Part shown: piece after piece, positions 1 to 64,000 of the stretch
How the letters are laid out: each line of letters opens with the position of its first letter
Numbering within the stretch: the first letter of the stretch is position 1
NCBI GenBank assembly: GCA_012719135.1
Contig: JAAYAW010000077.1
Location: 62,001-126,000 of the forward strand
Length of the DNA: 64,000 nt
Origin: Chloroflexota bacterium
GTDB lineage: Bacteria; Chloroflexota; Anaerolineae; UBA1429
Reading direction: 5' to 3'
Program-made: the position numbers and the translations under genes
The notes under the pieces: model-generated
The model's input: the letters and a program-made list of their open reading frames with translations, nothing else
Database searches by the model: none
What the model was told of the DNA's origin: nothing

Positions 1-2
1 CC

Positions 3-485
3 ATCATGTCGCTGCTGGTGGACGCCTATCAGAAGCGCGATCGCGTGGCCATGATTTCCTTCCAGAAGGACCGCGCCTACCTCGCTCTGCCTCCGACTTC
101 TAGCGTCGAGATGGCCAAGCGGGCTCTGCAGCGCATCCCCGTTGGTGGCAAAACGCCGCTGTCTGCGGGACTGCTGCTCTCACTTCAGGTGATCGAGCGC
201 GAGAAAAGCCAGAACCCCGACATCGTTCCCCTGATGATCCTGCTAACGGATGGCGCCGGGAATGTGTCCGTTACAGGCACGCCGCCTCGTGAAGAGGCCC
301 TCATGATCGCTGATCTCTTCCGCGAGCGGCATCTGCGCTCAGTGGTCATCAACACCGAGCACGAGTCGCTCGATCGGGGGCTTGCCCGCGAACTGGCGGA
401 CAGGTTGGAGAGCAACTGCTACTCGCTCACCGCGATACGGGCAGACAACCTGTACGAGACAGTGCGCCGGGAGATGAACCGATGA
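3..485 (+). CDS. Magnesium-chelatase-type VWA domain protein (C-terminal part only)
   Basis: The frame is already open at the left edge, so only the last 160 codons are present. They make up a von Willebrand factor A domain like the one ending magnesium-chelatase subunit D and related AAA+/VWA proteins: GGKTPLSAG and the LLTDGAGN metal-site loop are visible, while the first MIDAS loop (DxSxS) would lie off-window. In the family this domain binds Mg2+ and couples the AAA+ ring to its partner. Whether this is a true chelatase subunit or a general MoxR/ChlI-like protein cannot be decided without the N-terminal part. Its stop overlaps the next start (ATGA at 482-485), which suggests cotranscription. 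Confidence 0.75.
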   Translation: MMSLLVDAYQKRDRVAMISFQKDRAYLALPPTSSVEMAKRALQRIPVGGKTPLSAGLLLSLQVIEREKSQNPDIVPLMILLTDGAGNVSVTGTPPREEALMIADLFRERHLRSVVINTEHESLDRGLARELADRLESNCYSLTAIRADNLYETVRREMNR

Positions 486-1939
486 TCGACGCGCCTCTCC
501 GCTTGGGCAGGCGACAGCAATGGGCCGCCGATGGACTGTTGCTTGTCGTCACCGCCATCTGGGGAAGCACCTTTGTCATGGTGAAGGACGCGATCAGTCT
601 CTACCCCGTGTTCCCGTTTCTGAGCCTCCGTTTTGCGCTCGGTCTGGTGGCACTGTTGGCCATCGGGCGACGGAATCTTCTTTCGCTGAATCGGACCAGC
701 GTCCTTTTTGCGGCATTGGCGGGCCTCTTTCTTCTGGGCGGCTATGCCCTGCAGACGCTGGGCCTCCAGTTCGCCAGCGCGTCCCGAGCGGGCTTTATCA
801 CGGGTCTCAGCGTCGTGCTGGTGCCCGTTCTTTCCAGCCTGCTGCTCCGTGAGCGCCCACAGACGCCCGCTGTGGCGGGCATTACGCTGGCTTTCATCGG
901 GCTGTTTCTCCTGACATCGGATTCAGCGGTGGGCCATGGCCGGGGCGATCTGCTGGTGCTGTTGGGGGCTCTGTCGTTCGCTTGCCACATCGTCACGGTT
1001 GGGATCATAGCCCGTCGAGCCGACCCGGTCGCCCTGACCATAGTCCAGTTGGCTGTGGTCGCGCTCCTGAGTGGGATCATCGCTCAGGCTATGGGTCAGT
1101 GGTCGGCTCCCCCGCCAGCCACCTGGGGAGCGGCAGCGTTCACCGGCATCCTGGCCACATCCGTCGCTTTTGGGCTACAGACCTCGATGCAGCGCTATAC
1201 CACCGCCACGCATACCGCCTTGATCTTTACGGCCGAGCCGGTCTTCGCCGCGCTGTTTGGCGCCCTGTTTCACGGTGATGTGCTCACGCCACAGATCGTT
1301 GCCGGCGGTGTTCTCATCCTCATCGGGGCCGTCACAAGTGAGGTCATCTGGTCCGACCGTACAGCTTTAGTGGTCTCACGATTCATGGCACCGCACTATA
1401 TCATCGGCATTTCTCTCACGCTCCTGGGCCTGAACACGCCGGAGTCATGGGTAGTTGGCCTCGGCTGGGTTGCGCTGGTCGGGCTTCCTTCCATCTTGCT
1501 CGTCCTGGCTGTGTTTCTGCGCGCCCTGAAGAAGGGCATCATCAGCGACTGGCATGTCTCCGAGCGCAAGGAGAGGTTATCGCCGTCGCTCATCATCGCC
1601 TCGGTGATCCTCAGCGGGTTGCCCGCCCTGGTGTTGCACCTCCTGCAAGGTCCGCGGTTCCTTCTTGCCGCTGCTTTGGGTACCTTCTTTCTGGTCGGGC
1701 TGAACTTGTTGATTACCGCCGTATGGAAGATCAGCCAGCACGTCTCAGGCATTGCCCTGGGAACCACGCTCCTCACAGCCAGCTTCGGGATCGTGGCCGC
1801 TCCTTCGTTACTTCTCATCCCCCTCGTCGCATGGGCGCGCGTCCGGGTTAGGGCACATACTGTGGCTCAGACAGTCGCTGGCGGCCTTACCGGCTGTGCC
1901 GTGGCCTGTGCAACCCTGATGTACCTGGGCCTCGTGTAG
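482..1939 (+). CDS. EamA/DMT-family transporter fused to a PAP2-like membrane domain
   Basis: Residues about 15-290 carry the two EamA repeats of the drug/metabolite transporter superfamily (ten predicted helices; typical AIWGSTFVMVK start and TAEPVFAALFG in the second repeat). This is a probable metabolite exporter of unknown substrate. The usual family length is about 300 residues, and this protein has 485. The extra ~185 residues are hydrophobic and resemble PAP2-type membrane proteins: KISQHVSG stands where PAP2 enzymes have their PSGH-type motif, and ARVRVRAHTVAQTVAG resembles the SRxxxxxHxxxDxxxG motif. The last-motif serine is Ala and the aspartate is Gln, so catalysis is doubtful. It overlaps the upstream VWA gene by 4 bases. 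Confidence 0.8.
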   Translation: MIDAPLRLGRRQQWAADGLLLVVTAIWGSTFVMVKDAISLYPVFPFLSLRFALGLVALLAIGRRNLLSLNRTSVLFAALAGLFLLGGYALQTLGLQFASASRAGFITGLSVVLVPVLSSLLLRERPQTPAVAGITLAFIGLFLLTSDSAVGHGRGDLLVLLGALSFACHIVTVGIIARRADPVALTIVQLAVVALLSGIIAQAMGQWSAPPPATWGAAAFTGILATSVAFGLQTSMQRYTTATHTALIFTAEPVFAALFGALFHGDVLTPQIVAGGVLILIGAVTSEVIWSDRTALVVSRFMAPHYIIGISLTLLGLNTPESWVVGLGWVALVGLPSILLVLAVFLRALKKGIISDWHVSERKERLSPSLIIASVILSGLPALVLHLLQGPRFLLAAALGTFFLVGLNLLITAVWKISQHVSGIALGTTLLTASFGIVAAPSLLLIPLVAWARVRVRAHTVAQTVAGGLTGCAVACATLMYLGLV

Positions 1940-2046
1940 AGCCCGCCGCTCGGCACTGGCCATCGGTATCCGGTATGGAACGGTCCGCGAGGCAATAGCG
2001 TCCTGTTCACAGTGTCGTGAGGCATGCTTAGCGAGGAGGTCCCCAG

Positions 2047-3555
2047 ATGCGACAAATGAGACGCCTCTTATCTGTGGCCGTTAGCTCACTGCTCCTGTTT
2101 TCTGTTGTTGCGCCTGCCACGGGCCAGTACGTCGCGCTCGCGCGAACGGCTACGCCTACGCCAGCGCCATCCGACACAGTGCCCGATCCACTCGGTGATG
2201 CCTCTCCGGCCGGAGTTCTCGAACTCACCATCTACAACCAGTCCCTGGGCCTTGTCAGGCAGGTTCGTACAGCAGAGATTCTCCAAGGCACCAGCCAGGT
2301 GCGCATGGCGGACATTCCCTCCGGCATCATACCGGCCAGCGTCCACGTCGACCTTCTGGATGCTTCAGAGGATACGGCATTGCTGGAGCAACGCTTTGAC
2401 TATGACACCGTGGACGGTGACTCGCTTCTGCGCCGATATCTTGATCAGACCATCACCGTTTCCACTCAGGATGGCCAGAGCCTGACGGGGGCGCTCCTGT
2501 CTGCTGGCGGAGATATCGTGTTGCTCACGGATTATGGCGTGGAGATCATCCGTAGTGCCCGGGTACATCAGATCTCATTGCCTCCTCTCACCGAACCGCT
2601 GATTACGCGCCCCACTCTCACCTGGCTGCTCAATGCGACGCAGGCCGGGCCTATCGAGTTTCGGGTTACCTATCTGACCTCAGGCATCACGTGGCAGGCC
2701 GATTATGTCGCCATGCTCACTGACGACGACACCCGCCTGGACCTGCAATCCTGGATCAGCATTCGAAACGACAGTGGCGCCAGCTATGAGGAAGCCAAAC
2801 TCAAGTTGGTAGCTGGCGAGGTGCACCGGGCGCGCAACGAAGGGGTATATGCAGAGGACGCTCTGTACAAGACTCTGGAGGCTGCACCATCTCCGGCGGT
2901 GACCGAGCGGGGCTTGATGGACTACCACCTGTACGATGTCTCTCGTCCTGTTACGATCCGTGAGGGGCAAGCCAAACAGATCGAGTTCCTACAGGTCCAG
3001 GATCTTGTGGTGGAGAAGCAGTACGTCCTGGAGGTCACTCCCGAGATATGGGTCCGGCTCGATGACGCGATCACCGATGCGAGCTATGGCGTCTCCAGCG
3101 AGGGAAGCGTAAAGGTGCAGTTGCAGTTGAAGAACGACGAAGAGGCGGGCCTCGGCGTGCCTTTGCCTCAAGGGACCGTGCGAGTCTATACGGAAGACGT
3201 CGATGGCAGTGCCATTCTCGTGGGCGAGGACACAATCGCCCACACCCCGAGAAATGAAGTCATCGAGCTTGCCCTGGGAGAGGCCTTTGACCTCGTGGGG
3301 GAGCGCAATCAGATAGGTTTCCGCCAGCTTGGAGAACGCAGCCTTGAGGAGACCATCGAGATCACGCTGCGGAACCAGTCGGACGAGCCCGCGACGATCC
3401 AGGTCGTCGAGCATCTGTACCGCGCTCACGATGCCAATATCATCCAGAGCAGCGAGGAGTATGAACAGGTAGACGCCAATACTGTGCGGTTTGAGGTGCC
3501 CGTCAAGCCCGGGGACTCGGAGACCGTCACATACACCGTCGTCTACCGCTGGTAG
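2047..3555 (+). CDS. Secreted DUF4139 domain-containing protein
   Basis: This 502-residue protein has a signal peptide (basic MRQMRR start, hydrophobic core to about residue 22, likely cleavage near ATGQ at 25-28). A short Thr/Pro/Ala-rich stretch (TATPTPAPSD) follows. The rest matches DUF4139 proteins, which are beta-rich and of unknown function: the N-terminal part has the ELTIYNQSLGLVR start, and the middle has the YLTSGITWQADYVAML segment with WxADY that characterises the family. No catalytic residues can be named. The start is well supported by GAGGAGG at 2034-2040, seven bases before ATG. The gene ends at a strong hairpin shared with the convergent kinase gene. Confidence 0.85.
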   Translation: MRQMRRLLSVAVSSLLLFSVVAPATGQYVALARTATPTPAPSDTVPDPLGDASPAGVLELTIYNQSLGLVRQVRTAEILQGTSQVRMADIPSGIIPASVHVDLLDASEDTALLEQRFDYDTVDGDSLLRRYLDQTITVSTQDGQSLTGALLSAGGDIVLLTDYGVEIIRSARVHQISLPPLTEPLITRPTLTWLLNATQAGPIEFRVTYLTSGITWQADYVAMLTDDDTRLDLQSWISIRNDSGASYEEAKLKLVAGEVHRARNEGVYAEDALYKTLEAAPSPAVTERGLMDYHLYDVSRPVTIREGQAKQIEFLQVQDLVVEKQYVLEVTPEIWVRLDDAITDASYGVSSEGSVKVQLQLKNDEEAGLGVPLPQGTVRVYTEDVDGSAILVGEDTIAHTPRNEVIELALGEAFDLVGERNQIGFRQLGERSLEETIEITLRNQSDEPATIQVVEHLYRAHDANIIQSSEEYEQVDANTVRFEVPVKPGDSETVTYTVVYRW

Positions 3556-3566
3556 CCTGAGCCACG

Positions 3567-3602
3567 CAGCCACATGGCGCGGTTAGCTGCGCCATGTGGC
3601 TG
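3567..3602. terminator. Hairpin between convergent genes (bidirectional terminator candidate)
   Basis: A perfect 14-bp inverted repeat (3567-3580 with 3589-3602) with an 8-base loop lies between the stop of the DUF4139 gene and the stop of the minus-strand nucleoside kinase. There is no T-run, so termination may be Rho-assisted or the hairpin may stabilise both 3' ends. Confidence 0.6.
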
Positions 3603-3613
3603 TACACGGACAC

Positions 3614-5320
3614 TCAGTGCAGAACGGAGCCTCCGATAAACTCCCTCAGGAGCGAGTTGCTCGGAACCAGAGAGGGGTCGCAGGGCCGAACCCAGCGCAA
3701 CAGCGACAGCAAGCGCTGAGACTCAACAGCCTGAGGAACATCGCGAGGGACGCGATAGAGGAGCCGCTCCGCGAACGGCTTGAGTACAGCGACCTCATAG
3801 ACGAGTGCGGAGTTGAACATCACGTCGGCGTTCTCCTGGAACGGGAAGATGTTGCGCTCCTCGCCCAGCCGCACACTTGGCCAGCGACGAAGGGTCTCGT
3901 CCGCCGATATCCCACGTGTTGCCTCATCTCGAACCATGCGTCGCAGCAAGCGGTTATCGGTGGTCGCAACCCTATTGTGATGGTCCAGGTTCAGTTGCGT
4001 TAGTGCCGAAACGTACACTCGGAAAACGCACGCTTCGGGAATCTGGTACACCAGTCTCGGGTTGAGTCCATGGATCCCCTCGATCAACAGGAGCCCCTCA
4101 GGCGAAAGCTGAACCGTCCGTCCGGGTACGCCGCGGCCCTCCACGAAATCGAACCGAGGAACCGAGACCGCCTCTCCACTAAGGAGCGCCTGAAGTTGCG
4201 CATTAAAGAGCGCCAGATCGATGGCCTCCAGTGCCTCGAAGTCATACTGCCCGTCGGGACCGCGTGGGGTTTTCTCCCGATCGACAAAGTAGTCATCCAA
4301 GCCAAGCGGAAGGGGCCGGCGACTATTGACCATGAGCTGGACGCTGAGCCGCCGTGCAAAGGTCGTCTTGCCGGATGAGGAAGGCCCCGCGATCAGCACC
4401 ACGCGAACCTCTTCCCTCTCCAGGATCGCGTCGGCGATCTCCGAGATACGCTTTTCATGGAGCGCCTCGGACACGAGGATCGCGCGCGCCGCATCGCCTC
4501 TCTCTATCGCCTGGTTCATCGAGCCCACGTCCTCAATCCCAAGGATATTGAGCCAGCGGCCGTACTCGCGAAAGACGCCCATCAGCTTGGGATAGTCGCG
4601 GTGTGATTCCAGCGGCAACTGGTGGCGCTCGACATCAGCCCTCAGTATAAAGCCCGGAGGGTAGTCCTCGAGGCGGCATTCGCCCAGCCTGCCCGTGCTC
4701 GGAAGCATGGGCCCATGAAAGCAGTCCAGCATGCCGCGCAGTGAATAGACGGCGATGTCGCAGTCTTCGGTCCCGGAGAACAAGCGCACCTTATCGTCGT
4801 TGCCCTGGGCAGCGAAATGCGCGATCGCGTCCTCTACGGGCATCTGTGATCTGCCGATAGGCTCATCGGCTGCGACGATCTCTCTCATGCGCTGCTGGAT
4901 CGCGGCGAGTTCGGCAGGAGTGAACGAGTCGTGGCCGATGACCTGGCAGAAGAACCCGCCGATTGTCACCGAGTGATCGATGAGCAACTGGGCCTCGGGG
5001 AATAGCTCCCTCGCGGCCACGATCAACACAAAAGTCATCGCCCGCTGGTAGATGCGCAGTCCTTCGCTTGAGACCGTATCGACAGGGATGACCTCGACGT
5101 CGCGTCGAACAGCCTCGCCGAGCTCAACCAAGCGGTTCTCGATAAGGCCAGCAACTTGCGATCGATCGCCCTCGAAGGCCGCATCGCAAAAGGCCAGCAA
5201 CGGCGTCCCCACTGGCCCTCGGAAAACGCGCCCGTCTGGGAAAGACACGTGCACATCGCGGCGAGGCTCGGCCTGTCTTACGGCGCCTGATAACGATGAG
5301 GGATTCGTCCTCATGCTCAC
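3614..5320 (-). CDS. Nucleoside (uridine-like) kinase with N-terminal TGS/tRNA-synthetase-like region
   Basis: The C-terminal half is a P-loop kinase of the uridine kinase/phosphoribulokinase family: Walker A GPSSSGKTTF near residue 310, LGLDDYFVDREKTP, FDFVEGR and LLIEGIHGLNP. The N-terminal ~230 residues look like a TGS domain (about 20-80) followed by a segment resembling the second additional domain of threonyl-tRNA synthetase. Proteins with this architecture are annotated as nucleoside kinases and probably phosphorylate uridine or a related nucleoside in the cytoplasm; the substrate is not proven. ATG overlaps the stop of the upstream aldolase by 4 bases, so the two form an operon and may be coupled in pentose/nucleoside salvage. 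Confidence 0.8.
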   Translation of the reverse strand: MSMRTNPSSLSGAVRQAEPRRDVHVSFPDGRVFRGPVGTPLLAFCDAAFEGDRSQVAGLIENRLVELGEAVRRDVEVIPVDTVSSEGLRIYQRAMTFVLIVAARELFPEAQLLIDHSVTIGGFFCQVIGHDSFTPAELAAIQQRMREIVAADEPIGRSQMPVEDAIAHFAAQGNDDKVRLFSGTEDCDIAVYSLRGMLDCFHGPMLPSTGRLGECRLEDYPPGFILRADVERHQLPLESHRDYPKLMGVFREYGRWLNILGIEDVGSMNQAIERGDAARAILVSEALHEKRISEIADAILEREEVRVVLIAGPSSSGKTTFARRLSVQLMVNSRRPLPLGLDDYFVDREKTPRGPDGQYDFEALEAIDLALFNAQLQALLSGEAVSVPRFDFVEGRGVPGRTVQLSPEGLLLIEGIHGLNPRLVYQIPEACVFRVYVSALTQLNLDHHNRVATTDNRLLRRMVRDEATRGISADETLRRWPSVRLGEERNIFPFQENADVMFNSALVYEVAVLKPFAERLLYRVPRDVPQAVESQRLLSLLRWVRPCDPSLVPSNSLLREFIGGSVLH

Positions 5321-5997
5321 CCCTGCCCGTAGCCGGTCAGGTACTGCCTGTGTGCACGCGCGACTTCCTCCGCAGGGATCTCCTGTAGATCACCGAGGTT
5401 CAGCGCATAGTAGACTGTGCGCGCCACATCCTCAACCATGACCGCCGCCTTCACGGCAGCCTCTACCGACGCTCCCACAGTGAACACGCCGTGGCTCTTG
5501 ATCAAGATTGCCGGGCTCGCGCCGATCGAACGTACCAGCTCACGGCCAATCTCCTCTCCGCCGATCTCGCAGTAAGCTCCGATGGGAATCGGGCCACCAA
5601 ACTCGTCTGCCATGGCCGTGAGAAACACCGGAATCGGTCGGCCTGCTGCTGCAAAGGCCGTGGCAAACGTTGAGTGAGTGTGAACCATGCCAAAGACGTC
5701 CGGCCGGTGCCGGTACACGTAGAGATGCGTCGCAGCATCCACCGAGGGCTTGAGATGCCCCTCTACGACATGCCCCTCCAGGTCGACGACGACCATGTCT
5801 TCGGCTCGCATGGCCTCGTACCGCACCCCGCTGGGCTTGATCACGACATAGCCCGTTTCCGGATCGCGCCCGCTAACGTTACCGCTGGTCCAGGTCACCA
5901 GGCCCGCTTTGGGGAGCATGCTGTTCCCGTCGAACACCCGTTGGCGCAGCTCTTCCAGTGACAAGTTACCTCCTTGATGGCTAGCTTTACCGCGCAT
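5317..5997 (-). CDS. Class II aldolase/adducin protein, L-ribulose-5-phosphate 4-epimerase-like
   Basis: The protein matches the AraD/fuculose aldolase family, which uses a divalent metal to break or epimerise phosphosugars by retro-aldol chemistry. The early LPKAGLVTWTSGNVSGRD stretch, the metal-binding MVHTHST, the MADEFGG region and the later KSHGVFTVG histidine are visible, and the YGQ-like C terminus recalls AraD. The substrate is not certain (ribulose-5-phosphate, fuculose-phosphate or similar). The ATG at 5997 has GGAGG eight bases upstream. A TTG at 5964 behind AAGGAGGT (only four bases away) would give a length closer to AraD. An earlier ATG at 6156 would add a non-homologous tail and lies beyond the SD, so it was not used. 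It is followed by the kinase with ATGA overlap. Confidence 0.8.
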   Translation of the reverse strand: MRGKASHQGGNLSLEELRQRVFDGNSMLPKAGLVTWTSGNVSGRDPETGYVVIKPSGVRYEAMRAEDMVVVDLEGHVVEGHLKPSVDAATHLYVYRHRPDVFGMVHTHSTFATAFAAAGRPIPVFLTAMADEFGGPIPIGAYCEIGGEEIGRELVRSIGASPAILIKSHGVFTVGASVEAAVKAAVMVEDVARTVYYALNLGDLQEIPAEEVARAHRQYLTGYGQG

Positions 5998-6121
5998 TAT
6001 GGATGCCTCCAGGGACAAAGTCAACCGCGCTCCCGACGTAGGCCTTGCCCGGGATACCGGCAGGCCGTATATTCGGAGCGTCGGTTCTCTTTCGCAAAGA
6101 TCCGTCGAGGAGCGTGCGGCG

Positions 6122-6594
6122 ATGAGCAACGCAGGTCCCCCCCTGTATAGGGACACTCAAGCACCGCTTGAGACCAGCGTTCGCGAGCTCCCTTCTCGCA
6201 TGGCGCTGGACGAGAAGGCGGCCCGGGCTGCCACCTTCCGGACCGGCGGGTTGGCCACCGGCGGGCTGCTGCAGCGCGTTCCTCGTGAGGAGATCCAGAG
6301 CTTTAGCGTACGAATGGGTGCCTATTTACCCACGCCAAAAGACGCCCTGTCGGATCCACCGCAGGAGGCACAGCTGGGGGCGTTCCACGGGAACGTCACC
6401 CCGGATAGGTGACCGAGTTTGGGGCATACCAGCGCGTCTCCCTCTCCCCTGCAGAGAGCCGCGTTATGTGGTTCGTACCGGGGCCCAGGAACCTGGCGCT
6501 TTGGGACAGGCCGCTGGAGCCCGTGGTCGAGCCAGGGGAGTTCGAGGTAGCTATCGGCGGGCTTGGCAGGACATTCGAGGTCCATCCACCATGA
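6122..6594 (+). pseudogene. Remnant of a GH3 beta-glucosidase (both ends kept, centre lost)
   Basis: From ATG 6122 the frame reads a start typical of family 3 glycoside hydrolases (PLYRDTQAPLETSVREL, then SRMALDEKAA). From about 6409, in a different frame, it reads the typical C-terminal fibronectin-III-like end of the same family (AYQRVSLSPAESR, NLALWDRPL, VVEPGEFEVAIGG). A normal GH3 enzyme is 700-850 residues. Here about 40 N-terminal and 60 C-terminal residues survive, and the catalytic barrel and nucleophile are absent, so this is a deleted and frameshifted relic. The ~170 bases between the two conserved ends match nothing I recognise. It sits directly upstream of an esterase, a common GH3 neighbour, and fills the otherwise gene-free stretch 5998-6629. 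Confidence 0.7.
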
Positions 6595-6629
6595 GGACAG
6601 GCGCTTCACGCCGGAGGGGAGATGCAGAG

Positions 6630-7745
6630 ATGACTGCGCAAGCACCTACGCCGGGGCGGGAACCGCACAGGATTTCGCGGGCTCCATCGCCATACGATGT
6701 TCTGGTGTCGCCCGAGGTCGAGGGGCGCGATGTGACCTTCCGCATCTATGCCCCGATGGCCTCCGACCTTGCGCTACAGGGTGATCTCGCCGAGGATGGC
6801 CCGATTACGGGCTTTATCCGCAGTGACCAGGGAGTCTGGAGCCTGCAGCTGAGAGACGTGCAACCTGGAACGTATCGGTACCAGTTCGTCGTGGACAAGA
6901 TCACGGTACCAGATCCGCGCAACCCGACGGGGAGCCCAACACACACGACGCTGATGAGCCTGGTCCACGTCGACGGGAGTGAGTTGTCCATCGAGGATAT
7001 CCGGCCCCTGCGCCACGGGGCTGTATCCCGCGTCTATTACCATTCACCCATCTTCGGTGGGCACCGAAGTATGCACGTCTATACGCCAACGGGATACGAG
7101 CGAGGCAGTGCCCACTACCCGGTGCTCTACCTGCTTCATGGAGGTGGCGATTGTGACGCCTCATGGAGCACGGTAGGCCGCGCAGGCGTTATCTTGGACA
7201 ACCTGATTGCTCCGCATCTGGCCGTGCCGATGATCGTCGTCATGCCTTCTGGCCACGCTCCCGGTCCTCAGACAGGCTTCCCCAACTCCCCGGCGATGAC
7301 GGCGGACCCCGCGAACGACCCGTTCACAGCCGATCTGTTGGAGGGCGTTATCCCCCACATCGAAGGCACATATCGCGTTCGTACCGAGCCAGAGCAGCGG
7401 GCTTTGGCTGGTCTGTCCATGGGCGGCGTCCAAGCCGCAAACATCGGCCTCGTGCACGCACGGTTGTTCCGATACCTGGGCATCTTTAGCTCCGGGTGGT
7501 TCCCCGAGGTGCGCGCCGAGTTCGAGCGGCGCCACGCTGAGACCCTTCGTGCAGCCTCGGCCCAGTACCGCCTCGTTTGGACCGCCTGGGGCCGCTCGGA
7601 CATTGCGCGTTCGAACTCGCTGGCGATGCTGCAGATGTTCGATCGACACGGTCTGCGCTACACAGCCACAGAGACGGAGGGAGGGCACACCTGGATGAAC
7701 TGGCGGCGCTACCTTGCGGCGTTCGCCCCGTTGCTTTTCCGATAG
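6630..7745 (+). CDS. Esterase D-family hydrolase with N-terminal CBM48-like domain
   Basis: Residues about 20-125 form an immunoglobulin-like domain of the CBM48/E-set type (VTFRIYAPMASDLALQGD, then PGTYRYQFVVD), and residues about 140-370 form an alpha/beta-hydrolase of the esterase D/feruloyl-acetyl-xylan esterase group. HGGGD forms the oxyanion region, GLSMGG carries the nucleophile serine, and EGGHTWMNWR holds the catalytic histidine. The enzyme probably removes acyl groups from plant polysaccharide; no signal peptide is evident. The chosen ATG 6630 begins MTAQAPTPG behind a GGAGGGGA tract; ATG 6591 is an alternative. The open frame extends far upstream but only through the GH3 remnant. 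Confidence 0.8.
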   Translation: MTAQAPTPGREPHRISRAPSPYDVLVSPEVEGRDVTFRIYAPMASDLALQGDLAEDGPITGFIRSDQGVWSLQLRDVQPGTYRYQFVVDKITVPDPRNPTGSPTHTTLMSLVHVDGSELSIEDIRPLRHGAVSRVYYHSPIFGGHRSMHVYTPTGYERGSAHYPVLYLLHGGGDCDASWSTVGRAGVILDNLIAPHLAVPMIVVMPSGHAPGPQTGFPNSPAMTADPANDPFTADLLEGVIPHIEGTYRVRTEPEQRALAGLSMGGVQAANIGLVHARLFRYLGIFSSGWFPEVRAEFERRHAETLRAASAQYRLVWTAWGRSDIARSNSLAMLQMFDRHGLRYTATETEGGHTWMNWRRYLAAFAPLLFR

Positions 7746-7837
7746 CACAACTAGCGTGCCGCATCACCCGCTGGGGCAGCTTCCCTCGGCAAGAGCCAGA
7801 GCCGCTCCTCGCACAGTCTACCCTGGAGGTCACGGAT

Positions 7838-8725
7838 ATGCCCGAGATAGAGGGAATTGTTGTTCCATTGGTTACGCCCTTTAACCGCGATGAGTCGATC
7901 GATGAAGGGGCACTTCGCGTCATCGTGGATTATCTCATTGATGCGGGCGTAGATGGGCTGTTTCCGTCAGGGAGTCAGGGCGAGCTTTATGCTCTCACTT
8001 CCGCAGAGAAAAAGCGTGTCACGGAGGTCGTCGTAGAACAGGCCTCGGGACGGGCATTTGTGATGCCAAGCACGGGTGCCGTTACAACGCGAGAAAGCAT
8101 CGATCTTACCCGCCATGCCGAGGCTTTCGGTGCGGACGCGGTCTCCGTAATCACCCCCTACTTTATCCAGCCCTCTGCCGATGAGCAGGTGGAGCACTAT
8201 GTCGCCATCTCGGAATCCGTCGGAATCCCCGTGCTGGCCTACAACAACCCGGCTCGTACTTCGGTGAGCTTCACGCCGGCGATGGCATCCGCCGTGGCCA
8301 AGCGGGCACCCGGCTTTGTGGGGATCAAGGATTCCAGCGGTGACCTCACAAACACGCTCGACTATATGCAGCGCTGCCCTCCAGGGTTCCGGGTGTTCGT
8401 CGGGCGAGACACGCTCATTCACGCCGCCCTATGCTGCGGCTGTGTCGGTGCCGTAGCCGCGACGGCGAACGTGGCGCCCGAGTTGGTCGTAGGCATATAC
8501 AAGGCCTATCAGGCTGGCGATCTCACGCTATCTCTGGAGCTACAGCACAGGCTCGATCCCCTGCGCCATGCCTTCAACCTAGGGTCATTCCCCGTGGTGG
8601 TGAAAGATGCCATGGAGCTCATCGGGCTGCCGGCAGGAAGGAGCCGGGCACCGATTCGCTCTCTTGAGGGGAAGGCGCGAGAGCAACTGATACAGATTCT
8701 CAAGGATATGGGCAAGCTCGGATAG
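7838..8725 (+). CDS. Dihydrodipicolinate synthase/N-acetylneuraminate lyase family aldolase
   Basis: A 295-residue (beta/alpha)8 aldolase of the DapA/NAL superfamily. The Schiff-base lysine (GIKDSS, near residue 165), the active-site tyrosine and arginine (AYNNPARTS) and the GIVVPLVTPF start are present. The GTTGE motif of true DapA reads GSQGE here, so a sugar-acid lyase (2-keto-3-deoxy acid or sialic-acid-like) is at least as likely as lysine synthesis. No lysine genes are nearby; the neighbours are an esterase and a sugar-type ABC ATPase. GGAGGT lies seven bases before ATG 7838. Confidence 0.85.
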   Translation: MPEIEGIVVPLVTPFNRDESIDEGALRVIVDYLIDAGVDGLFPSGSQGELYALTSAEKKRVTEVVVEQASGRAFVMPSTGAVTTRESIDLTRHAEAFGADAVSVITPYFIQPSADEQVEHYVAISESVGIPVLAYNNPARTSVSFTPAMASAVAKRAPGFVGIKDSSGDLTNTLDYMQRCPPGFRVFVGRDTLIHAALCCGCVGAVAATANVAPELVVGIYKAYQAGDLTLSLELQHRLDPLRHAFNLGSFPVVVKDAMELIGLPAGRSRAPIRSLEGKAREQLIQILKDMGKLG

Positions 8726-8812
8726 CGCTCGAGGCGCCGGTCCGGCTCGGCCGTTGTCCGGTGCTGCCTACGCTCGCCCATCCGGGATCTCGCGCGTCGA
8801 GGAAGGAGCGCG

Positions 8813-10045
8813 ATGGTCACCATCCGTCTGGAGGACATCACCGTCCGCTTCTCTCGTGGTGCGCCGCCCGTGGTTCGCACGGGCGGTCTGGTCCGCCACA
8901 GTCTCACTCGCTATCGCGATCGCGCCTTTGTCGACCGCATGGTCGCCCGGGCCGACGCTCTGCCGGCGCGCCGTGGAACCATTACCGCTCTGGACCGTGT
9001 CAACCTGATTATCGAGAACGGGACGACCCTCTCCGTGATCGGGCCCTCCGGCTGCGGCAAGAGCACGCTGCTCCGCGTGATCGCTGGGCTGGAGCCTCCG
9101 GACGAGGGCCGCGTCCTGTATGACGACCGCGACATGGCCAGCGTGACTCCCGGCGAACGCGGTATCGGCATGGTGTTCCAGAGCTATGCCCTATACCCAC
9201 ACCTGGAGGGGGAAGGGAACCTCGCCTTCACCTTCCGCATCCGCAAACGTCCGCCCGCGGAGATGATGGAGAGGATACGAGAGACGTCAGAGATCATGGG
9301 CCTGGGGTTTGACGACCTGTTGCCCAGGCGACCGCGAACGCTCTCGGGAGGCCAGCAGCAGAGAGTGGCCATAGCCCGCTGTATCGTGAGAAACCCGGCA
9401 CTCTTTCTCTTTGACGAGCCTCTGTCCAATCTTGATGCCGAGTTGCGAGCCAGAACCAGGGTGGAGATAAAGCGGTTGCTCCAACGGTTCGCGATCACGT
9501 CGGTCTATGTCACACACGATCAGATGGAGGCCGTCGCGCTAGGGGATCGTTTGGCCGTGATGAACGAAGGACGCATCGTACAGGTGGGCACGTATCGGGA
9601 GTTGATGCACCGCCCGGCCAATGCCTTCGTCGCCGGCTTTGTGGGTCACCCACCGATGAACATCGTCCACGGCTATCGCGCCTGTGCCGGACCCGTCCTG
9701 AAGGGCCCGGCTGGACCTCTGGCCCTCCCGCCCTCGTCCTCGACAGGCCTGGGGAGCAACCAGGAGTATATCATTGGGTTCCGGCCGTCGGCTGCTCGCT
9801 GGCAGGCGACACACGGCCTGACAGCGGGCGCCGGGCTGGTGCTCCGTGGCACCGTACGCACACGAGAGCCCGACCTGGCACGCCGGGAACAGACAGTCTA
9901 CCTCGAGCTGGGCGATCTACTTCTGGGGATGCTGGCCCCGGGCGAAGTCAGCTTCCCGATCGGTCAGACCGTAGAAGCCAGCATCCCTTTGAGTGACATC
10001 TACCTGTTCGAGGCGTCCAGTGGCCGCCGACTGCTTCCGGCCTAG
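8813..10045 (+). CDS. MalK/UgpC-like ABC transporter ATP-binding protein
   Basis: This is an importer ATPase of the carbohydrate CUT1 type. Walker A GPSGCGKST, Q-loop VFQSYALYPH, signature LSGGQQQR, Walker B LFLFDEPLSNLD and the switch histidine in YVTHDQMEA are all intact, and the C-terminal ~120 residues form the regulatory OB-like TOBE region. One oddity is an insert of about 45 residues (about 15-60, basic, around RHSLTRYRDRAFVDR) between the first strand and the usual ITALDRVNL segment, so Walker A starts later than in MalK. No permease or binding protein is adjacent, so it probably serves transporters encoded elsewhere, as MsmX-type ATPases do. SD GAAGGAG precedes ATG. The stop overlaps the convergent MFS gene by 4 bases. 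Confidence 0.85.
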   Translation: MVTIRLEDITVRFSRGAPPVVRTGGLVRHSLTRYRDRAFVDRMVARADALPARRGTITALDRVNLIIENGTTLSVIGPSGCGKSTLLRVIAGLEPPDEGRVLYDDRDMASVTPGERGIGMVFQSYALYPHLEGEGNLAFTFRIRKRPPAEMMERIRETSEIMGLGFDDLLPRRPRTLSGGQQQRVAIARCIVRNPALFLFDEPLSNLDAELRARTRVEIKRLLQRFAITSVYVTHDQMEAVALGDRLAVMNEGRIVQVGTYRELMHRPANAFVAGFVGHPPMNIVHGYRACAGPVLKGPAGPLALPPSSSTGLGSNQEYIIGFRPSAARWQATHGLTAGAGLVLRGTVRTREPDLARREQTVYLELGDLLLGMLAPGEVSFPIGQTVEASIPLSDIYLFEASSGRRLLPA

Positions 10046-11370
10046 CTCGAGATGGCCGGGTCCACGGACGCGGGCACCTCGTGAGCGCGTGCGATCGCCC
10101 GCCCTTCATCCTCATCCACTCGGCTCAAGAGCAGTGCCCCACCGATGAAAAAGACCACCAGGGAAACGATGGCCCATCTGCTGGTGCCCATCACGGCGGC
10201 AGTCACCCCGAAAAGGAGCGGGCCAGCGATTCCTGCGAACTTGCTACTGATGTCGTAGAACCCAAAGAACTCGGCCGATCGATCTTTGGGGCACATGGAA
10301 CCAAACAGAGACCGGCTGAGCGCCTGGCTTCCGCCTTGCACGGTGCCGACCATGCCAGCCAGTACCCAAAAGTGCCAAGGCTGGCTCATAAAGTAACCCA
10401 GAATTGAGATGACCGTGTAGACCCCGAGAGCGAGATAGATCGAGCGCTTGGTGCCCATGTTCTTGGCCAGGCGCCCGAATAGAATCGTCATCGGGAATGC
10501 CACCACCTGCGTCAGCAGCAAGGCGCCTGCGAGATCCGCCGTGCCGATGCCGATCTCTGCGCCGTAGATGGTCGCCATCTTGATTATCGTTCCGATGCCA
10601 TCGGCATAGAGCCAGAAGGCCAGCAGGAACTTGAACAGCTGGCGGTACTCGCGCACCTCTCGAAATGTCTGTGCCAGGCGCTTGATCCCCTCAGAGAGTA
10701 CACCCCCTCCGGTGCGCGCCGACCTTGAGCGTGGCGGCTCGGGCACATTCCGGAAAATCGGTATGGAAAAGATGACCCACCAGACGGCGACGCTAAAGAA
10801 CGCCACCCGCACGGCGATATTCCCGTCTGCAAAGCCGAACCAGCCGGGTTTCATGTACCACAGAAGGTGCACAAGCAGGAGCAGCCCCCCGCCGAGATAT
10901 CCTAGCGCAAAGCCTTTGGCAGAGACGCGGTCCATCTCGTCGGGCCGGGCCACATGCGGCAGAAGGGAATCGTAAAAGATGTTCGCGCCCGCGTTACCGA
11001 TGCTGGCCAGGACGTAGAACACCACCGCCAAGATCCAGTCGCCCTCTTGAATCAAGTAGAGACAGCCAGTAAAGATCACTGCCAACAATACAAAACTCGC
11101 CATAAAGCGCTTCTTGCTGCCGGAGTAGTCCGCAGCGGCTCCCATGATCGGCCCCATGAAAGCAGTGAACACCATGGCGATGGATACCGCGTATCCCCAT
11201 ATACTGCTGGCACGCGCCGCGTCAAGGCCCGCAGCCGCTACATTCGAGAAATAAGGGGGGAGCAGCGCCGCCATGATCGTCGTCGCAAAGGCCGAGTTCG
11301 CCCAGTCATACATGCACCACGAGTTGATCCGTTTTCGATGAAGTTGCTCCGATTCGACTGCGGTGGTCAT
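10042..11370 (-). CDS. MFS transporter, Atg22/UMF1-like
   Basis: A 442-residue integral membrane protein with about 12 helices. The N-terminal SWCMYDWANSAFATTI signature and the DxxSGSKKR loop between helices 2 and 3 mark the Atg22-like (UMF1) branch of the major facilitator superfamily. Yeast Atg22 exports amino acids from the vacuole, but bacterial substrates are not known. AGGAGG near 11373-11380 precedes the ATG. A minus-strand promoter (TTGACG, 16 bp, TAGAAT) lies upstream, divergent from the next gene. It ends tail-to-tail with the ABC ATPase. Confidence 0.85.
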   Translation of the reverse strand: MTTAVESEQLHRKRINSWCMYDWANSAFATTIMAALLPPYFSNVAAAGLDAARASSIWGYAVSIAMVFTAFMGPIMGAAADYSGSKKRFMASFVLLAVIFTGCLYLIQEGDWILAVVFYVLASIGNAGANIFYDSLLPHVARPDEMDRVSAKGFALGYLGGGLLLLVHLLWYMKPGWFGFADGNIAVRVAFFSVAVWWVIFSIPIFRNVPEPPRSRSARTGGGVLSEGIKRLAQTFREVREYRQLFKFLLAFWLYADGIGTIIKMATIYGAEIGIGTADLAGALLLTQVVAFPMTILFGRLAKNMGTKRSIYLALGVYTVISILGYFMSQPWHFWVLAGMVGTVQGGSQALSRSLFGSMCPKDRSAEFFGFYDISSKFAGIAGPLLFGVTAAVMGTSRWAIVSLVVFFIGGALLLSRVDEDEGRAIARAHEVPASVDPAISS

Positions 11371-11411
11371 CTGAACCTCCTCCCCTGCAGGTGCTCACAC
11401 GATCCGTCCCG

Positions 11412-11439
11412 ATTCTACCGCCCTGCGAGCGCGCGTCAA
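11412..11439 (-). promoter_or_regulatory. Promoter for the Atg22-like transporter
   Basis: On the minus strand TTGACG (11439-11434) and TAGAAT (11417-11412) are separated by 16 bases. The predicted transcript starts near 11405, about 35 bases before the MFS ATG. It is divergent to the promoter at 11453-11481. Confidence 0.6.
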
Positions 11440-11452
11440 AGGCGCGTCGCGT

Positions 11453-11481
11453 TTGTTCGGGCGATACCCTGCCGCTATAAT
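11453..11481 (+). promoter_or_regulatory. Sigma-70-like promoter for the DUF1648-type membrane protein
   Basis: TTGTTC (11453-11458), a 17-bp spacer and a perfect TATAAT (11476-11481). The expected transcription start is near 11488-11490, which coincides with an in-frame GTG at 11490. Confidence 0.65.
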
Positions 11482-11543
11482 CGCGAGAGGTGACGGCCGC
11501 AGGGTACGTTGCCATAGTTGCCCGTTTGGGTGATCGGAGTGGT

Positions 11544-12437
11544 ATGCGCGTAAGGCCGCCTGTCCGGATCGGAGTCATTGCCAGTGGTATCATCGGCCTG
11601 GCCACTGCTGGAACGCTCATTGCGCTGCTACGCACCATTCGCTCCCAGCCGCTTGGCGCCGGTCTCGTCCTCACCTCCGCACTGCTCGTGTTGGCATTAT
11701 CTCTGGCCTCCCTTTGGCTCTACGGTCTGATAGAGCTTCTCAGCCTGCGATACGTGGTGGACCGCAATGGCATCACTATCCGTACCGCCTTTGCACGCCA
11801 GACCATTCCCCACGCCGCGATCGAAAGACTGGAAGCGGGACGATGCGGCGCTCCACCAGGACACGTTCAGGGGCTGTCGTGGCCAGGATACACGCGAGGC
11901 ACGGTCACCCTCCCAGGCGTGGGCCCTGTAACCATCTGGGGGACGGAACCGCTCGACAGACAACTCTGTATCGTGACGCCGGATATGACATACGCCATCT
12001 CACCGTCAGATCAGGAGAGCTTTCTGCAGCACTATGCCATGCGTCGGGAACTCGGAGCATTGGTGGCGATGCCCTTGGCACTCACGCCGATTGGCATCGC
12101 AGCCTGGGGAGTGTGGAAGGATCGCGTGTTCTGGACTGCTGCGGCCGTCGGTCTGGCGCTCTCTGCCGCCCTGGCCGCCCTGTCGATCGTTCGCTACAGC
12201 ACGCTCCCAACCATCATCCCCCTGCATTGGAACGCGCAGGGACAGCCCGATCGATTCTCCCCACGTGCCGGGATATTCGCGATACCGGAGATCGGCGCGA
12301 TCATCCTGCTGCTGAATCTCGTTTTGGCCATCGTCCTGCATCAACGGCAACGTCCCGCTTCGCGTCTGCTCGCATGGGGGGCAGTGTGCGTCCAGATTGC
12401 TCTCTGGGCGGCCGCCTGGCAGGCGCTGCAGCCATGA
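11544..12437 (+). CDS. Membrane protein with PH-like and DUF1648-type segments
   Basis: A 297-residue membrane protein. Two N-terminal helices (about 8-28 and 40-65) precede a soluble PH-like segment (YVVDRNGITIRTAFARQTIPH, a short interruption aside) and then three to four helices. The LPTIIPLHWNAQGQPDRF stretch is the hallmark of DUF1648 proteins such as SdpI-like immunity/transport proteins; its function here is unknown. ATG 11544 has GGAG four bases upstream and puts a basic residue cluster before the first helix. An in-frame GTG at 11490, right at the predicted transcription start, could give a leaderless form 18 residues longer. It overlaps the next gene by ATGA. Confidence 0.7.
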   Translation: MRVRPPVRIGVIASGIIGLATAGTLIALLRTIRSQPLGAGLVLTSALLVLALSLASLWLYGLIELLSLRYVVDRNGITIRTAFARQTIPHAAIERLEAGRCGAPPGHVQGLSWPGYTRGTVTLPGVGPVTIWGTEPLDRQLCIVTPDMTYAISPSDQESFLQHYAMRRELGALVAMPLALTPIGIAAWGVWKDRVFWTAAAVGLALSAALAALSIVRYSTLPTIIPLHWNAQGQPDRFSPRAGIFAIPEIGAIILLLNLVLAIVLHQRQRPASRLLAWGAVCVQIALWAAAWQALQP

Positions 12438-13264
12438 CCCTCGTCTGGGAGATCCTGGGAGGCGCAGCGGCCGGCTCCGTTCTGGCCCACGTTGGGCGTC
12501 GCGCCCGAATGCTGGACCAGGGAAGCGCCTGGAGCCTCGCGGCCGCGGTAACAGCGCTTTCCGCCCTTGGCGGGTGGCTCTGGGGAGCGACTATGGTGCT
12601 CACTGCACTGGCGGTGGGCCTGGCCACCAGTATTCGTCGGCGCCAGAGCAGTTGGCGCCTTCCTCCGCCGCCTCCTCTCTCGATCGAAGCGATCTGTGCT
12701 CGCCTGGCCTGGCCGGTAAGCCTCGCAGTTCTCTCGAGGTTCACTCCCCTCGATTTGTTCGTCGCCTATACGGGGGGGCTGGCGGCCGCCTGTGCCGATG
12801 CGTGGGCCACGCACTTTGGCATACTTTCAAAGGTGCCGCCGCGAACGCTGGCCGGAGCTCGTGCCGCCGTGCCTGGCATGCCAGGTGCCATCTCCACCCT
12901 CGGGATTCTCGCGTCGGCCGGCGGATCTGGCCTGATCGGCTTTGCTGCTCTCGCCTGCCTATCGCTCCAACCCCTCTTCGACCACGCGGCACCGATGTCG
13001 CGCGCACTCTGGCTGCCCCTCTCCGCCCTGGTCGGTGGTTTCTCCGGCTCGCTCTTTGATTCGTTTCTGGCAGGCACAGCACAAGCGCTGTACTACTGCG
13101 AGAACTGCGGTACGTTTTCGGAGACGCCGATCCATAGCTGCGGAGAGCCCGCACGCCATGTCCGCGGCTGGACCTGGATGACAAATGAGGCTGTAGATGC
13201 CTCTGCCTCCGTCATCGGCGCAGGCATCGCGTCAGCCACAATGAGCCTGCTGGCCTGGCTCTAG
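12434..13264 (+). CDS. DUF92 family membrane protein
   Basis: A 276-residue multi-helix protein matching DUF92 (TMEM19-like): ACADAWATHFGILSKVPPRT corresponds to the conserved ADTWASE-LS motif, and GGFSGSLFDSFLAGTAQA to the second family motif. Two Cys pairs near the end (YYCENCG and HSCGEP) may bind metal. In some lineages DUF92 proteins are linked to isoprenoid/phytyl phosphate kinase activity, but I cannot assign that here. ATG overlaps the stop of the preceding gene (ATGA), so the pair is translationally coupled. Confidence 0.8.
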   Translation: MTLVWEILGGAAAGSVLAHVGRRARMLDQGSAWSLAAAVTALSALGGWLWGATMVLTALAVGLATSIRRRQSSWRLPPPPPLSIEAICARLAWPVSLAVLSRFTPLDLFVAYTGGLAAACADAWATHFGILSKVPPRTLAGARAAVPGMPGAISTLGILASAGGSGLIGFAALACLSLQPLFDHAAPMSRALWLPLSALVGGFSGSLFDSFLAGTAQALYYCENCGTFSETPIHSCGEPARHVRGWTWMTNEAVDASASVIGAGIASATMSLLAWL

Positions 13265-13314
13265 CCTGTTCTGGACCCCGGGATCCCCGAGCAACCAGCG
13301 GCGCGCTGCGGCCC

Positions 13315-13343
13315 TTGCGCCTCGTGCCCCCCGGTGGTAAAAT
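13315..13343 (+). promoter_or_regulatory. Promoter for the corrinoid protein gene
   Basis: TTGCGC (13315-13320), a 17-bp spacer and TAAAAT (13338-13343). The start would fall near 13350, leaving a leader of about 50 bases with GGAGG ten bases before ATG 13401. Confidence 0.5.
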
Positions 13344-13400
13344 CCTCCCGGTCTTGTCGGCGACCAGTGAGCAGCATGCGCGGACGGAGGCGATCGGCAC

Positions 13401-14039
13401 ATGGATCACAAAGAGGCCATCTTTCAGGGTATACTCGAAGGCGATATGGCTGCGGTTGACGCCGCGACCCGGGCCTCGTTGGACGCTGGGCTCGCCGCCA
13501 ACGAACTGCTTGATCAGGCGATGATCCCGGCCATGGATGAGGTCGGCCGGCTCTTTGAAGAGAACGAATACTATGTGCCTGAGCTTCTGATCGCTGCGAG
13601 GGCCATGAAGGCTGGCCTTGCGATCCTCCGCCCGCATCTCGTTGCACAGGGCATTGGGTCCAGGGGAAAGGTCGCGCTGGGCACCGTCAAGGGCGACCTT
13701 CACGATATCGGCAAGAACCTTGTCGGCATTATGATCGAGGGTGCCGGTTTTGAGGTCGTTGATCTCGGTGTTGACGTCAGCCCCGCCCAATTCGTGCAGG
13801 CCGTGGAGGAAGAAAACGCTCAGGTCATCGGCCTGTCCGCGCTGTTGACCACCACCATGCCGAGCATGCAGCGCACCATCGAAGCCTTAAGGGAGGCGGG
13901 TCTCAGGGACAAGGTCAAGGTCATCATCGGCGGAGCGCCCGTGACGCAGCGGTACGCCGACGAAATAGGTGCGGATGGGTACACGCGGGACGCCGCAGCG
14001 GCGGCCAAGCTCGTCAGGCAGATGCTATCCGAGGACTAA
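13401..14039 (+). CDS. Corrinoid (B12-binding) methyltransferase protein, MtbC/MtaC-like
   Basis: A 212-residue protein with the two-part layout of methyltransferase corrinoid proteins. Residues 1-85 are a helical cap (B12-binding 2). Residues about 90-210 are a Rossmann-like cobalamin domain with the lower-ligand motif DLHDIGKN (DxHxxG) and later IIGGAPVT. Such proteins shuttle methyl groups from methylamines, methanol or methoxy compounds to a carrier via Co(I)/methyl-Co(III). The partner methyltransferase and a reactivator are not in the window, so the substrate is unknown. SD GGAGG supports the ATG. Confidence 0.88.
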   Translation: MDHKEAIFQGILEGDMAAVDAATRASLDAGLAANELLDQAMIPAMDEVGRLFEENEYYVPELLIAARAMKAGLAILRPHLVAQGIGSRGKVALGTVKGDLHDIGKNLVGIMIEGAGFEVVDLGVDVSPAQFVQAVEEENAQVIGLSALLTTTMPSMQRTIEALREAGLRDKVKVIIGGAPVTQRYADEIGADGYTRDAAAAAKLVRQMLSED

Positions 14040-14186
14040 CAGCTGCGGGTTCACCTGCAGATCCAGATCGATGGCACCCGATTCCGCTCCGGTGCGAGTG
14101 ATTCCCGCTCGCAACTCTGGCTCGGCGACCATCAGCGTCTGCTCTCCCTCTCAAGGTTCTCCGGACCCGTCAGGCAAGGAAGTGAC

Positions 14187-15224
14187 ATGTCAGATCGGAT
14201 CGTCTCCCCAGGGCTGCAGGCCGAAGAAGGCACCCTGGATACATCATTGCGTCCGCGCAACCTGGCAGAGTACATCGGCCAGAAGCACGTGATCGATAAC
14301 CTCCAGGTGGCCCTGGAGGCTGCGCATGGCCGATCTGAGCCGCTGGATCATGTCCTTCTCCATGGCCCGCCAGGATTGGGCAAGACCACCCTGGCCTATG
14401 TGATCGCGGCAGAGATGGGCGTCAACGTCAAGATCACGTCAGGTCCCGTGGTGGAGCGACCCGGCGATCTCGCCGCCATCCTGACCAATCTGCGTGAAGG
14501 GGATATCCTCTTTGTCGATGAGGTCCATCGTCTTTCTCGGACCGTTGAAGAGGTGCTTTACCCCGCGATGGAGGACTTTTGCCTGGATCTGATGATCGGC
14601 AAAGGGCCTGCGGCTCGGAGTATTCGCCTCAATCTGCCACGGTTCACCCTTATCGGAGCCACGACGCGGATTGCCCTGCTGACCTCTCCTCTGCGGGATC
14701 GCTTCGGCGTGATCTGTCGCCTGGATTTCTATGACGATCAGGCCATGCGCAGCATTGTCCACCGCTCTGCGTCGATCTTGGGAATCCCTATCGATCAGGA
14801 AGGGGCCAACGAGATCGCCACGCGATCGCGCGGGACCCCCCGGGTGGCCAATCGGCTGTTGAGGCGCGTGCGCGACTATGCGCAGGTGCGCGGATCCGGC
14901 GTCATAGACAAGGATACCGCCGCAGCCGCCCTGCAGATGCTGCAGGTCGATGAACTCGGCCTGGACGATTCTGATAGGCGGGTGTTGGTTACGCTGGTGG
15001 AAAAGTTCGAGGGCGGGCCCGTGGGGCTGGACACCCTATCGGCGGCACTAAATGAGGACGCAGATACCATCATGGATGTCTACGAGCCCTACCTCATACA
15101 GCTGGGGTTCCTGGAACGCACGCCCCGTGGCCGGATGGCCACCCGCCGAGCGTATGAGCACGTGGGCCTGCCCTGTCCAGCCACCGAAACGCGTGCAAAC
15201 CCTGCTCAGGAACAACTCTTCTGA
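14187..15224 (+). CDS. ruvB: Holliday junction branch migration DNA helicase RuvB
   Basis: A 345-residue AAA+ motor of normal RuvB length that drives Holliday-junction branch migration with RuvA. Visible features are [12 protein letters not shown], Walker [10 protein letters not shown] near residue 60, Walker [10 protein letters not shown] near 109, the sensor/arginine-finger stretch [18 protein letters not shown] and the C-terminal winged helix ending [15 protein letters not shown]. ruvA and ruvC are not adjacent. It overlaps queH by one base (TGATG) and forms a ruvB-queH-queA unit, a common bacterial arrangement. AAGGAAG precedes the ATG. The ~147 bases between the corrinoid gene and this start show no other gene. 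Confidence 0.96.
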
Positions 15225-16006
15225 TGGCTGACGTGCTCGTCCAGGATGTATCGGGCCGTCCGCTATCGCCCTGCACACGCGAACGCGCTGAGAGCCTGGT
15301 CTCGGAGGGAAAGGCCAGCTGGATCGCATCGACCCCACCGGCCATCCGCCTTCTCCGCTCTGTGACGCGTCGCGATCCAGCCCCCCCAGAGCCCCATCCT
15401 CTGGTCGGAAAGCGGACGTTGCTGCACATATGCTGCGGCCCCTGCGCCACGTACACGGTGCAGGCCTTTCGTGCTGCCGGTGGCATCCTTACGGGCTACT
15501 GGTACAACCCGAACATCCAGCCCTTCTCAGAGCACACAGCGCGCCTCCAGGCCCTAGAATCACTGGCCGGCCAGATCGACCTCCCCGTCATCTGGGAGCC
15601 CGGGTACGATGTCGTAGCCTTCCTTCGAGCCGTTTCCGGCCAGGAAGCGCTCGGCCTCCGTTGCCGCATATGCTACCGGCAGCGGCTGGACCGCACAGCG
15701 CGCGCTGCCGCGGAGGGTGGCTTTGAGGCATTCTCGACCACCCTGCTCATCAGTCCCTATCAGAACCTGGAAGAGATCCGCTTACTCGGGAACGAGGCGG
15801 CCGAACGCTGGAGAGTCCCGTTCTATTGGGAGAACCTCCGCCGCGGATTCGCCGAGCATCACCGTCTCGCCAAGCGGTACGGGCTGTACCGGCAGCGCTA
15901 TTGCGGCTGTCTATTCTCCGAATGGGAAGCCCTCGATCGCACGGCCACTACTCGCGGGTCCCCTGACGCTGGTGCCGAGTCAGACACGGCCGCCGAAGCT
16001 TGCTGA
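15224..16006 (+). CDS. queH: Epoxyqueuosine reductase QueH with an N-terminal RRXRR/PLMP-like domain
   Basis: Residues about 62-235 are QueH (formerly DUF208), the non-cobalamin enzyme that reduces epoxyqueuosine in tRNA to queuosine. The cysteine sets expected for its Fe-S and metal sites are visible: HICCGPC (C70, C71, C74), CRIC (C147, C150) and CGC (C227, C229). Residues 1-50 are not part of ordinary QueH. The order VSGRPLSPCTRERAESL, then SEGKAS, then TPPAIRLL resembles the RRXRR (PLMP) domain found at the N terminus of IscB-type nucleases. It is followed by queA, fitting the last steps of queuosine synthesis. Confidence 0.9.
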   Translation: MADVLVQDVSGRPLSPCTRERAESLVSEGKASWIASTPPAIRLLRSVTRRDPAPPEPHPLVGKRTLLHICCGPCATYTVQAFRAAGGILTGYWYNPNIQPFSEHTARLQALESLAGQIDLPVIWEPGYDVVAFLRAVSGQEALGLRCRICYRQRLDRTARAAAEGGFEAFSTTLLISPYQNLEEIRLLGNEAAERWRVPFYWENLRRGFAEHHRLAKRYGLYRQRYCGCLFSEWEALDRTATTRGSPDAGAESDTAAEAC

Positions 16007-16108
16007 GCCACACACGATGGCCACTCACACCGGTACCCGGTTCCGCTGAACGTGCGCACCCTCATCGGGAGCCTGCGCACGCCAAACCTATGTAACTCAG
16101 GATAGCAC

Positions 16109-17134
16109 ATGCTGACTTCCGATTTCGACTACCTGCTGCCCCCAGAGCAGATCGCACAACACCCGATCGAGCCGCGGGATCGCTCCAGGCTGCTGGTCAT
16201 GCACCGCGACAACGGCAGGCTGGAGCACCGGACGTTTTCGGACCTGGTCGAGTTGCTCGTCCCCGGTGATGTTCTGGTAGCCAATGACACCCGCGTCATC
16301 CCCGCTCGCCTCATGGCTCGAAAGGACCCTTCTGGAGGCAAGGTCGAGCTGCTGCTGCTCTCTAGAGTCGATCCACTGCGGTGGGAAGCCCTGGTCAAGG
16401 GCAGACGAGCTGACCCAGGGCAGCGACTGATCATCGGAGAGGAAGCTGATCAAGTGCTGGGCTGGGTGGAGGGCGTCACCCCCAGCGGCGGGCGGCTCCT
16501 GCGTTTCGAGGATCTGATCGATGACCGATTGGAGCATCTGGGCCAGATGCCCCTGCCTCCCTATATTCACGAGACGCTTGCTGATCGGGAGCGATACCAA
16601 ACCGTCTACGCTCGCGCCCAGGGATCAGTGGCGGCGCCGACTGCAGGACTGCACTTTACGCCCGAGCTGATCGATCGGATCAAGGATATGGGAGTTGAGT
16701 GGGTCAACGTGCTGCTTCACATCGGCCTGGATACGTTCCGGCCCGTTTCCGAGGAGCGGGTGGAAGACCACGAAATACACACCGAGTACTGCGAACTGAG
16801 CGCTTCAGCCGCGGAACGCCTGAACGAGGCCCGCCATGAGGGCCGCAGAATCATCGCAATCGGCACCACGTCCGTGCGCGTCCTGGAGACAGCCTGCGCG
16901 GGAAGGCAGGCGGAAATCCTTCCCTATAGCGGACGCACGCGCCTGTTCATCTACCCCGGACATACGTTCTCTGTCGTGGACGCGATGGTTACCAACTTCC
17001 ACCTGCCACGGTCATCATTACTCATGCTCGTTTCGGCCTTTGCAGGTGTCGCCAACACGCGCCGTGCATACGACGCTGCAGTACGCTCCGGATATCGGTT
17101 CTACAGCTTTGGGGATAGTATGTTCATCGTCTAG
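16109..17134 (+). CDS. queA: S-adenosylmethionine:tRNA ribosyltransferase-isomerase QueA
   Basis: A 341-residue protein of standard QueA length. It transfers and rearranges the ribosyl group of SAM onto preQ1 at the tRNA wobble position, giving epoxyqueuosine, the substrate of the QueH encoded just upstream. The family start FDYLLPPEQIAQHPIEPRDRSR (shown in part as YLLPPEQIAQHP), VANDTRVIPARL, APTAGLHFTPEL, TTSVRVLE and TNFHLPRSSLLMLVSAF are all present. AGGATA lies before ATG 16109. About 100 bases separate it from queH, so it may be read from the ruvB-queH transcript. Confidence 0.96.
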   Translation: MLTSDFDYLLPPEQIAQHPIEPRDRSRLLVMHRDNGRLEHRTFSDLVELLVPGDVLVANDTRVIPARLMARKDPSGGKVELLLLSRVDPLRWEALVKGRRADPGQRLIIGEEADQVLGWVEGVTPSGGRLLRFEDLIDDRLEHLGQMPLPPYIHETLADRERYQTVYARAQGSVAAPTAGLHFTPELIDRIKDMGVEWVNVLLHIGLDTFRPVSEERVEDHEIHTEYCELSASAAERLNEARHEGRRIIAIGTTSVRVLETACAGRQAEILPYSGRTRLFIYPGHTFSVVDAMVTNFHLPRSSLLMLVSAFAGVANTRRAYDAAVRSGYRFYSFGDSMFIV

Positions 17135-17161
17135 CCTCTACGGCAATCTACCACAGACCCC

Positions 17162-17190
17162 TTGTGTAGACTGCGTAAAGATGCTAGTAT
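17162..17190 (+). promoter_or_regulatory. Promoter for the TPR/BTAD regulator
   Basis: TTGTGT (17162-17167), a 17-bp spacer and TAGTAT (17185-17190). The predicted start near 17197 leaves a leader of about 35 bases, which has only a weak ribosome site before ATG 17232. Confidence 0.5.
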
Positions 17191-17231
17191 CGTCGCCAGT
17201 AACGCGCTCCACTCCAGCACCAACGTGAGCC

Positions 17232-20200
17232 ATGGACGTCCACTATCCTCTAATAAACCGCAAAGTGCAGATCCCCGACCGGTCGATGACGCTGTTGCGT
17301 CGCGAACGGTTGGTGAGCTTTATGCACAGCAACATCAACCACAAGTTGATCATGGTTTCCGCCGGTGCTGGTTACGGCAAGACCTCACTGCTGGTCGACT
17401 ACGCTCATGATGCAGATCTGCCCGTTTGCTGGTACAGCCTGGATAGCGCAGACAATCAAGTCTCGACGTTCATCCAGTACCTGGTTGCCTCCATCCGTCG
17501 GCGGTTCCCAGGGTTTGGCCAAAAGGTCCTGAGTGCTCTGGCCGATTTCTCCGGTCCAGCAGAGGATATCGAGCCCTTCGTGCGTCTCCTTCTCGATGAG
17601 ATACAGCAGTCGGTAGACGACTACTTTGTCCTCATCTTGGATGATTTCCATGAGGTACTCGAGAGTGAGCCCGTCAACGCCCTCGTCGACGGGCTTTTGC
17701 GCTATCTTCCTGAGCACTGCCACATGATCATCGCGTCTCGCGCGATCCCTCGCAGGCTCACGCTCACCCGTCTGGCCGCGCGCGAGGAGATCGTGGGACT
17801 GGGCGTTCGCCAGCTCAAGTTCACGAGAGACGAGATCAGCCAGGTGCTTGCGCTCCGCGGCATGACGGAGATGACCGACGAGCAACTGGACGCGCTCGCT
17901 CTGCGGTCGGAGGGCTGGATCACAGCCATCCTGCTGGCTGCTCAGACGCGGTGGACGGATACCATCCGGAGCATACTGGAGCTTTCGGGCACACTCGACA
18001 ACGTCTTTGGGTACCTCGCCAGGGAAGTGCTGACGGCTCAGCCGCAGCATGTGCAGAGCTTTTTGCTGGGCAGCTCAGTGCTACAGGAGATGAGCCCTCC
18101 ACTCTGCGATGCGCTCCTGCAGATCGACGATTCCGCCCAGATCCTACGCTCACTCTCAGAGCAAGGGCTGTTCACCTCAGAGATCAGTAATGCATCGGGG
18201 TGGTACCAGTACCACCAGCTATTCCGCGAGTTTCTCCTCACTCGGCTAGAGGAGGAGATGCCGGCCCTGTACCGCGATCTGTGCCTCCGCGAAGCGCGAC
18301 TCATGGCCAACCAGGGTCACTGGGCCTGGGCCATCGACGGTTATATCGCCGCAGGCGCCTTTGAGGATGCCGCTGGAGCGATCGAGATCATCGCCCAGGA
18401 CTATTTCGATGCCGGGCAAGGGGCAGCCATCAAGGAGTGGATCGACTCTCTCCCGCCCCACGTTCTGGATGAACACCCCAGGCTGATGCTATTCCGCGCT
18501 CGGGTCAGTACAGAGCTCGGTGAGTACGCCGAAGCCGAGCAGATGCTCGAGCCCGCCTACAGGCTGTATGTGGAGCGCGGCAGCGAGATCGGAGCCGCAC
18601 GCGTACTGATCCAGTGGGCTATCGTCCAGAGACTCCAGGAGCGGTATCAGGATGCGGTCGACAGCTGCCATACCGTACTGCGAACGGCCTCTGAGGGCGA
18701 CGACCCGTCGTCTCACATTAAGGCCTACCAGAACCTGGGCATCTGCTACCAGATTCTTGGCGATGCAGCCCGAGGACAGCAGGAAATGCGCCGCGCACTG
18801 GAGCTTGCCCAGGCCTACGGAGACACGTTGAATGCCGCGTTCATCGCGCATGACCTCGGCAACAGCCTCTACATTGAGGGAGCCGTCGAGGAGGCGCGCC
18901 GGTATCTGCACCAGGCGCTCTTGCATTGGCGCAAAGTCGGAAACCCCGGCGACCTGGCCATGACGCTGCAGGGCCTTGGTGTGATTCATCATCACCAGGG
19001 TGAGTACGCCGAGGCGCAGAACCGATATGAAGAGAGCCTGGAGAGGGCCCGCAACATTCAGGATCGTCGTCTTGAGGCCTATGCCCTGCTGAACATGGGG
19101 GATCTGCACCGTGATCAGGGGCATCTGGACCAGGCCCTCAGTCTGTACCAGGAGGCTTTCGATGTGGCCTCCTCGGTCGGGCAGAGCGGACTCATGATCT
19201 ATATCCTGGCAGCCCAGGGTGACGTCCACAGATTGCAGAGGGACGTCGCCCTGTCACGTCAGACCCTCACTGAGGCTCTCGACCAGAGCGAACGCCAGGG
19301 ACTCGAGGAACCGATCGGGCTCTGCCACCTGGCCTTTGGGGCACTGGCGCTACAGGAGAGCGATCTGACGAGCGCCAGGAAGCACTTGGAGACTGCCCAA
19401 TCCCTGCTGGAACGCGTCGGGATGGAGCGCGATATTGGCCGCGTTCACCTGCAGATGGCTCTGTTGGCGTTATGTCAGGGCGACCGAGAAGCCATCCGCG
19501 CGCATCTGTCGCGCATTGGCGAGATCGCCGCGGAGCTGGGCACCGAGCAGTTCATCATCGCCGAGGGAGCCGGCGCGATCCCCTTGCTGGAGTCCATCTC
19601 AGAGTTCCGCATTGCAGGGCTGGATGCCACAAGGATACGTGCGCAGATCGAGGGTCTCTTTCCTTCGGTGGTCGTCGAGCCTCAGTTGCGCGTGGTCCGG
19701 CCAAATGCTGAGCTTGAGCTCTTGGGACTGGATGGTGGCCAGGTCATTTACCAGGGCCGCGTGGTTCGCGAGTTTGAATCGTCTGTGGCTCGCACCATGG
19801 CCTTCCTCCTGGCCGAGCATCCTGCTGGTCTCCCGAAAGAGCGCATCGCCGACCTGCTCTGGCAAGATGTCTCACAGGCGCGCGCGGAAAGCCTTTTCCA
19901 TTCGACGATGTATCGCCTGCGAAAAGCGCTCGACAAGCGCGTCATCATCCTGGAGGGCGGCGTGTACCGCCTGAACCCGCGGATCGTTCACAGATACGAT
20001 GTCCAGGATTTCGAGAGCTTGATCAGGCTTGGGCAGGGGTCGGATCCCGCAGCCCACCTTGCCCGCATGAACGCCATCGACCTGTACCGGACCGACTATC
20101 TCGAGTTCTGCGATTCGCCCTGGTGCTATGATATCCGTCAGGCGCTACAGCATGACATGATTCAAATCCTCACGCGAGAAGCCGAGTATCTTTGCTCCCG

Positions 20201-20444
20201 ATCTCAGATCCAGCAGGCGGAAACGCTCTATCTTCGCGTCTTGGCGCTGGATGAGTTCGACGAGCGAGCACATCGCGGGGTCATGTGGTGCCGTGCAAAA
20301 CTGGGCGATCCCTCCGGCGCCGCACGGCAGTACCGTGAGTGCACGCGCATCATCGCTGACGAGATGGGCCTTTCGCCACACCCCGACACAACCACGCTCT
20401 ACACCCTCATCCATGGGGGCCAGCTGCCGGCCTCGCCGCGCTGA
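17232..20444 (+). CDS. MalT-like ATPase/TPR transcriptional regulator with C-terminal BTAD domain
   Basis: A 1070-residue signal-transduction regulator. Residues 1-330 are a STAND/MalT-type NTPase (Walker A GAGYGKTSL near 45-53; Walker B LILDDFHEV near 134). Residues about 370-790 are TPR-like repeats (for example YQNLGICYQILGDAARGQQE). Residues about 830-920 are a winged helix of the OmpR type (FLLAEHPAGLPKERIADLLW and MYRLRKALD). Residues about 930-1060 are a bacterial transcriptional activator domain. Such proteins bind DNA through the winged helix and are switched by ligands or partners held on the TPRs. The DNA-binding part is C-terminal, unlike LuxR-type MalT. An 11-bp-phased direct repeat and a small secreted-peptide-like gene lie immediately downstream. 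Confidence 0.88.
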   Translation: MDVHYPLINRKVQIPDRSMTLLRRERLVSFMHSNINHKLIMVSAGAGYGKTSLLVDYAHDADLPVCWYSLDSADNQVSTFIQYLVASIRRRFPGFGQKVLSALADFSGPAEDIEPFVRLLLDEIQQSVDDYFVLILDDFHEVLESEPVNALVDGLLRYLPEHCHMIIASRAIPRRLTLTRLAAREEIVGLGVRQLKFTRDEISQVLALRGMTEMTDEQLDALALRSEGWITAILLAAQTRWTDTIRSILELSGTLDNVFGYLAREVLTAQPQHVQSFLLGSSVLQEMSPPLCDALLQIDDSAQILRSLSEQGLFTSEISNASGWYQYHQLFREFLLTRLEEEMPALYRDLCLREARLMANQGHWAWAIDGYIAAGAFEDAAGAIEIIAQDYFDAGQGAAIKEWIDSLPPHVLDEHPRLMLFRARVSTELGEYAEAEQMLEPAYRLYVERGSEIGAARVLIQWAIVQRLQERYQDAVDSCHTVLRTASEGDDPSSHIKAYQNLGICYQILGDAARGQQEMRRALELAQAYGDTLNAAFIAHDLGNSLYIEGAVEEARRYLHQALLHWRKVGNPGDLAMTLQGLGVIHHHQGEYAEAQNRYEESLERARNIQDRRLEAYALLNMGDLHRDQGHLDQALSLYQEAFDVASSVGQSGLMIYILAAQGDVHRLQRDVALSRQTLTEALDQSERQGLEEPIGLCHLAFGALALQESDLTSARKHLETAQSLLERVGMERDIGRVHLQMALLALCQGDREAIRAHLSRIGEIAAELGTEQFIIAEGAGAIPLLESISEFRIAGLDATRIRAQIEGLFPSVVVEPQLRVVRPNAELELLGLDGGQVIYQGRVVREFESSVARTMAFLLAEHPAGLPKERIADLLWQDVSQARAESLFHSTMYRLRKALDKRVIILEGGVYRLNPRIVHRYDVQDFESLIRLGQGSDPAAHLARMNAIDLYRTDYLEFCDSPWCYDIRQALQHDMIQILTREAEYLCSRSQIQQAETLYLRVLALDEFDERAHRGVMWCRAKLGDPSGAARQYRECTRIIADEMGLSPHPDTTTLYTLIHGGQLPASPR

Positions 20445-20499
20445 CCCACTCCCCCTGTAATCGATGCTCTCTTGTGCAAGGTGCCAAGACGAGTCCTAT

Positions 20500-20533
20500 C
20501 CGTGAGTATTCCGTGAGTCTATACGGATACGAT
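20500..20533 (+). promoter_or_regulatory. Tandem direct repeat with 11-bp phase and -10 element (BTAD operator candidate)
   Basis: CCGTGAGT occurs at 20500-20507 and again at 20511-20518, so the heptamer CGTGAGT repeats with a 4-bp spacer, the phase recognised by SARP/BTAD winged-helix activators. A TACGAT -10-like hexamer follows nine bases later (20528-20533), close to the spacing known for SARP promoters. No good -35 box is present, which is what an activator-dependent promoter looks like. The assignment is by analogy. Confidence 0.4.
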
Positions 20534-20706
20534 GCAACCAGGACCCAAAGGGGGGCCAAGCTGGGGTATTCCTCCAGCGCGGCTGCCGCCGTAACCACTC
20601 TGAGCACCGATAGCCTCATACGGTACCTCAGAGAAGGGACTGGACGGCGGGAAGGGTCCGGGTTTGTTTGGCTGGTTCGGCACTATGCGCAGTGAAGGAG
20701 CGAAGG

Positions 20707-20802
20707 ATGAGAAAGCTGTACTTTTCCGTCGTCTACGTGGTTCTTACGGCTGCCGCATTGATCGTTGCGGCGGGTGCGCCCATCCCCTGGAGTGGCAAGT
20801 GA
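20707..20802 (+). CDS. Small secreted-peptide-like protein (31 residues)
   Basis: The reading frame has an excellent ribosome site (GAAGGAG at 20694-20700, six bases before ATG). It encodes a short basic start MRKLY, a hydrophobic segment (about residues 6-22) and a short polar tail GAPIPWSGK. It could be an exported pro-peptide or a single-helix membrane peptide. Possible signal-peptidase sites are after A22, which would release GAPIPWSGK, or after A24, though proline at +1 would disfavour that one. A hairpin terminator follows 30 bases after the stop, so it looks like a monocistronic gene. I recognise no family; the function is unknown. Confidence 0.55.
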   Translation: MRKLYFSVVYVVLTAAALIVAAGAPIPWSGK

Positions 20803-20831
20803 GGCAGTTGCCCTCAGGGCCTACGGTGAGT

Positions 20832-20864
20832 CCCGTGTGCTCGGGCCCTTGCCTAGCACACGGG
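20832..20864 (+). terminator. Hairpin terminator after the small peptide gene
   Basis: A perfect 10-bp stem (20832-20841 with 20855-20864) with a 13-base loop is followed by CTTGCTGT, which is only weakly T-rich. It separates the 31-codon gene from the DUF5317 gene. Confidence 0.55.
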
Positions 20865-20909
20865 CTTGCTGTATCGAGACAGTAGAATCGCAGACAGTCC
20901 CATCCGTAC

Positions 20910-21488
20910 ATGATTCTGCTCGTCTCCATAGGTCTGGCGATCGTGGTGGCCCTCCTCCTGGGAGGGCGCCTGATCGGTCTGGCACGGGTACCTTTCAGAC
21001 TGGGGTGGCTGGCCTTTCTCGCTCTGGGCCTCCAGGTAGCAGCCGTATTCAGCTCGAACACGACGTGGCTGCCCCTGGCTATGCTCGTTGGATCATACCT
21101 TCTCCTGCTGGCGGTGATCCTGGCGAACATTCGGACGCCCGGGATTGCTCTGTTGGGACTAGGTTTGGTTGCCAACATGGCGGTGATCGCGGCTAATGGC
21201 GGGTTCATGCCCGTGACGGTCGAAGCGGTTTCCCACGCGGGATTAGAGCATCTGATCACCACGACTGATTCCGGTAGGGTGTTTGGCTCGAAAGACATCG
21301 TGCTTCCCTATTCGGACACAAGACTCTGGGTCTTGAGTGACATCATCGTCATCCGCAAGCCCACGCCAGCCGTGTTGAGTCTCGGCGATCTGATGCTTGC
21401 GGGGGGGGCCTTCTGGTTCACCCTGGCCAGCATGTGTTCCGAACGCAGGGGCCGTGCGGCGAGATCCGATAGCGAAGCAGGTCAGTAG
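20910..21488 (+). CDS. DUF5317 family membrane protein
   Basis: A 192-residue protein with about five hydrophobic helices. The AANGGFMPVT segment in the middle and SLGDLMLAGGAFWF near the end are the conserved parts of DUF5317, a family of unknown function seen in Chloroflexota and Firmicutes. The last ~20 residues are polar and charged and probably cytoplasmic. A TAGAAT -10-like box at 20883-20888 lies 22 bases before the ATG, and there is no clear Shine-Dalgarno sequence. It follows the regulator/peptide pair on the same strand. Confidence 0.75.
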   Translation: MILLVSIGLAIVVALLLGGRLIGLARVPFRLGWLAFLALGLQVAAVFSSNTTWLPLAMLVGSYLLLLAVILANIRTPGIALLGLGLVANMAVIAANGGFMPVTVEAVSHAGLEHLITTTDSGRVFGSKDIVLPYSDTRLWVLSDIIVIRKPTPAVLSLGDLMLAGGAFWFTLASMCSERRGRAARSDSEAGQ

Positions 21489-21535
21489 CCACTCCTAGTT
21501 CGGGACCGGTTCAGGCCAGTTCTGGAGTGACCGAC

Positions 21536-21760
21536 ATGAAGCACGAGGGCATCCAAGCCATCATCGGGGCAGCGATTGTGGACTCTGTGTTCCGACGCCA
21601 GCTTCTTGAGGACGCGCGTTCGGCGATCACCGAGTTCTGTCTGCCTCCGGATGATGCTGTAGCTCTGCTGTCAGCAAAGGCCACAACGTTCCAGGGCCTC
21701 GCCACAGAGATGCAGATATGGATAGCCAGCAGCGACGGCAAGAAGGTGCTCTGCCCCTAG
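21536..21760 (+). CDS. Os1348-like NHLP-clan small protein
   Basis: A 74-residue protein. The IIGAAIVDSVFRRQLLEDAR segment and the following LPPDDAVALLSAKATTFQGLA fit the Os1348 family of the nitrile-hydratase-leader-peptide clan, whose members resemble the leader parts of ribosomally made peptides. The tail (WIASSDGKKVLCP) is short. No peptide-modifying enzyme (YcaO, LanM, radical SAM) is nearby, so a RiPP role is not supported by context. GGAG eight bases before ATG 21536 defines the start. A terminator follows. Confidence 0.6.
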   Translation: MKHEGIQAIIGAAIVDSVFRRQLLEDARSAITEFCLPPDDAVALLSAKATTFQGLATEMQIWIASSDGKKVLCP

Positions 21761-21797
21761 CCCGCTCTACTACACTCTTGAACACATCTGGTCTCCC

Positions 21798-21837
21798 GAG
21801 GCGCGTGATGCCCCCACATCGCGCGCCTCAGAATTTT
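21798..21837 (+). terminator. Rho-independent terminator after the Os1348-like gene
   Basis: A 13-bp stem with one G-T wobble (21798-21810 with 21817-21829), a 6-base loop, then AGAATTTT. It ends the DUF5317/Os1348 unit before the rdgB promoter. Confidence 0.7.
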
Positions 21838-21864
21838 GCGCACAACGGCGCTATCCTGGCAGAG

Positions 21865-21892
21865 TTGAAGGTGGCATCCATAGATGTATAAT
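21865..21892 (+). promoter_or_regulatory. Promoter for rdgB
   Basis: TTGAAG (21865-21870), a 16-bp spacer and a perfect TATAAT (21887-21892). The predicted start lies near 21899, 20 bases before the rdgB ATG. Confidence 0.65.
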
Positions 21893-21919
21893 GGCGCCGC
21901 GATCGGAGGCGCGCGCAGA

Positions 21920-22519
21920 ATGCTTATCGCGACGGGAAACACGGGCAAGGTTGCCGAGTACCGGATCCTGCTTTCTTCGTGGTCAGACGACCTGGTCGGA
22001 TTGGGAGACCTGGGCATTACCGCCACGGTTGAGGAGAACGGAAGCACCTTCGCCGAGAACGCTTTGCTCAAGGCGCGCTTCTACTCGTCCGTGGCCGGTC
22101 AGGTGGTTCTGGCGGATGACTCGGGACTTGAAGTGGACGCACTGGGAGGGCGCCCTGGCATACGCTCCGCACGCTACGGAGGGCCGGAGGCCACCGACGA
22201 GGATCGCTACCTGCGCTTGCTGGCGGAGATGGAGGGCATTCCGGCCGATCAGCGTGGCGCACGCTTCCGTTGCGCCATTGCCGTCGCCTGGCCTGACGGC
22301 CACAGCGCGTTGACGACAGGCACGTGTGAGGGGGAGATTGCTTTAGAGCCGCGAGGCAGCAACGGGTTCGGATACGATCCGGTGTTTCTGATCACGTCTC
22401 TCGGCTTTACCATGGCGGAACTCCCGCCGGAAACCAAGAATGCCATCAGCCACCGGGCTCGCGCAGCTCTGGCCATGCTGCGCTTACTGCGTGCCCACTC
22501 GGCATCAAGGGGCCGCTAA
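21920..22519 (+). CDS. rdgB: XTP/dITP pyrophosphatase (RdgB/HAM1)
   Basis: A 199-residue house-cleaning nucleotide pyrophosphatase that hydrolyses dITP, XTP and similar non-canonical triphosphates to monophosphates. The family signatures are all present: ATGNTGKVAEY at the N terminus, TFAENALLKA, ADDSGLEVDALGGRPGIRSA (metal-binding aspartates), GFGYDPVF and SHRARA. ATG 21920 is preferred over ATG 21884 because the latter lies inside the -10 box region and would add a non-homologous tail, while GGAGG sits ten bases before 21920. It ends tail-to-tail with the CBS/ACT gene. Confidence 0.95.
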   Translation: MLIATGNTGKVAEYRILLSSWSDDLVGLGDLGITATVEENGSTFAENALLKARFYSSVAGQVVLADDSGLEVDALGGRPGIRSARYGGPEATDEDRYLRLLAEMEGIPADQRGARFRCAIAVAWPDGHSALTTGTCEGEIALEPRGSNGFGYDPVFLITSLGFTMAELPPETKNAISHRARAALAMLRLLRAHSASRGR

Positions 22520-22551
22520 AGCGATCATCTCGCGGTGTCGCGGGAGTCTGC

Positions 22552-23199
22552 CTACTGCGTCTCGCGGATGTCCACAAGCACAGCTCCGAGACTATCCACG
22601 ATTCTCCTCATCTCCTGCTGATCAATACCCTGCACCTTGATGACGATCTCACGATTGCTTGGGTCATCGCCCCAGAACGTGCTCAGCGCGACGATGTCCG
22701 CGCCAGTGGTGGAGATCGCTTGGGCGAGCCTGGCCAACATGCCCCGCTGATCCGGTACCCGCACGGTCACGCGGATTCCCCAATCGCGGGCGCCCAGCAG
22801 CTCGAGAAAAACCTTGAAGAGATCGCTCTCGGTGATCATGCCTACCAAGGTACCATCGCGCATCACCGGTAAGCCGCCGATGTTGTTGTCAGCCATGATG
22901 CGCGCGGCCTCTTCGAGTGAGCAATCCTCGGCCACGGTGACCACATCGCGGGTCATCAGACCCTCTACCTTGATCCGAGAGACGAGATAGTTCAGCTCGT
23001 ATACGCTGAGGCTCGTGGCAGGAGACGGGGAGGCGTACAGCAGATCCTTCTCCAGGACGATCCCAACCAGCGTTCCGGCCTTATCCACCACAGGCAGACG
23101 CCTAACCTTTTCATCGCGCATAATCCGAAGCGCTTCATTCAGCGGAGTGTCGGGACGTATCGTAATAGGGTGACGCGACATGCGCTCTTTGACCAGCAT
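22552..23199 (-). CDS. CBS-pair protein with C-terminal ACT domain
   Basis: A 215-residue protein. Two CBS domains (about 1-60 and 75-130; LPVVDKAGTLVGIVLEKDLL and GLPVMRDGTLVGMITESDL) are followed by an ACT domain (about 143-215; RVPDQRGMLARLAQAI). CBS pairs usually sense adenosine nucleotides and ACT domains sense amino acids, so this is probably a small cytoplasmic regulator resembling AcuB, with unknown target. The start at 23199 has AGGAGGG about six bases upstream. An in-frame ATG at 23256 lies before that site and is rejected. A near-perfect promoter lies at 23307-23335. Confidence 0.85.
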   Translation of the reverse strand: MLVKERMSRHPITIRPDTPLNEALRIMRDEKVRRLPVVDKAGTLVGIVLEKDLLYASPSPATSLSVYELNYLVSRIKVEGLMTRDVVTVAEDCSLEEAARIMADNNIGGLPVMRDGTLVGMITESDLFKVFLELLGARDWGIRVTVRVPDQRGMLARLAQAISTTGADIVALSTFWGDDPSNREIVIKVQGIDQQEMRRIVDSLGAVLVDIRETQ

Positions 23200-23306
23200 G
23201 GAATTCCCTCCTGAATGCCCGGCCTTTGCCCTGACTGGCGCCTGTCCGAACAACAAGCGTGCTCGCTCACTACACGGGATGTCACGAAGACGGCCTGACG
23301 CAGCAG

Positions 23307-23335
23307 ATTATACCTTCAGTGAGAGTGCATGTCGA
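23307..23335 (-). promoter_or_regulatory. Promoter for the CBS/ACT gene
   Basis: On the minus strand TCGACA (23335-23330), a 17-bp spacer and TATAAT (23312-23307). The start near 23300 gives a leader of about 100 bases. Confidence 0.65.
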
Positions 23336-23397
23336 GCAGTACACGGCCTTCGGAGGTCAACCGGAGCCATGCAGAGACGTGCCCGTCCACAAGAGCC

Positions 23398-23426
23398 TTG
23401 ACACACCTCCCCGGCTGTGCCATACT
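23398..23426 (+). promoter_or_regulatory. Promoter for the flavin reductase-like gene
   Basis: A consensus TTGACA (23398-23403), a 17-bp spacer and CATACT (23421-23426). The predicted start near 23433 leaves a leader of about 19 bases to GTG 23452, with a GGGGGG tract serving as ribosome site. It diverges from the promoter at 23307-23335. Confidence 0.6.
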
Positions 23427-23451
23427 CGCTCGCATTAGGGGGGTACATCAG

Positions 23452-24006
23452 GTGAAGCGTGAGATTTCAGGAAAACTGGCGCATCGCCTGCTCGCAGGGC
23501 GTCCCACATGTTTGGTGACCACCCGCTACCGCGGTGAGCACAATGTGATGACCCTCTCTTGGGCGTGCCCCATTAGTCTCGTCCCCCCGCTGCTGATGCT
23601 CGCGATCCACCCGGCAACGCACTCGCACGGGCTGTTGCTCAGGGGCGAGGAGTGCGTGCTCAATATCCCGGCGCGGCCTCTGGGCGAACAACTCGTCCGC
23701 TATGGAACTCGCTCCGGCGCGGATTCGGACAAGCTGCGTGAGAGCGGCGTATCCGTCCAGGCAGGGCATCGCGTGCAAGCGTTGTGGATAGATGATTGTC
23801 TGGCACATATCGAGTGTGCCGTCGTCGAGAGGCTGGCTCCGGGAGATCATTCGCTCTTTATTGTCGAGATAGTTGGCGCCTGGGCGGAGGAAGAAGCCTT
23901 CACGGAAACGTGGCACGTTCAGGACACGCCGGAGGATCTCCTACCGGTTATCCATCTTGGCGGCTCCACGTACGGTCTCTGGGGAACAGAAATCCAGCTC
24001 GGCTAA
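23452..24006 (+). CDS. Flavin reductase-like domain protein
   Basis: A 184-residue FMN-binding split-barrel protein of the flavin reductase-like/DIM6-NTAB family. The KLAHRLLAGRPTCLVTTR start, NVMTLSWACPISLVPPLLMLAI and ECVLNIPA segments are typical. Such proteins bind FMN and reduce flavins or act as small flavoproteins; the partner is unknown. GTG 23452 is chosen because it follows a GGGGGGTACATCAG tract and the predicted transcript starts just upstream. A longer in-frame ATG at 23329 lies upstream of the promoter and is not credible. Confidence 0.85.
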   Translation: MKREISGKLAHRLLAGRPTCLVTTRYRGEHNVMTLSWACPISLVPPLLMLAIHPATHSHGLLLRGEECVLNIPARPLGEQLVRYGTRSGADSDKLRESGVSVQAGHRVQALWIDDCLAHIECAVVERLAPGDHSLFIVEIVGAWAEEEAFTETWHVQDTPEDLLPVIHLGGSTYGLWGTEIQLG

Positions 24007-24126
24007 AGCGCCTGCTGCGCGTTCCTTCGGTCGAGAAGATCGTGTATTTACCGGCTCCCATGGCAAAGCGTCTAGATTGATCGATGAAGGCATCACTGCC
24101 GGCACGCGACATGATAGGAAGCAAGA

Positions 24127-24633
24127 TTGAGCCCTATCCTAACCGCGAATGACTTTGACGCCGTTACGCACAGTCCCGCTCAGACGCATGCCATCGGCAA
24201 GCGTCTCGGGCAACTGTTGCGGGCTGGCGATGTCATCTGCCTTCAGGGCGAGTTGGGGACTGGAAAGACCTGCCTGACACAGGGCATCGGTGCGGGGTTG
24301 AACGTCACGGGCGTCATCAACAGCCCCACCTTTGTCTTTGTCAATGAGTACCGGCCTGCAAGCCCGGGCCCCTGTCTCTACCACATCGATCTCTACCGGA
24401 TATCGGATCGCATTGAAATCCTCAGCCTGGGCCTGGAGGACTATATCTACGGCAACGGCGTGACGGTCATCGAGTGGGCCGACCGCGCCAGGGAGGTCAT
24501 ACCCCACGATCGTCTGTGGGTCACGCTGGACTATACCGACCACATGAAGAGGTCACTGGTCTTTGAGGCCACGGGCGAGCGTTATCGGGAGATCGTGGAG
24601 GCCCTCAGGCACGATGTATATGGAGGGCGCTAG
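24127..24633 (+). CDS. tsaE: tRNA threonylcarbamoyladenosine biosynthesis ATPase TsaE
   Basis: A 168-residue P-loop protein needed with TsaB and TsaD to make N6-threonylcarbamoyladenosine at tRNA position 37. Walker A GELGTGKTCLTQGIG, the INSPTFVFVNEY switch segment, LYHIDLYR and VIEWADR are all present. The start is a TTG at 24127 with AGGAAG five bases upstream; no ATG fits. It begins the tsaE-tsaB-rimI-surE gene run, the standard grouping for this pathway. The ~120 bases before it show no gene. Confidence 0.93.
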   Translation: MSPILTANDFDAVTHSPAQTHAIGKRLGQLLRAGDVICLQGELGTGKTCLTQGIGAGLNVTGVINSPTFVFVNEYRPASPGPCLYHIDLYRISDRIEILSLGLEDYIYGNGVTVIEWADRAREVIPHDRLWVTLDYTDHMKRSLVFEATGERYREIVEALRHDVYGGR

Positions 24634-24654
24634 CGCTCTCCTTCAGGAGCAACC

Positions 24655-25332
24655 ATGATTCTGGCTATCGACTCAGCTACGCGTACCGCCAGCATCGCAC
24701 TGTATGATCAAACGGGCCTGGTGGCAGAGGAAAGCTGGAGATCCAACAACAACCACTCTGTGGAGCTCATGCCGGCTATCACGCGGCAGATCGAGCGTCA
24801 AGGGCTCACGATGCAGGATCTCACGGGTGTCGCTATCGCTTCGGGGCCCGGGTCATTTACCGGCCTGAGGATCGGCATGAGTACCGCAAAGGGCCTATGC
24901 CTGGCGCTTCAGATCCCCATCATAGGCATACCGACGCTTCAGGTCACGGCGTACGCGGCCGGCGATCCCGGGTGCCCGATCCTCGCCATTGCGGAAGCAG
25001 GACGCGGCCGGATCAACGTTGGCCGCTATCTCTACGAGAACGGCTTGCCCGTCCTCACCTCCCCGGTGGAGATCCAACGCTCGTCCGACTGGACGCCCGA
25101 TCTGTCAGACTATACCCTCGCTGCCGGCGAGATCGACGCGTCACTGGCCGAAAGGCTTTCCACGCTTCCCGGCTCCGAGCGACTGTCAATCGTATCGCTT
25201 GCCGCCTCCGTTCGCCGCGCCGGCTTCCTGGCCGAGCTCGCCTGGGACCGCCTGGTTCGTGGAGACTTTGACGACCTGGATTCCTCGGAGCCGTCCTACG
25301 TCCAGCAGCCCCTGTCGGGCCAGGCTGACTGA
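24655..25332 (+). CDS. tsaB: tRNA threonylcarbamoyladenosine biosynthesis protein TsaB
   Basis: A 225-residue member of the ASKHA fold that acts as the non-catalytic partner of TsaD in t6A synthesis. The ILAIDSATRTASIALYD start, the NNHSVELMPAI stretch and GVAIASGPGSFTGLRIG (the conserved GPGSFTGLR loop) identify it. CAGGAGC four bases before the ATG supports the start. It lies 21 bases after tsaE and 6 bases before rimI. Confidence 0.94.
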   Translation: MILAIDSATRTASIALYDQTGLVAEESWRSNNNHSVELMPAITRQIERQGLTMQDLTGVAIASGPGSFTGLRIGMSTAKGLCLALQIPIIGIPTLQVTAYAAGDPGCPILAIAEAGRGRINVGRYLYENGLPVLTSPVEIQRSSDWTPDLSDYTLAAGEIDASLAERLSTLPGSERLSIVSLAASVRRAGFLAELAWDRLVRGDFDDLDSSEPSYVQQPLSGQAD

Positions 25333-25338
25333 CACCCC

Positions 25339-25992
25339 ATGGATCTTTCGGGCCTGCCGTTTACTCTGGAAATCATGCTGCCGTCGGATATCCTGACAGT
25401 ATCTTCGATCGAGGGGCAGGTGTTCGCCACGCCATGGTCGGCGGAAGCCTATCTCCAGGAACTCCTGTACCACGTTGACGCCTATTACTACGTGCTCCGA
25501 TTCACCGACCGAAACGTCCTGGACGAACGCTATCCGCAGCGTCCCTGGGCGGGCACTCACGATCCTGCGTTGATTGGATACGGCGGGCTATGGCTCATCC
25601 TGGAGCAGGGCCACGTGAGTACCCTCGCCGTGCGGCCCTCGTGGCGCGGACGGGGCCTCGGCGAGTTGCTGTTCGCTTCTCTGGTGGAAAAGGCGATGGA
25701 TGTGGGCTGCGAGGAACTGACCCTTGAGGTTCGCATCACCAACCAGAGAGCACAGAACCTGTACGCCAAGTACGGCCTGCAAGTCACGGGCCGGCGCCCC
25801 CGATACTACCCCGATAATCAGGAGGACGCCTGGATCATGTCATCTCCCCCGTTGCATGGCTACGCCTATCGCGAGGCATTCGGCGAGCTGGTCGGGCAAC
25901 TGCGCAGCCGCCTGTTGTCGGAGCGCCAGACGATTCCAGAGTTGACGGCTTGCCAAAGAGGACGCGCACAGTCTCCGGATCAGCGGACGTGA
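25339..25992 (+). CDS. rimI: Ribosomal-protein-alanine N-acetyltransferase RimI-like
   Basis: A 217-residue GNAT acetyltransferase. The acetyl-CoA loop RPSWRGRGLGELL near residue 95 and the LEVRITNQRAQNLYAKYGL segment are typical of RimI, which acetylates the N terminus of ribosomal protein S18; tsaB neighbours are usual for it. It is longer than the ~150-residue enzymes, with an insert around YYYVLRFTDRNVLDERYPQ and a C-terminal tail of about 40 residues after DAWIM, so the exact substrate is less certain. Confidence 0.85.
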   Translation: MDLSGLPFTLEIMLPSDILTVSSIEGQVFATPWSAEAYLQELLYHVDAYYYVLRFTDRNVLDERYPQRPWAGTHDPALIGYGGLWLILEQGHVSTLAVRPSWRGRGLGELLFASLVEKAMDVGCEELTLEVRITNQRAQNLYAKYGLQVTGRRPRYYPDNQEDAWIMSSPPLHGYAYREAFGELVGQLRSRLLSERQTIPELTACQRGRAQSPDQRT

Positions 25993-26003
25993 GCGGCACC
26001 GAT

Positions 26004-26771
26004 ATGGGTCGCCACACGATTCTTGTCACAAACGATGATGGCATCGCGGCCCCCGGCCTCCGGGTGCTGGCCTCCGCGTTGAGTGATCTGGGAGATCTGG
26101 TAATCATTGCCCCTGAGCACAACTGGTCCGCATCTGGACACTCAAAGACGATGCACAAACCGCTCCGCCTGACGCCCGCCCATCTGGCCGACGGCAGGCC
26201 CGCGATGGCTGCCAGCGGATCACCATCGGATTGTGTCGCCCTGGCGCTCCTGGGAGCCATTGAGGAACGCCCCTCTTTGGTGATCTCGGGCATCAATCAG
26301 GGCGCAAACGTCGGCTCTGACCTGACCTACTCGGGCACGGTCTCAGCGGCCATGGAGGCGGTGATCGCTGGCATTGGCGCAATTGCGGTGTCCCTCGACA
26401 GCTATGATAGCCAGGAGTTCAGCCCGGCTGCCGTCTTCGCCGCACAGCTGGCCCGACGGATGCTATCCGAGCGGTTGGCTCGGCCGTTACTGCTAAACGT
26501 CAATGTGCCGGCCCTTTCAGATGAGGAGATCCGGGGCGTGCAGATAACGCGCCTTGGGAAGAGGGTATACCAAGACGAGCTGGTTCACCGCGCCGACCCG
26601 CGCGGACGGTCGTACTACTGGATCGGAGGAGACCCGCCAGAAGGCATTCCCGAGAAGGGGACGGACATCGGCGCACTGAGTGAGGGGCAAATCTCCATCA
26701 CGCCTGTAACGCTGGATCTGACGGACAAAGAGGGGATGGATACGCTCCGAGGGTGGAACCTGCGATTCTAG
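26004..26771 (+). CDS. surE: 5'/3'-nucleotidase SurE
   Basis: A 255-residue metal-dependent nucleoside monophosphate phosphatase. ILVTNDDGI (metal-binding DD), the APEHNWSASGHSKT stretch, GSPSDCVALAL and SGINQGANVGSDLTYSGTVSAAMEA are all family signatures. ATG 26004 gives the normal SurE start (MGRHTILVTNDDG). A GTG at 25989 that overlaps the rimI stop (GTGA) would add five residues and would couple the two genes. Confidence 0.94.
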   Translation: MGRHTILVTNDDGIAAPGLRVLASALSDLGDLVIIAPEHNWSASGHSKTMHKPLRLTPAHLADGRPAMAASGSPSDCVALALLGAIEERPSLVISGINQGANVGSDLTYSGTVSAAMEAVIAGIGAIAVSLDSYDSQEFSPAAVFAAQLARRMLSERLARPLLLNVNVPALSDEEIRGVQITRLGKRVYQDELVHRADPRGRSYYWIGGDPPEGIPEKGTDIGALSEGQISITPVTLDLTDKEGMDTLRGWNLRF

Positions 26772-26807
26772 AGCGTTGGATGGGCGACGGGCTCCAGGCG
26801 CCCCCGC

Positions 26808-27011
26808 TCAGGGTGTAGGTGCAGACGGGCCGCCACAGAGACGCATCAGTGTGGCGATAGCCGCCGCAACCAGGGTAAGGTACACCCACAGCTTCCCGCT
26901 GCGTGGCTCTTGCCGTCTCTTGGGCGGCTCTGGCCGGGGCAGGGGCTTATCACACCGCCAGCAGACCCGACGGTCCTCCGGGTTGTACACTCCACAGTAT
27001 GGGCACTCCAC
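26808..27011 (-). CDS. Small zinc-ribbon protein with one C-terminal helix
   Basis: A 67-residue protein. Its start VECPYCGVYNPEDRRVCWRC gives a CxxC-(n)-CxxC zinc ribbon, followed by a proline-rich basic linker and one transmembrane helix (LWVYLTLVAAAIATLMRL). The function is unknown; it is probably membrane-anchored with a cytoplasmic zinc ribbon. GTG 27011 is chosen because GAGGAGGG lies seven bases upstream. The longer frame from ATG 27050 would put that ribosome site inside the gene. Confidence 0.65.
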   Translation of the reverse strand: MECPYCGVYNPEDRRVCWRCDKPLPRPEPPKRRQEPRSGKLWVYLTLVAAAIATLMRLCGGPSAPTP

Positions 27012-27099
27012 CGTCTGACCCTCCTCTCGCTTCCTCCTTGACTCTAGCAACTATAGCGCTCCCCGCTCGCAGGGTACAAGCTGGACGCGCTCACACCCA

Positions 27100-27128
27100 T
27101 TGGCCGTCCCCTGCCGCTGTGCTATAAT
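27100..27128 (+). promoter_or_regulatory. Promoter for the DUF151 nuclease/dnaB unit
   Basis: TTGGCC (27100-27105), a 17-bp spacer and a perfect TATAAT (27123-27128). The predicted start lies near 27135, at an ATG (27137) that opens an 11-codon frame ending in the start of the next gene. Confidence 0.65.
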
Positions 27129-27136
27129 CCGGGCCG

Positions 27137-27172
27137 ATGAACACCCCCGGGGACCAGAGGATCAGGATCTGA
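27137..27172 (+). CDS. Putative 11-residue leader peptide
   Basis: ATG 27137 lies eight bases after the TATAAT box, so it would be at or within two bases of the 5' end of the transcript. It encodes MNTPGDQRIRI, and its TGA (27170-27172) overlaps the ATG of the DUF151 gene (TGATG). This suggests a leaderless leader peptide that couples translation to the downstream gene. The evidence is positional only. Confidence 0.35.
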   Translation: MNTPGDQRIRI

Positions 27173-27672
27173 TGATCGAGCTCGAGGTCTACTCAGTACT
27201 GTATAGTCTGTTGTCGCGCCACCGTGTCGTCTTGCTCAAGGAGACCAATGGCAAGCGCTACTTGCCTATCTGGATCGGCCAACACGAGTCGGAAGCCATC
27301 GCCATGCATCTGCAGGGGGCCTCGGTGCCCAGGCCGCTCACACACGATCTCCTGACGTCAATCATCACCCAGCTTGGGGCGCACCTTGACTATGTTCTCG
27401 TGAATGATCTTGTGAATGGCACTTTCTATGCACGGCTCGCGTTGACGCACCCCTCGGGGCTGACGTTGATCGATTCTCGGCCGAGCGACGCGATCGCACT
27501 GGCTGTCCGTTTGGGCGCGCCGATATACGCCGAGCCCGACGTCTTGATCAAAGCGGGGATCGTGCCCTCTCCCGATATCCGACCACAGCATGACGGCGGC
27601 ATCGATGGTCTGGATGTATTCCGTGATTTCGTCGATGCCCTTAGCCTGGACGAGGATGAGCCAGAAGAGTGA
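27172..27672 (+). CDS. Bifunctional nuclease family protein (DUF151)
   Basis: A 166-residue protein of the DUF151/bifunctional nuclease family. [38 protein letters not shown] and [19 protein letters not shown] are the conserved blocks. Some members show RNase/DNase activity; the cellular role is unclear. The acidic tail (DEDEPEE) is typical. ATG 27172 follows AGGATCTG, a weak ribosome site, and overlaps the stop of the putative leader peptide. It is seven bases before dnaB and so part of the replication operon transcript. Confidence 0.9.
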
Positions 27673-27679
27673 CACGCTG

Positions 27680-29047
27680 ATGGTTGATCGACTACCTCCT
27701 CAGAACATCGAAGCCGAACAGTCCGTCCTCGGCAGCCTTCTCATCGATCCGGATGCGGTCATCAAGATCGCACCCTTCCTTCAGCCCGAGGACTTTTACC
27801 GCGAGACCCATGGGATTATCTATGCAGCCATCCTGGGTCTGCACGAGCGTCGGCTGCCGGCCGACTTTATCACGCTCGTGGACGAACTCACGCGCCAGGG
27901 TCAGATCGAGGTGATCGGCGGCGCAAGCTATCTGACATCGCTCATCAACAGCGTGCCGACATCGATCCACGTCGAGCACTATGCGCACATTGTTGAGCGA
28001 AGCGCCATCATGCGGCGCCTGATCACCGCCGCTGGCGAGATCGCGGCCCTGGCCTATCGCGATCAGGGGGAGACCGACGAGGTCATTGATCAGGCTGAAC
28101 AGATCCTCTTTGAGGTCTCCCACCGGCGTGTGAGCAAGTCACTCGTTCCCATGAAGGAAATCGTTCGCCAGTACTATGAGAGGATCGAGTTCCTGGTTGA
28201 GCACCAGGATGAGACGATGGGCGTCCCCACCGGGTTTGCGGATCTCGATCGTCTCATGGGAGGGCTGCAACCTTCGGATCTGATCATCATTGCCTCGCGC
28301 CCGGGCGTGGGCAAGAGCAGCCTGGCCCTGACCATCGCCGCCAACGCAGCGGTAAGGCACGGCTCGGTTGTGGCCCTGTTCACGCTGGAGATGGCCTCAG
28401 AGCAACTCGTGCAACGCCTCATTTCCGCGCGCACCGGCATTGATGCCCAGCGTCTGCGCCTGGGCCGCATCGCCGACATGGAGTGGGAGCAGTTCACTCA
28501 GGCCAGCAGTGTGCTCTCTGAGGCTACGATATTCATCGACGACACGCCTTCGCCCACACCGATGGAGATTCGGACCAAAGCGCGCCGCCTAGCCGCCGAG
28601 TACGATCTGGATCTGATCATCATCGACTACCTGCAGCTCATGCAGGCAGGCACACGCCAGAATGAGAACCGGGTACAAGAGATATCCTACATCTCCCGTG
28701 CCCTGAAAGGCCTCGCCCGCGAACTGGACGTTCCTGTGGTGGCCCTGTCGCAGCTGTCCCGTGCCGTCGAGAGCCGCCAGGACAGACGCCCGATCCTTTC
28801 GGACCTTCGCGAAAGCGGCTCGATCGAGCAGGATGCAGACGTCGTCATGTTTATCTACCGGGACGAGATGTACAATGAGGATACCGATCGGGCCAATATC
28901 GCCGATATCATCGTAGCCAAGCACCGCAACGGCCCTCTGGATACGATCTCGTTGCGCTTTGATCCACATACCACTCAGTTCTCCAACCTCGATCTCCACG
29001 CCGTCGATGCGGACTTTTTCGGTGACGAGGATCTGATGCCGCTATGA
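27680..29047 (+). CDS. dnaB: Replicative DNA helicase DnaB
   Basis: A 455-residue hexameric replication-fork helicase of normal length. The N-terminal domain starts [19 protein letters not shown]. The RecA-like domain has Walker [13 protein letters not shown] near residue 213, [12 protein letters not shown] (motif H1a), Walker [26 protein letters not shown], and the arginine-finger/motif H4 stretch [18 protein letters not shown]. No intein is present. It overlaps the DnaD-like gene by ATGA and precedes two loader genes. Confidence 0.96.
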
Positions 29048-29739
29048 TCCCGTTTGTCGGGTTTCCCGCCGGCAAGACAGGTGTCACGCCAGTCCCTAAC
29101 CTCTTCTTCACCAGGCTTCTCGTGGACCTGCGGGATGCCGACGAGATCAAGTTGCTCTGCCTCATGTTCTACTACCTGAACCGACAGAAGGGCTACCCAC
29201 GGTACATGACGGTAGCCGAACTCGAGGGAGAGGGGACCGTTCTCTCAGCCCTGATGCAGCACGATGACGACACGGCGGAGGCCCTCGTTGAGCGGCTGCA
29301 CTCGACCGTGGAGCGGCTGGTCGCGCGCCGCATACTTTTGAGCGTGAGCGTGGCCGACGAGTCTGGAGAGACAATCTATCTCCTCGCGAATACGGAACAG
29401 GGAAGGGAAGCTCTCCGTCAGGTCACCGCCGGCGATCTCGTGTTAGAGCGGCGCGGTACGGTCAGTGAGCCCCACATTGAGACTCCCCGCCCGAACATAT
29501 TCGAGCTATACGAACAGAATATCGGCCTCCTGCAACCGCTTCTGTCAGAGGCCCTGCTCGAGGCAGAACGTGACTATCCCGCACAGTGGATCGAGGACGC
29601 CTTCCGCATCGCGGTGGAGAACAACGCTCGCAACTGGCGGTATATCGAGGCCATCTTGAGACGCTGGGAGATCGAGGGGCGAGGGCCGGAAGGACAGGAT
29701 AGACCGCACCATCGCGGACGTTCCCTGCGGCCAAAGTAA
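29044..29739 (+). CDS. DnaD domain-containing primosomal protein
   Basis: A 231-residue protein. The N-terminal ~115 residues look like a winged-helix region ([20 protein letters not shown]). Residues about 150-220 form a DnaD/DnaB-loader domain with the typical [19 protein letters not shown] and the [20 protein letters not shown] ending that contains the YxxxI element. In Firmicutes, DnaD remodels DNA during primosome assembly. Its position between dnaB and the helicase-loader gene, with 4-bp overlap to dnaB, fits this role. Confidence 0.85.
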
Positions 29740-29769
29740 GCGCCACCCTGCACATGAGAGCACATTTCA

Positions 29770-31098
29770 ATGACAGATAACCAGCAGGACAACAAACCAG
29801 TGGCGGTCTGCCCGCACTGCGGAGGTGCCGGGTTTGTCCGGGTACAGGTGCCCGTGGGACACCCCCTCTTTGGCAAGGCTGTACCGTGCATCTGCAAACG
29901 CCGCGAAATACGCCGGCGCAAGCTGGCCCGCCTCCTTGAGGACAGCAATCTCACGCATCTCCGGAACATGACCTTTGACTCGTTCGTCATCAGGCCGGAC
30001 GTATCCAATGAAGTACAGATGAGCCTGCACGATGCGGTTGGGCTTGCGCGTGAGTTCGCCGAACAGCCCCAGGGCTGGCTGCTATTTACCGGCGACTATG
30101 GTAGTGGCAAGACGCACCTCGCAGCCGCTATCGCCAACTGTCGCGTGGAACTCGGCGAGAATGCCCTCTTTGTCGTGGTGCCGGACCTGCTGGATTACCT
30201 GCGCAGCGCCTACGCGCCGAGCAGTCCTGCCACGTACGACGAGCGATTCGAGCAGGTGAGAAGTGTGGAGTTGCTGATCCTGGACGATCTGGGTACCCAG
30301 AACACGACGCCCTGGGCAGCGGAAAAGCTGTACCAAATCCTCAACTACCGCTACAACTCGGAACTGCCAACTGTCATCACCACCAACCAGAACCTTGCCG
30401 ATATGGATCAAAGACTCGCGTCGCGACTCAAGGATCAGTCGCTGGTTCGCACGGTGCCCATCTATGCCACGGACTCCCGCATCAAGGGGAACCAGGCTTT
30501 TGGTAGCCTCAGCCCCTATGGGCTGTACACCTTTGACAACTTTGCCCTGCGAGAGAAGGAACTATCCGCCGCCGAGTCACAGGCCCTGGGCGAGGCTGTT
30601 GTCACTCTCAAGAGCTGGGCCGAACACCCGCTGAACTGGCTCATGCTCCGGGGCGCTTACGGCGTCGGCAAGACTCACCTCGCAGCGGCAGTTGCCAACC
30701 GTGTGGCGACGAACGGTATGAGTGTGCTCTTTGTGGTGGTATCCGACCTCCTCGACCATCTACGGGCCACCTACCAGCCGAATAGCCCCGTCTCTTACGA
30801 TCAGCGCTTTAACGAGGTCCGCAGGGCCCGCCTGCTCGTTCTCGATGACCTCGGGGCTCAAAATGCCACGCCCTGGGCGGAAGAGAAGCTGTTCCAGATC
30901 CTCAACTATCGCTACGTGAGTCGCCTGGCTACCGTACTCACCGTATCCAATGCGAGCTGGGAGGCCTTGGATGAGCGCCTGCAGAGCAGGCTGATGGATG
31001 GCGACGTCTGCAAGACGATCGCCATCGAGGTGCCGACCTATCGCGGCGCGGGGCAGGCGCGGCCCGAGCCGCGGCGCTCCACCCGCAGGCGCTACTAG
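29770..31098 (+). CDS. DnaC-like helicase loader with two tandem AAA+ domains
   Basis: A 442-residue protein made of a zinc-finger-like N terminus (CPHCGGAG near 14-21, CIC near 42) and two consecutive DnaC/DnaI-type ATPase domains. The first has Walker A GDYGSGKTH near residue 108 and Walker B LLILDDLGTQ. The second has GAYGVGKTH near 295 and LLVLDDLGAQ. The two copies are similar over their whole length (compare PWAAEKLYQILNYRY with PWAEEKLFQILNYRY), so this is an internal duplication; a usual loader has one ATPase domain. It follows dnaB and dnaD and probably loads DnaB onto origin or fork DNA. Confidence 0.88.
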   Translation: MTDNQQDNKPVAVCPHCGGAGFVRVQVPVGHPLFGKAVPCICKRREIRRRKLARLLEDSNLTHLRNMTFDSFVIRPDVSNEVQMSLHDAVGLAREFAEQPQGWLLFTGDYGSGKTHLAAAIANCRVELGENALFVVVPDLLDYLRSAYAPSSPATYDERFEQVRSVELLILDDLGTQNTTPWAAEKLYQILNYRYNSELPTVITTNQNLADMDQRLASRLKDQSLVRTVPIYATDSRIKGNQAFGSLSPYGLYTFDNFALREKELSAAESQALGEAVVTLKSWAEHPLNWLMLRGAYGVGKTHLAAAVANRVATNGMSVLFVVVSDLLDHLRATYQPNSPVSYDQRFNEVRRARLLVLDDLGAQNATPWAEEKLFQILNYRYVSRLATVLTVSNASWEALDERLQSRLMDGDVCKTIAIEVPTYRGAGQARPEPRRSTRRRY

Positions 31099-31149
31099 GG
31101 AGAGCCCTGCCGGTGGCGACCATCAGCGGAGCCCCTCTATGGACACACC

Positions 31150-32928
31150 ATGCAATTTGTCATGCTGGATCCTCCTGCTATGAGTGACGGCTCCCTGCCA
31201 ACCCCCACGAGGTCGTCTGTCACGGGCGGCAGTCGGCTACCGGGCGCGATTGCGCTTGCGGCGGCGCTCGTCATTATCGCCATCGCCATCTGGGGCGACC
31301 TGCCCGCTTCGGTCTCCGCAAGCTTGGCTTCGCTCACAGGCGAGGAAGATCTCTGGGAGCAGATCAAGGGCACTGGCGCTCTCGCATTGCTCTCGCTCCA
31401 GGGAGCGATCGAGACCGAGCCGCTCACGCCCATGAAGCACTCGGGCCTCTCCCCGTACGGCATCAACACCTTCCTCGAGCAGGAGGCGGAACTCGAGAAG
31501 GTGGAGCGGTCTCTCCGGATGATCGCGGATGCCGGCTTTGCGTGGATTCGTCAGGAATTCCCCTGGGAAGACATCGAGATCTCCGCCAAGGGAGACTACT
31601 GGGATCACCGTTGGGATCGCAATGCCTGGGAGAAATACGATCGCATCGTCGAGCTTGCCAGAGCTCACGGCCTCGAGATTATCGCTCGCCTGGATAATCC
31701 CCCCGCCTGGTCGCGGTCGGTGGGAAACGCAGCCGGGTGGACGCTCGCGCCTCCTGACGACTATCAGGACTATGGCGACTATGTGTACGCCGTCGTCAGC
31801 CGATACCGGGGCCAAATCAGGTATTACCAGATCTGGAACGAGCCAAACATATACCCCGAATGGGGTGATCAGCCGGTCAGCCCAGAGTCCTACGTCAAGC
31901 TTCTTCAGATTGCCTATCGTCGGGCAAAGGAAGCCGATCCGGATTGCGTGATCGTCGCCGCCGGGCTCGCACAGACCCTGGAGACCGGTCCGCGCAATCT
32001 CAGCGATCTGGAGTACCTGCAACGCATGTATGCGGCTGGAGCCAAGGGCTACTTTGACGTCATGGGAGCGATGGTCTACGGCCTGTGGACCGGCCCTACG
32101 GACAGGCGCACATCGCCCGAGCGCACGAACTTTGGCCGCGTTCGCCTGCTGAGGGAGATCATGGTTGCGAACGCAGACGCGGATATTCCGATCTGGGCCA
32201 CCGAGGTGGGCTGGAATGCGGTCCCCGCGGACTTTGAGGGCACCGCCGTCTACGGGCGCACCACCGAGCGTAAGCAGGCCGAGTATGCCGTGAAAGCCTA
32301 CGAGAGAGCCGCCACCGAGTGGCCATGGCTTGGCGTCATGAACTACTGGTTCTTCCGTCGCCCATCCGATGCTGAACGCGATCAGTCCTGGTACTATTTT
32401 CGTATGGTCGAGCCCGACTTTACCCCCTTACCTGTTTACGGCTCCATGCTGGACCTTATGCAACGCCCGCCTGCGGTTCACTACGGGTACCACCAGGAGG
32501 ACCACTGGGCGCTGCATTACGACGGCGAGTGGAACAAAGGTGAGTCTGACGCGGCGGTTCTGGGATCATTCCGCACAGGCGAGCCCGGCGCCGAGCTTCT
32601 GTTCACGTTCGAGGGATCGGGGCTCGACCTGGTTGCCCTGGATCCGGACAGCGTTGACGGGCTGCAGGTCACCCTCGACGGGAGACTGGTGAGGGGTCTG
32701 GAGCCGGGCCGGGCACCATCGAATGACGCTCCGACGATACGGGTAGCCTCTCGGCTCAGAACGGGCACTCACACGGTGCATGTCACCGTGCTCTCTGGGC
32801 GTCTCCCTCTGGATGGTATCGTGGTCTACCAAGAGAGCAGCCTTGTCACCTACGCCATTCCGGCCGCCCTGGCTGCTCTGGCCGGTGCAGCCCTGGCGAT
32901 CTGGTTGCGCGCCAGGAGTCGCTCGTGA
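31150..32928 (+). CDS. Membrane-anchored glycosidase-like TIM-barrel protein (GH39/GH5-like)
   Basis: A 592-residue protein with an N-terminal transmembrane helix (about 28-48), an extracellular TIM barrel (about 95-445), a beta-rich domain and a second C-terminal helix before RARSRS. The barrel keeps the two clan GH-A glutamates: IWNEPN (acid/base, E231) and ATEVGW (nucleophile, E352). The substrate is unknown. Start choice is uncertain: ATG 31150, 31162 and 31180 are all in frame and none has a strong ribosome site. The stop overlaps the GTG of the next gene (GTGA), which links it to a membrane glycosyltransferase and suggests surface-glycan processing. Confidence 0.7.
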   Translation: MQFVMLDPPAMSDGSLPTPTRSSVTGGSRLPGAIALAAALVIIAIAIWGDLPASVSASLASLTGEEDLWEQIKGTGALALLSLQGAIETEPLTPMKHSGLSPYGINTFLEQEAELEKVERSLRMIADAGFAWIRQEFPWEDIEISAKGDYWDHRWDRNAWEKYDRIVELARAHGLEIIARLDNPPAWSRSVGNAAGWTLAPPDDYQDYGDYVYAVVSRYRGQIRYYQIWNEPNIYPEWGDQPVSPESYVKLLQIAYRRAKEADPDCVIVAAGLAQTLETGPRNLSDLEYLQRMYAAGAKGYFDVMGAMVYGLWTGPTDRRTSPERTNFGRVRLLREIMVANADADIPIWATEVGWNAVPADFEGTAVYGRTTERKQAEYAVKAYERAATEWPWLGVMNYWFFRRPSDAERDQSWYYFRMVEPDFTPLPVYGSMLDLMQRPPAVHYGYHQEDHWALHYDGEWNKGESDAAVLGSFRTGEPGAELLFTFEGSGLDLVALDPDSVDGLQVTLDGRLVRGLEPGRAPSNDAPTIRVASRLRTGTHTVHVTVLSGRLPLDGIVVYQESSLVTYAIPAALAALAGAALAIWLRARSRS

Positions 32929-35315
32929 GCAACCTCGGCCGCCGCCAGACACTTCTGCTGATCGCGATCCTTGTGCTCGCTGCAGGCCTGCGGTTGTACA
33001 AGGTCGACAGCCAGAGCCTTTGGAACGATGAAGGCACGAGCATCGCCCTGGCTCAACGTGACATCCCGACAATCCTGAGAAACGCCTCAGATGATATTCA
33101 CCCTCCTCTGTATTACCTCTTGCTGGGCGCCTGGGTGAGGCTATCAGGCACCAGTGAGTTTGCCGCCCGAAGCCTGTCCGTTGTCATAGGCGTACTGTGC
33201 GTCGCGGGCACCTTCTTCCTCGCAGATCAGCTCGTATCATCGAGATGTTCTCTCCTGTCGGCCTTGTTTGCTGCTGTGAGCCCGTTTCAGGTGTACTACT
33301 CGCAGGAAGCTCGCATGTACATCCTGGGGGTTCTGGCCGCTCTTGCTCTGGTGGGCTCCACCCGCGCTCTCCTGACCGCCTGGGACAGGCAGCCTCGGCT
33401 GCTCAGCATACGTGCAGGCGCTCTGGTTCTGGCTGCCCTGTTCGTGCTCTACACACACTACTACGGGGCCACAGTACTGGTGGCAGCGAACATAGCCTTT
33501 CTGATCTGGTGGGTAGGGCTTTGGCGTGCTCGTGGCGAGGTTCCCTGGCCCGCCTTTTGGTGGTGGGCTCTGCTCATGGTCGTTGTGCTCGCGGGGTTCG
33601 CCCCATGGCTCTCCGCGGCATGGTCTGCTCTCATCCACTGGCCTGCGGTCAGCAGCCCTATGTCACTGGCTGAACTCGCACGGAGCCTCATGACCGTGTT
33701 GCCACTCGGGATCACGGCTCCTCCGGGAATGCTGGCCGCCGTCGTGCCCATCACCGCCGCGCTCTTGAGCGTCTGCGGGTTTGCCGCGCTGTTTCGGCAG
33801 ACGCACACGGGACGCTCCCAGCGCTGGCTCTTGTGGCTGATGACCGCGTATCTCGCGATGCCCTTGCTCATCATGTACCTCGGTTCCCTGAGCCGACCGA
33901 TGTACAACCCCAAGTTCATCCTGCTCGTAACGCCGGCGCTCCATCTGTTCATGGCGGCTGGCGTAGACAGCATCTTTCGCCACCGGACGCCGGTGTTCTC
34001 GCCCAGAGCCCGTGTACTCTCCCATGGCGTTGCGCTGACTGCCACGGGGATCATCCTTGCGGGATCATTCTGGTCCCTGGACCATCTCTATAACGACCCG
34101 GCGTATGCTCGTGACGATTACCGGGGCATAGTGGCCTATGTCCATGCCACCGCCGATGACGATGCTGCCATACTGATCAATGCCCCCTCCCAAATCGAGA
34201 CGGTCGACTACTATCACGACGAGCCCCCGCCCATGTACCCTCTGGCCCGGGAGCGCCCCATGAACGCCTCGCAGACCATTTCAGAACTAGAGTCCATCTC
34301 CAAACAGCACAGTCAGCTCTACGGAATCTTTTGGGCAACTGCAGACAGCGATCCCGACGGCCTGATCGAGGACTGGCTCGCCGAGCATACCTTCAAGACC
34401 ATGGATCGCTGGTACGGGAACATTCGCCTGGCCGTTTACTCGACTGCGGCAGGGCTCGAGCAGATCGAGTACACGCCAATCGAAGCTCGCTTTGGTGAGG
34501 ACATCTGGCTCCGCGGATACCGGCTATGGCCATCAAATCCACGCAGCGGGGAGATCCTCCAGCTCTCGCTCGAGTGGGATGGTTCTGCCCAGATCGAACG
34601 GCGCTACACGGTTTTTGCGCAAGTCCTCGATTCGCGCCAGCACATAGTTGGCCAGCACGACTCGGAGCCGGCGGGAGGAAGGCTGCCTACCGATCTGTGG
34701 GAGACCGGCCACGCAGTCGTGGATAATCACGGGATACTCGTTCAGCCGGGCACCATTCCTGGCGACCATACGCTCCTGGTGGGGCTCTATGATTCCAACA
34801 CGGGCGAGCGCCTGCCTATCGCCATCCACGGAGAACCCATCGGGGATGCCCTGGCCCTCGCCCAGATGGAGATCGCCGGGGCGGTCCGTCTCCCAACGGA
34901 ACAAGAGTTGAGCATGGAACAGCAGCACCAGGGCGACTGGGAAGGGCTACAACTTGCCGGACACAGCCTGTACCCCGTAGGAGGCGCGCACCTGGACGAT
35001 CCCTCGATAAACCCCGGCGATGCACTGGAGCTGGTCCTCTACTGGCGTAAGGATGAACCGGCGGAGCCCCCCGAGTCTCTCCAGTTGTCGCTTTGCGACC
35101 TCGTGGGTCGATGCGTCTGGAGCGAGAGCATCACGCCGTGCTACGGCCAGTATCCCTGGGACGCCTGGCGCCAGGGAGAGATCGTCCGTGACATACGCCA
35201 TATCCGCCTCCCCTCCGAGCTGGGCCGGGGAACGCTCAAGCTCGTTGTTGGCCCCGAGCCACCTGAGACAGGCGATCGCGTGACGCTGGAGAAGCTTCGC
35301 ATCGGTCCTCGATAG
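32925..35315 (+). CDS. GT39/ArnT-like membrane glycosyltransferase with C-terminal soluble domains
   Basis: A 796-residue protein. Residues 1-410 have about 11 helices and the first extracytoplasmic loop of lipid-linked sugar transferases (SLWNDEGTSIALAQRD and DDIHPPLYYLLLGAW, with the catalytic-type acidic residue and the HPPL motif). Residues about 410-796 are soluble, with two repeats of a beta-sandwich (FGEDIWLRGYRLWPSNPRSG and WEGLQLAGHSLYPVGG). It probably transfers a sugar from polyprenyl phosphate to a surface acceptor. GTG start overlaps the upstream gene by 4 bases. A terminator follows. Confidence 0.8.
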   Translation: MSNLGRRQTLLLIAILVLAAGLRLYKVDSQSLWNDEGTSIALAQRDIPTILRNASDDIHPPLYYLLLGAWVRLSGTSEFAARSLSVVIGVLCVAGTFFLADQLVSSRCSLLSALFAAVSPFQVYYSQEARMYILGVLAALALVGSTRALLTAWDRQPRLLSIRAGALVLAALFVLYTHYYGATVLVAANIAFLIWWVGLWRARGEVPWPAFWWWALLMVVVLAGFAPWLSAAWSALIHWPAVSSPMSLAELARSLMTVLPLGITAPPGMLAAVVPITAALLSVCGFAALFRQTHTGRSQRWLLWLMTAYLAMPLLIMYLGSLSRPMYNPKFILLVTPALHLFMAAGVDSIFRHRTPVFSPRARVLSHGVALTATGIILAGSFWSLDHLYNDPAYARDDYRGIVAYVHATADDDAAILINAPSQIETVDYYHDEPPPMYPLARERPMNASQTISELESISKQHSQLYGIFWATADSDPDGLIEDWLAEHTFKTMDRWYGNIRLAVYSTAAGLEQIEYTPIEARFGEDIWLRGYRLWPSNPRSGEILQLSLEWDGSAQIERRYTVFAQVLDSRQHIVGQHDSEPAGGRLPTDLWETGHAVVDNHGILVQPGTIPGDHTLLVGLYDSNTGERLPIAIHGEPIGDALALAQMEIAGAVRLPTEQELSMEQQHQGDWEGLQLAGHSLYPVGGAHLDDPSINPGDALELVLYWRKDEPAEPPESLQLSLCDLVGRCVWSESITPCYGQYPWDAWRQGEIVRDIRHIRLPSELGRGTLKLVVGPEPPETGDRVTLEKLRIGPR

Positions 35316-35330
35316 GGGGCAGCCTACTAT

Positions 35331-35351
35331 CTGCGCCGGTGACCGGCGCAG
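35331..35351. repeat. Inverted repeat upstream of the main terminator
   Basis: CTGCGCCGGT (35331-35340) and ACCGGCGCAG (35342-35351) form a near-perfect palindrome with a 1-base centre, 15 bases after the glycosyltransferase stop and just before the larger terminator hairpin. It may add to termination or be a protein-binding palindrome. Confidence 0.45.
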
Positions 35352-35353
35352 AG

Positions 35354-35400
35354 CAAAAAAGAGAGGGCGCAGGATCATCAGATCCTGCGCCCTCTTTGTC
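35354..35400. terminator. Strong bidirectional Rho-independent terminator
   Basis: A perfect 15-bp stem (35362-35376 with 35381-35395) with an ATCA loop. The plus strand ends in TTTGT and the other side carries AAAAAA at 35355-35360, which is a T-run on the minus strand. It sits between the convergent glycosyltransferase and hydrogenase large-subunit genes. Confidence 0.85.
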
Positions 35401-35412
35401 GGGTGCGAGTGT

Positions 35413-36831
35413 CTAGTTGCGCACAAAGCGCTCCAGGCGCTCTCCGTTCGCATCCGTGACCTCGACGATCAGCGGCATCTGCCCCACCGCGTGCGTGGAA
35501 CAGGAGAGGCACGGGTCATAGGCTCGAATCGCGGCCTCTACGCGGTTCAGCATCCCCTCTGTAACGTCGCTGCCCTTCACAAACTCCTTGGCCACCATGT
35601 CCACGGCGTTGCTCATGGCCCAGTTGTTGTTTCCGGTCGCCACGATCAGGTTGACCCGCGTGATGACACCGTTCTCATCAGTGTGGTAGTCATGCCAGAG
35701 AGTGCCGCGCGGCGCTTCGATGACGCCCACGCCGTGTCCGGTGATGTGCGTGCGCGTGTTTCGGATATCCTCTGAGAGGATGTCCTCGTCATGGCACAGG
35801 ACCTGGATCTGCTCCAAGCCGTACAAGGCCTCGATCAGTCGTGCGTAGTGATAGTACAGCGTAGCCTGAACCGGTCCCTCCGCCAGCGCCTTGAAGGACT
35901 TGAGTTCCTCGTTCGCGAGCGGTGTTGTGATATGGTCAGCGATGTTCAGGCGTGCGAGAGGCGCAACGCGGTACACGCCCTCAGGCCAGCCCATCGCCTT
36001 GTAGTAGGGGAACTTGAGGTAGGTCCAGTCCTCTGTGCGCTCCTGGACATAGTCCAGATAGTCGGCACCATCGAACTCCACAACCTGGTTGCCCTGTGCA
36101 TCAATCAGGCGCACCGGGCCATCATAGAGCTCGAGCGCTCCCTGGTTCGTCATCCCCATATACATGCTGGGGAAGTTGGCAAACCGCTGGACCACGTCCT
36201 GATTGGCCCCCAGCCATTCCTTCGCTACCGAGATGCCCGCCTGAGCGATCCCGATCATCTCTTCGACGTCGCCGAGGATTGCATCACGCGACGCCTCGGA
36301 CAGCGGCGCGCTGACGCCTCCCGGTACGGCCCAGTTCATGTGGATCTTTCGGCCGGAAAGATGCCGGATGACTTCCTGCCCGTACTTGCGCAGCCGGATC
36401 GCCTTCAGGGCCAGATCCGGGTTGACCTGCACGAGCCCAGCCACGTTTCGGATGGCGGGGTCGGCGTCAAAGCCAAAGAGCAGGTCCGGTGAGGCCAGAT
36501 GGAAAAAGTGCAGCGCATGCGATTGCACGATCTGCCCCATATGCAGCATCTGCCTTAGCAACGTAGCCGGCCGGGGCGGTTCCACACCAGCAACCACATC
36601 GCAGGCCTTGGCCGAGGCCAGATGGTGGCTAACCGGGCAGATGCCACAGATGCGCGGCGTGATAGAGGGCATCTCAAAGAACATGCGCCCTTCAGAGAAC
36701 TTCTCAAAGCCCCGGAACTGGTCGATATGCAGATACGTCTGCGAGACCTGGTTGCTATCGTCTAGCTGAATAGTCACCCGGGCGTGGCCTTCCACGCGGG
36801 TTACGGGATCAATTGTGATCTTTTGCCCCAT
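35413..36831 (-). CDS. hoxH: [NiFe] hydrogenase large subunit (HoxH/HydL-like)
   Basis: A 472-residue catalytic subunit carrying the Ni-Fe site. The N-terminal motif RICGICPVSHH (C62, C65) and the C-terminal DPCLSCSTH (C441, C444) supply the four metal-binding cysteines. The 25 residues after H447 are the tail that a maturation protease removes, and such a protease is encoded in the same operon. SCSTHAVGQMPL is typical of group 3 soluble, cofactor-coupled hydrogenases. It is the last gene of the cluster, with AGGAG nine bases before ATG and a strong terminator after the stop. Confidence 0.93.
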   Translation of the reverse strand: MGQKITIDPVTRVEGHARVTIQLDDSNQVSQTYLHIDQFRGFEKFSEGRMFFEMPSITPRICGICPVSHHLASAKACDVVAGVEPPRPATLLRQMLHMGQIVQSHALHFFHLASPDLLFGFDADPAIRNVAGLVQVNPDLALKAIRLRKYGQEVIRHLSGRKIHMNWAVPGGVSAPLSEASRDAILGDVEEMIGIAQAGISVAKEWLGANQDVVQRFANFPSMYMGMTNQGALELYDGPVRLIDAQGNQVVEFDGADYLDYVQERTEDWTYLKFPYYKAMGWPEGVYRVAPLARLNIADHITTPLANEELKSFKALAEGPVQATLYYHYARLIEALYGLEQIQVLCHDEDILSEDIRNTRTHITGHGVGVIEAPRGTLWHDYHTDENGVITRVNLIVATGNNNWAMSNAVDMVAKEFVKGSDVTEGMLNRVEAAIRAYDPCLSCSTHAVGQMPLIVEVTDANGERLERFVRN

Positions 36832-36875
36832 GTTGCTTGTCTCCTGTCACCTTTTGCCGTTGCTATGCTCCGAGC

Positions 36876-37421
36876 TCACCCGTATCGAAGCAGTTCGTCT
36901 GTCCACTTGGGTTCGCGCCCGGCGACCAGTTCGGTGAGAACATACGCGATCGTGTTCGCCGAAGGAGGACAGCCCGGAATGTAATAGTCCACCTTTACCA
37001 CATCCCGGAGAGGTCTGACCTTCGGATAGAGCTTGGCGATCTCAGGCGACCGAGGGACCTGCTGGCCGGGAGCGGTGCTGTCGGTCTCGGTGTATGCGTA
37101 CTGGAGCACCTGCTCAGCGTCAAAAAAGTTCCTCATGGCGCAGATTCCGCCAAACACGGAGCAGTCGCCCATCGAGATGAGGATCTTGACCCTCTCCCGC
37201 ATGCGCTTCGCCACGGCCTCTTGATGATCGTTGGACACAGCCCCGGTGAGGATGCCGATATCGGCACCCTCCTCAGGCGGGTGCTTGAGATCGGTTATCG
37301 GCGTCGAAAGAAGCTGAACGCTGTCCAGCAGGGCTACCAGCACCTCATCGATATCCAGGAGAGACATGTGGCAGCCAGAACAGACATCCAACCAGTCCGA
37401 ACACAGTGTGAGCTTGGCCAT
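36876..37421 (-). CDS. hoxY: [NiFe] hydrogenase small subunit (HoxY/HydS-like)
   Basis: A 181-residue small subunit with one proximal [4Fe-4S] cluster. WLDVCSGCHMS (C14, C17), MGDCSVFGGIC and IPGCPP carry the cluster cysteines. It is short and lacks the twin-arginine signal and the extra clusters of membrane enzymes, so the hydrogenase is soluble and cytoplasmic. ATG 37421 follows GGAGGTATAC and is preferred; an in-frame GTG four codons upstream overlaps that ribosome site. It lies 45 bases before hoxH. Confidence 0.92.
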   Translation of the reverse strand: MAKLTLCSDWLDVCSGCHMSLLDIDEVLVALLDSVQLLSTPITDLKHPPEEGADIGILTGAVSNDHQEAVAKRMRERVKILISMGDCSVFGGICAMRNFFDAEQVLQYAYTETDSTAPGQQVPRSPEIAKLYPKVRPLRDVVKVDYYIPGCPPSANTIAYVLTELVAGREPKWTDELLRYG

Positions 37422-37496
37422 GTATACCTCCACGTTGATCGCCTGAGCCGGGCTGATGATTGCGACATCGCCTCGGCCGCGGCGCGATGGTCGAAT

Positions 37497-39191
37497 CTAC
37501 CGGATCGCTTCCGCGACCATACCGATGGTCGCTTCCAGAGTCGGTACGCGCGTGCTCATAGCTGCCACGACCTGGCCCGCCTGTCCATCGGCACACACGG
37601 TTGTTCCACTCTTCTCGAACGCCGTCGGCATGGGCAGGATCACATCAGCAACCTGATCCCACGGCTCGCGGTAGCTAGCGACAACCACCACGAACTCTTG
37701 TTTCTTCAGCGCATCCAGCAACCCGGGCTCCACCTGCGAGGTCTCGCCAGCCACGACCACAGTGACCTTGGCCGCGTCCCCCGCATACGTCTGCCCGAAT
37801 CCCGCATCGCAAAGCCCTCGCCCGTTTCCGCCAGGCGCGAACGAGGCGAGGCTGGCAGCCGGCACCGCCGATACGATCTCTCGCGCTGCCGCAAGACCCG
37901 CTGGCCCACTCACGACGACCGGTCGCTCGGCGCTCTTGGCCATCGCGATCACCTTTGCCAGATCGGCCCTTCCAACCCTCATCGAAGCCCAGTCAGCCAG
38001 GCCATTCTCACCTTCACCCACCAGAATGAGCCGCGCTCCGCGCTTCCGAACCCCGCGCTTGACGGCCATCCCGGCTACCTGGAAATCGAGCGAGAGATCC
38101 ATCTCTGTGACGATAAAGAGATCGGCCTCGTCGAGGTCAGCCATAGTTGCCGTGCGATCCGTCTGCGGCAGGTCATACATGTAGAACTTTCGGCCACGAA
38201 CAGCGCTGCCCAGCGCCTGAGCCTCCTCCAGGGTCACAAAGCCCGACGCAACTGTGGCAACACTATCGCCAGCAGCAGCGACCTTCTCGGCGACCAGGCC
38301 ATAAGCAGCCTCTCCGTCAGCGATCGACCAGGCATCACCCTGACGTACGAGCGGCTTGCGTACGCGCTCACGCACCTCATGCTGCGGATCAAACCGGCCC
38401 ACCACGCACAAAAGCCCCTTGTTGGGCTCGGCGTCCCAATCTCCTTCGACGCGGATGACCTGACCGTCGCGCACCACCAACTCGGTGCCGCACCCAACCG
38501 GGCAACCCATGCAGCGGCTCTTGACGCGTTCTACCTGGTCCGAAGCGCCCATGTAGGCAGACGCACGGTCCATCAGTGCCCCCGTCGGGCAGACCTGGAG
38601 GCAGGTGCCACAGGAGATACAGCTCGATTCGCCAAACGGGACATCCAGGTCCGCGATAATCACGGCATCTGCCCCGCGGTTCTTCAGGCCAAGGGTGCCG
38701 TTACCGACCAGCTCATCACAGACACGGATGCAGCGCCGGCAGAGGATGCACCGGTTGTGATCCATCACAAAGTACTCGCGCGACGCGTCCACGGCGTACG
38801 TGGGCATCGGCCGGTTGAACTGCCAGTGATCCAGTTCGTACTTGTAGGCCAGATTCTGCAGTTCGCAGCTTCCGCTCATCTGGCAGAACATGCAGAAATG
38901 GTTCCGCTCGGAGAAGAGCAGCTGAAGCACGAACTTGCGGGCGCCCACCACCTTCTCGGAGCGGGTGTGCACCACCATTCCATCGGATACTGGAAAGGTA
39001 CAGGCCGGCTGCAAAGCGCGCTGCTTCTCGACCTCTACCAGACATATGCGGCAGGCGCCGATCGGCTCTATCGCGGGATGATCACACAACGTGTCGACCT
39101 CGATCCCCGCAATCCTGGCCGCCTCGAGCACCGTACTGCCTGAAGGCACCGCGATCTCGGTACCATCAATGGTAACGTGTACATCGGGCAT
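37497..39191 (-). CDS. NuoG/HoxU-like iron-sulfur subunit of the hydrogenase (HydA-like, no H-cluster)
   Basis: A 564-residue electron-transfer subunit. In order: a [2Fe-2S] ferredoxin domain (GACRICLVEVE), the His-ligated NuoG cluster (HFCMFCQMSGSC), two ferredoxin [4Fe-4S] sites (CILCRRCIRVC and CISCGTCLQVCPTG), and a CMGCPVGC-(n)-GLLC cluster that opens a truncated molybdopterin-oxidoreductase-like domain reaching about residue 560. It is longer than HoxU (about 240) and shorter than NuoG, and no [FeFe] H-cluster motif is present. It should link the flavin subunit to the [NiFe] pair. GGAGG nine bases before ATG supports the start. Confidence 0.88.
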   Translation of the reverse strand: MPDVHVTIDGTEIAVPSGSTVLEAARIAGIEVDTLCDHPAIEPIGACRICLVEVEKQRALQPACTFPVSDGMVVHTRSEKVVGARKFVLQLLFSERNHFCMFCQMSGSCELQNLAYKYELDHWQFNRPMPTYAVDASREYFVMDHNRCILCRRCIRVCDELVGNGTLGLKNRGADAVIIADLDVPFGESSCISCGTCLQVCPTGALMDRASAYMGASDQVERVKSRCMGCPVGCGTELVVRDGQVIRVEGDWDAEPNKGLLCVVGRFDPQHEVRERVRKPLVRQGDAWSIADGEAAYGLVAEKVAAAGDSVATVASGFVTLEEAQALGSAVRGRKFYMYDLPQTDRTATMADLDEADLFIVTEMDLSLDFQVAGMAVKRGVRKRGARLILVGEGENGLADWASMRVGRADLAKVIAMAKSAERPVVVSGPAGLAAAREIVSAVPAASLASFAPGGNGRGLCDAGFGQTYAGDAAKVTVVVAGETSQVEPGLLDALKKQEFVVVVASYREPWDQVADVILPMPTAFEKSGTTVCADGQAGQVVAAMSTRVPTLEATIGMVAEAIR

Positions 39192-39255
39192 GTTCTCTGT
39201 CCTCCTATGCTGACGTCCCGATCAGTGTTTTCTTGGCAGACGCGCGTCGGCGTGC

Positions 39256-39780
39256 CTATACAGGCCTACGCCCGTGGTCGTGGACCACCTGAACCAGGCG
39301 ATCCACTGCCTCCTGCGCTAACGTCTGCGTCTCCGGCGATAGTTCCTCGCCAAAGTTAAAGTCGTGGCCCAGAACGGACAACATGAACGCGTCCGGCCTG
39401 GCTCCATAAAGGCTCTCGGCCAGAGCGACTACCACACTGGGCTTGAGATGGTGGCCTACCATCCCAGCCTCCACCGCAGCCTCGATTGGCTGCCAGCAGA
39501 GCGGAGCCCATCCCGCTCCGTCGACGTGCGCGTCGATAAAAACAACTGTGTCGTACTGAGCCACGAGCTCGGCCAGTTCCGGAGCCAACTGATGGAGGAA
39601 CAGTACCTTCAGCCCCGGACCCGGTTCGATATCGTCGTCTCCGCCAATCACTTCCGGGCTCATGCCGAGCCTGAGGAGCAGGCTCTCCAGTATGTGTGCC
39701 GCGGCCCCATCATCTCGCCGGCTGGTGTTCCCATACCCCACGAGCAGAAGCGACTTTGCGGCAAGCCCATCGACACTCAC
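39256..39780 (-). CDS. Hydrogenase maturation protease
   Basis: A 174-residue member of the HycI/HoxW/HybD endopeptidase family that trims the C-terminal tail of the [NiFe] large subunit after nickel insertion. LLVGYGNTSRRDDG is the start with the metal-binding aspartate, VVFIDAHVDG the middle aspartate and HHLKPS the histidine motif. It lies between the NuoF-type and NuoG-type genes, so it is probably the specific protease for the large subunit of this cluster. Confidence 0.9.
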   Translation of the reverse strand: MSVDGLAAKSLLLVGYGNTSRRDDGAAAHILESLLLRLGMSPEVIGGDDDIEPGPGLKVLFLHQLAPELAELVAQYDTVVFIDAHVDGAGWAPLCWQPIEAAVEAGMVGHHLKPSVVVALAESLYGARPDAFMLSVLGHDFNFGEELSPETQTLAQEAVDRLVQVVHDHGRRPV

Positions 39781-39849
39781 GTTGGCACTCCCTCATCCGC
39801 TTGCTCGCGCCCCGGCCTTGATCCCGGACGCGAGCAAGCGCCACAATCG

Positions 39850-41706
39850 CTACTTGCCAAACGAGCCCACCGGAATGAGTTCCGTCGGGACCTCGATCGT
39901 CTCTCCAGAAAGCTTGATAACCGAGTCAAACGGGCAGACCTCCTGGCAGGTGCCGCACTTGATGCAGCCATCCTGATTGATGATGTGAATCATCCGGCGA
40001 TCGCCCTCGATAACCTGAACCGGGCACGCCCGCTTGCAGATGCCGCAACCCTTGCAGGCTGCCGGGTCGATGTAGAAGGAGGTGAGCGCGACGCACTGCT
40101 TTGCTGGGCATCGGCCCTCGAGCACGTGCGCCTCGAACTCGTCGCGGAAGTACCTCAGCGCGCTGAGCACCGGGCCTGGCGTCAGTTGGCCAAGCGCGCA
40201 GAGCGAGTCCGAGTCCATGCCGCGAGCGATCTCCTCGATCATCTCGATGTCGGCCATCGTGCCCTGTCCCTCGCTGATTCGAGTGAGCAGCTCCAACATG
40301 CGCCGCCCACCAACACGACAGGGAACGCACTTGCCGCAGGACTCGGCCGTCGCAAAGGTCAGGAAATACTTGCAGAACTCCACCATGCAGGTGTCTTCGT
40401 CCACCACGATCATGCCGCCCGAACCCATCACGGCCCCGGCTGCACGGAGCGAGTCAAAGTCCACCTGAAGGTCCAGCCCTGAAGCCGGCAGACAACCACC
40501 CAACGGCCCGCCAGTCTGAACTGCCTTGAACTGCTTGCCATCGGGCACGCCGCCACCGATGTCGTAGATGATCTCGCGCAGGGTGATTCCCATCGGGACT
40601 TCGATCAGACCGGTGTTCTGGACCTTTCCGGTCAGCGCAAAGATCGCGGTACCGGGGCTCTTGGGCGTACCGATCTTGGAGAACCATTCGGCCCCGTTAC
40701 GGATGATCTGAGCCACGTTAGCATAGCTCTTGACGTTGTTCACATTCGTGGGCCTGTCCCACAGACCCTGGTTTGCGGGGAAAGGAGGCCGAGGCCGCGG
40801 CTCGCCGCGGCGACCTTCGACGGACGCGATCAGTGCGGTCTCTTCGCCACAGACAAATGCGCCGGCACCTTCCTTGACGATGAGCTCAAAGTCAAAGCCA
40901 GAACCGAATATGTCCTTGCCCATCAGGCCATACTCGTGAGCCTTCTCGATGGCCAGGTGTAGCCGCTTGATCGCAAGCGGGTACTCGGCACGGCAGTAGA
41001 TGTACCCCTCGTGCGCTCCGACGGAATAGCCGCAGATCATCATCCCCTCGATGACCGAATGCGGATCACCCTCGAGAATCGAACGATCCATAAACGCACC
41101 GGGGTCGCCCTCGTCTGCATTGCAGACAACATACTTGATGTCGCCCGCCGCTTGGGCGGTGAACTGCCACTTGAGGCCGGTCAGGAAACCCGCACCGCCG
41201 CGGCCGCGCAGGCCGGAGGCCTTTACCTCATCGATCACCTGCGAGGGCGTCATCTCCTGCAGTACCTTGCCCAGCGCCTCATAGCCGCCGCGGGCGATGT
41301 ACTCGTCAATGCTCTCGGGATCGATCACGCCGCAGTTGCGCAGAGTGATGCGCTGCTGCTTGGAATAGAACGGAATCTGCTCATAGAGCGGCACTGCCTG
41401 CTGCGTATCCGGGACTTCATACACCAGCCTGCTGACAACGCGCCCCTTGACCAGCGTCTCCTCCACCAGTTCTTCAACATCCTCGGGCTTGACCTGGCAG
41501 TAAAAGATGCCTTCCGGGTACACGATCACGATTGGGCCCATGGCGCAAAAGCCGCGGCAGCCGGTCTCCACCACGCGCACTTCGTTCTGCAACCCGCGCC
41601 GCTGAACTTCGGCTTCGAGAGCCGCCATCGTCGACCGCGAGCCCGATGAAGCACAACCGGTCCCAGCACATACCAGGACGTTTGCCCGGTATATCGGTTC
41701 CGTCAT
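39850..41706 (-). CDS. nuoF: NuoF-type NAD(P)-binding flavin subunit with extra Fe-S domains (HydB-like)
   Basis: A 618-residue subunit that carries FMN and binds NAD(H). Residues 1-110 are a thioredoxin-like [2Fe-2S] domain (VCAGTGCASSG and ETGCRGFCAMGP). Residues about 140-510 are the NuoF core (GRGGAGFLTGLKW, NADEGDPGAFMD, and the cluster motif ESCGKCVPC). Residues about 560-605 are two [4Fe-4S] sites (CKGCGICKRACP and CIKCGTCQEVCP). This N- and C-extended layout is that of HydB/HndC in bifurcating hydrogenases rather than plain NuoF or HoxF. ATG 41706 has AGGAGG seven bases upstream; an upstream in-frame start at 41790 would add a non-homologous tail. Confidence 0.93.
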   Translation of the reverse strand: MTEPIYRANVLVCAGTGCASSGSRSTMAALEAEVQRRGLQNEVRVVETGCRGFCAMGPIVIVYPEGIFYCQVKPEDVEELVEETLVKGRVVSRLVYEVPDTQQAVPLYEQIPFYSKQQRITLRNCGVIDPESIDEYIARGGYEALGKVLQEMTPSQVIDEVKASGLRGRGGAGFLTGLKWQFTAQAAGDIKYVVCNADEGDPGAFMDRSILEGDPHSVIEGMMICGYSVGAHEGYIYCRAEYPLAIKRLHLAIEKAHEYGLMGKDIFGSGFDFELIVKEGAGAFVCGEETALIASVEGRRGEPRPRPPFPANQGLWDRPTNVNNVKSYANVAQIIRNGAEWFSKIGTPKSPGTAIFALTGKVQNTGLIEVPMGITLREIIYDIGGGVPDGKQFKAVQTGGPLGGCLPASGLDLQVDFDSLRAAGAVMGSGGMIVVDEDTCMVEFCKYFLTFATAESCGKCVPCRVGGRRMLELLTRISEGQGTMADIEMIEEIARGMDSDSLCALGQLTPGPVLSALRYFRDEFEAHVLEGRCPAKQCVALTSFYIDPAACKGCGICKRACPVQVIEGDRRMIHIINQDGCIKCGTCQEVCPFDSVIKLSGETIEVPTELIPVGSFGK

Positions 41707-41764
41707 CTTTTCTCCTCCTGACCTGATTGGGTGATATGCACGACTATTCCACTGCCGGTTCAGC

Positions 41765-42139
41765 TCAGGAGCTCTGCAGCCGGCCGACAACCCACTCCTC
41801 TACTACTTGCCCCTTGACCAGATGCTCCTCGATCATCCTTGGAACCATATCGGGAGTCACATTCCCGTAGGTTACGCGCGGCTGCCCCGCCTGCTCAACG
41901 TCCACCAGCGGCTCCTTGGCGCACATACCGATGCAGCCCACGGTGGTGACGTTGGCGTCGATTTCCCGCTTGCGGAGCTCCTCGAGGATGGCGTGCATGG
42001 TATCCCGCGCGCCCGCCGCGATACCACAGGTACCCATGCCCACGATGATGGTGGTGCCCGTATGCCTGCGGGTGCTGATATCGCGCTCCACTTGTTGCCT
42101 CAGGTTGCGCAGCTCATCCAACGACTTGATCTGTGGCAT
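41765..42139 (-). CDS. Thioredoxin-like [2Fe-2S] ferredoxin protein (HndB-like)
   Basis: A 124-residue protein with the thioredoxin-like [2Fe-2S] fold of HndB/NuoE C-terminal domains. The cysteine set is GMGTCGIAAGA and TTVGCIGMCAKEP; in HndB the first motif has another cysteine, here G or A, so cluster ligation may be unusual. It probably contributes an extra cluster to the hydrogenase's diaphorase part. It sits between the ATPase gene and the NuoF-type gene, and AGGAGAC precedes the ATG. Confidence 0.82.
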   Translation of the reverse strand: MPQIKSLDELRNLRQQVERDISTRRHTGTTIIVGMGTCGIAAGARDTMHAILEELRKREIDANVTTVGCIGMCAKEPLVDVEQAGQPRVTYGNVTPDMVPRMIEEHLVKGQVVEEWVVGRLQSS

Positions 42140-42179
42140 GAATGTCTCCTTTTGTATGCTCTACCGCACGGGTCGAGCG

Positions 42180-42737
42180 CTAGCCGGCCCCTTGCTCGTA
42201 TAGCTCCTCGTAACCTTGTCGCAGATAGGACTCTAGCCACTCGCGCACGGCAGGATGCGTCAGCGGCACATCGCCCAGCAATTCTCGGGCCTCGGACGTA
42301 TCCAGCCCAAACTCGTGCTGGTCGAAGCGGTGCGTGAACACCAGATCCCATCCGCGCCGGCTCGAAAGAAGTGCTCCCATCAGGGTACTGACAAGATCAC
42401 CCATCGGTGCACGATCTATGTGGTCCCGCTGAAAGGACACCCGGACCGTCGTGCCGACGCCCACTTCTGAGTGGAGCTCTAATCCGCCCTCACAGCGTTC
42501 GGCCGCCGCTTTGAGCAAGGGCAGCCCCAGTCCAACGTGTCTCGTCGTCCTGGTCGTATAGAAGGGACCGACCGCCAAAGCCTGCGTCTCACGATCCATC
42601 CCCCGACCGTTATCGGCCACCGTGATCACCAGAAGGTTCGCTCGCGTATCCTCTTCAATACCCAGGCGAATCTGGCTCGCGCCCGCCGCCAGCGAGTTCT
42701 CCAGCAAATCGAGCACGTGAAGGGAAAGCTCTCGCAC
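42180..42737 (-). CDS. Histidine-kinase-like ATPase domain protein of the hydrogenase cluster
   Basis: A 185-residue protein holding a GHKL ATP-binding domain: N-box LLENSLAAGAS, G1 box DNGRGM, and G2 box GLGLPLLKAA. No dimerisation/phosphoacceptor domain and no membrane segments are present. The C-terminal 60 residues are unique. Genes like this are found beside HydABC-type hydrogenases, but no role is established. Its GTG start overlaps the nuoE stop by one base (TAGTG), so it is translationally coupled. Confidence 0.82.
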   Translation of the reverse strand: MRELSLHVLDLLENSLAAGASQIRLGIEEDTRANLLVITVADNGRGMDRETQALAVGPFYTTRTTRHVGLGLPLLKAAAERCEGGLELHSEVGVGTTVRVSFQRDHIDRAPMGDLVSTLMGALLSSRRGWDLVFTHRFDQHEFGLDTSEARELLGDVPLTHPAVREWLESYLRQGYEELYEQGAG

Positions 42738-43228
42738 TAGTCCAGTTCACGAACGAGCTTCAATACCTTTTCAGGCACCAGGCGCCCATAGACCTGGCCG
42801 TCGATGACCGCCATCGGCGCGAGCGCGCAGGATCCCAGACAGTAAACAACCTCCAGCGTAACACGATAATCGGGACTGGTCTCACCCGCCTTGATGCCGA
42901 GCTCCTCCTCCAGCGTGGTGACGAGCCGCGGAGCCCCCTTCACATGGCAGGCCGTACCATCACAGATGTTGATCACGTGCCGCCCGCGTCGCTGCAAGTA
43001 GAACTGCGAGTAGAAGGTCGCCACTCCGTATAGCTGCGCCAGCGAAAAGCCCGTCCGCTTTGAGATCATCCGCAGCGCTTCCTCGGGAAGGTAACCGTAG
43101 GCCTGCTGCGCGCGCTGCAAGATCGGAATCACCGCGCCTTCCTGCGCGCTGAACGAGTCCAGAATCTCCTCCAATGGTCCTTCATCAAACGCTGCGCGGT
43201 CCTCGGTCTTGGTCTGTTCAAGCACCAC
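42737..43228 (-). CDS. nuoE: NuoE-type [2Fe-2S] subunit (HydC/HndA-like)
   Basis: A 163-residue NADH dehydrogenase 24-kDa-type subunit. A helical N-terminal part (IPILQRAQQAYGYLPEEAL) precedes the thioredoxin-like [2Fe-2S] domain with the ligands CDGTACHVKGA and VVYCLGSCALAP. It forms the diaphorase/bifurcation module with the NuoF-type subunit. AGGATG-like sequence precedes ATG 43228. It starts the structural part of the cluster, 54 bases after the PHP gene. Confidence 0.93.
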   Translation of the reverse strand: MVLEQTKTEDRAAFDEGPLEEILDSFSAQEGAVIPILQRAQQAYGYLPEEALRMISKRTGFSLAQLYGVATFYSQFYLQRRGRHVINICDGTACHVKGAPRLVTTLEEELGIKAGETSPDYRVTLEVVYCLGSCALAPMAVIDGQVYGRLVPEKVLKLVRELD

Positions 43229-43282
43229 GTTTCATCCTCCCAGTAGTAGATTGCCTCTCGCAGTCTTTCCGAAAGCTTCCTG

Positions 43283-44059
43283 CTAGTCCTCGACGACCAG
43301 CCCACGCCCCAGCTCGCCCCGCAGCGCCAGCTCCAACTCCCCGATCTTCCGCCCCGCCATCTTGGCCTGCGTTCGAGGACGCATGTCGCTCAGCTGATGC
43401 GCATCGCTGGAGCCGATCAGTGGCCATTGAGCCAGATGTGGGTGCTCTTTCCTGAACCCCTCCACCGTTTGCCACCGGCTGATCTCCAGCCCCGCCAGAG
43501 CCAGCCCCTCGGGTACGAACCCCAGATTCGCCAACAGACTGAATGTCGGCCGGTCCACGTGAGCCGCCAGCGGCAGCCCCCCCATCTCCCTCACTCGAGA
43601 CACGATGGTCTCTGTGGACATCGTGGTTGAGGTCAACAGCAGTCGATCATTCTCCCGCAAATAGTCACCCGTGTGATTGACCACGTACTGCGCGCCAAAC
43701 ACCTCAGACCGGTTCTTCTCCGCAGGCAGACTATCATATACGATGGCCTGCCATTGCAACGCCTGCGCAAGAGAGTCAAAGAGACACAAGATGTGCACTT
43801 CTTCGCGACTCTGCACTTCCATACCGGGAAGCACCTTTAGCCCGGTAGTGGCAGCCGCACGCTGAACGGCTTCCACCATCTCCGCCGTGTTGTGGTCGGT
43901 AATGGCGATCCAGTCCAGCCCCAGTTCCACCGCCCGCTCCACGATCAGCGGCGGAATCATCTCGATCTCCGCACAGGGCGAGACCACCGTGTGGATGTGC
44001 AAATCGATCCGGTGGGATGTTAACACATCGCGATCGATGTCCCGACCCTCCTCTGCCAT
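43283..44059 (-). CDS. PHP domain phosphoesterase-like protein
   Basis: A 258-residue metal-dependent hydrolase-like protein. The PHP motifs DLHIHTVVSP, AITDHNT, EVHILCLFD and GSSDAHQ are all intact and would bind up to three metal ions. Family members cleave phosphoesters, but the substrate here is unknown. It is the fourth gene of the accessory set in front of the hydrogenase genes; its ATG overlaps the stop of the DRTGG gene (TGATG). Confidence 0.85.
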   Translation of the reverse strand: MAEEGRDIDRDVLTSHRIDLHIHTVVSPCAEIEMIPPLIVERAVELGLDWIAITDHNTAEMVEAVQRAAATTGLKVLPGMEVQSREEVHILCLFDSLAQALQWQAIVYDSLPAEKNRSEVFGAQYVVNHTGDYLRENDRLLLTSTTMSTETIVSRVREMGGLPLAAHVDRPTFSLLANLGFVPEGLALAGLEISRWQTVEGFRKEHPHLAQWPLIGSSDAHQLSDMRPRTQAKMAGRKIGELELALRGELGRGLVVED

Positions 44060-44418
44060 CAGCGCGCGTGCTTCGGGCTCGCGCCCGATACTCCTTGCCC
44101 CACAAGACCAGCAACCACGGTGAAAGTCGTCTCAGCCGACGAGAGAATCGGGATGCCTCGCTCATTCGCCCTCGCCACCGTGGCCTCATCCGGACGCACG
44201 TTCTCGGCGATAATGACACAGGCCAGACCCAGTAGATCAGCCACGGCCACCACATTCGGGTGGGCCTGCAACGTCACCCAGACCTGGCCGGCAGCCGCCC
44301 CGGCCATGACGCAACTGAGCAGGTCCGAGGCATAGCCCCCGGTCACCTCACGATCCAGGCCATCGGCGCCACACAAGACCTCCAGACCCAAAGACGAGAC
44401 GACATCTGCTACGTTCAC
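44059..44418 (-). CDS. DRTGG domain protein (second copy)
   Basis: A 119-residue stand-alone DRTGG domain (LDREVTGGYASDLLSCVMAGA, with the DREVTGG core written as DR-TGG). DRTGG domains occur between CBS pairs or at phosphotransacetylase N termini and may bind nucleotides; no activity is known for stand-alone copies. It overlaps both neighbours (ATGA with the CBS/ATPase gene, TGATG with the PHP gene). Confidence 0.8.
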   Translation of the reverse strand: MNVADVVSSLGLEVLCGADGLDREVTGGYASDLLSCVMAGAAAGQVWVTLQAHPNVVAVADLLGLACVIIAENVRPDEATVARANERGIPILSSAETTFTVVAGLVGQGVSGASPKHAR

Positions 44419-45383
44419 TCGCCGCTCCCCACTGTGAGATCGAACACCATCTCAAGACGTGTGCCTTCGCCCATCACTGAAGTTAACTGCATGCGATCCG
44501 TACACGATCGGATATTCGCCAGTCCCATTCCGGCTCCGAAACCCAGTTCGCGGATCCAGTCGGGCGCGGTGGAGTAGCCGGCCAGCAGGGCCTGCTCCAC
44601 GTCCTCAATGCCTGGCCCCGTGTCGACCGCGACAACCTTGATAGCGTTCGGCTGCGCCTCGACGATGATCTCTCCCCCGTGCGAGTGGATCATAATGTTC
44701 GTCTCTGCCTCGTAGGTGGCCACCGACACGCGCCGCAGAAACTGCGGATGCGCGCCGAGCCTCTCCAGGGCACGCTTGACTTTGCTCGAGGCCTCCCCAC
44801 CGTGGACAAAATCCTGCGCCTTGACGTGGTAGCGCAGGATCAGCGTCGTCTGTTCGGACTCGATATCCTCAAAGATGTGGCTCGCACGGTAACGGCGGAT
44901 CTCCTCCGAGTGCCAGAGCGTCTCCAGCTGCCTGAGCAGCCCGCGAACGATGTCTCCCTGCGTCAAAATGCCGACCAGGTTTCCGTCGGCGTCGACCACC
45001 GGGAAGCGGCCATACTTGAACCGCGCGAATAGCGCCACCGCCCCCGCCAGCGTGTCATCCGCCCGGACGGACTGATAGCGGCGCGTCATCTTTTCACCGA
45101 TCAGGTGGTCGGCCTCTCCCTGTTCCAGAGCCTTGATCAAGCTCTCGACGCTGATCATACCCACCATCTGACCTTGATCGACGATTGGGACGCCCGAGAT
45201 GCGGTTCAAGCGCAGCACCTCTTTGAGGTCGCTCATCGTCTGATCTGGCGTACAGGTGATCACATCCCTTGTCATCACCTGCTCTACCCGGAGTTCGTAC
45301 ACGAGCTCCTGAACCTTGGTCAGCTCGGCTCGTTCGATCAAGGGCTGCTTCCGGACAGGTGCCTCCTGAGTCTCTCCCATCAT
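44415..45383 (-). CDS. CBS-pair protein fused to an anti-sigma-type ATPase domain
   Basis: A 322-residue protein. Two CBS domains (about 30-95 and 97-155; SGVPIVDQGQMVGMISVESL and GRFPVVDADGNLVGILTQGD) are followed by a GHKL ATPase resembling RsbW/RsbT-type serine kinases (about 180-320; VDTGPGI and GFGAGMGLANI). CBS pairs sense adenylates, so the protein could couple energy status to a phosphorylation or partner switch for the hydrogenase. It overlaps the upstream DRTGG gene (ATGA) and the following one. Confidence 0.82.
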   Translation of the reverse strand: MMGETQEAPVRKQPLIERAELTKVQELVYELRVEQVMTRDVITCTPDQTMSDLKEVLRLNRISGVPIVDQGQMVGMISVESLIKALEQGEADHLIGEKMTRRYQSVRADDTLAGAVALFARFKYGRFPVVDADGNLVGILTQGDIVRGLLRQLETLWHSEEIRRYRASHIFEDIESEQTTLILRYHVKAQDFVHGGEASSKVKRALERLGAHPQFLRRVSVATYEAETNIMIHSHGGEIIVEAQPNAIKVVAVDTGPGIEDVEQALLAGYSTAPDWIRELGFGAGMGLANIRSCTDRMQLTSVMGEGTRLEMVFDLTVGSGE

Positions 45384-45820
45384 GAGCCTGTTGATGCCTG
45401 CCCGGAGCCAAGTCCGTCACGCGCGGCCGCATCGCGCTCCCGTATATCGCAGCTCGCCAGGCCGCTCGCATAGAGCAGTCCGCAAACCTCGTACATGGTC
45501 AGATGAGAAGCCATTAGAGGTATGCCCTTGGAGTCAGCCAGAGCCAGCGTCTCGGGAGGGGGGTTCTTGCCGCGCACAAATACGATGGCCTTGATTCCTG
45601 CCATCTCGCTGGTTCTGATCACCTGAGGGTTGGTCAGGCCAGTCATCAGAAGCGTCCCCGAATGCGTAAAGGCCAACACATCGCTCATCAGATCGGCACC
45701 ACAAGCCATTTCTACTTCAGTGGAGAGATCTGCGCTGTCTGAGATTAGCCGGCCATCTATCACAGAGAGAATCTGCTTGAGGTTCAAGACGCACTCCATT
45801 GTGGAATCTACAGGCCGCAC
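45380..45820 (-). CDS. DRTGG domain protein (first copy, cluster leader)
   Basis: A 146-residue DRTGG-domain protein (LKQILSVIDGRLIS start; VEMACGADLMSDVLAFTHSG core; the DRTGG motif itself is degenerate). It is paralogous to the second copy 1 kb downstream. A GTG at 45820 lies nine bases after the TATGAT promoter box, which suggests a leaderless start. ATG 45799 (MECVLNLKQ) is the alternative but has no ribosome site. It opens the twelve-gene hydrogenase cluster. Confidence 0.75.
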   Translation of the reverse strand: MRPVDSTMECVLNLKQILSVIDGRLISDSADLSTEVEMACGADLMSDVLAFTHSGTLLMTGLTNPQVIRTSEMAGIKAIVFVRGKNPPPETLALADSKGIPLMASHLTMYEVCGLLYASGLASCDIRERDAAARDGLGSGQASTGS

Positions 45821-45829
45821 ACCTTGTGA

Positions 45830-45859
45830 ATCATATCACTACTCTCGAGGCACTGTCAA
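45830..45859 (-). promoter_or_regulatory. Promoter for the hydrogenase cluster
   Basis: On the minus strand a consensus TTGACA (45859-45854), an 18-bp spacer and TATGAT (45835-45830). The predicted start near 45823 is three bases before GTG 45820. Confidence 0.65.
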
Positions 45860-45922
45860 AAGCTGCACGGCATGATCGGAACGATCATCGATGCCCGGCA
45901 CGATCATCACATCGCAGAGGCT

Positions 45923-48499
45923 CTAGACACCCTCGTCAGCCCACCGGACGAGCCCCGGGAGCTGTGCCCCAAGAACATCCGGGTGGCGCGGCAGGATCCG
46001 CATGGTGTACCCACTCAAGCCACTGGTATCAAACTGAGCGTTGGCTTTGTAGACATGGTTGCCATCATCCTCTGTGCCGGAATGTACCATGTCCACAATG
46101 TGATAGTCGGTGATCTCGCCGGCAGCGTCTGCTCGTCCAAGGCACACCTGGACCACCACGTCGGCAGGATCGAGCGCACCGAGGTACACCACACAGCCGA
46201 ACACGAGCTCCTGACGTACGCTAATACCGTCCTGCGCCTCGGAGTGTATGTCTGTAAAACGGACCTGCGGCCAGGCCGCGCGCAGTCGCCGTACCCACTC
46301 TGTCAGCGAGATCGCGCCAGCTGCCTCGTGCTCGCCAAGACGGGCATGCCGCCGAATCGCAGGGCAGTACATGCTATCGGCGTACTGGTACAACATCCGC
46401 TGTGTGTTGAATCGGGGACCTACCGCCGCCATGGAACGCTTCATCCGCGCGACCCAACTGTGAGGAATGCCGTTGCTGCCGTGATCATAGAACAGCGGGA
46501 CAATGTCCTTCTCCAGGAGATCATAGAGCGCTTCGGCCTCTACCTGATCACCAAAGTTCTCGTCCTCGTAGACCTCCCCGCTCCCGATCCTCCAGCCGAT
46601 CTCAGGGGAGTACCCCTCATACCACCAGCCGTCGAACGAACTGAGGTGGATCGCTCCGTTCATGCACGCCTTCATACCGCTCGTGCCGCTGGCTTCCTGG
46701 CCCCACCGCGGCGTATTCAGCCAGACATCGGCGCCCTGTACGAGATAGCGGGCCACCGCCATGTCATAGTCTTCCAGAAACACGATCCGGTGAACCAGAT
46801 CAGGACGGCGTATCGTATGAATGAGCGACCGGATCAGGTCCTTCGCAGGCGTATCCTCGGGATGCGCCTTGCCAGCAAAGATGATCTGAACAGGCCGCCC
46901 CGGGGCATTCAGGATGCGAGAAAGGCGCTCGGGATCCCGAAAGAGCAACAGGGCGCGCTTGTAGGTGGCAAACCGGCGGGCAAATCCGATCGTGAGGACA
47001 TCAGCGTCCAGAACCTCGCCGACCTGATCGACATCGCTCTGGCTCGCGCCTCGTCGGCGCATTTGGCGCGCCACAGTCTGCCTGGCCATGGTCACCAGGC
47101 GCTCGCGACGGCGCCTGTGAGCGAGCCAGAGCTCATCATCCGGAATGCGCTCGACACGCTGCCACAGTTCGGAATCAGCCGGGTTCTCAAGCCACCGCGG
47201 CCCAAGATGCCTCAACAAGAGTGTGGCCATGTCCTCAGAAACCCAGCTCCGGTGGTGAACGCCGTTCGTCACGGCGGTAATGGGCACCTCGCCAACCGGC
47301 GTCCCAGGCCAGAGACTCTGCCACATCTGACGGGCGACCTGGCCATGCAGCTGGCTCACACCATTGGCGCTGGCCGATAGAGAGAGCGCCAGGACAGCCA
47401 TCGAAAAAGGCGTCTCCGGCGAAGCGTCCGCGGACCTCCCCAGCGACAGGAACTCTTCCCGGCCGATTCCCAACTCCTGCATCATCTGGCCAAAGTATCG
47501 ATCGATGAGATAGGGGGGGAACAAATCGATGCCCGCGGGAACGGGCGTGTGCGTGGTGAACACGCTCCCGGCACTCGCCAGCGTGCGGGCCGTCTCAAAG
47601 TCGATCCCGTGACGCTGCATAGCCAGGCGGATCCGTTCCAGGCCCAGGAAGGCCGAGTGACCTTCGTTCATGTGACAGACGGCGGGATCGATGCCCAGCG
47701 CCGAGAGCGCCCGCAGCCCTCCGATGCCAAGCAGCATCTCCTGGCGAATGCGCATGTCCAGATCGCCGGAATACAGCTTGCTGGTGATCGGGCGATCCTC
47801 GGGGCTGTTCTCCTCGACGCTGCTATCCAGCATGTAGAGAGGAACTCGGCCCACCTGAATACGCCATATCTGCGCCACCACGTCGCGGCCGGACAGGCTC
47901 ACACGTACGGTCACCGGCACACCCTGTTCATCTCTCTCCAGGGTGACGGGCATGTTATGAAAGTCGTTGGCTGGGTAGGTCTCCTGCTGCCAGCCATCGG
48001 CGCTCAGGTACTGGCGAAAGTAACCTTCCTGATACAGCAGCCCGACTCCCACCATCGGCATGGCCATGTCGCTGGCGGTCTTTAGGTGATCGCCAGAAAG
48101 CACACCCAGGCCCCCGGAGTAGATCGGCAATGCCTCGGAAAGGCCGTACTCCATGGAAAAGTAGGCGACCGCCCCGCTGCAGCCTTGCGGCGACAGATCC
48201 GGTTCATCCCAGTGCGGCTCCACAGACACGTACGCCAGCAGATCGCGATAGACGCGATCCATGTGCGACAAAAAGCCCTCATCCTCTCTCAGGTCATCGA
48301 GACGTGCCTGAGAGATGCGGCCCAGCATGGCGACGGGGTTATGGCGCAGCTCCTCAAAGAGATCCGCGTCGAGACGCCGGAACAGATCCACGGCATCCCG
48401 GTTCCATGACCACCAGAGGTTGTTCGCGATTTCCAGCAGGGGCTTGAGACGCGGGGGTAGTGAGGGGACAACGCTTATCGTACGATAGGGTCTCGGCAT
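45923..48499 (-). CDS. glgP: Alpha-glucan (glycogen) phosphorylase
   Basis: An 858-residue GT35 phosphorylase that releases glucose-1-phosphate from glycogen or maltodextrin. It is the short bacterial type with an N-terminal DUF3417 segment (NNLWWSWNRDAVDLFRRLD). Further evidence is VAYFSMEYGLSEALPIYSGG (part shown), NEGHSAF, and the pyridoxal-phosphate region EASGTSGMKACMNGA with the Schiff-base lysine. A TATAAT at 48535-48530 on the minus strand gives a leader of about 20 bases with GGGAG before ATG. Confidence 0.93.
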   Translation of the reverse strand: MPRPYRTISVVPSLPPRLKPLLEIANNLWWSWNRDAVDLFRRLDADLFEELRHNPVAMLGRISQARLDDLREDEGFLSHMDRVYRDLLAYVSVEPHWDEPDLSPQGCSGAVAYFSMEYGLSEALPIYSGGLGVLSGDHLKTASDMAMPMVGVGLLYQEGYFRQYLSADGWQQETYPANDFHNMPVTLERDEQGVPVTVRVSLSGRDVVAQIWRIQVGRVPLYMLDSSVEENSPEDRPITSKLYSGDLDMRIRQEMLLGIGGLRALSALGIDPAVCHMNEGHSAFLGLERIRLAMQRHGIDFETARTLASAGSVFTTHTPVPAGIDLFPPYLIDRYFGQMMQELGIGREEFLSLGRSADASPETPFSMAVLALSLSASANGVSQLHGQVARQMWQSLWPGTPVGEVPITAVTNGVHHRSWVSEDMATLLLRHLGPRWLENPADSELWQRVERIPDDELWLAHRRRRERLVTMARQTVARQMRRRGASQSDVDQVGEVLDADVLTIGFARRFATYKRALLLFRDPERLSRILNAPGRPVQIIFAGKAHPEDTPAKDLIRSLIHTIRRPDLVHRIVFLEDYDMAVARYLVQGADVWLNTPRWGQEASGTSGMKACMNGAIHLSSFDGWWYEGYSPEIGWRIGSGEVYEDENFGDQVEAEALYDLLEKDIVPLFYDHGSNGIPHSWVARMKRSMAAVGPRFNTQRMLYQYADSMYCPAIRRHARLGEHEAAGAISLTEWVRRLRAAWPQVRFTDIHSEAQDGISVRQELVFGCVVYLGALDPADVVVQVCLGRADAAGEITDYHIVDMVHSGTEDDGNHVYKANAQFDTSGLSGYTMRILPRHPDVLGAQLPGLVRWADEGV

Positions 48500-48529
48500 G
48501 CAATCTCCCAGAGTTCAGGGCTAGGAAGC

Positions 48530-48535
48530 ATTATA
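48530..48535 (-). promoter_or_regulatory. -10 box for glgP
   Basis: A perfect TATAAT on the minus strand (48535-48530). The -35 position (TTGGTG at 48558-48553, 17 bp away) keeps only the TTG, so expression may be weak or activated. Confidence 0.45.
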
Positions 48536-48611
48536 GCGGCGGGCGGGAGCCACACCAACTTTGCTCCGCCCGCTTCACAGCAGCCTCTGGCACCCGCTCG
48601 ACCGGGATGGC

Positions 48612-49319
48612 CTAGGAAGTCTCCAGGTCACCCTCAAAGCTCTGGAAGAGCGCCTCCACCTCAGCCTCGGTCATCTTGCCGGTGGCCTGCAAGACCTTGG
48701 CAACGACCAACTCCTCAGGCGCCGCTCCCTCAAAGCTCGTTTCATCATTGATGACCGTCCTGGGCACGCCATAGACGCCATGCTTGTTCGCCAACTGCGG
48801 GAACTCGACGGATTCGATCATATCCGCCGTGATCCAATCGCTGGCCATCGCCATGGCATGCGCCACACGCACGGCGCCCGGGCAATATGGGCATGTCGGC
48901 GTCACAAACACCTGCATATGCACGGGCTGCTCCAGATCGGAGAGCCTGGCGACGGTGTCGTCGGAGAGGCCGTGCTCGTGATTCGAGACGGCTACGATGT
49001 CCTCGATCAGCGTGTTGAACTCATAGCCCGAGGGGATACCATAGAACCGGATCCCATAGTCCTTCGCGCCGCGGACAACGATGGCGGGTATGCGCAGGAT
49101 GCCGTATTCCGTCGCCACGGGTTTGTCGGTGACAAAGTTGTACACCTCAAGCGTAATTGCGTCCGACAGTTCGGCGACCTCGGTAAGCAGGGCCTTCGTC
49201 TCGCGGCAGAACTGGCACTCGATTGTCTGAGTGAAGAGAATCAGCGTGATGGGATCGTGCAGGCTGTGCTCCAGATGGCTCCGTAGGAACTCCCGGTCCT
49301 TGTTGCTGAGCATCGGCAT
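48612..49319 (-). CDS. Protein disulfide oxidoreductase (tandem glutaredoxin-like)
   Basis: A 235-residue protein made of two thioredoxin folds with two active sites, CQFC near residue 36 and CPYC near 143. This is the PDO architecture found mainly in thermophilic archaea and bacteria, where it works in cytoplasmic disulfide exchange with a thioredoxin reductase. The cis-proline loops (GILRIPAIVV and GVYGVPRTVI) are intact. No reductase gene is adjacent. ATG 49319 lies six bases after the GH2 stop and both are on the minus strand, so they may be cotranscribed. Confidence 0.88.
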   Translation of the reverse strand: MPMLSNKDREFLRSHLEHSLHDPITLILFTQTIECQFCRETKALLTEVAELSDAITLEVYNFVTDKPVATEYGILRIPAIVVRGAKDYGIRFYGIPSGYEFNTLIEDIVAVSNHEHGLSDDTVARLSDLEQPVHMQVFVTPTCPYCPGAVRVAHAMAMASDWITADMIESVEFPQLANKHGVYGVPRTVINDETSFEGAAPEELVVAKVLQATGKMTEAEVEALFQSFEGDLETS

Positions 49320-49324
49320 GGCAC

Positions 49325-51061
49325 TTACTCCTTTTTCTCTACTGCGGCTCGGCGCGTGTTGATCCGGCGAATAGCCTCAGCATCGAACTTTGAGCGTCTG
49401 TCATAGGTGTACAGACCGTTGACCTCCTGTTCGATGTCGTACAGCTGCGTGTAGCAGAACGCGCATATCCGGGGGTTGTCGAGCAGTGCATCGGTAAGGG
49501 CACGGTACCGTTCCAGAAAAGCCTCCGCCGTCTCCGGCCTGCCGGATAGCCCGCCGTAGCCCCATCCGGATGCATCGGTCTGCCCCGGATTCCACCAGAT
49601 GCCCCCGTATTCACTCACAAAGTAGGGCTGTCCGAGGTAAGGTGCGTCGTGCTCGGGCCGGTTCCGGAAGGGCTCGCCGCCGGCAGCAAACCCGGAGAAC
49701 ACCGACGCGAAGGTTTCTGGATTCTGATCATAGTTGTGCACATCATAGATGTCGGTTTCCACATGCTGCCAGCCACTGGAATCGATGACCGGCCTCGTTC
49801 GATCGGCAGCCTTGGTTGTGCGGTACACCCCGCTCAGGACCTTCGGATCCTGATCGATCTGAGTCTCGTTAAAGGGGCACCAGCCGACAATCGAAGGATG
49901 GCTGTAGTCTCGCTGAACGGCCTCAAGCCACTGTGGCAGGAACACCTCGAATGCTCTCGGATCGCTGACGTCCAGGCCCCAGTTCGGGAACTCCCCCCAG
50001 ACGAGGTAACCCAGGCGGTCTGCCCAGTATAGATAGCGCGGCTCAAAGAGCTTTTGGTGCAGGCGTGCGCCGTCAAAACCCAGGCCCTGCGAGATGAGGA
50101 TGTCGTCGCGGAGCGCTTTGTCATCCGGCGCCGTGTAGATGCCAGCCGGGTAGTAACCCTGGTCGAGCACCAGACGCTGGAACCGTGGTTGACCATTGAG
50201 GAGAATCGCCCGATCGGATAGTGCGATCGAGCGCATGCCAAAGTAGCTGCGCACGATGTCGAGTGAGCCGGCGCTCTCCATCCTGATTACAAGATCGTAC
50301 AGAGTCGGCCTCTGAGGAGACCAGGTCTGAACATCGGGCAGATCCAAGACCAGCGAACAATGGAGCCCGTTGAAGCAGACTGCCTTGCAGGCCAGCCGCT
50401 CTCCCGAAAGGTAGGCTGTGGCCGTCAGCGTGGCCTGCGCGGGAACGCCCGCCGCAGTTGCCTCGATGAGCAGTTGGCTGCTCTCCAGCAACGGCGTGAG
50501 ACGGAGACTCTGCACATGGGTGGCGGGCACCGGCTCCAGCCAGACAGTCTGCCAGATACCGGTAGTCCTCGTGTAGTGGCACTGCCGTGATCTGTAGTCG
50601 GGACACTGCTTTCCGGACAGCACCCACGGCGAACGGGTATCATCTTGCGCATGGATGACAAGGCTGTTGGGGCCGTCGGTCAGGAATTCGGTTATGTCAA
50701 AATGAAACGGCGTATACCCCCCAAAGTGGGCCCCCACTGGCCGTCCGTTGACCCACACCATCGCATCGTGATCGCAGGCCCCCACATGAAGCAGGACCCG
50801 GCCTTGGCCCCAGTCATCAGGGATTTTTACCGTGCGGCGATACCAGACGCCCGGGTGGAAGTCGATATCTCCAAGTCCAGATAGCGTACTCTCCGGGCAA
50901 TAGGGTACGAGTATCTCCCGCGCATACCGCTCGCGCTCCACCAGCCCGCGGTCAAGTCCACTCAGTGAGGGGTCGTACTCAAACGCCCACACGCCGTTCA
51001 GGCTCATCCAGCGATCGCGGACAAGCTGTGGCCTCGGATACTCCGGCCGTGGTGCATCCAT
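49325..51061 (-). CDS. Glycoside hydrolase family 2 protein (beta-galactosidase/glucuronidase-like)
   Basis: A 578-residue retaining glycosidase. Residues about 10-180 are the sugar-binding jelly roll (LNGVWAFEYDPSL, GACDHDAMVWVNG), about 190-280 the immunoglobulin-like domain, and about 285-578 the catalytic barrel. GWCPFNETQ holds the acid/base glutamate and YFVSEYGG the nucleophile. No signal peptide is seen, so it acts in the cytoplasm on imported oligosaccharides. ATG 51061 follows AAGGAGGG; an in-frame start 225 bases upstream lies beyond the promoter and is rejected. The exact substrate is not clear. Confidence 0.88.
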   Translation of the reverse strand: MDAPRPEYPRPQLVRDRWMSLNGVWAFEYDPSLSGLDRGLVERERYAREILVPYCPESTLSGLGDIDFHPGVWYRRTVKIPDDWGQGRVLLHVGACDHDAMVWVNGRPVGAHFGGYTPFHFDITEFLTDGPNSLVIHAQDDTRSPWVLSGKQCPDYRSRQCHYTRTTGIWQTVWLEPVPATHVQSLRLTPLLESSQLLIEATAAGVPAQATLTATAYLSGERLACKAVCFNGLHCSLVLDLPDVQTWSPQRPTLYDLVIRMESAGSLDIVRSYFGMRSIALSDRAILLNGQPRFQRLVLDQGYYPAGIYTAPDDKALRDDILISQGLGFDGARLHQKLFEPRYLYWADRLGYLVWGEFPNWGLDVSDPRAFEVFLPQWLEAVQRDYSHPSIVGWCPFNETQIDQDPKVLSGVYRTTKAADRTRPVIDSSGWQHVETDIYDVHNYDQNPETFASVFSGFAAGGEPFRNRPEHDAPYLGQPYFVSEYGGIWWNPGQTDASGWGYGGLSGRPETAEAFLERYRALTDALLDNPRICAFCYTQLYDIEQEVNGLYTYDRRSKFDAEAIRRINTRRAAVEKKE

Positions 51062-51092
51062 GTCCCCTCCTTTTGCATCGGACCCGTGCACG

Positions 51093-51121
51093 ATTCTAGA
51101 CTTGGCGCTTGGCAGCGTCAA
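51093..51121 (-). promoter_or_regulatory. Promoter for the GH2/PDO unit
   Basis: On the minus strand TTGACG (51121-51116), a 17-bp spacer and TAGAAT (51098-51093). The start near 51086 gives a leader of about 25 bases. It diverges from the promoter at 51144-51172. Confidence 0.65.
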
Positions 51122-51143
51122 CCGGTGCCCGCGCCTTCTCCTG

Positions 51144-51172
51144 TTGACAGCCGGCCTTGCCGACCCTATAAT
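51144..51172 (+). promoter_or_regulatory. Consensus sigma-70 promoter for the HAD hydrolase
   Basis: A full-consensus TTGACA (51144-51149), a 17-bp spacer and TATAAT (51167-51172). The predicted start near 51179 leaves a leader of about 157 bases in which I see no supported gene. Confidence 0.75.
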
Positions 51173-51335
51173 GGCCGCGCTCGGGGGATCACATGGCGGG
51201 CTGCCGGTGCGGTCGTCTAGGCGCGTCCGCAGGCCCGAGTGGACAGCGGTCAAGAGGCCGCCAGGTATCTCCAATAGGCCAGTCATCGCTTCGGTTCCAC
51301 CCCCGGTACGATCCTACGAAAGAGCCCCATTGCGT

Positions 51336-51977
51336 ATGCCCATCAAGGCACTTGTGTTTGACTGTGGTGGAGTAGTCCTGCGTGATCGCGACGATTCCCG
51401 CTATGCCCGTTGGGAGCAGCGCCTCGGGCTCGCCCGCGGCACGCTGAGGAGCAGACTATACGAGGGATCCCTGTGGTCCATGGCGGAGACCGGCAGCATG
51501 ACGGAGAGTGCCTTCTGGCAGGCTGCCGGTAAGGATCTGGGGCTTTCGCCCGAAGAGTCCAATGAGCTTGCCGGAGATGCCTGGGAGAGCTGGCATGTGG
51601 ACCCTGCCGTGCTGGCCCTAGTCCAGCGAGCTCGCACCCGGTTTCAGGTGGCGATGCTCAGCAACGCGACAGAGGTGCTGGAAGAAAAGCTGCAGCATAC
51701 GTTCGGCATCATCGAGCTCTTCGATCCCATTATCAACTCCGCCCACGTTGGCATTGCCAAGCCAGATCCAGCCATCTACCGCGAGACGCTCCGGCGCCTG
51801 GGCGTGGATGCCGGTGAGGTACTCTTTGTGGACGACCGTGCAGAGAATGTGGCCGCAGCGGCCAATCTGGGTATTCACGTGATCTGGTTCGTCAGCCCGA
51901 TAGAACTGGAGAGGCAGCTGGCGCCCTACCTGGCGCCAGAAACCATTCCCCTCGCCATGCCAGAGTCCGAGCGCTAA
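51336..51977 (+). CDS. HAD superfamily hydrolase
   Basis: A 213-residue phosphatase-like protein. The HAD motifs are clear: motif I ALVFDCGGVV (with Cys at the position before GG), motif II AMLSNATE, the KPDPAIYRE lysine motif and motif IV VLFVDDRAENV. A helical cap lies between I and II, as in subclass I HADs such as epoxide-hydrolase-like and phosphoglycolate phosphatases. In motif I the second catalytic aspartate (DxD) is replaced (DCG), so phosphatase activity is doubtful. ATG 51336 is preceded by AAAGAG. The ~270 bases before it hold divergent promoters only. Confidence 0.85.
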   Translation: MPIKALVFDCGGVVLRDRDDSRYARWEQRLGLARGTLRSRLYEGSLWSMAETGSMTESAFWQAAGKDLGLSPEESNELAGDAWESWHVDPAVLALVQRARTRFQVAMLSNATEVLEEKLQHTFGIIELFDPIINSAHVGIAKPDPAIYRETLRRLGVDAGEVLFVDDRAENVAAAANLGIHVIWFVSPIELERQLAPYLAPETIPLAMPESER

Positions 51978-52079
51978 CGAAGGAGCTTCCGGTGGTGTGC
52001 AGCATCTAGTCCGACAGGTCAGGATCGTGATTGCGAGCAACCCCGCTCGCCACATTGACATGCACACGACTGGAGTTTC

Positions 52080-53774
52080 ATGCTACACGTGTCTGATTTG
52101 GCCAAACGCTACGGCGACACGCTGCTCTTTGATCGGGTGAGTTTTACCATCAACGCCGGCGATCGCGTCGCGCTGATCGGCCCGAACGGATCTGGCAAGA
52201 CCACCCTGCTGCGCATCCTCATCGGCCAGGAATCCCCGGATCAGGGTAGCGCTCGCTTTGATGTGCCCCTGTCTGCCGTCGGCTACCTTCCCCAGGGTCT
52301 CTCCTTCGACCAGAATCTCTGCGTTAGCCAAGTGCTAATGGATGACTCGCAGGATGAGGCCAGGTGGGCAGCCGAGCTTGAGCGTCTCGGTATCGCCCTC
52401 TCGCAAGCCAGCGAATCCGAACGTACCGCCCTGGAACACGCCTACGCTGTTGCGCTGGAGCACCTCTCCTCCCCGGCTGTCCTGCCGCCCTACCAGGTCG
52501 AATCCATCCTGGCCGGTCTGGGGTTATCACAAGTGAGCCCAGAGACCCCGGTTGGGCTACTGAGCGGAGGGCAGAAAACGCGTCTCGGGCTGGCCCGGCT
52601 CCTGCTCCAACAGCCAGAGATGCTGCTGCTCGATGAACCCACGAATCACCTGGATATCACTGCACTGGAGTGGCTGGAGCTTTACCTGGCTCAATACCGT
52701 GGAGCGATGCTCATCGTCTCGCATGACCGCGCCTTTCTGGAGAACACGGCCAGTACCGTATACGAGCTTGGCAACGATGAGCATACCCTCGTCGCCTATC
52801 CGGGCACTTACTCGGAGTACGCCCAGGCCAAGCAGCGCGAACACGAACGAACCTGGCAGCAGTACAGCGACCAGCAAGAGCGCATCAGCAAGCTGGAGGG
52901 TGCGATCAGCCACTGGAAAGGACAGGCCAGCCGGATCGAAGGAGAGACGATCGCCTTCTACTACAGAAAGCGCGCCAAGAAGGTGGCCCATCAGGCCGTG
53001 ATTCGACAGCGCAGGCTGGAGCGGATGCTCCAGTCCGAGGACCTCGTGGACAAGCCCGTTCAAGGGTGGAACGTCAAGCTGGAGTTCGGGGATGCCCCGC
53101 CAAGCGGGCAGGACGTACTGGTGGTTGAGGACCTTGCCAAGGGCTTTGGGCCAGATCCGCTGTTCCATGACGTGAACATGATCCTCCGCAGAGGGGAGCG
53201 GATCGCGCTCGTCGGGCCCAATGGCTCCGGGAAGACGACGTTTCTGCGGCTGATCGTCGGAGAGCAGCAGCCCGATAGCGGCAGCATTCGGATCGGGTCT
53301 GGCGTACGAGTAGGTTACTTTGCCCAGGAGCAGGAGACGCTAGATCCAGATGCGAACGCGCTCGAACACGTTCAGAAGGCCACCGGCATCTCGGAAACCG
53401 AGGCACGCAATCTGCTTCACCTCTATCTGTTTGCCGGGGATGACGTGTTCACGCCGGCTCGGAACCTGAGCTACGGGGAGCGCGCGAGGCTCGCCCTCGC
53501 GATACTCATCCTCCAGGGCAGCAATCTGCTCCTGTTGGACGAGCCTGTAAACCACCTCGATATCCCTTCGCGCGAGCGCTTTGAGCAGGCCCTGGCCAGC
53601 TATGATGGCACGATACTCGCGGTGGTTCATGACCGCTATTTCGTGCGGCGGTTCGCGACCGGCGTTTGGGGCCTGGGCTCAGGTACGATGCGCCGGTACC
53701 CGGACTTGCATCAGGCGCTGGCCGGTGTTGATCTGGACACGGACCAGCCACTTTCGGTTCGGCCGGTGCGGTAA
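52080..53774 (+). CDS. ABC-F family ATPase
   Basis: A 564-residue soluble protein with two ABC ATPase domains and no membrane segments. Walker A GPNGSGKTTLLR near residue 34 and GPNGSGKTTFLR near 380, signatures LLSGGQKTR and LSYGERAR, and Walker B LLLLDEPTNHLD and LLLLDEPVNHLD are present. The ~80-residue charged linker between the domains (QQERISKLEGAISHW) is the P-site tRNA interaction motif region. ABC-F proteins act on the ribosome, in translation rescue or antibiotic protection. GGAG lies just before the ATG. Confidence 0.9.
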   Translation: MLHVSDLAKRYGDTLLFDRVSFTINAGDRVALIGPNGSGKTTLLRILIGQESPDQGSARFDVPLSAVGYLPQGLSFDQNLCVSQVLMDDSQDEARWAAELERLGIALSQASESERTALEHAYAVALEHLSSPAVLPPYQVESILAGLGLSQVSPETPVGLLSGGQKTRLGLARLLLQQPEMLLLDEPTNHLDITALEWLELYLAQYRGAMLIVSHDRAFLENTASTVYELGNDEHTLVAYPGTYSEYAQAKQREHERTWQQYSDQQERISKLEGAISHWKGQASRIEGETIAFYYRKRAKKVAHQAVIRQRRLERMLQSEDLVDKPVQGWNVKLEFGDAPPSGQDVLVVEDLAKGFGPDPLFHDVNMILRRGERIALVGPNGSGKTTFLRLIVGEQQPDSGSIRIGSGVRVGYFAQEQETLDPDANALEHVQKATGISETEARNLLHLYLFAGDDVFTPARNLSYGERARLALAILILQGSNLLLLDEPVNHLDIPSRERFEQALASYDGTILAVVHDRYFVRRFATGVWGLGSGTMRRYPDLHQALAGVDLDTDQPLSVRPVR

Positions 53775-53795
53775 GCCTCCCTCAGGAGTTGACAA

Positions 53796-56549
53796 ATGCC
53801 CCGAAAGAGAAATGACGACATCCCCTCCCCTTGGGAGGACGACCAGCCACTGCAACTCCAGGCTCCGACAGCGGACACCAGCGAGATCATCAGAAGGGGT
53901 ATAGCACTCGGCCTCGTCGGCACCCTTGTGCTGGTCGTGTTGTTCGCATCCGCCTGCCTGGGTGTCTATGCCTACTACGCCCGATCGCTGCCGTCACCTC
54001 AGGAGCTCTATGAGCGCACGGCCACATTCAGAAGCACGCGCATCTATGACAGACATGGCGGCCTGCTCTATGAGATCCTGGATCCGTTGGGAGGGCGCCG
54101 GGTCGTGGTATCGTACGATCGCATGCCCGCCGTGCTCATCAACGCGACAGTCGCCACCGAGGACGAAACGTTTTTCCGCAACCCGGGCGTGAACCCCCTT
54201 TCGATCGCTAGAGCCTTTGTGGAGAACTTTCGCGCGGGAGAGATCGTGCAAGGCGGGAGCACCATCACACAGCAGGTGGCCAAAAGGCTGTTCCTGAGCA
54301 CGGAGCAAACCTACTCACGCAAGATCAAGGAGGCCATCCTGGCCACGGAGCTCGCTCGCCGGTTCTCAAAGGAAGAGATCCTGGAGGTGTACCTCAACGA
54401 CTCGTACTTTGGGAACCTGGCGTACGGCATCGGGGCCGCATCTGAGACCTACTTTGGCAAAGAGGTCGAGGACCTGGATCTGCCGGAGGCGGCCCTGCTG
54501 GTGGGTCTCTTGCAGGGGCCTGCGGTGTACGATCCCTACCTGTATCCAGAGTCCGCCATCCAGCGTCGCGAGATCGTGCTCCGCCTGATGCTGGCGGAAG
54601 GGTACGTCTCCCGAGAGCAGATGCGCGAGGCTTCGACCGCGCCTCTAGCTGTACTGCCCAAGCCTGTGGATAATGACAGGGAGGCTCCTCACTGGGTGGA
54701 TTACGTCCGCGCTGAGCTGGAAACCCAGTATGGCGCCGAGGCTCTGTACCGGGGCGGCTTCAATGTGTACACGACTCTGGACCTGGACTTGCAGCACCTG
54801 GCCGAGAACGTCGCGCGGGAGCACCTTGAGGAGCTTCGCGAGCGAAATGCGTCCAATGCCGCTCTCGTGGCCATGGATCCGACAACGGGCGATATCCTCG
54901 CCATGCTGGGAAGTGTGGACTTTGACAGCCAAGAGATCGATGGCCAGGTTAATGTGTCCATCCAGCAGCGTCAGCCTGGCTCGGCCATCAAACCGCTGAC
55001 CTACCTGGCCGCCTTTGAGATGGGCTGGACGCCTTCGACCATGGTCATGGACGTATCTCGACAGTTTCCAGATGGATCGAACCCGCCCTATGTACCCGTA
55101 AACTTTGACGGGGAGGAGTATGGTCCGATCTCTGTGCGGACGGCTCTGGCATGCTCGCGCAATATCCCGGCCGTTGGCACGCTGCAGCAAGTCGGATTGC
55201 CCGCCCTGCTGGAGATGGCTCAGAGACTAGGGATCTCGACGCTTATGCGGCAGGATTACGGCCTCTCGCTCACCCTCGGCGGAGGTGAGGTGACGCTGCT
55301 GGAGATGACGGCCGCGTACGCCGCCTTTGCAAACCAGGGATACCGCGTGCAGCCTCGGTCTATTCTGTACATCACGGACCAGGAGGGCGAGATCCTGGTG
55401 CCCCCTGCTGAGCCCGCGCTCACGCGGGCAATCGATCCTCGCCACGCCTACTGGATGAGCGACATCCTCTCGGACAACGCAGCCCGTGTACCCGCCTTTG
55501 GCGCCGGCAGCGCCCTCGAGCTATCCTTCCCCGCCGCCGTCAAGACCGGGACCACCAATGACTACCGCGACGGCTGGACGATCGGCTATGCGCCAGACAT
55601 GGTGGCCGGTGTTTGGGTCGGCAACAACGACAACACCGAGATGGATCGCCTGACGGGTTCACGCGCAGCGGCACCGATCTGGCACGACTTTATGCAGCGC
55701 GCCCTGGAGAACTCCCAACGTCCGGCGTTCTCGCGCCCTCTCGGCCTTGTTGAGGTAGCAGTCTGTCCCGTCTCGGGACAGGCGCACTCGGAACATTGTC
55801 CCGAAAGCGTCCTGGCGACCTTCCTCGAGGAGGCGACTCCTGATCTCTGCCCGGTGCATCGCACCGCCGTGATCTGCCTTGAGAGCGGGCAACTGGCCAC
55901 GGACAACTGCCCTCGCGACGGCGTCGCGGTGCGCGTCTTTGAGGACTATGGTGTCGAGTGGGATGCGTGGGCACAGGCGAGAGGCATCACCACGCCACCC
56001 AGGGAGTCTTGTAGTCTGCATACTCAGCCGATGCGCATCGCGCTTCAGGCGCCACCTCAATCAGAGCCGACGGTGATTACCCTGACGGGTGATGCGGAGA
56101 TCAGCGGATTCTCGCATTACTATGTGGAGTACGGTCCGGGCTCAGACCCTTTGGAGTGGTGGCGAATCACGGATGATGTGTACTCACCGGTGCGTAGCGG
56201 CGTCATCGCACGGTGGGATGCCTCACTCACTCTCGAGGGGGACTACACTCTGCGCCTGGTGGTCGCTACCGCAGAGGGGCGCGCGTACGAGTCCAGAGTA
56301 CAGATTCACATACTGCCCGGGGCGCCCACGCGAACAGCCACGCCCACGGCGACATCTACGGCCACGGCCACGGTGACCACGACGCCCACGTCCACCTCCA
56401 CGCCAACAATGACGCCTACCCCAGAGCCCACCGAGACGCCCACCGCTTCGCCAACAGAGACGCCGGAGACGACTGAGGCGGCACCAACCTCTACACCATC
56501 GCCATCCGCCACGGTTGAGGTGGAGCCATCGCCGACCGACGAGCCCTAA
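53796..56549 (+). CDS. Class A penicillin-binding protein (PBP1A-like)
   Basis: A 917-residue bifunctional peptidoglycan synthase. Residues 40-66 are the membrane anchor. Residues about 85-265 are the GT51 transglycosylase (ATEDETFF, QGGSTITQQVAK, RKIKEAILATELARRFSKEE in part, LVGLLQGP). Residues about 310-650 are the transpeptidase: SAIK active serine, SRN, and KTGTTNDYRDGW. After a Cys-containing segment and a beta domain (about 750-840) comes a ~75-residue Thr/Pro-rich low-complexity tail (TPTSTSTPTMTPTPEPTET). It is unusual to have this tail on a PBP; it probably spans or decorates the cell wall. GGAG precedes ATG. Confidence 0.92.
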   Translation: MPRKRNDDIPSPWEDDQPLQLQAPTADTSEIIRRGIALGLVGTLVLVVLFASACLGVYAYYARSLPSPQELYERTATFRSTRIYDRHGGLLYEILDPLGGRRVVVSYDRMPAVLINATVATEDETFFRNPGVNPLSIARAFVENFRAGEIVQGGSTITQQVAKRLFLSTEQTYSRKIKEAILATELARRFSKEEILEVYLNDSYFGNLAYGIGAASETYFGKEVEDLDLPEAALLVGLLQGPAVYDPYLYPESAIQRREIVLRLMLAEGYVSREQMREASTAPLAVLPKPVDNDREAPHWVDYVRAELETQYGAEALYRGGFNVYTTLDLDLQHLAENVAREHLEELRERNASNAALVAMDPTTGDILAMLGSVDFDSQEIDGQVNVSIQQRQPGSAIKPLTYLAAFEMGWTPSTMVMDVSRQFPDGSNPPYVPVNFDGEEYGPISVRTALACSRNIPAVGTLQQVGLPALLEMAQRLGISTLMRQDYGLSLTLGGGEVTLLEMTAAYAAFANQGYRVQPRSILYITDQEGEILVPPAEPALTRAIDPRHAYWMSDILSDNAARVPAFGAGSALELSFPAAVKTGTTNDYRDGWTIGYAPDMVAGVWVGNNDNTEMDRLTGSRAAAPIWHDFMQRALENSQRPAFSRPLGLVEVAVCPVSGQAHSEHCPESVLATFLEEATPDLCPVHRTAVICLESGQLATDNCPRDGVAVRVFEDYGVEWDAWAQARGITTPPRESCSLHTQPMRIALQAPPQSEPTVITLTGDAEISGFSHYYVEYGPGSDPLEWWRITDDVYSPVRSGVIARWDASLTLEGDYTLRLVVATAEGRAYESRVQIHILPGAPTRTATPTATSTATATVTTTPTSTSTPTMTPTPEPTETPTASPTETPETTEAAPTSTPSPSATVEVEPSPTDEP

Positions 56550-56570
56550 CTCCGTAGCACCGCTGGACAA

Positions 56571-56608
56571 ACCAGAGCGCCCCTGAGATCACTCAGGGGC
56601 GCTCTGGT
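56571..56608. terminator. Hairpin between convergent penicillin-binding and LysM-M23 genes
   Basis: A perfect 17-bp stem (56571-56587 with 56592-56608) with the loop ATCA, the same loop as the terminator at 35362-35395. No T-run follows, so it may act with Rho. Confidence 0.65.
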
Positions 56609-56625
56609 GCGCTGGTCTTGGCGCG

Positions 56626-57756
56626 CTAAGGCAAGAAGTTGAACGGGTTCAGCAACGATCCACCGCTACGCACTTCAAAGTGCAGATGCGGCCCTGTCGA
56701 GTTGCCGGTACTACCGCACTTGCCCAGGAGATCCCCCTTCTCAACTGCCTGGCCCACCTCCACGAAAAAGGCGTCCATGTGGGCGTAGAGAGTCTGGTAG
56801 CCGTTGCCATGATCGACCACGACCATCCGACCGTAGCCAGTGGCCGTGTGTGCGGCAACCACGGTTCCTCCATCAGCTGCCATAATCGGCGTGCCCCTGG
56901 AAGCAGCAATATCGATGGCGCGGTGCCCCTGCCAGTACCCCTGCGAAAGCCTGCCGCTCATGGGCCACGCCAGCTGTCCGGTGCCGGTGACACCGCTCTG
57001 CGTCGCTGTCCCGACCGAGGGATAGGTCTGAACCTGCTTCGGCACATAGGGCTTGACGCCGCCGGGGATGATGAGCTTCTGCCCGGCCGTCAGTGTGTAG
57101 GGCTCTGTGAGTGAATTGCCGGGGTAGAGCGCGACTTCGTCGCTCTCTACCTTGTACTTGGCAGCAATCGACTCCAGCGACTCACCCTGGGCGACCGTGT
57201 GGTAGGCCCCGTCCACAGGAAGGATGTACAGTTCCTGACCGATCGAGAGCGTATCGTTCTGCCCGGCCAGAGACTCGTTGGCATACAGGATGGTCGTCCC
57301 CTGTAGCCCAAACTGCTGGGCAATTTGCAGAAGCGTATCCCCGGCCTGGACGGTGTATACGGTAACCGTCGTTCGGAGCAGCCTCCGCGGCTCGGCCACC
57401 TGCGGGAGCGCCTGGCTCCAACTCTGCATGGTGAACGGGATCGTGTCCGGCGCCAGATAGCGCTCATTCGACTCGGCATTTTGATACGAAGCCACATGCT
57501 CATACGAGCCTACGAGGTAGTAGGTCGAGGAGAAGTCGCGCCCTCGGCCAAAAAGCGCGTCGAGGCCCGACACACTCCACTGGCGCGGGGAAAAACCGTA
57601 CAGAATGGAGACAAAAAGCAGCGCGAGCACAATATGCCCCGCATAGCGCGACACCGTGGGAAGATCACGTGCCAGAACGGGAGGTCTGATGGATCGTATC
57701 AACGGACGATTCGGAACGGACCGGACAGCGCGCGAGAGTACTCGCGAACCATACAT
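56626..57756 (-). CDS. LysM and M23 peptidase domain cell-wall protein
   Basis: A 376-residue protein. A cytoplasmic basic N terminus and one transmembrane helix (about 39-58) are followed by two LysM domains (YTVQAGDTLLQIAQQFGL near 130-175 and HTVAQGESLESIAAKYKV near 185-230) and a C-terminal peptidase M23 domain (about 265-375: HRAIDIAAS, HGNGYQTLYAHM, GSTGNSTGPHLHFEV). The first M23 zinc site has HRAID rather than HxGxD, so it matches the family's HxxxD, and the HLH motif is intact. It acts outside the cell as a murein hydrolase or activator. It lies six bases after rho on the same strand. Confidence 0.88.
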   Translation of the reverse strand: MYGSRVLSRAVRSVPNRPLIRSIRPPVLARDLPTVSRYAGHIVLALLFVSILYGFSPRQWSVSGLDALFGRGRDFSSTYYLVGSYEHVASYQNAESNERYLAPDTIPFTMQSWSQALPQVAEPRRLLRTTVTVYTVQAGDTLLQIAQQFGLQGTTILYANESLAGQNDTLSIGQELYILPVDGAYHTVAQGESLESIAAKYKVESDEVALYPGNSLTEPYTLTAGQKLIIPGGVKPYVPKQVQTYPSVGTATQSGVTGTGQLAWPMSGRLSQGYWQGHRAIDIAASRGTPIMAADGGTVVAAHTATGYGRMVVVDHGNGYQTLYAHMDAFFVEVGQAVEKGDLLGKCGSTGNSTGPHLHFEVRSGGSLLNPFNFLP

Positions 57757-57762
57757 AATGCT

Positions 57763-59019
57763 CTAGACATCCTTATTCAGGGTCTTGAGGAACTCCTCGT
57801 TGGACTTGGTACGTCGCAGGCGGTCGAGGATCGGCTCCACCGATTCGATACTGCCGATGGTATCCGTCATGCGTCGGAGCAACCAGACACGGCTCAGGAC
57901 CTCAGGATCGAGCAGCAGTTCCTCACGCCGCGTGCCGGAGCGCTCGATATCGATTGCCGGGAAGATGCGGCGCTCGGCTAGCTTGCGATTCAGATGCAAC
58001 TCCATGTTGCCGGTTCCCTTGAACTCCTCATAGATGATGTCATCCATGCGGCTGCCGGTGTCCACCAGACACGTCGCGATGATCGTGAGGCTTCCCCCCT
58101 CCTCGATCTTGCGTGCTGCGCCAAAGAATCCCTTGGGGGGATGCACGGCTGCCGGGTCCAACCCTCCGGACAGTGTACGGCCGCTGGGCGGCACAATCAA
58201 GTTGTACGCCCTCGCCAACCGGGTGATGCTATCAAGCAGAATAACCACGTCTCGGCCGACTTCGACGAGCCGCTTGGCCCTGGCCAATGCCACTTCGGCC
58301 ACCTTGGCGTGGTTCTGCACAGGCTCGTCAAAGGTGGAACTCACGACCTCGGCCTCCACGGACCGGTCCATGTCCGTGACTTCCTCAGGACGCTCGCCGA
58401 CAAGCACAACGATCATGTGAGCATCGCGATGGTTGGCAGATATGCCATTGGCTATTTGCTTGAGGATCGTCGTCTTGCCGGCCTTTGGCGGAGAGACGAT
58501 GAGGCCACGCTGCCCCCGCCCGATGGGCGCCAAGAGATCGATGAGGCGGGTGCTGTAGATGCTGGCCGTGGTCTCAAGCTTGAACTGCTGGTTCGGAAAG
58601 ATAGGGGTCAGCCGCTCAAAGTTAGGACGGTCCTTGGCGTGCTCGGGATCAATCCCGTTAATTGCCTCCACTCGCAGCAGCGAGTAGTACTTTTCCGATT
58701 CCTTCGGGTGGCGCACCTGCCCGATGACCATATCGCCGGTGCGAAGTCCGAACCGGCGGATCTGAGACTGGGACACATAGACATCATCGGGCCCGGGAAG
58801 CAGGTGATCGCTGCGCAGAAAGCCGATGCCATCCTGGACGACCTCCAGAACGCCTCCGCCAAACAGCAGACCACGTTCCTCCGCCTGCGACCTGAGCAAT
58901 CGCACGATCAGGTCCTGCTTCTTGAGGCGGCTGTAGCCAGAGATCTCCCTGGTGCGGGCGACTTCACGCAGTTCGGTTAGGGTCATCGTCTCGTATTCAA
59001 CGATGTTCACAGTGGACAT
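57763..59019 (-). CDS. rho: Transcription termination factor Rho
   Basis: A 418-residue hexameric RNA helicase that ends transcription. The N-terminal helix bundle ([20 protein letters not shown] in part), the RNA-binding cold-shock-like fold ([16 protein letters not shown]), Walker [16 protein letters not shown] near 172 and [13 protein letters not shown] are clear, along with [12 protein letters not shown] and the secondary RNA-site stretch. It is a compact Rho without the long Gly/Arg-rich insertion. A full-consensus promoter at 59207-59235 drives it through a ~180-base leader. The start ATG 59019 has only GGAG one base upstream, so the ribosome site is unusual. Confidence 0.96.
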
Positions 59020-59206
59020 GCTCCATGGGGGATAGTGGCAAAGATGGTCAAAACGGCCATCTACGCGGAGACACAGTAGGATATCAGGCAGGGTACAGCA
59101 ATAGGCATACTATAGCGGGCAGTTCCGAGGGAAAGTGAATGCGTGGGCGTAGACTGCGCCCGGATAGGGACCGAGGTGATACAGTAGACACGCTACTGCT
59201 TGGTTC

Positions 59207-59235
59207 ATTATACCAACGCAGCCGATGGCTGTCAA
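59207..59235 (-). promoter_or_regulatory. Consensus promoter of rho with a 5'-terminal hairpin
   Basis: On the minus strand TTGACA (59235-59230), a 17-bp spacer and TATAAT (59212-59207). The transcript should start near 59200, where CAGTAG and CTACTG (loop CGTGT) form a hairpin within the first 20 bases. The remaining leader of about 160 bases is a candidate for autoregulation. Confidence 0.7.
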
Positions 59236-59288
59236 CTGCAGAGACAAGTCGAGCAATCGTCAATGGCGAACTGCAAGCACTCGGTGCT

Positions 59289-60386
59289 CTATGCCTCGCT
59301 GCCTGGTTCCGTCGCATCCGTGGGCTCTCCCCGTCTGCCGGATGACCGTCCGAGGCGCACCCGATCGGTCCAGTGGCCAGGAGGCCGTTCGAGCCGGTGA
59401 CGCCAGGCGCGCCCCAGACGAGCACTCAGCGTAATCGGAGATCCTTCGGAAGCCGAGCCTCCGCAGAATAGTGAAGCGGATGCCCATCTGGGCACGACCA
59501 CACAGAGCGCCTGAGGCAGCACGCTGATCCAGACGGGAGTGGCGCCAACCGGGTCGCCATCCAAGTGCACGGGCAGCGGCGTCTGGGCCACCACGTATAC
59601 GTCGCGGCCTCGAAGGACCTCCACGTTTGGGCTCTGCGAATGACGCCGAAAGGCGAGCAGTGCTGTGTGCCGTAGAACGTCAATGAGGTTGCCCCCGCGG
59701 AAGACATAGATGTCGAGTTGCCCGTCATCGAGTTTGGCGTCTGGGGCCAGGCGCAGGGACGGACCATACAACTGCGCGTTCGCAATGACGATCATCACCA
59801 CACGATGCCGCATCGCGCGGCCGTCTACCACCACAGTGGCTCGGGTTCCGCGCATGAAAAAGGCTTCTGCCAGCGCCATCACCAGGTAAGTCAGGTTACC
59901 CAGGCTCCGGCGAACCTCACGATGCGGCTCAACATCCTGGGCCACCTTGGCGTCATAGCCGATGCCACACCACATCAGGAAGTAGCGGTCCTGTGCCTTG
60001 CCGACATCTATCTTTCTTCGATCGCCCTCCACGAGAATCCTCGCTGCATCCAGCAACGCCGAGCGGTAGATTGGCGACCACACAGGAAGGCCCAGCCCTT
60101 TGGCCCACAAATTCCCAGTGCCAACCGGAAGGACGCCCATTATGACCGATGTGCCGACGAGCCCGCTGGCGACCTCGCCGATCGTCCCATCGCCGCCCAC
60201 CGCCACAACCATGTCGTACCCCTGATCTGCTGCCCAGCGGGCCAGTTCCTCCGCATGGCCGGCTCTCCGGGTCAACCGTACCGAGACGTCCCAGCCTTTC
60301 TCGCCCAGGTAGGCGGTCACACGGCTCAGGTCGTCTTGGATATCTCGCTGACCCGCGACGGGGTTCTGAATCAGCAGCGTCTTCAT
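59289..60386 (-). CDS. Diacylglycerol/lipid kinase family protein (YegS/DagK-like)
   Basis: A 365-residue member of the diacylglycerol kinase catalytic family. LIQNPVAGQ at the N terminus, the nucleotide-binding VVAVGGDGTIGEVASGL near 70, and LPVGTGNLWAKGLGLP are present, followed by LRLAPDAKLDDGQLDIYVF in the C-terminal domain. It probably phosphorylates a membrane lipid. The last ~60 residues (after CVVVPRW) are arginine-rich and unlike the family, so the true end may be earlier, or a frameshift near 59440 may have extended the frame. ATG 60386 has GGAG close upstream. Confidence 0.82.
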   Translation of the reverse strand: MKTLLIQNPVAGQRDIQDDLSRVTAYLGEKGWDVSVRLTRRAGHAEELARWAADQGYDMVVAVGGDGTIGEVASGLVGTSVIMGVLPVGTGNLWAKGLGLPVWSPIYRSALLDAARILVEGDRRKIDVGKAQDRYFLMWCGIGYDAKVAQDVEPHREVRRSLGNLTYLVMALAEAFFMRGTRATVVVDGRAMRHRVVMIVIANAQLYGPSLRLAPDAKLDDGQLDIYVFRGGNLIDVLRHTALLAFRRHSQSPNVEVLRGRDVYVVAQTPLPVHLDGDPVGATPVWISVLPQALCVVVPRWASASLFCGGSASEGSPITLSARLGRAWRHRLERPPGHWTDRVRLGRSSGRRGEPTDATEPGSEA

Positions 60387-60424
60387 GGCTCCATCATAGG
60401 CCCCGCGGCAGGCTCTGTCCACAC

Positions 60425-60454
60425 TTGACACCTGGCCAGGGTTGCAGGCATGAT
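60425..60454 (+). promoter_or_regulatory. Promoter for the amidohydrolase/thpR unit
   Basis: A consensus TTGACA (60425-60430), an 18-bp spacer and CATGAT (60449-60454). The predicted start coincides with ATG 60461, so the mRNA may be leaderless. Confidence 0.5.
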
Positions 60455-60460
60455 GGCCCC

Positions 60461-61321
60461 ATGATGATCATCGATGCGCATACACATATCCTCTCGCGAG
60501 AAATGATCGTCGCTCGCGAGGACTACCGCTCCGTTGATCGGTGGTTCGGTGCTCTGTATGCTTCTCCACGCGCGCGATTGGCCACTGGAGAGGATCTGAT
60601 CGCGAGCATGGACCGGGCCGGGATTGAGGCCTCCGTCGCCTTCGGCTTTGCCTTTGCCAGCAGCGAGCTGTGCCACCGGTGCAACGACTATGTCCTCGAA
60701 TGCGCTGCTCGCTGGCCCGGCAGGATCATACCGTTCGCCGTTGTCAGCCCGATGGATTCCGAGGTTGCCTGCATAGAAGCTGAGCGATGCCTCGCAGGCG
60801 GCGCCCTGGGTATCGGAGAACTGATGCCCGATGGACAGGCTATCGATCTCCAATCGGACCGTCTGGCACCCCTGTTGCAGGTGGCGCAATCCCACTCCGT
60901 GCCGCTCATGCTGCACGCCAACGAGCTTGTTGGCCATTCCTACCCGGGAAAGGGACACACGGGGCCTGAGGCAGCGTATGCCTTTGCGGCTGATCATCCA
61001 GGCCTGCGCCTCATCCTCTCCCACTGGGGAGGGGGGCTTGCCTTCTACGAGTTGATGACCTCCACTCGGACGGCACTGGCAAACGTCTGGTACGATACGG
61101 CCGCCTCCACTCTGCTATATGACGATCGGGTCTTTTCGCACGTGATGGCATGGGCCCCGGACAAGGTGCTCTTTGGCACGGATTATCCCCTCCTGACACA
61201 GAGGAGGTTTCTACAGCGCGTGCTGGCTCTGGGCCTGGAGGATACCCAGCGGAGCGCACTCTTCTCTGCGAACCTGCTGCGCACACTGGGTCACCCTGAT
61301 GACAGAGTGCCCGGACGATGA
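60461..61321 (+). CDS. Amidohydrolase family protein
   Basis: A 286-residue metal-dependent hydrolase/decarboxylase-like protein of the amidohydrolase-2 type. The start IIDAHTHILS carries the HxH metal motif, and PLMLHANE, LILSHWGGG and VLFGTDYPLL carry the histidine and aspartate ligands. These enzymes hydrolyse or decarboxylate small aromatic or cyclic compounds; the substrate is unknown. There is no ribosome site before ATG 60461, which lies at the predicted transcription start. The stop overlaps thpR (ATGA). Confidence 0.85.
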   Translation: MMIIDAHTHILSREMIVAREDYRSVDRWFGALYASPRARLATGEDLIASMDRAGIEASVAFGFAFASSELCHRCNDYVLECAARWPGRIIPFAVVSPMDSEVACIEAERCLAGGALGIGELMPDGQAIDLQSDRLAPLLQVAQSHSVPLMLHANELVGHSYPGKGHTGPEAAYAFAADHPGLRLILSHWGGGLAFYELMTSTRTALANVWYDTAASTLLYDDRVFSHVMAWAPDKVLFGTDYPLLTQRRFLQRVLALGLEDTQRSALFSANLLRTLGHPDDRVPGR

Positions 61322-61938
61322 CGGCCATCCGTACCTTTGTCGCCATACCTCTGCCAGAGGATCTCAAGCACTCGCTGAGCACAACCTGCGCTGCACTGCG
61401 GAACGCTCCCGGAGGACGAGCCGCGCGCTGGGTATCCGTTGAGAACATGCACCTGACCCTCAAGTTTATCGGCGATGTGCAGACCTCTCACATGGAAGAG
61501 CTGCGCAAGGCTGTGGCAACCGTTTGCACTCGTGTGGCACCCTTGCGCGTCGTCATCGCCCGCCTGGGCTGCTTTCCGAGCAACGCCAGCCCCAGGGTAA
61601 TCTGGGCAGGCATCGCCGAGGGGGCGCCCGATCTTCGATCTCTTGCCCGGCAGATCGACGACGCTCTGGGCGCGCTGGGCTATCCGCGCGACACGCGGCC
61701 GTTTTCGGCCCACATCACAGTGGCGCGGGCGGACAAACGGGCAATCGCCGCCGAACTGACCGCGCTGGGGCGGTCAGTAGGATCCTGGCCGGAAGCGACC
61801 TTCGGCGAACTGGTCGTCCAGTCTGTGAGCGTAGTACAGAGCGATCTGCATCCATCGGGGCCAATCTACACCAACATCTGTACAGTGCCTTTGCAGGGGC
61901 TTCCCGGCTCGCTTGACGCTCCGCACACGGCGTACTAG
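61318..61938 (+). CDS. thpR: RNA 2',3'-cyclic phosphodiesterase ThpR
   Basis: A 206-residue member of the LigT/2H phosphoesterase family that opens 2',3'-cyclic phosphates on RNA. IRTFVAIPLPEDLK at the start, the two HxTx motifs HLTL (near residue 45) and HITV (near 131), and LKFIGDV, RLGCFPS and SVVQSDLHPSGPIY are typical. ATG overlaps the amidohydrolase stop by 4 bases. It is followed after 25 bases by the FMN riboswitch. Confidence 0.92.
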   Translation: MTAIRTFVAIPLPEDLKHSLSTTCAALRNAPGGRAARWVSVENMHLTLKFIGDVQTSHMEELRKAVATVCTRVAPLRVVIARLGCFPSNASPRVIWAGIAEGAPDLRSLARQIDDALGALGYPRDTRPFSAHITVARADKRAIAAELTALGRSVGSWPEATFGELVVQSVSVVQSDLHPSGPIYTNICTVPLQGLPGSLDAPHTAY

Positions 61939-61963
61939 AATGCTCCACAGTAAGAACTGAATA

Positions 61964-62113
61964 GCCTTCGGGGCAGGGTGAGGCGCGCATCAATCAAGCA
62001 GCGCCAAATCCCGACCGGCGGTGTGGCAGCGATCCGCTGCTCAGCCCGCAAGCCAGTAACATGGTGGATCCGGTAGAGACGGAGCCGACGGTATAGTCCG
62101 GATGGGAGAAGGC
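61964..62113 (+). ncRNA. FMN riboswitch (RFN element)
   Basis: The sequence carries the conserved RFN blocks in order: CTTCGGGGCAGGGTG (61967-61981), AATCCCGACCGGCGGT, AGCCCGCAAGC, GAGCCGACGGTATAGTCCGG and ATGGGAGAAGG. The P1 stem pairs GCCTTC at 61964-61969 with GAAGGC at the end. It senses FMN and controls the following transporter genes. The P2 arm is about 20 bases longer than the minimal consensus. Confidence 0.95.
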
Positions 62114-62121
62114 ACCCTTCA

Positions 62122-62177
62122 GGCCAAAGCGTTTGGCCATTGCGCCCCGTTGCTATTCAGCACGGGGCGGTTGTTTT
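62122..62177 (+). promoter_or_regulatory. Expression platform of the FMN riboswitch with intrinsic terminator
   Basis: A 7-bp hairpin (62122-62128 with 62132-62138) precedes an 8-bp GC-rich stem (62143-62150 with 62162-62169) followed by GTTGTTTT. The second stem and T-run form a transcription terminator, so FMN probably switches off read-through into ribX. Confidence 0.75.
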
Positions 62178-62985
62178 GCTACCACGACGACAGAATACTA
62201 GATCCCGTACGTACCATGCCGGGAGGGGCAAGCCCCTGGCCCGGCGCTTGCTGCCGCTCGCGAGCTTTCTTGTCTTGTGTGCGCTGTGGGAACTCATCGT
62301 GTACATCGGTGACTACCCCGCGTTCTTCCTCCCCACTCCTCGCGATGTCTGGTCCCGGGCACTCGTGGCGCTCGGGGACGGGAGCCTGTTGATGCATACC
62401 TGGGTAACGCTCAAGGAGGTCTTTGCCGGCCTTGCGGTGGGCCTTTCTGCCGCCGTCATCCTCGGATATGCGCTGGCCAAGGCTCCGGCCGTGGAGCGGC
62501 TCGTGTCGCCCTATCTCGCAGCCTCTCAAGCCATCCCGATCGTGGCTCTGGCCCCTCTCCTCGTGATCTGGTTTGGCCCGGGAACGCTGTCCAAGATCCT
62601 GGTGTGCGCCCTGACGCTGTTCTTCCCTGTCCTCATCAACACGATCGTGGGCATCCGTGGTGTGGATGCTGAGTTGGTGGAGCTCCTGCGTTCCCTGCGA
62701 GCTACCCAATGGCAGCGGTTCCTGTACCTGGAGCTGCCGGCCTCGCTGCCGGTACTCCTGGGCGGGCTCAAGATCGGCGTGACGCTATCGGTCATCGGAG
62801 CCGTGGTGAGCGAGTTCGTCAGCGCGGACCGGGGTTTGGGGTTCCTTGTCAACCTGGCGAGAGGGCTGTTCGATACCTCTTTGATGTTCGTCGCGCTCTT
62901 TACGCTCATGGCCATCGCACTGGTGCTCTATCTCTCGGTGTCGGCCCTGGAGCGCAGAGTACTCAGAAAGCAAGGTAGGGAATAG
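62176..62985 (+). CDS. ribX: Riboflavin-type ABC transporter permease RibX
   Basis: A ~269-residue inner-membrane permease of the NitT/TauT (SsuC/ThiX) type with six helices and the EAA loop ELVELLRSLRATQWQRFLYLELPASLP (part: LRSLRATQWQRFLYLELP). Control by an FMN riboswitch and adjacency to a ribY-type binding protein identify it as RibX. The start is uncertain. TTG 62176 is the earliest in-frame start after the terminator stem and has GGGGCGG seven bases upstream, but it lies in the terminator's T-run. TTG 62248 is a shorter alternative. No ATG is in frame before the first helix. Confidence 0.82.
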   Translation: MLPRRQNTRSRTYHAGRGKPLARRLLPLASFLVLCALWELIVYIGDYPAFFLPTPRDVWSRALVALGDGSLLMHTWVTLKEVFAGLAVGLSAAVILGYALAKAPAVERLVSPYLAASQAIPIVALAPLLVIWFGPGTLSKILVCALTLFFPVLINTIVGIRGVDAELVELLRSLRATQWQRFLYLELPASLPVLLGGLKIGVTLSVIGAVVSEFVSADRGLGFLVNLARGLFDTSLMFVALFTLMAIALVLYLSVSALERRVLRKQGRE

Positions 62986-63019
62986 CCTGCCTGCGTATCA
63001 CCAGATGGGAGAAGTGTCC

Positions 63020-63988
63020 ATGAAACACCTTGTGTGCCTGATCGCCGTCCTTGTACTCTTGAGCCCGCTGACCGGCTGTCAAACTGAGCAGACGAGCCAG
63101 GCGGTGACCATGGCCATGGGCTTTGTGCCCAATGTCCAATTCACCCCGGTCTATGTCGCCCTTGAGCGCGGTTACTTTGCTGAGCAGGGGCTCGATATTG
63201 AGCTGGACTATGGTACGGAGACCGATCTACTTCAGCGCCTCGCCGCTGGTGATGTTCAGTTTGCCATCGCCAGTGGAGATCAGGTAGCCCTGGCCCGCGC
63301 AGCCGGCCTCCGAGTTCGCATGGTTGCCAACTGGTATCGGCGCTTTCCGGTCTGCGTCGTATCGCTCGCTGAATCCGGCATCTCATCGCCGAATGACCTC
63401 ATAGGCAAGATCGTGGGCATCCCGGTGCTGGAGGGCGCCAGCTACATCGGATGGCAGGCCTTCATGCGGGAAGTAGGGCTCACCCCGGAACAGGTCAATC
63501 TGCAACCGATCGGCTATACCCAGGTCGCCAGCCTCACCGAGAAACGCGTGGATGCCGCCGTTTCCTATGCGATGAACGAGCCTGTTCAGCTCGTTCAGTC
63601 CGGCTACGAGACCAATGTCTTTTATCTGGATACGTTTACTCACCTTGTATCCAACGGCCTCATCGCAGCAGATTCGCTCATCGACGCCGATCCTGAGCTT
63701 GTGCGCAGAGTGGCCGGCGCTCTGATCCGCGGGATCGAAGACACACTGGCCGATCCCGATGCCGCCTTTGAGATCACCCGGAAGCAGATCCCCGAGATGG
63801 ACGATACCACCGCCGTGCTTCAGCGGGCCGTGTTGGATGAGTGCCTGCACTTTTGGCGGGCAGACAGGCTCGGCTACAACGAGCCGGAGGACTGGGAGGA
63901 ATCCGTCCGCATTCTAGCGGAGCTGGGCTTGCTCTCAGCCGAGATAAGCCCCGAGGATCTGTACACGAACGACATGTTGGCGCCGTGA
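63020..63988 (+). CDS. ribY: Riboflavin-type ABC transporter substrate-binding lipoprotein RibY
   Basis: A 322-residue extracytoplasmic binding protein of the NMT1/ThiY type. The signal ends in the lipobox LTGC, with C20 as lipid-anchored residue. MGFVPNVQFTPVYVALERGY is the family start, and YGTETDLLQRLAAGDVQFAIA and the GKIVGIPVLEGASYIGW loop follow. With RibX it should import riboflavin or a flavin precursor. ATG 63020 has GGGAG nine bases upstream; an in-frame ATG at 63005 is upstream of that site. The ATPase would be beyond the right edge or shared. It ends 12 bases before the edge. Confidence 0.88.
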   Translation: MKHLVCLIAVLVLLSPLTGCQTEQTSQAVTMAMGFVPNVQFTPVYVALERGYFAEQGLDIELDYGTETDLLQRLAAGDVQFAIASGDQVALARAAGLRVRMVANWYRRFPVCVVSLAESGISSPNDLIGKIVGIPVLEGASYIGWQAFMREVGLTPEQVNLQPIGYTQVASLTEKRVDAAVSYAMNEPVQLVQSGYETNVFYLDTFTHLVSNGLIAADSLIDADPELVRRVAGALIRGIEDTLADPDAAFEITRKQIPEMDDTTAVLQRAVLDECLHFWRADRLGYNEPEDWEESVRILAELGLLSAEISPEDLYTNDMLAP

Positions 63989-64000
63989 GCCGCGAACCCA

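Follow-up and report, generated by a model that had tools for sequence, protein, structure and literature searches.

The predicted regulator-peptide unit is part of a four-gene locus that we interpret as a widespread small-peptide operon, apparently undescribed to date, which may have a signalling role. The locus comprises a regulator (MalT-like NTPase, TPR region and BTAD domain), one or more short peptides, a DUF5317 membrane protein and a small protein of the NHLP/Os1348 clan. It lies on the forward strand of the window, i.e., the 64,000-nucleotide stretch of Chloroflexota DNA analysed here, and all features described below are on that strand (+). The regulator, repeat, -10-like box, ribosome site, small open reading frame (ORF) and hairpin listed in the original prediction were all found where it had placed them. 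Regulator, repeat and peptide do belong to one unit, but this unit had been ended too soon, as DUF5317 and the Os1348-like gene are also part of it.

Results

The regulator gene (17232..20444) encodes 1070 aa with a MalT-like STAND NTPase, a TPR region (residues ~430-760) and a C-terminal winged helix plus BTAD (residues ~857-1058). Residues 7-529 match the NCBIfam MalT model (3.6e-77, under that family's cut-off), and the PDB search matched residues 8-418 to MalT (8bob, 1.9e-35) and residues 857-1056 to AfsR (8hvr, 9.8e-7). A Walker A motif, AGAGYGKT, is found at residue 44 and a Walker B-like motif, FVLILDD, at residue 132. Pfam identified BTAD at residues 923-1058 (PF03704, 2.4e-15) as well as TPRs, with no match to a LuxR HTH at what is a BTAD end; the regulator also gave no match to an Xre HTH. 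No paralogue was found in its own genome, where it is the sole copy detected.

The resulting order, NTPase-TPR-SARP domain, sets the protein apart from known regulators. It shares a winged-helix and BTAD end, an NTPase and TPRs with the large SARPs AfsR and PimR, but in large SARPs an N-terminal SARP domain is followed by NB-ARC and then TPR (PMC10972967), whereas here the DNA-binding part is C-terminal and the NTPase is MalT-like. As in MalT/LAL STAND regulators, the NTPase aligns to MalT over ~410 residues, has Walker A/B motifs and precedes a MalT-like TPR region; unlike them, the regulator has a SARP-type domain in place of the LuxR HTH. RRNPPA receptors are compact, with an N-terminal Xre-type HTH (where present) and a TPR domain. 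Membership of the RRNPP group does not hold for a protein that begins with a MalT-like NTPase and ends with a BTAD-type DNA-binding domain.

Downstream of the regulator, a 31-codon gene (20707..20802, MRKLYFSVVYVVLTAAALIVAAGAPIPWSGK) preceded by the ribosome-binding site GAAGGAG (20694..20700) encodes a peptide with a basic N-terminus, one hydrophobic helix, a conserved (S/A/G)GAP border and a short tail. Homologues (E-values down to 1e-21) are found in most genomes of the source's family and, more widely in the class, in dozens of genomes; they usually lie beside orthologous regulators, often in 2-3 tandem copies (range 1-3). The family has no match among Pfam or NCBIfam models. Its dN/dS of 0.05-0.23 indicates purifying selection, and an alignment of ~110 peptides shows good conservation of the tail in the family of the window. 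Shine-Dalgarno matches of at least 4 bases precede 98 of 99 non-redundant homologues, a count that is partly by construction, as the starts had been picked using that match. Judging from its sequence, the small ORF is a genuine, conserved gene that is predicted to be translated. Lack of conservation of the frame or the repeat beside orthologous regulators would have refuted the original proposal, but both are conserved there.

The predicted operator of the regulator is an 11-bp-phased repeat, CGTGAGT-N4-CGTGAGT (20501..20518; half-sites 20501-20507 and 20512-20518), followed by a -10-like box, TACGAT (20528..20533), which has no -35 hexamer and lies 16 nt from the start of the second CGTGAGT. 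Only one exact copy of the phased pair is present in the 2.64-Mb genome, and matches with two mismatches are at background level. The repeat is real in that such phasing recurs in homologous loci: a perfect 8-bp repeat was found at phase 11 in 18 of 66 homologous intergenic regions (shuffle control: mean 0.13, maximum 2) and at phase 12 in 19 of them, compared with 0-2 at each of phases 7-10 and 13-22. Overall, about 47 of 66 non-redundant loci carry 11- or 12-bp-phased repeats upstream of the peptide. Their half-sites vary and they mostly precede a -10 box. In 29 of 47 loci the distance from the last repeat to this box is 16-20 nt; the 16-nt spacing of the window is also seen in L031, L032, L038, L039 and L043. 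At the threshold used, the repeat is absent from 19 of the 66 intergenic regions, for some of which a wrong start choice is probably responsible.

SARP operators consist of heptamers with 4-bp spacers (11-bp units) in 2-3 copies, covering the -35 region upstream of the -10 box (PMC10972967, PMC5930380). The window and the ~47 of 66 loci fit this feature, a phased heptameric operator overlapping the -35 region, at the sequence level, and we read the layout of repeat and -10 box as SARP-like operator anatomy. The window's 11-bp-phased heptamers before the -10 box resemble the AfsR/PimR arrangement, but many of the loci have a 12-bp phase, and the target is a small-peptide/DUF5317 operon rather than an antibiotic cluster. 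As had been predicted, the neighbouring peptide gene is very probably under the control of the regulator, acting at SARP-type phased repeats, and direct control of the operon by this protein can be considered well supported at the sequence level. The 165-base leader, formerly a weak point of this proposal, vanishes in most relatives, in which the repeat and the peptide start are ~60-130 bases apart. When half-sites were compared with DNA-binding domains, r was 0.3; kinship and a few wrong picks of repeats (L031, L032, L037, L042) confound this value, and for these reasons it was not taken as proof. Autoregulation of the regulator gene via the same repeat was rejected, since no consistent second copy was found upstream of that gene in the loci examined.

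Between the peptide gene and DUF5317, a 10-bp hairpin (20832..20864; arms 20832-20841 and 20855-20864) is part of a 47-nt stem-loop with a z-score of -6.3. The hairpin had been described as a terminator; the structure itself is borne out, but its terminator role is doubtful because it has no T-run, sits within the gene block ahead of DUF5317 and did not score, no intrinsic terminator being scored after the peptide gene. A search for known RNA elements gave no Rfam match in the leader or in the peptide-DUF5317 gap.

The third gene (20910..21488) encodes a 192-aa membrane protein with five membrane helices that is a clear member of DUF5317 (PF17248, 1.3e-28; 100.3 bits against a cut-off of 25). 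It contains a conserved NGGxMP...SD...SxGD loop, predicted from the charge distribution to be outside the membrane, and the charge pattern places the peptide tail on the same side as this loop. An AF2 model of DUF5317 reached a pLDDT of 95. In a peptide-DUF5317 read-through model (pTM 0.88, versus 0.87 for DUF5317 alone, but from a different homologue), the peptide helix has a pLDDT of ~94-97 and the tail ~40-63; given this low tail confidence and the covalent linkage of the chain, docking of the two is only suggested. No significant PDB relative of DUF5317 was detected by sequence or by fold (Foldseek). The NGGxMP...SD...SxGD motifs raised the idea of an LspA-type aspartyl signal peptidase, which gained no support: hhalign against a single sequence, the genome's own LspA, gave a probability of 0.6%, and LspA was not among the Foldseek matches. 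DUF5317 is not mentioned in the literature searched, so no function can be transferred to it, and its link to a short peptide seems not to have been described before.

The fourth gene (21536..21760) encodes a 74-aa protein that probably has the domain of the Os1348/NHLP clan, scoring just under the curated cut-off in the window (NF038399, 37.1 bits, cut-off 40) and above it in the orthologues of L031 (56.8 bits) and L041 (53.4 bits). PADLOC gave only generic TPR matches and one weak match, and membership of a defence system was rejected.

In a sample of 80 loci picked by DUF5317 alone, 48 contain the regulator. Among these 48, the peptide is directly upstream of DUF5317 in 47, a count that includes peptides missed by the peptide model and identified separately, and the Os1348-like gene follows DUF5317 in 45. 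Across 60 genomes, the peptide is present in 24 of 25 with DUF5317 (two of the 24 resting on weak matches adjoining DUF5317) versus 2 of 35 without it (Fisher p 2e-13, phylogeny ignored). A few loci, L042, L045 and L098, keep the peptide with no DUF5317 nearby. In other phyla (Bacillota, Bipolaricaulota and others), the pair is found beside an HD-GYP protein, or alone as in L166, with no TPR regulator. DUF5317 is thus the most constant partner of the peptide, and the occurrence of the pair with HD-GYP identifies peptide plus DUF5317, rather than peptide plus TPR protein, as the core.

Discussion

On balance, we lean towards a regulator-controlled membrane-peptide operon in which peptide and DUF5317 form an envelope signalling device; the alternative partner in other phyla, HD-GYP, fits a role of this kind. 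Some cue would activate the STAND-type regulator (MalT-like switch, TPR sensor, SARP/OmpR-type DNA-binding end), which would bind the phased repeat immediately upstream of the weak -10 box, one monomer next to the other, and recruit RNA polymerase, leading to transcription of the peptide, DUF5317 and the Os1348-like gene. The peptide would form one membrane-inserted helix, keeping its N-terminus on the inner side and exposing the short conserved tail on the outer side, where it may work together with DUF5317, whose invariant loop would face the same side. The likeliest role of DUF5317 would be in binding, processing or relaying the tail. Both a signal function of the tail and its feedback on the regulator are speculative.

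The locus could also be read as a pheromone loop, in which the peptide would be exported, cut near the (S/A)GAP border and re-imported as a tail, whose binding to the TPR region of the regulator would give autoinduction. Adjoining genes, a TPR sensor, tandem peptide copies and an operator at the peptide's own promoter fit this reading, and the genome encodes oligopeptide-binding proteins (four SBP_bac_5) and M50 proteases. Rgg/SHP and further RRNPPA systems offer a precedent, in that a short hydrophobic peptide gene likewise adjoins a TPR-containing regulator and several precursor copies occur (PMC9765709). We consider it unlikely nonetheless: importers and M50 proteases are near-universal, private signals might diversify whereas the window's family keeps a well-conserved tail, and the regulator's architecture and domain order are unrelated to those of RRNPP proteins. 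The predicted binding of the tail to the TPR region is unsupported so far, as the steadiest and near-obligate partner is DUF5317 and the pair exists elsewhere with no TPR regulator. That same pairing in several phyla, the bare pair in L166 and the confident helix placement in the fused model would suit a constitutive small subunit that has a stabilising or structural part in DUF5317 and carries no signal, the regulator inducing an envelope function under stress. This is a possibility we hold at somewhat higher value than the pheromone loop, though still improbable, given that one to three tandem copies with conserved tail-specific residues would be unusual at fixed stoichiometry and that some loci retain the peptide with no nearby DUF5317.

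The Os1348/NHLP-clan neighbour raises a bacteriocin or RiPP-like locus, with the small peptides or the Os1348-like protein as antimicrobial precursors and DUF5317 providing immunity or export; in Pseudomonas sp. Os17, Os1348 has a link to antibiotics (PMC7726476), and antibiotic clusters are typical SARP targets (PMC10972967). It appears quite improbable here, where no maturase and, in contrast to Os17, no Os17-type modification genes were identified among the block genes of the window and its relatives, where most Os1348-like proteins amount to a short leader-like domain whose end varies and is often very short, and where strong purifying selection rather than diversification is observed. Lastly, the ORF is short, and 152 ORFs of at least 30 aa overlap positions 14000-26000 with both strands counted; a chance ORF beside a chance repeat is nevertheless practically negligible, being already refuted by conservation, dN/dS and the repeat statistics.

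More tentatively than the envelope signalling device, peptide and DUF5317 might represent a new kind of short-peptide signalling module spanning several phyla, in which DUF5317 would make, export or sense the exposed tail and the output would be interchangeable. If so, the outputs would include a SARP/MalT hybrid transcription switch in Chloroflexota and a c-di-GMP phosphodiesterase-like HD-GYP protein in Bacillota, Bipolaricaulota and others. We found no peptide-signalling system in Chloroflexota in the literature searched, and the locus offers a bounded regulator-operator-peptide circuit in this phylum that is open to testing. Both the DUF5317 family and an unmodelled short peptide family now have a rich genomic context, and the HD-GYP association elsewhere suggests that one peptide/membrane-protein core has been wired to different outputs.

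A conserved peptide gene

As originally predicted, the forward strand of the window carries a regulator ORF (17232-20444), a CGTGAGT direct repeat at 11-bp phase (copies at 20501 and 20512), a -10-like TACGAT (20528-20533), and a ribosome site GAAGGAG (20694) preceding a 31-codon ORF (MRKLYFSVVYVVLTAAALIVAAGAPIPWSGK, 20707-20802). The 10-bp hairpin after this ORF (20832-20864) is likewise present and significant by folding statistic (z -6.3), but it lacks a T-run and was not scored as the intrinsic terminator it had been taken for. It sits between the peptide gene and a DUF5317 gene and could tune downstream expression; the small number of relatives inspected by eye showed nothing clearly equivalent.

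A search of related whole genomes returned homologues of the 31-mer in the same family (identity up to 73%), often as two or three tandem copies. Among 298 genomes of the class, an alignment model (A1) built from 28 peptides finds the peptide strongly (E below 1e-5) in about 50, across many families; no Pfam or NCBIfam model matched it. Pairwise codon comparison gave dN/dS of 0.05-0.23 in 13 peptide pairs, and codon differences pile up at the third position (1192/847/2263 at positions 1/2/3). A Shine-Dalgarno match was present in 98 and an ATG start in 91 of 99 non-redundant peptides, although both features had helped in choosing the starts. In the common plan, a basic N-terminus is followed by a single hydrophobic helix; an (S/A/G)GAP border then leads into a short tail that is Gly-rich or aromatic. 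Homology, selection and third-position bias bear out the proposed frame, and we conclude from these comparisons that the peptide is a real gene. In one genome (G009), a contig breaks within tandem copies (L035:9463-9737 and L036:1-344), so draft genomes may contain more copies than were counted.

Regulator and operator

The regulator aligns with MalT over residues 8-418 (8bob, 1.9e-35) and, over residues 857-1056, with the part of AfsR that binds DNA (8hvr, 9.8e-7), with TPRs in between; Walker A (AGAGYGKT) and Walker B-like (FVLILDD) motifs are present, and no paralogue was found in the window's genome. Judged by these alignments, the regulator is a MalT-type switch with a SARP-type DNA-binding end. 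It shares its DNA-binding part with large SARPs but in reversed domain order, and its N-terminal switch part with MalT but without the LuxR HTH. It is thus neither a canonical large SARP, nor MalT, nor the RRNPP-type receptor previously suggested.

In described SARP operators, a heptamer recurs two or three times at the -35 position with four-base spacers (PMC10972967; PMC5930380), and the predicted operator in the window similarly places a phased heptamer with a four-base spacer upstream of the -10 box. Recurrence of the repeat beside orthologous regulators was checked by counting perfect 8-bp direct repeats by phase in 66 non-redundant regulator-to-peptide gaps. Such repeats occur at phase 11 in 18 gaps (0.13 expected on average from shuffled sequence) and at phase 12 in 19, against 0-2 at each other phase (7-10 and 13-22). 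Of the 47 loci with a repeat, 29 have a -10-like box at a distance of 16-20 nt, measured from where the last repeat begins. Half-sites vary by clade while phase stays constant (CGTGAGT, GCTAAAC, TAGTAAA, GTAAGCAC, TGTCAGTG, GAAGCCTG, GTTAACA); the exact phased CGTGAGT repeat occurs once in the window's genome, at this locus. A varying motif in fixed geometry would be the trace expected of a co-evolving regulator-operator pair.

Linkage to DUF5317 and alternative partners

Flanking DNA was analyzed by tblastn and profile scans, revealing a single gene order of regulator, peptide(s), DUF5317 (20910-21488) and an Os1348/NHLP-like gene (21536-21760). To avoid selection on the peptide, 80 loci were picked from named genomes by DUF5317 alone. 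The regulator lies upstream in 48 of these, and the small frame sought beside orthologous regulators was found immediately 5' of DUF5317 in 47 of the 48, several peptides overlooked by the model being recognized by eye from the same plan. The exception, L147, keeps the phased repeat and -10 box, with an apparent peptide N-terminus run into DUF5317; at L147:2300-2640 the N-terminal half seems joined to DUF5317 with a frame change, by deletion, fusion or assembly error. The Os1348-like gene comes next after DUF5317 in 45 of the 48. Among 60 relatives, peptide and DUF5317 are both present in 24 (two, G029 and G041, depending on weak peptide matches adjoining DUF5317), both absent in 33 and discordant in three, one explained by a contig end (Fisher p 2e-13, not corrected for phylogeny). 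By gene order, the unit is larger than predicted and extends to DUF5317 and the Os1348/NHLP-like gene.

A second architecture was found in records whose titles name Bacillota, Bipolaricaulota or Actinomycetota, and in some titled Chloroflexota; L178, L180, L184, L199, L175, L176, L185, L194, L153, L044 and L114, titled Bacillota, Bipolaricaulota and Chloroflexota, show it. Here a peptide of the common plan (MKWR..LYVLL...SGAxxKW) comes first, a product of about 440 aa second and DUF5317 third; in every case tested, the middle protein was HD-GYP (by Pfam) with a MASE9-like membrane part. In L166:3517-4233 (record titled Armatimonadetes), the peptide MRWRLLHLVLTLLMLAALLLASGANGKWG lies directly 5' of DUF5317, with regulator and HD-GYP both absent. 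The constant core is therefore peptide plus DUF5317, with the regulator one of at least two partners, which argues against its TPR region as the peptide's only or original receptor. This is the main change to the original model, in which regulator and peptide formed the unit. Two further arrangements were seen. In L168:6001-6713 (record titled Actinobacteria), the peptide MRKWTLLRWLLAVAAIVVAGGAPTKWA lies directly 3' of DUF5317, and genome G012 apparently holds both architectures, with the regulator type on contig C238 and a weak peptide match on C112, where DUF5317 follows some 1.6 kb downstream.

The fold of DUF5317 is predicted with confidence (pLDDT 95), a structured loop accompanying some five membrane helices; neither sequence nor fold comparison gave a significant match in the PDB. 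Across 62 sequences 13 columns are invariant, including NGG.MP, the D of LSD, and S.GD. An LspA-like protease reading was tested and not supported. Charge distribution predicts the N-terminus and conserved loop outside and the C-terminus inside; the peptide's basic N-terminus would put its tail on the same outer side. We also modeled a read-through chain from L131, joining peptide and DUF5317 with the stop codon read as a Gly linker (pTM 0.88; peptide helix pLDDT about 94-97, tail about 40-63). The model suggests that the helix may pack on DUF5317.

Possible working and neighboring genes

The regulator-peptide-DUF5317 operon with SARP-like control is confirmed as conserved and apparently has no description in the literature: a search covering few subscription journals returned no paper mentioning DUF5317 and nothing relevant on peptide signaling with BTAD/TPR regulators in Chloroflexi. 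What the sequences establish is conservation, selection, linkage and operator geometry. Some cue would switch the regulator, which would then turn on the operon through the phased repeat; the peptide would be membrane-embedded, its tail facing outwards and handled by DUF5317. More speculatively, the tail may be a diffusible signal acting back on the regulator. Such a pheromone loop is feasible, as the genome encodes oligopeptide-binding proteins and M50 proteases, although these are common to most bacteria. A peptide-signaling reading of the locus is plausible.

Os1348-type proteins are antibiotic-related small proteins with neighboring modification genes (PMC7726476), whereas no such modification genes were identified among the genes of this block. 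Elsewhere in the window, a QueH-like epoxyqueuosine reductase (15224-16006) adjoins QueA; its N-terminus additionally matches an RRXRR domain (4e-6).
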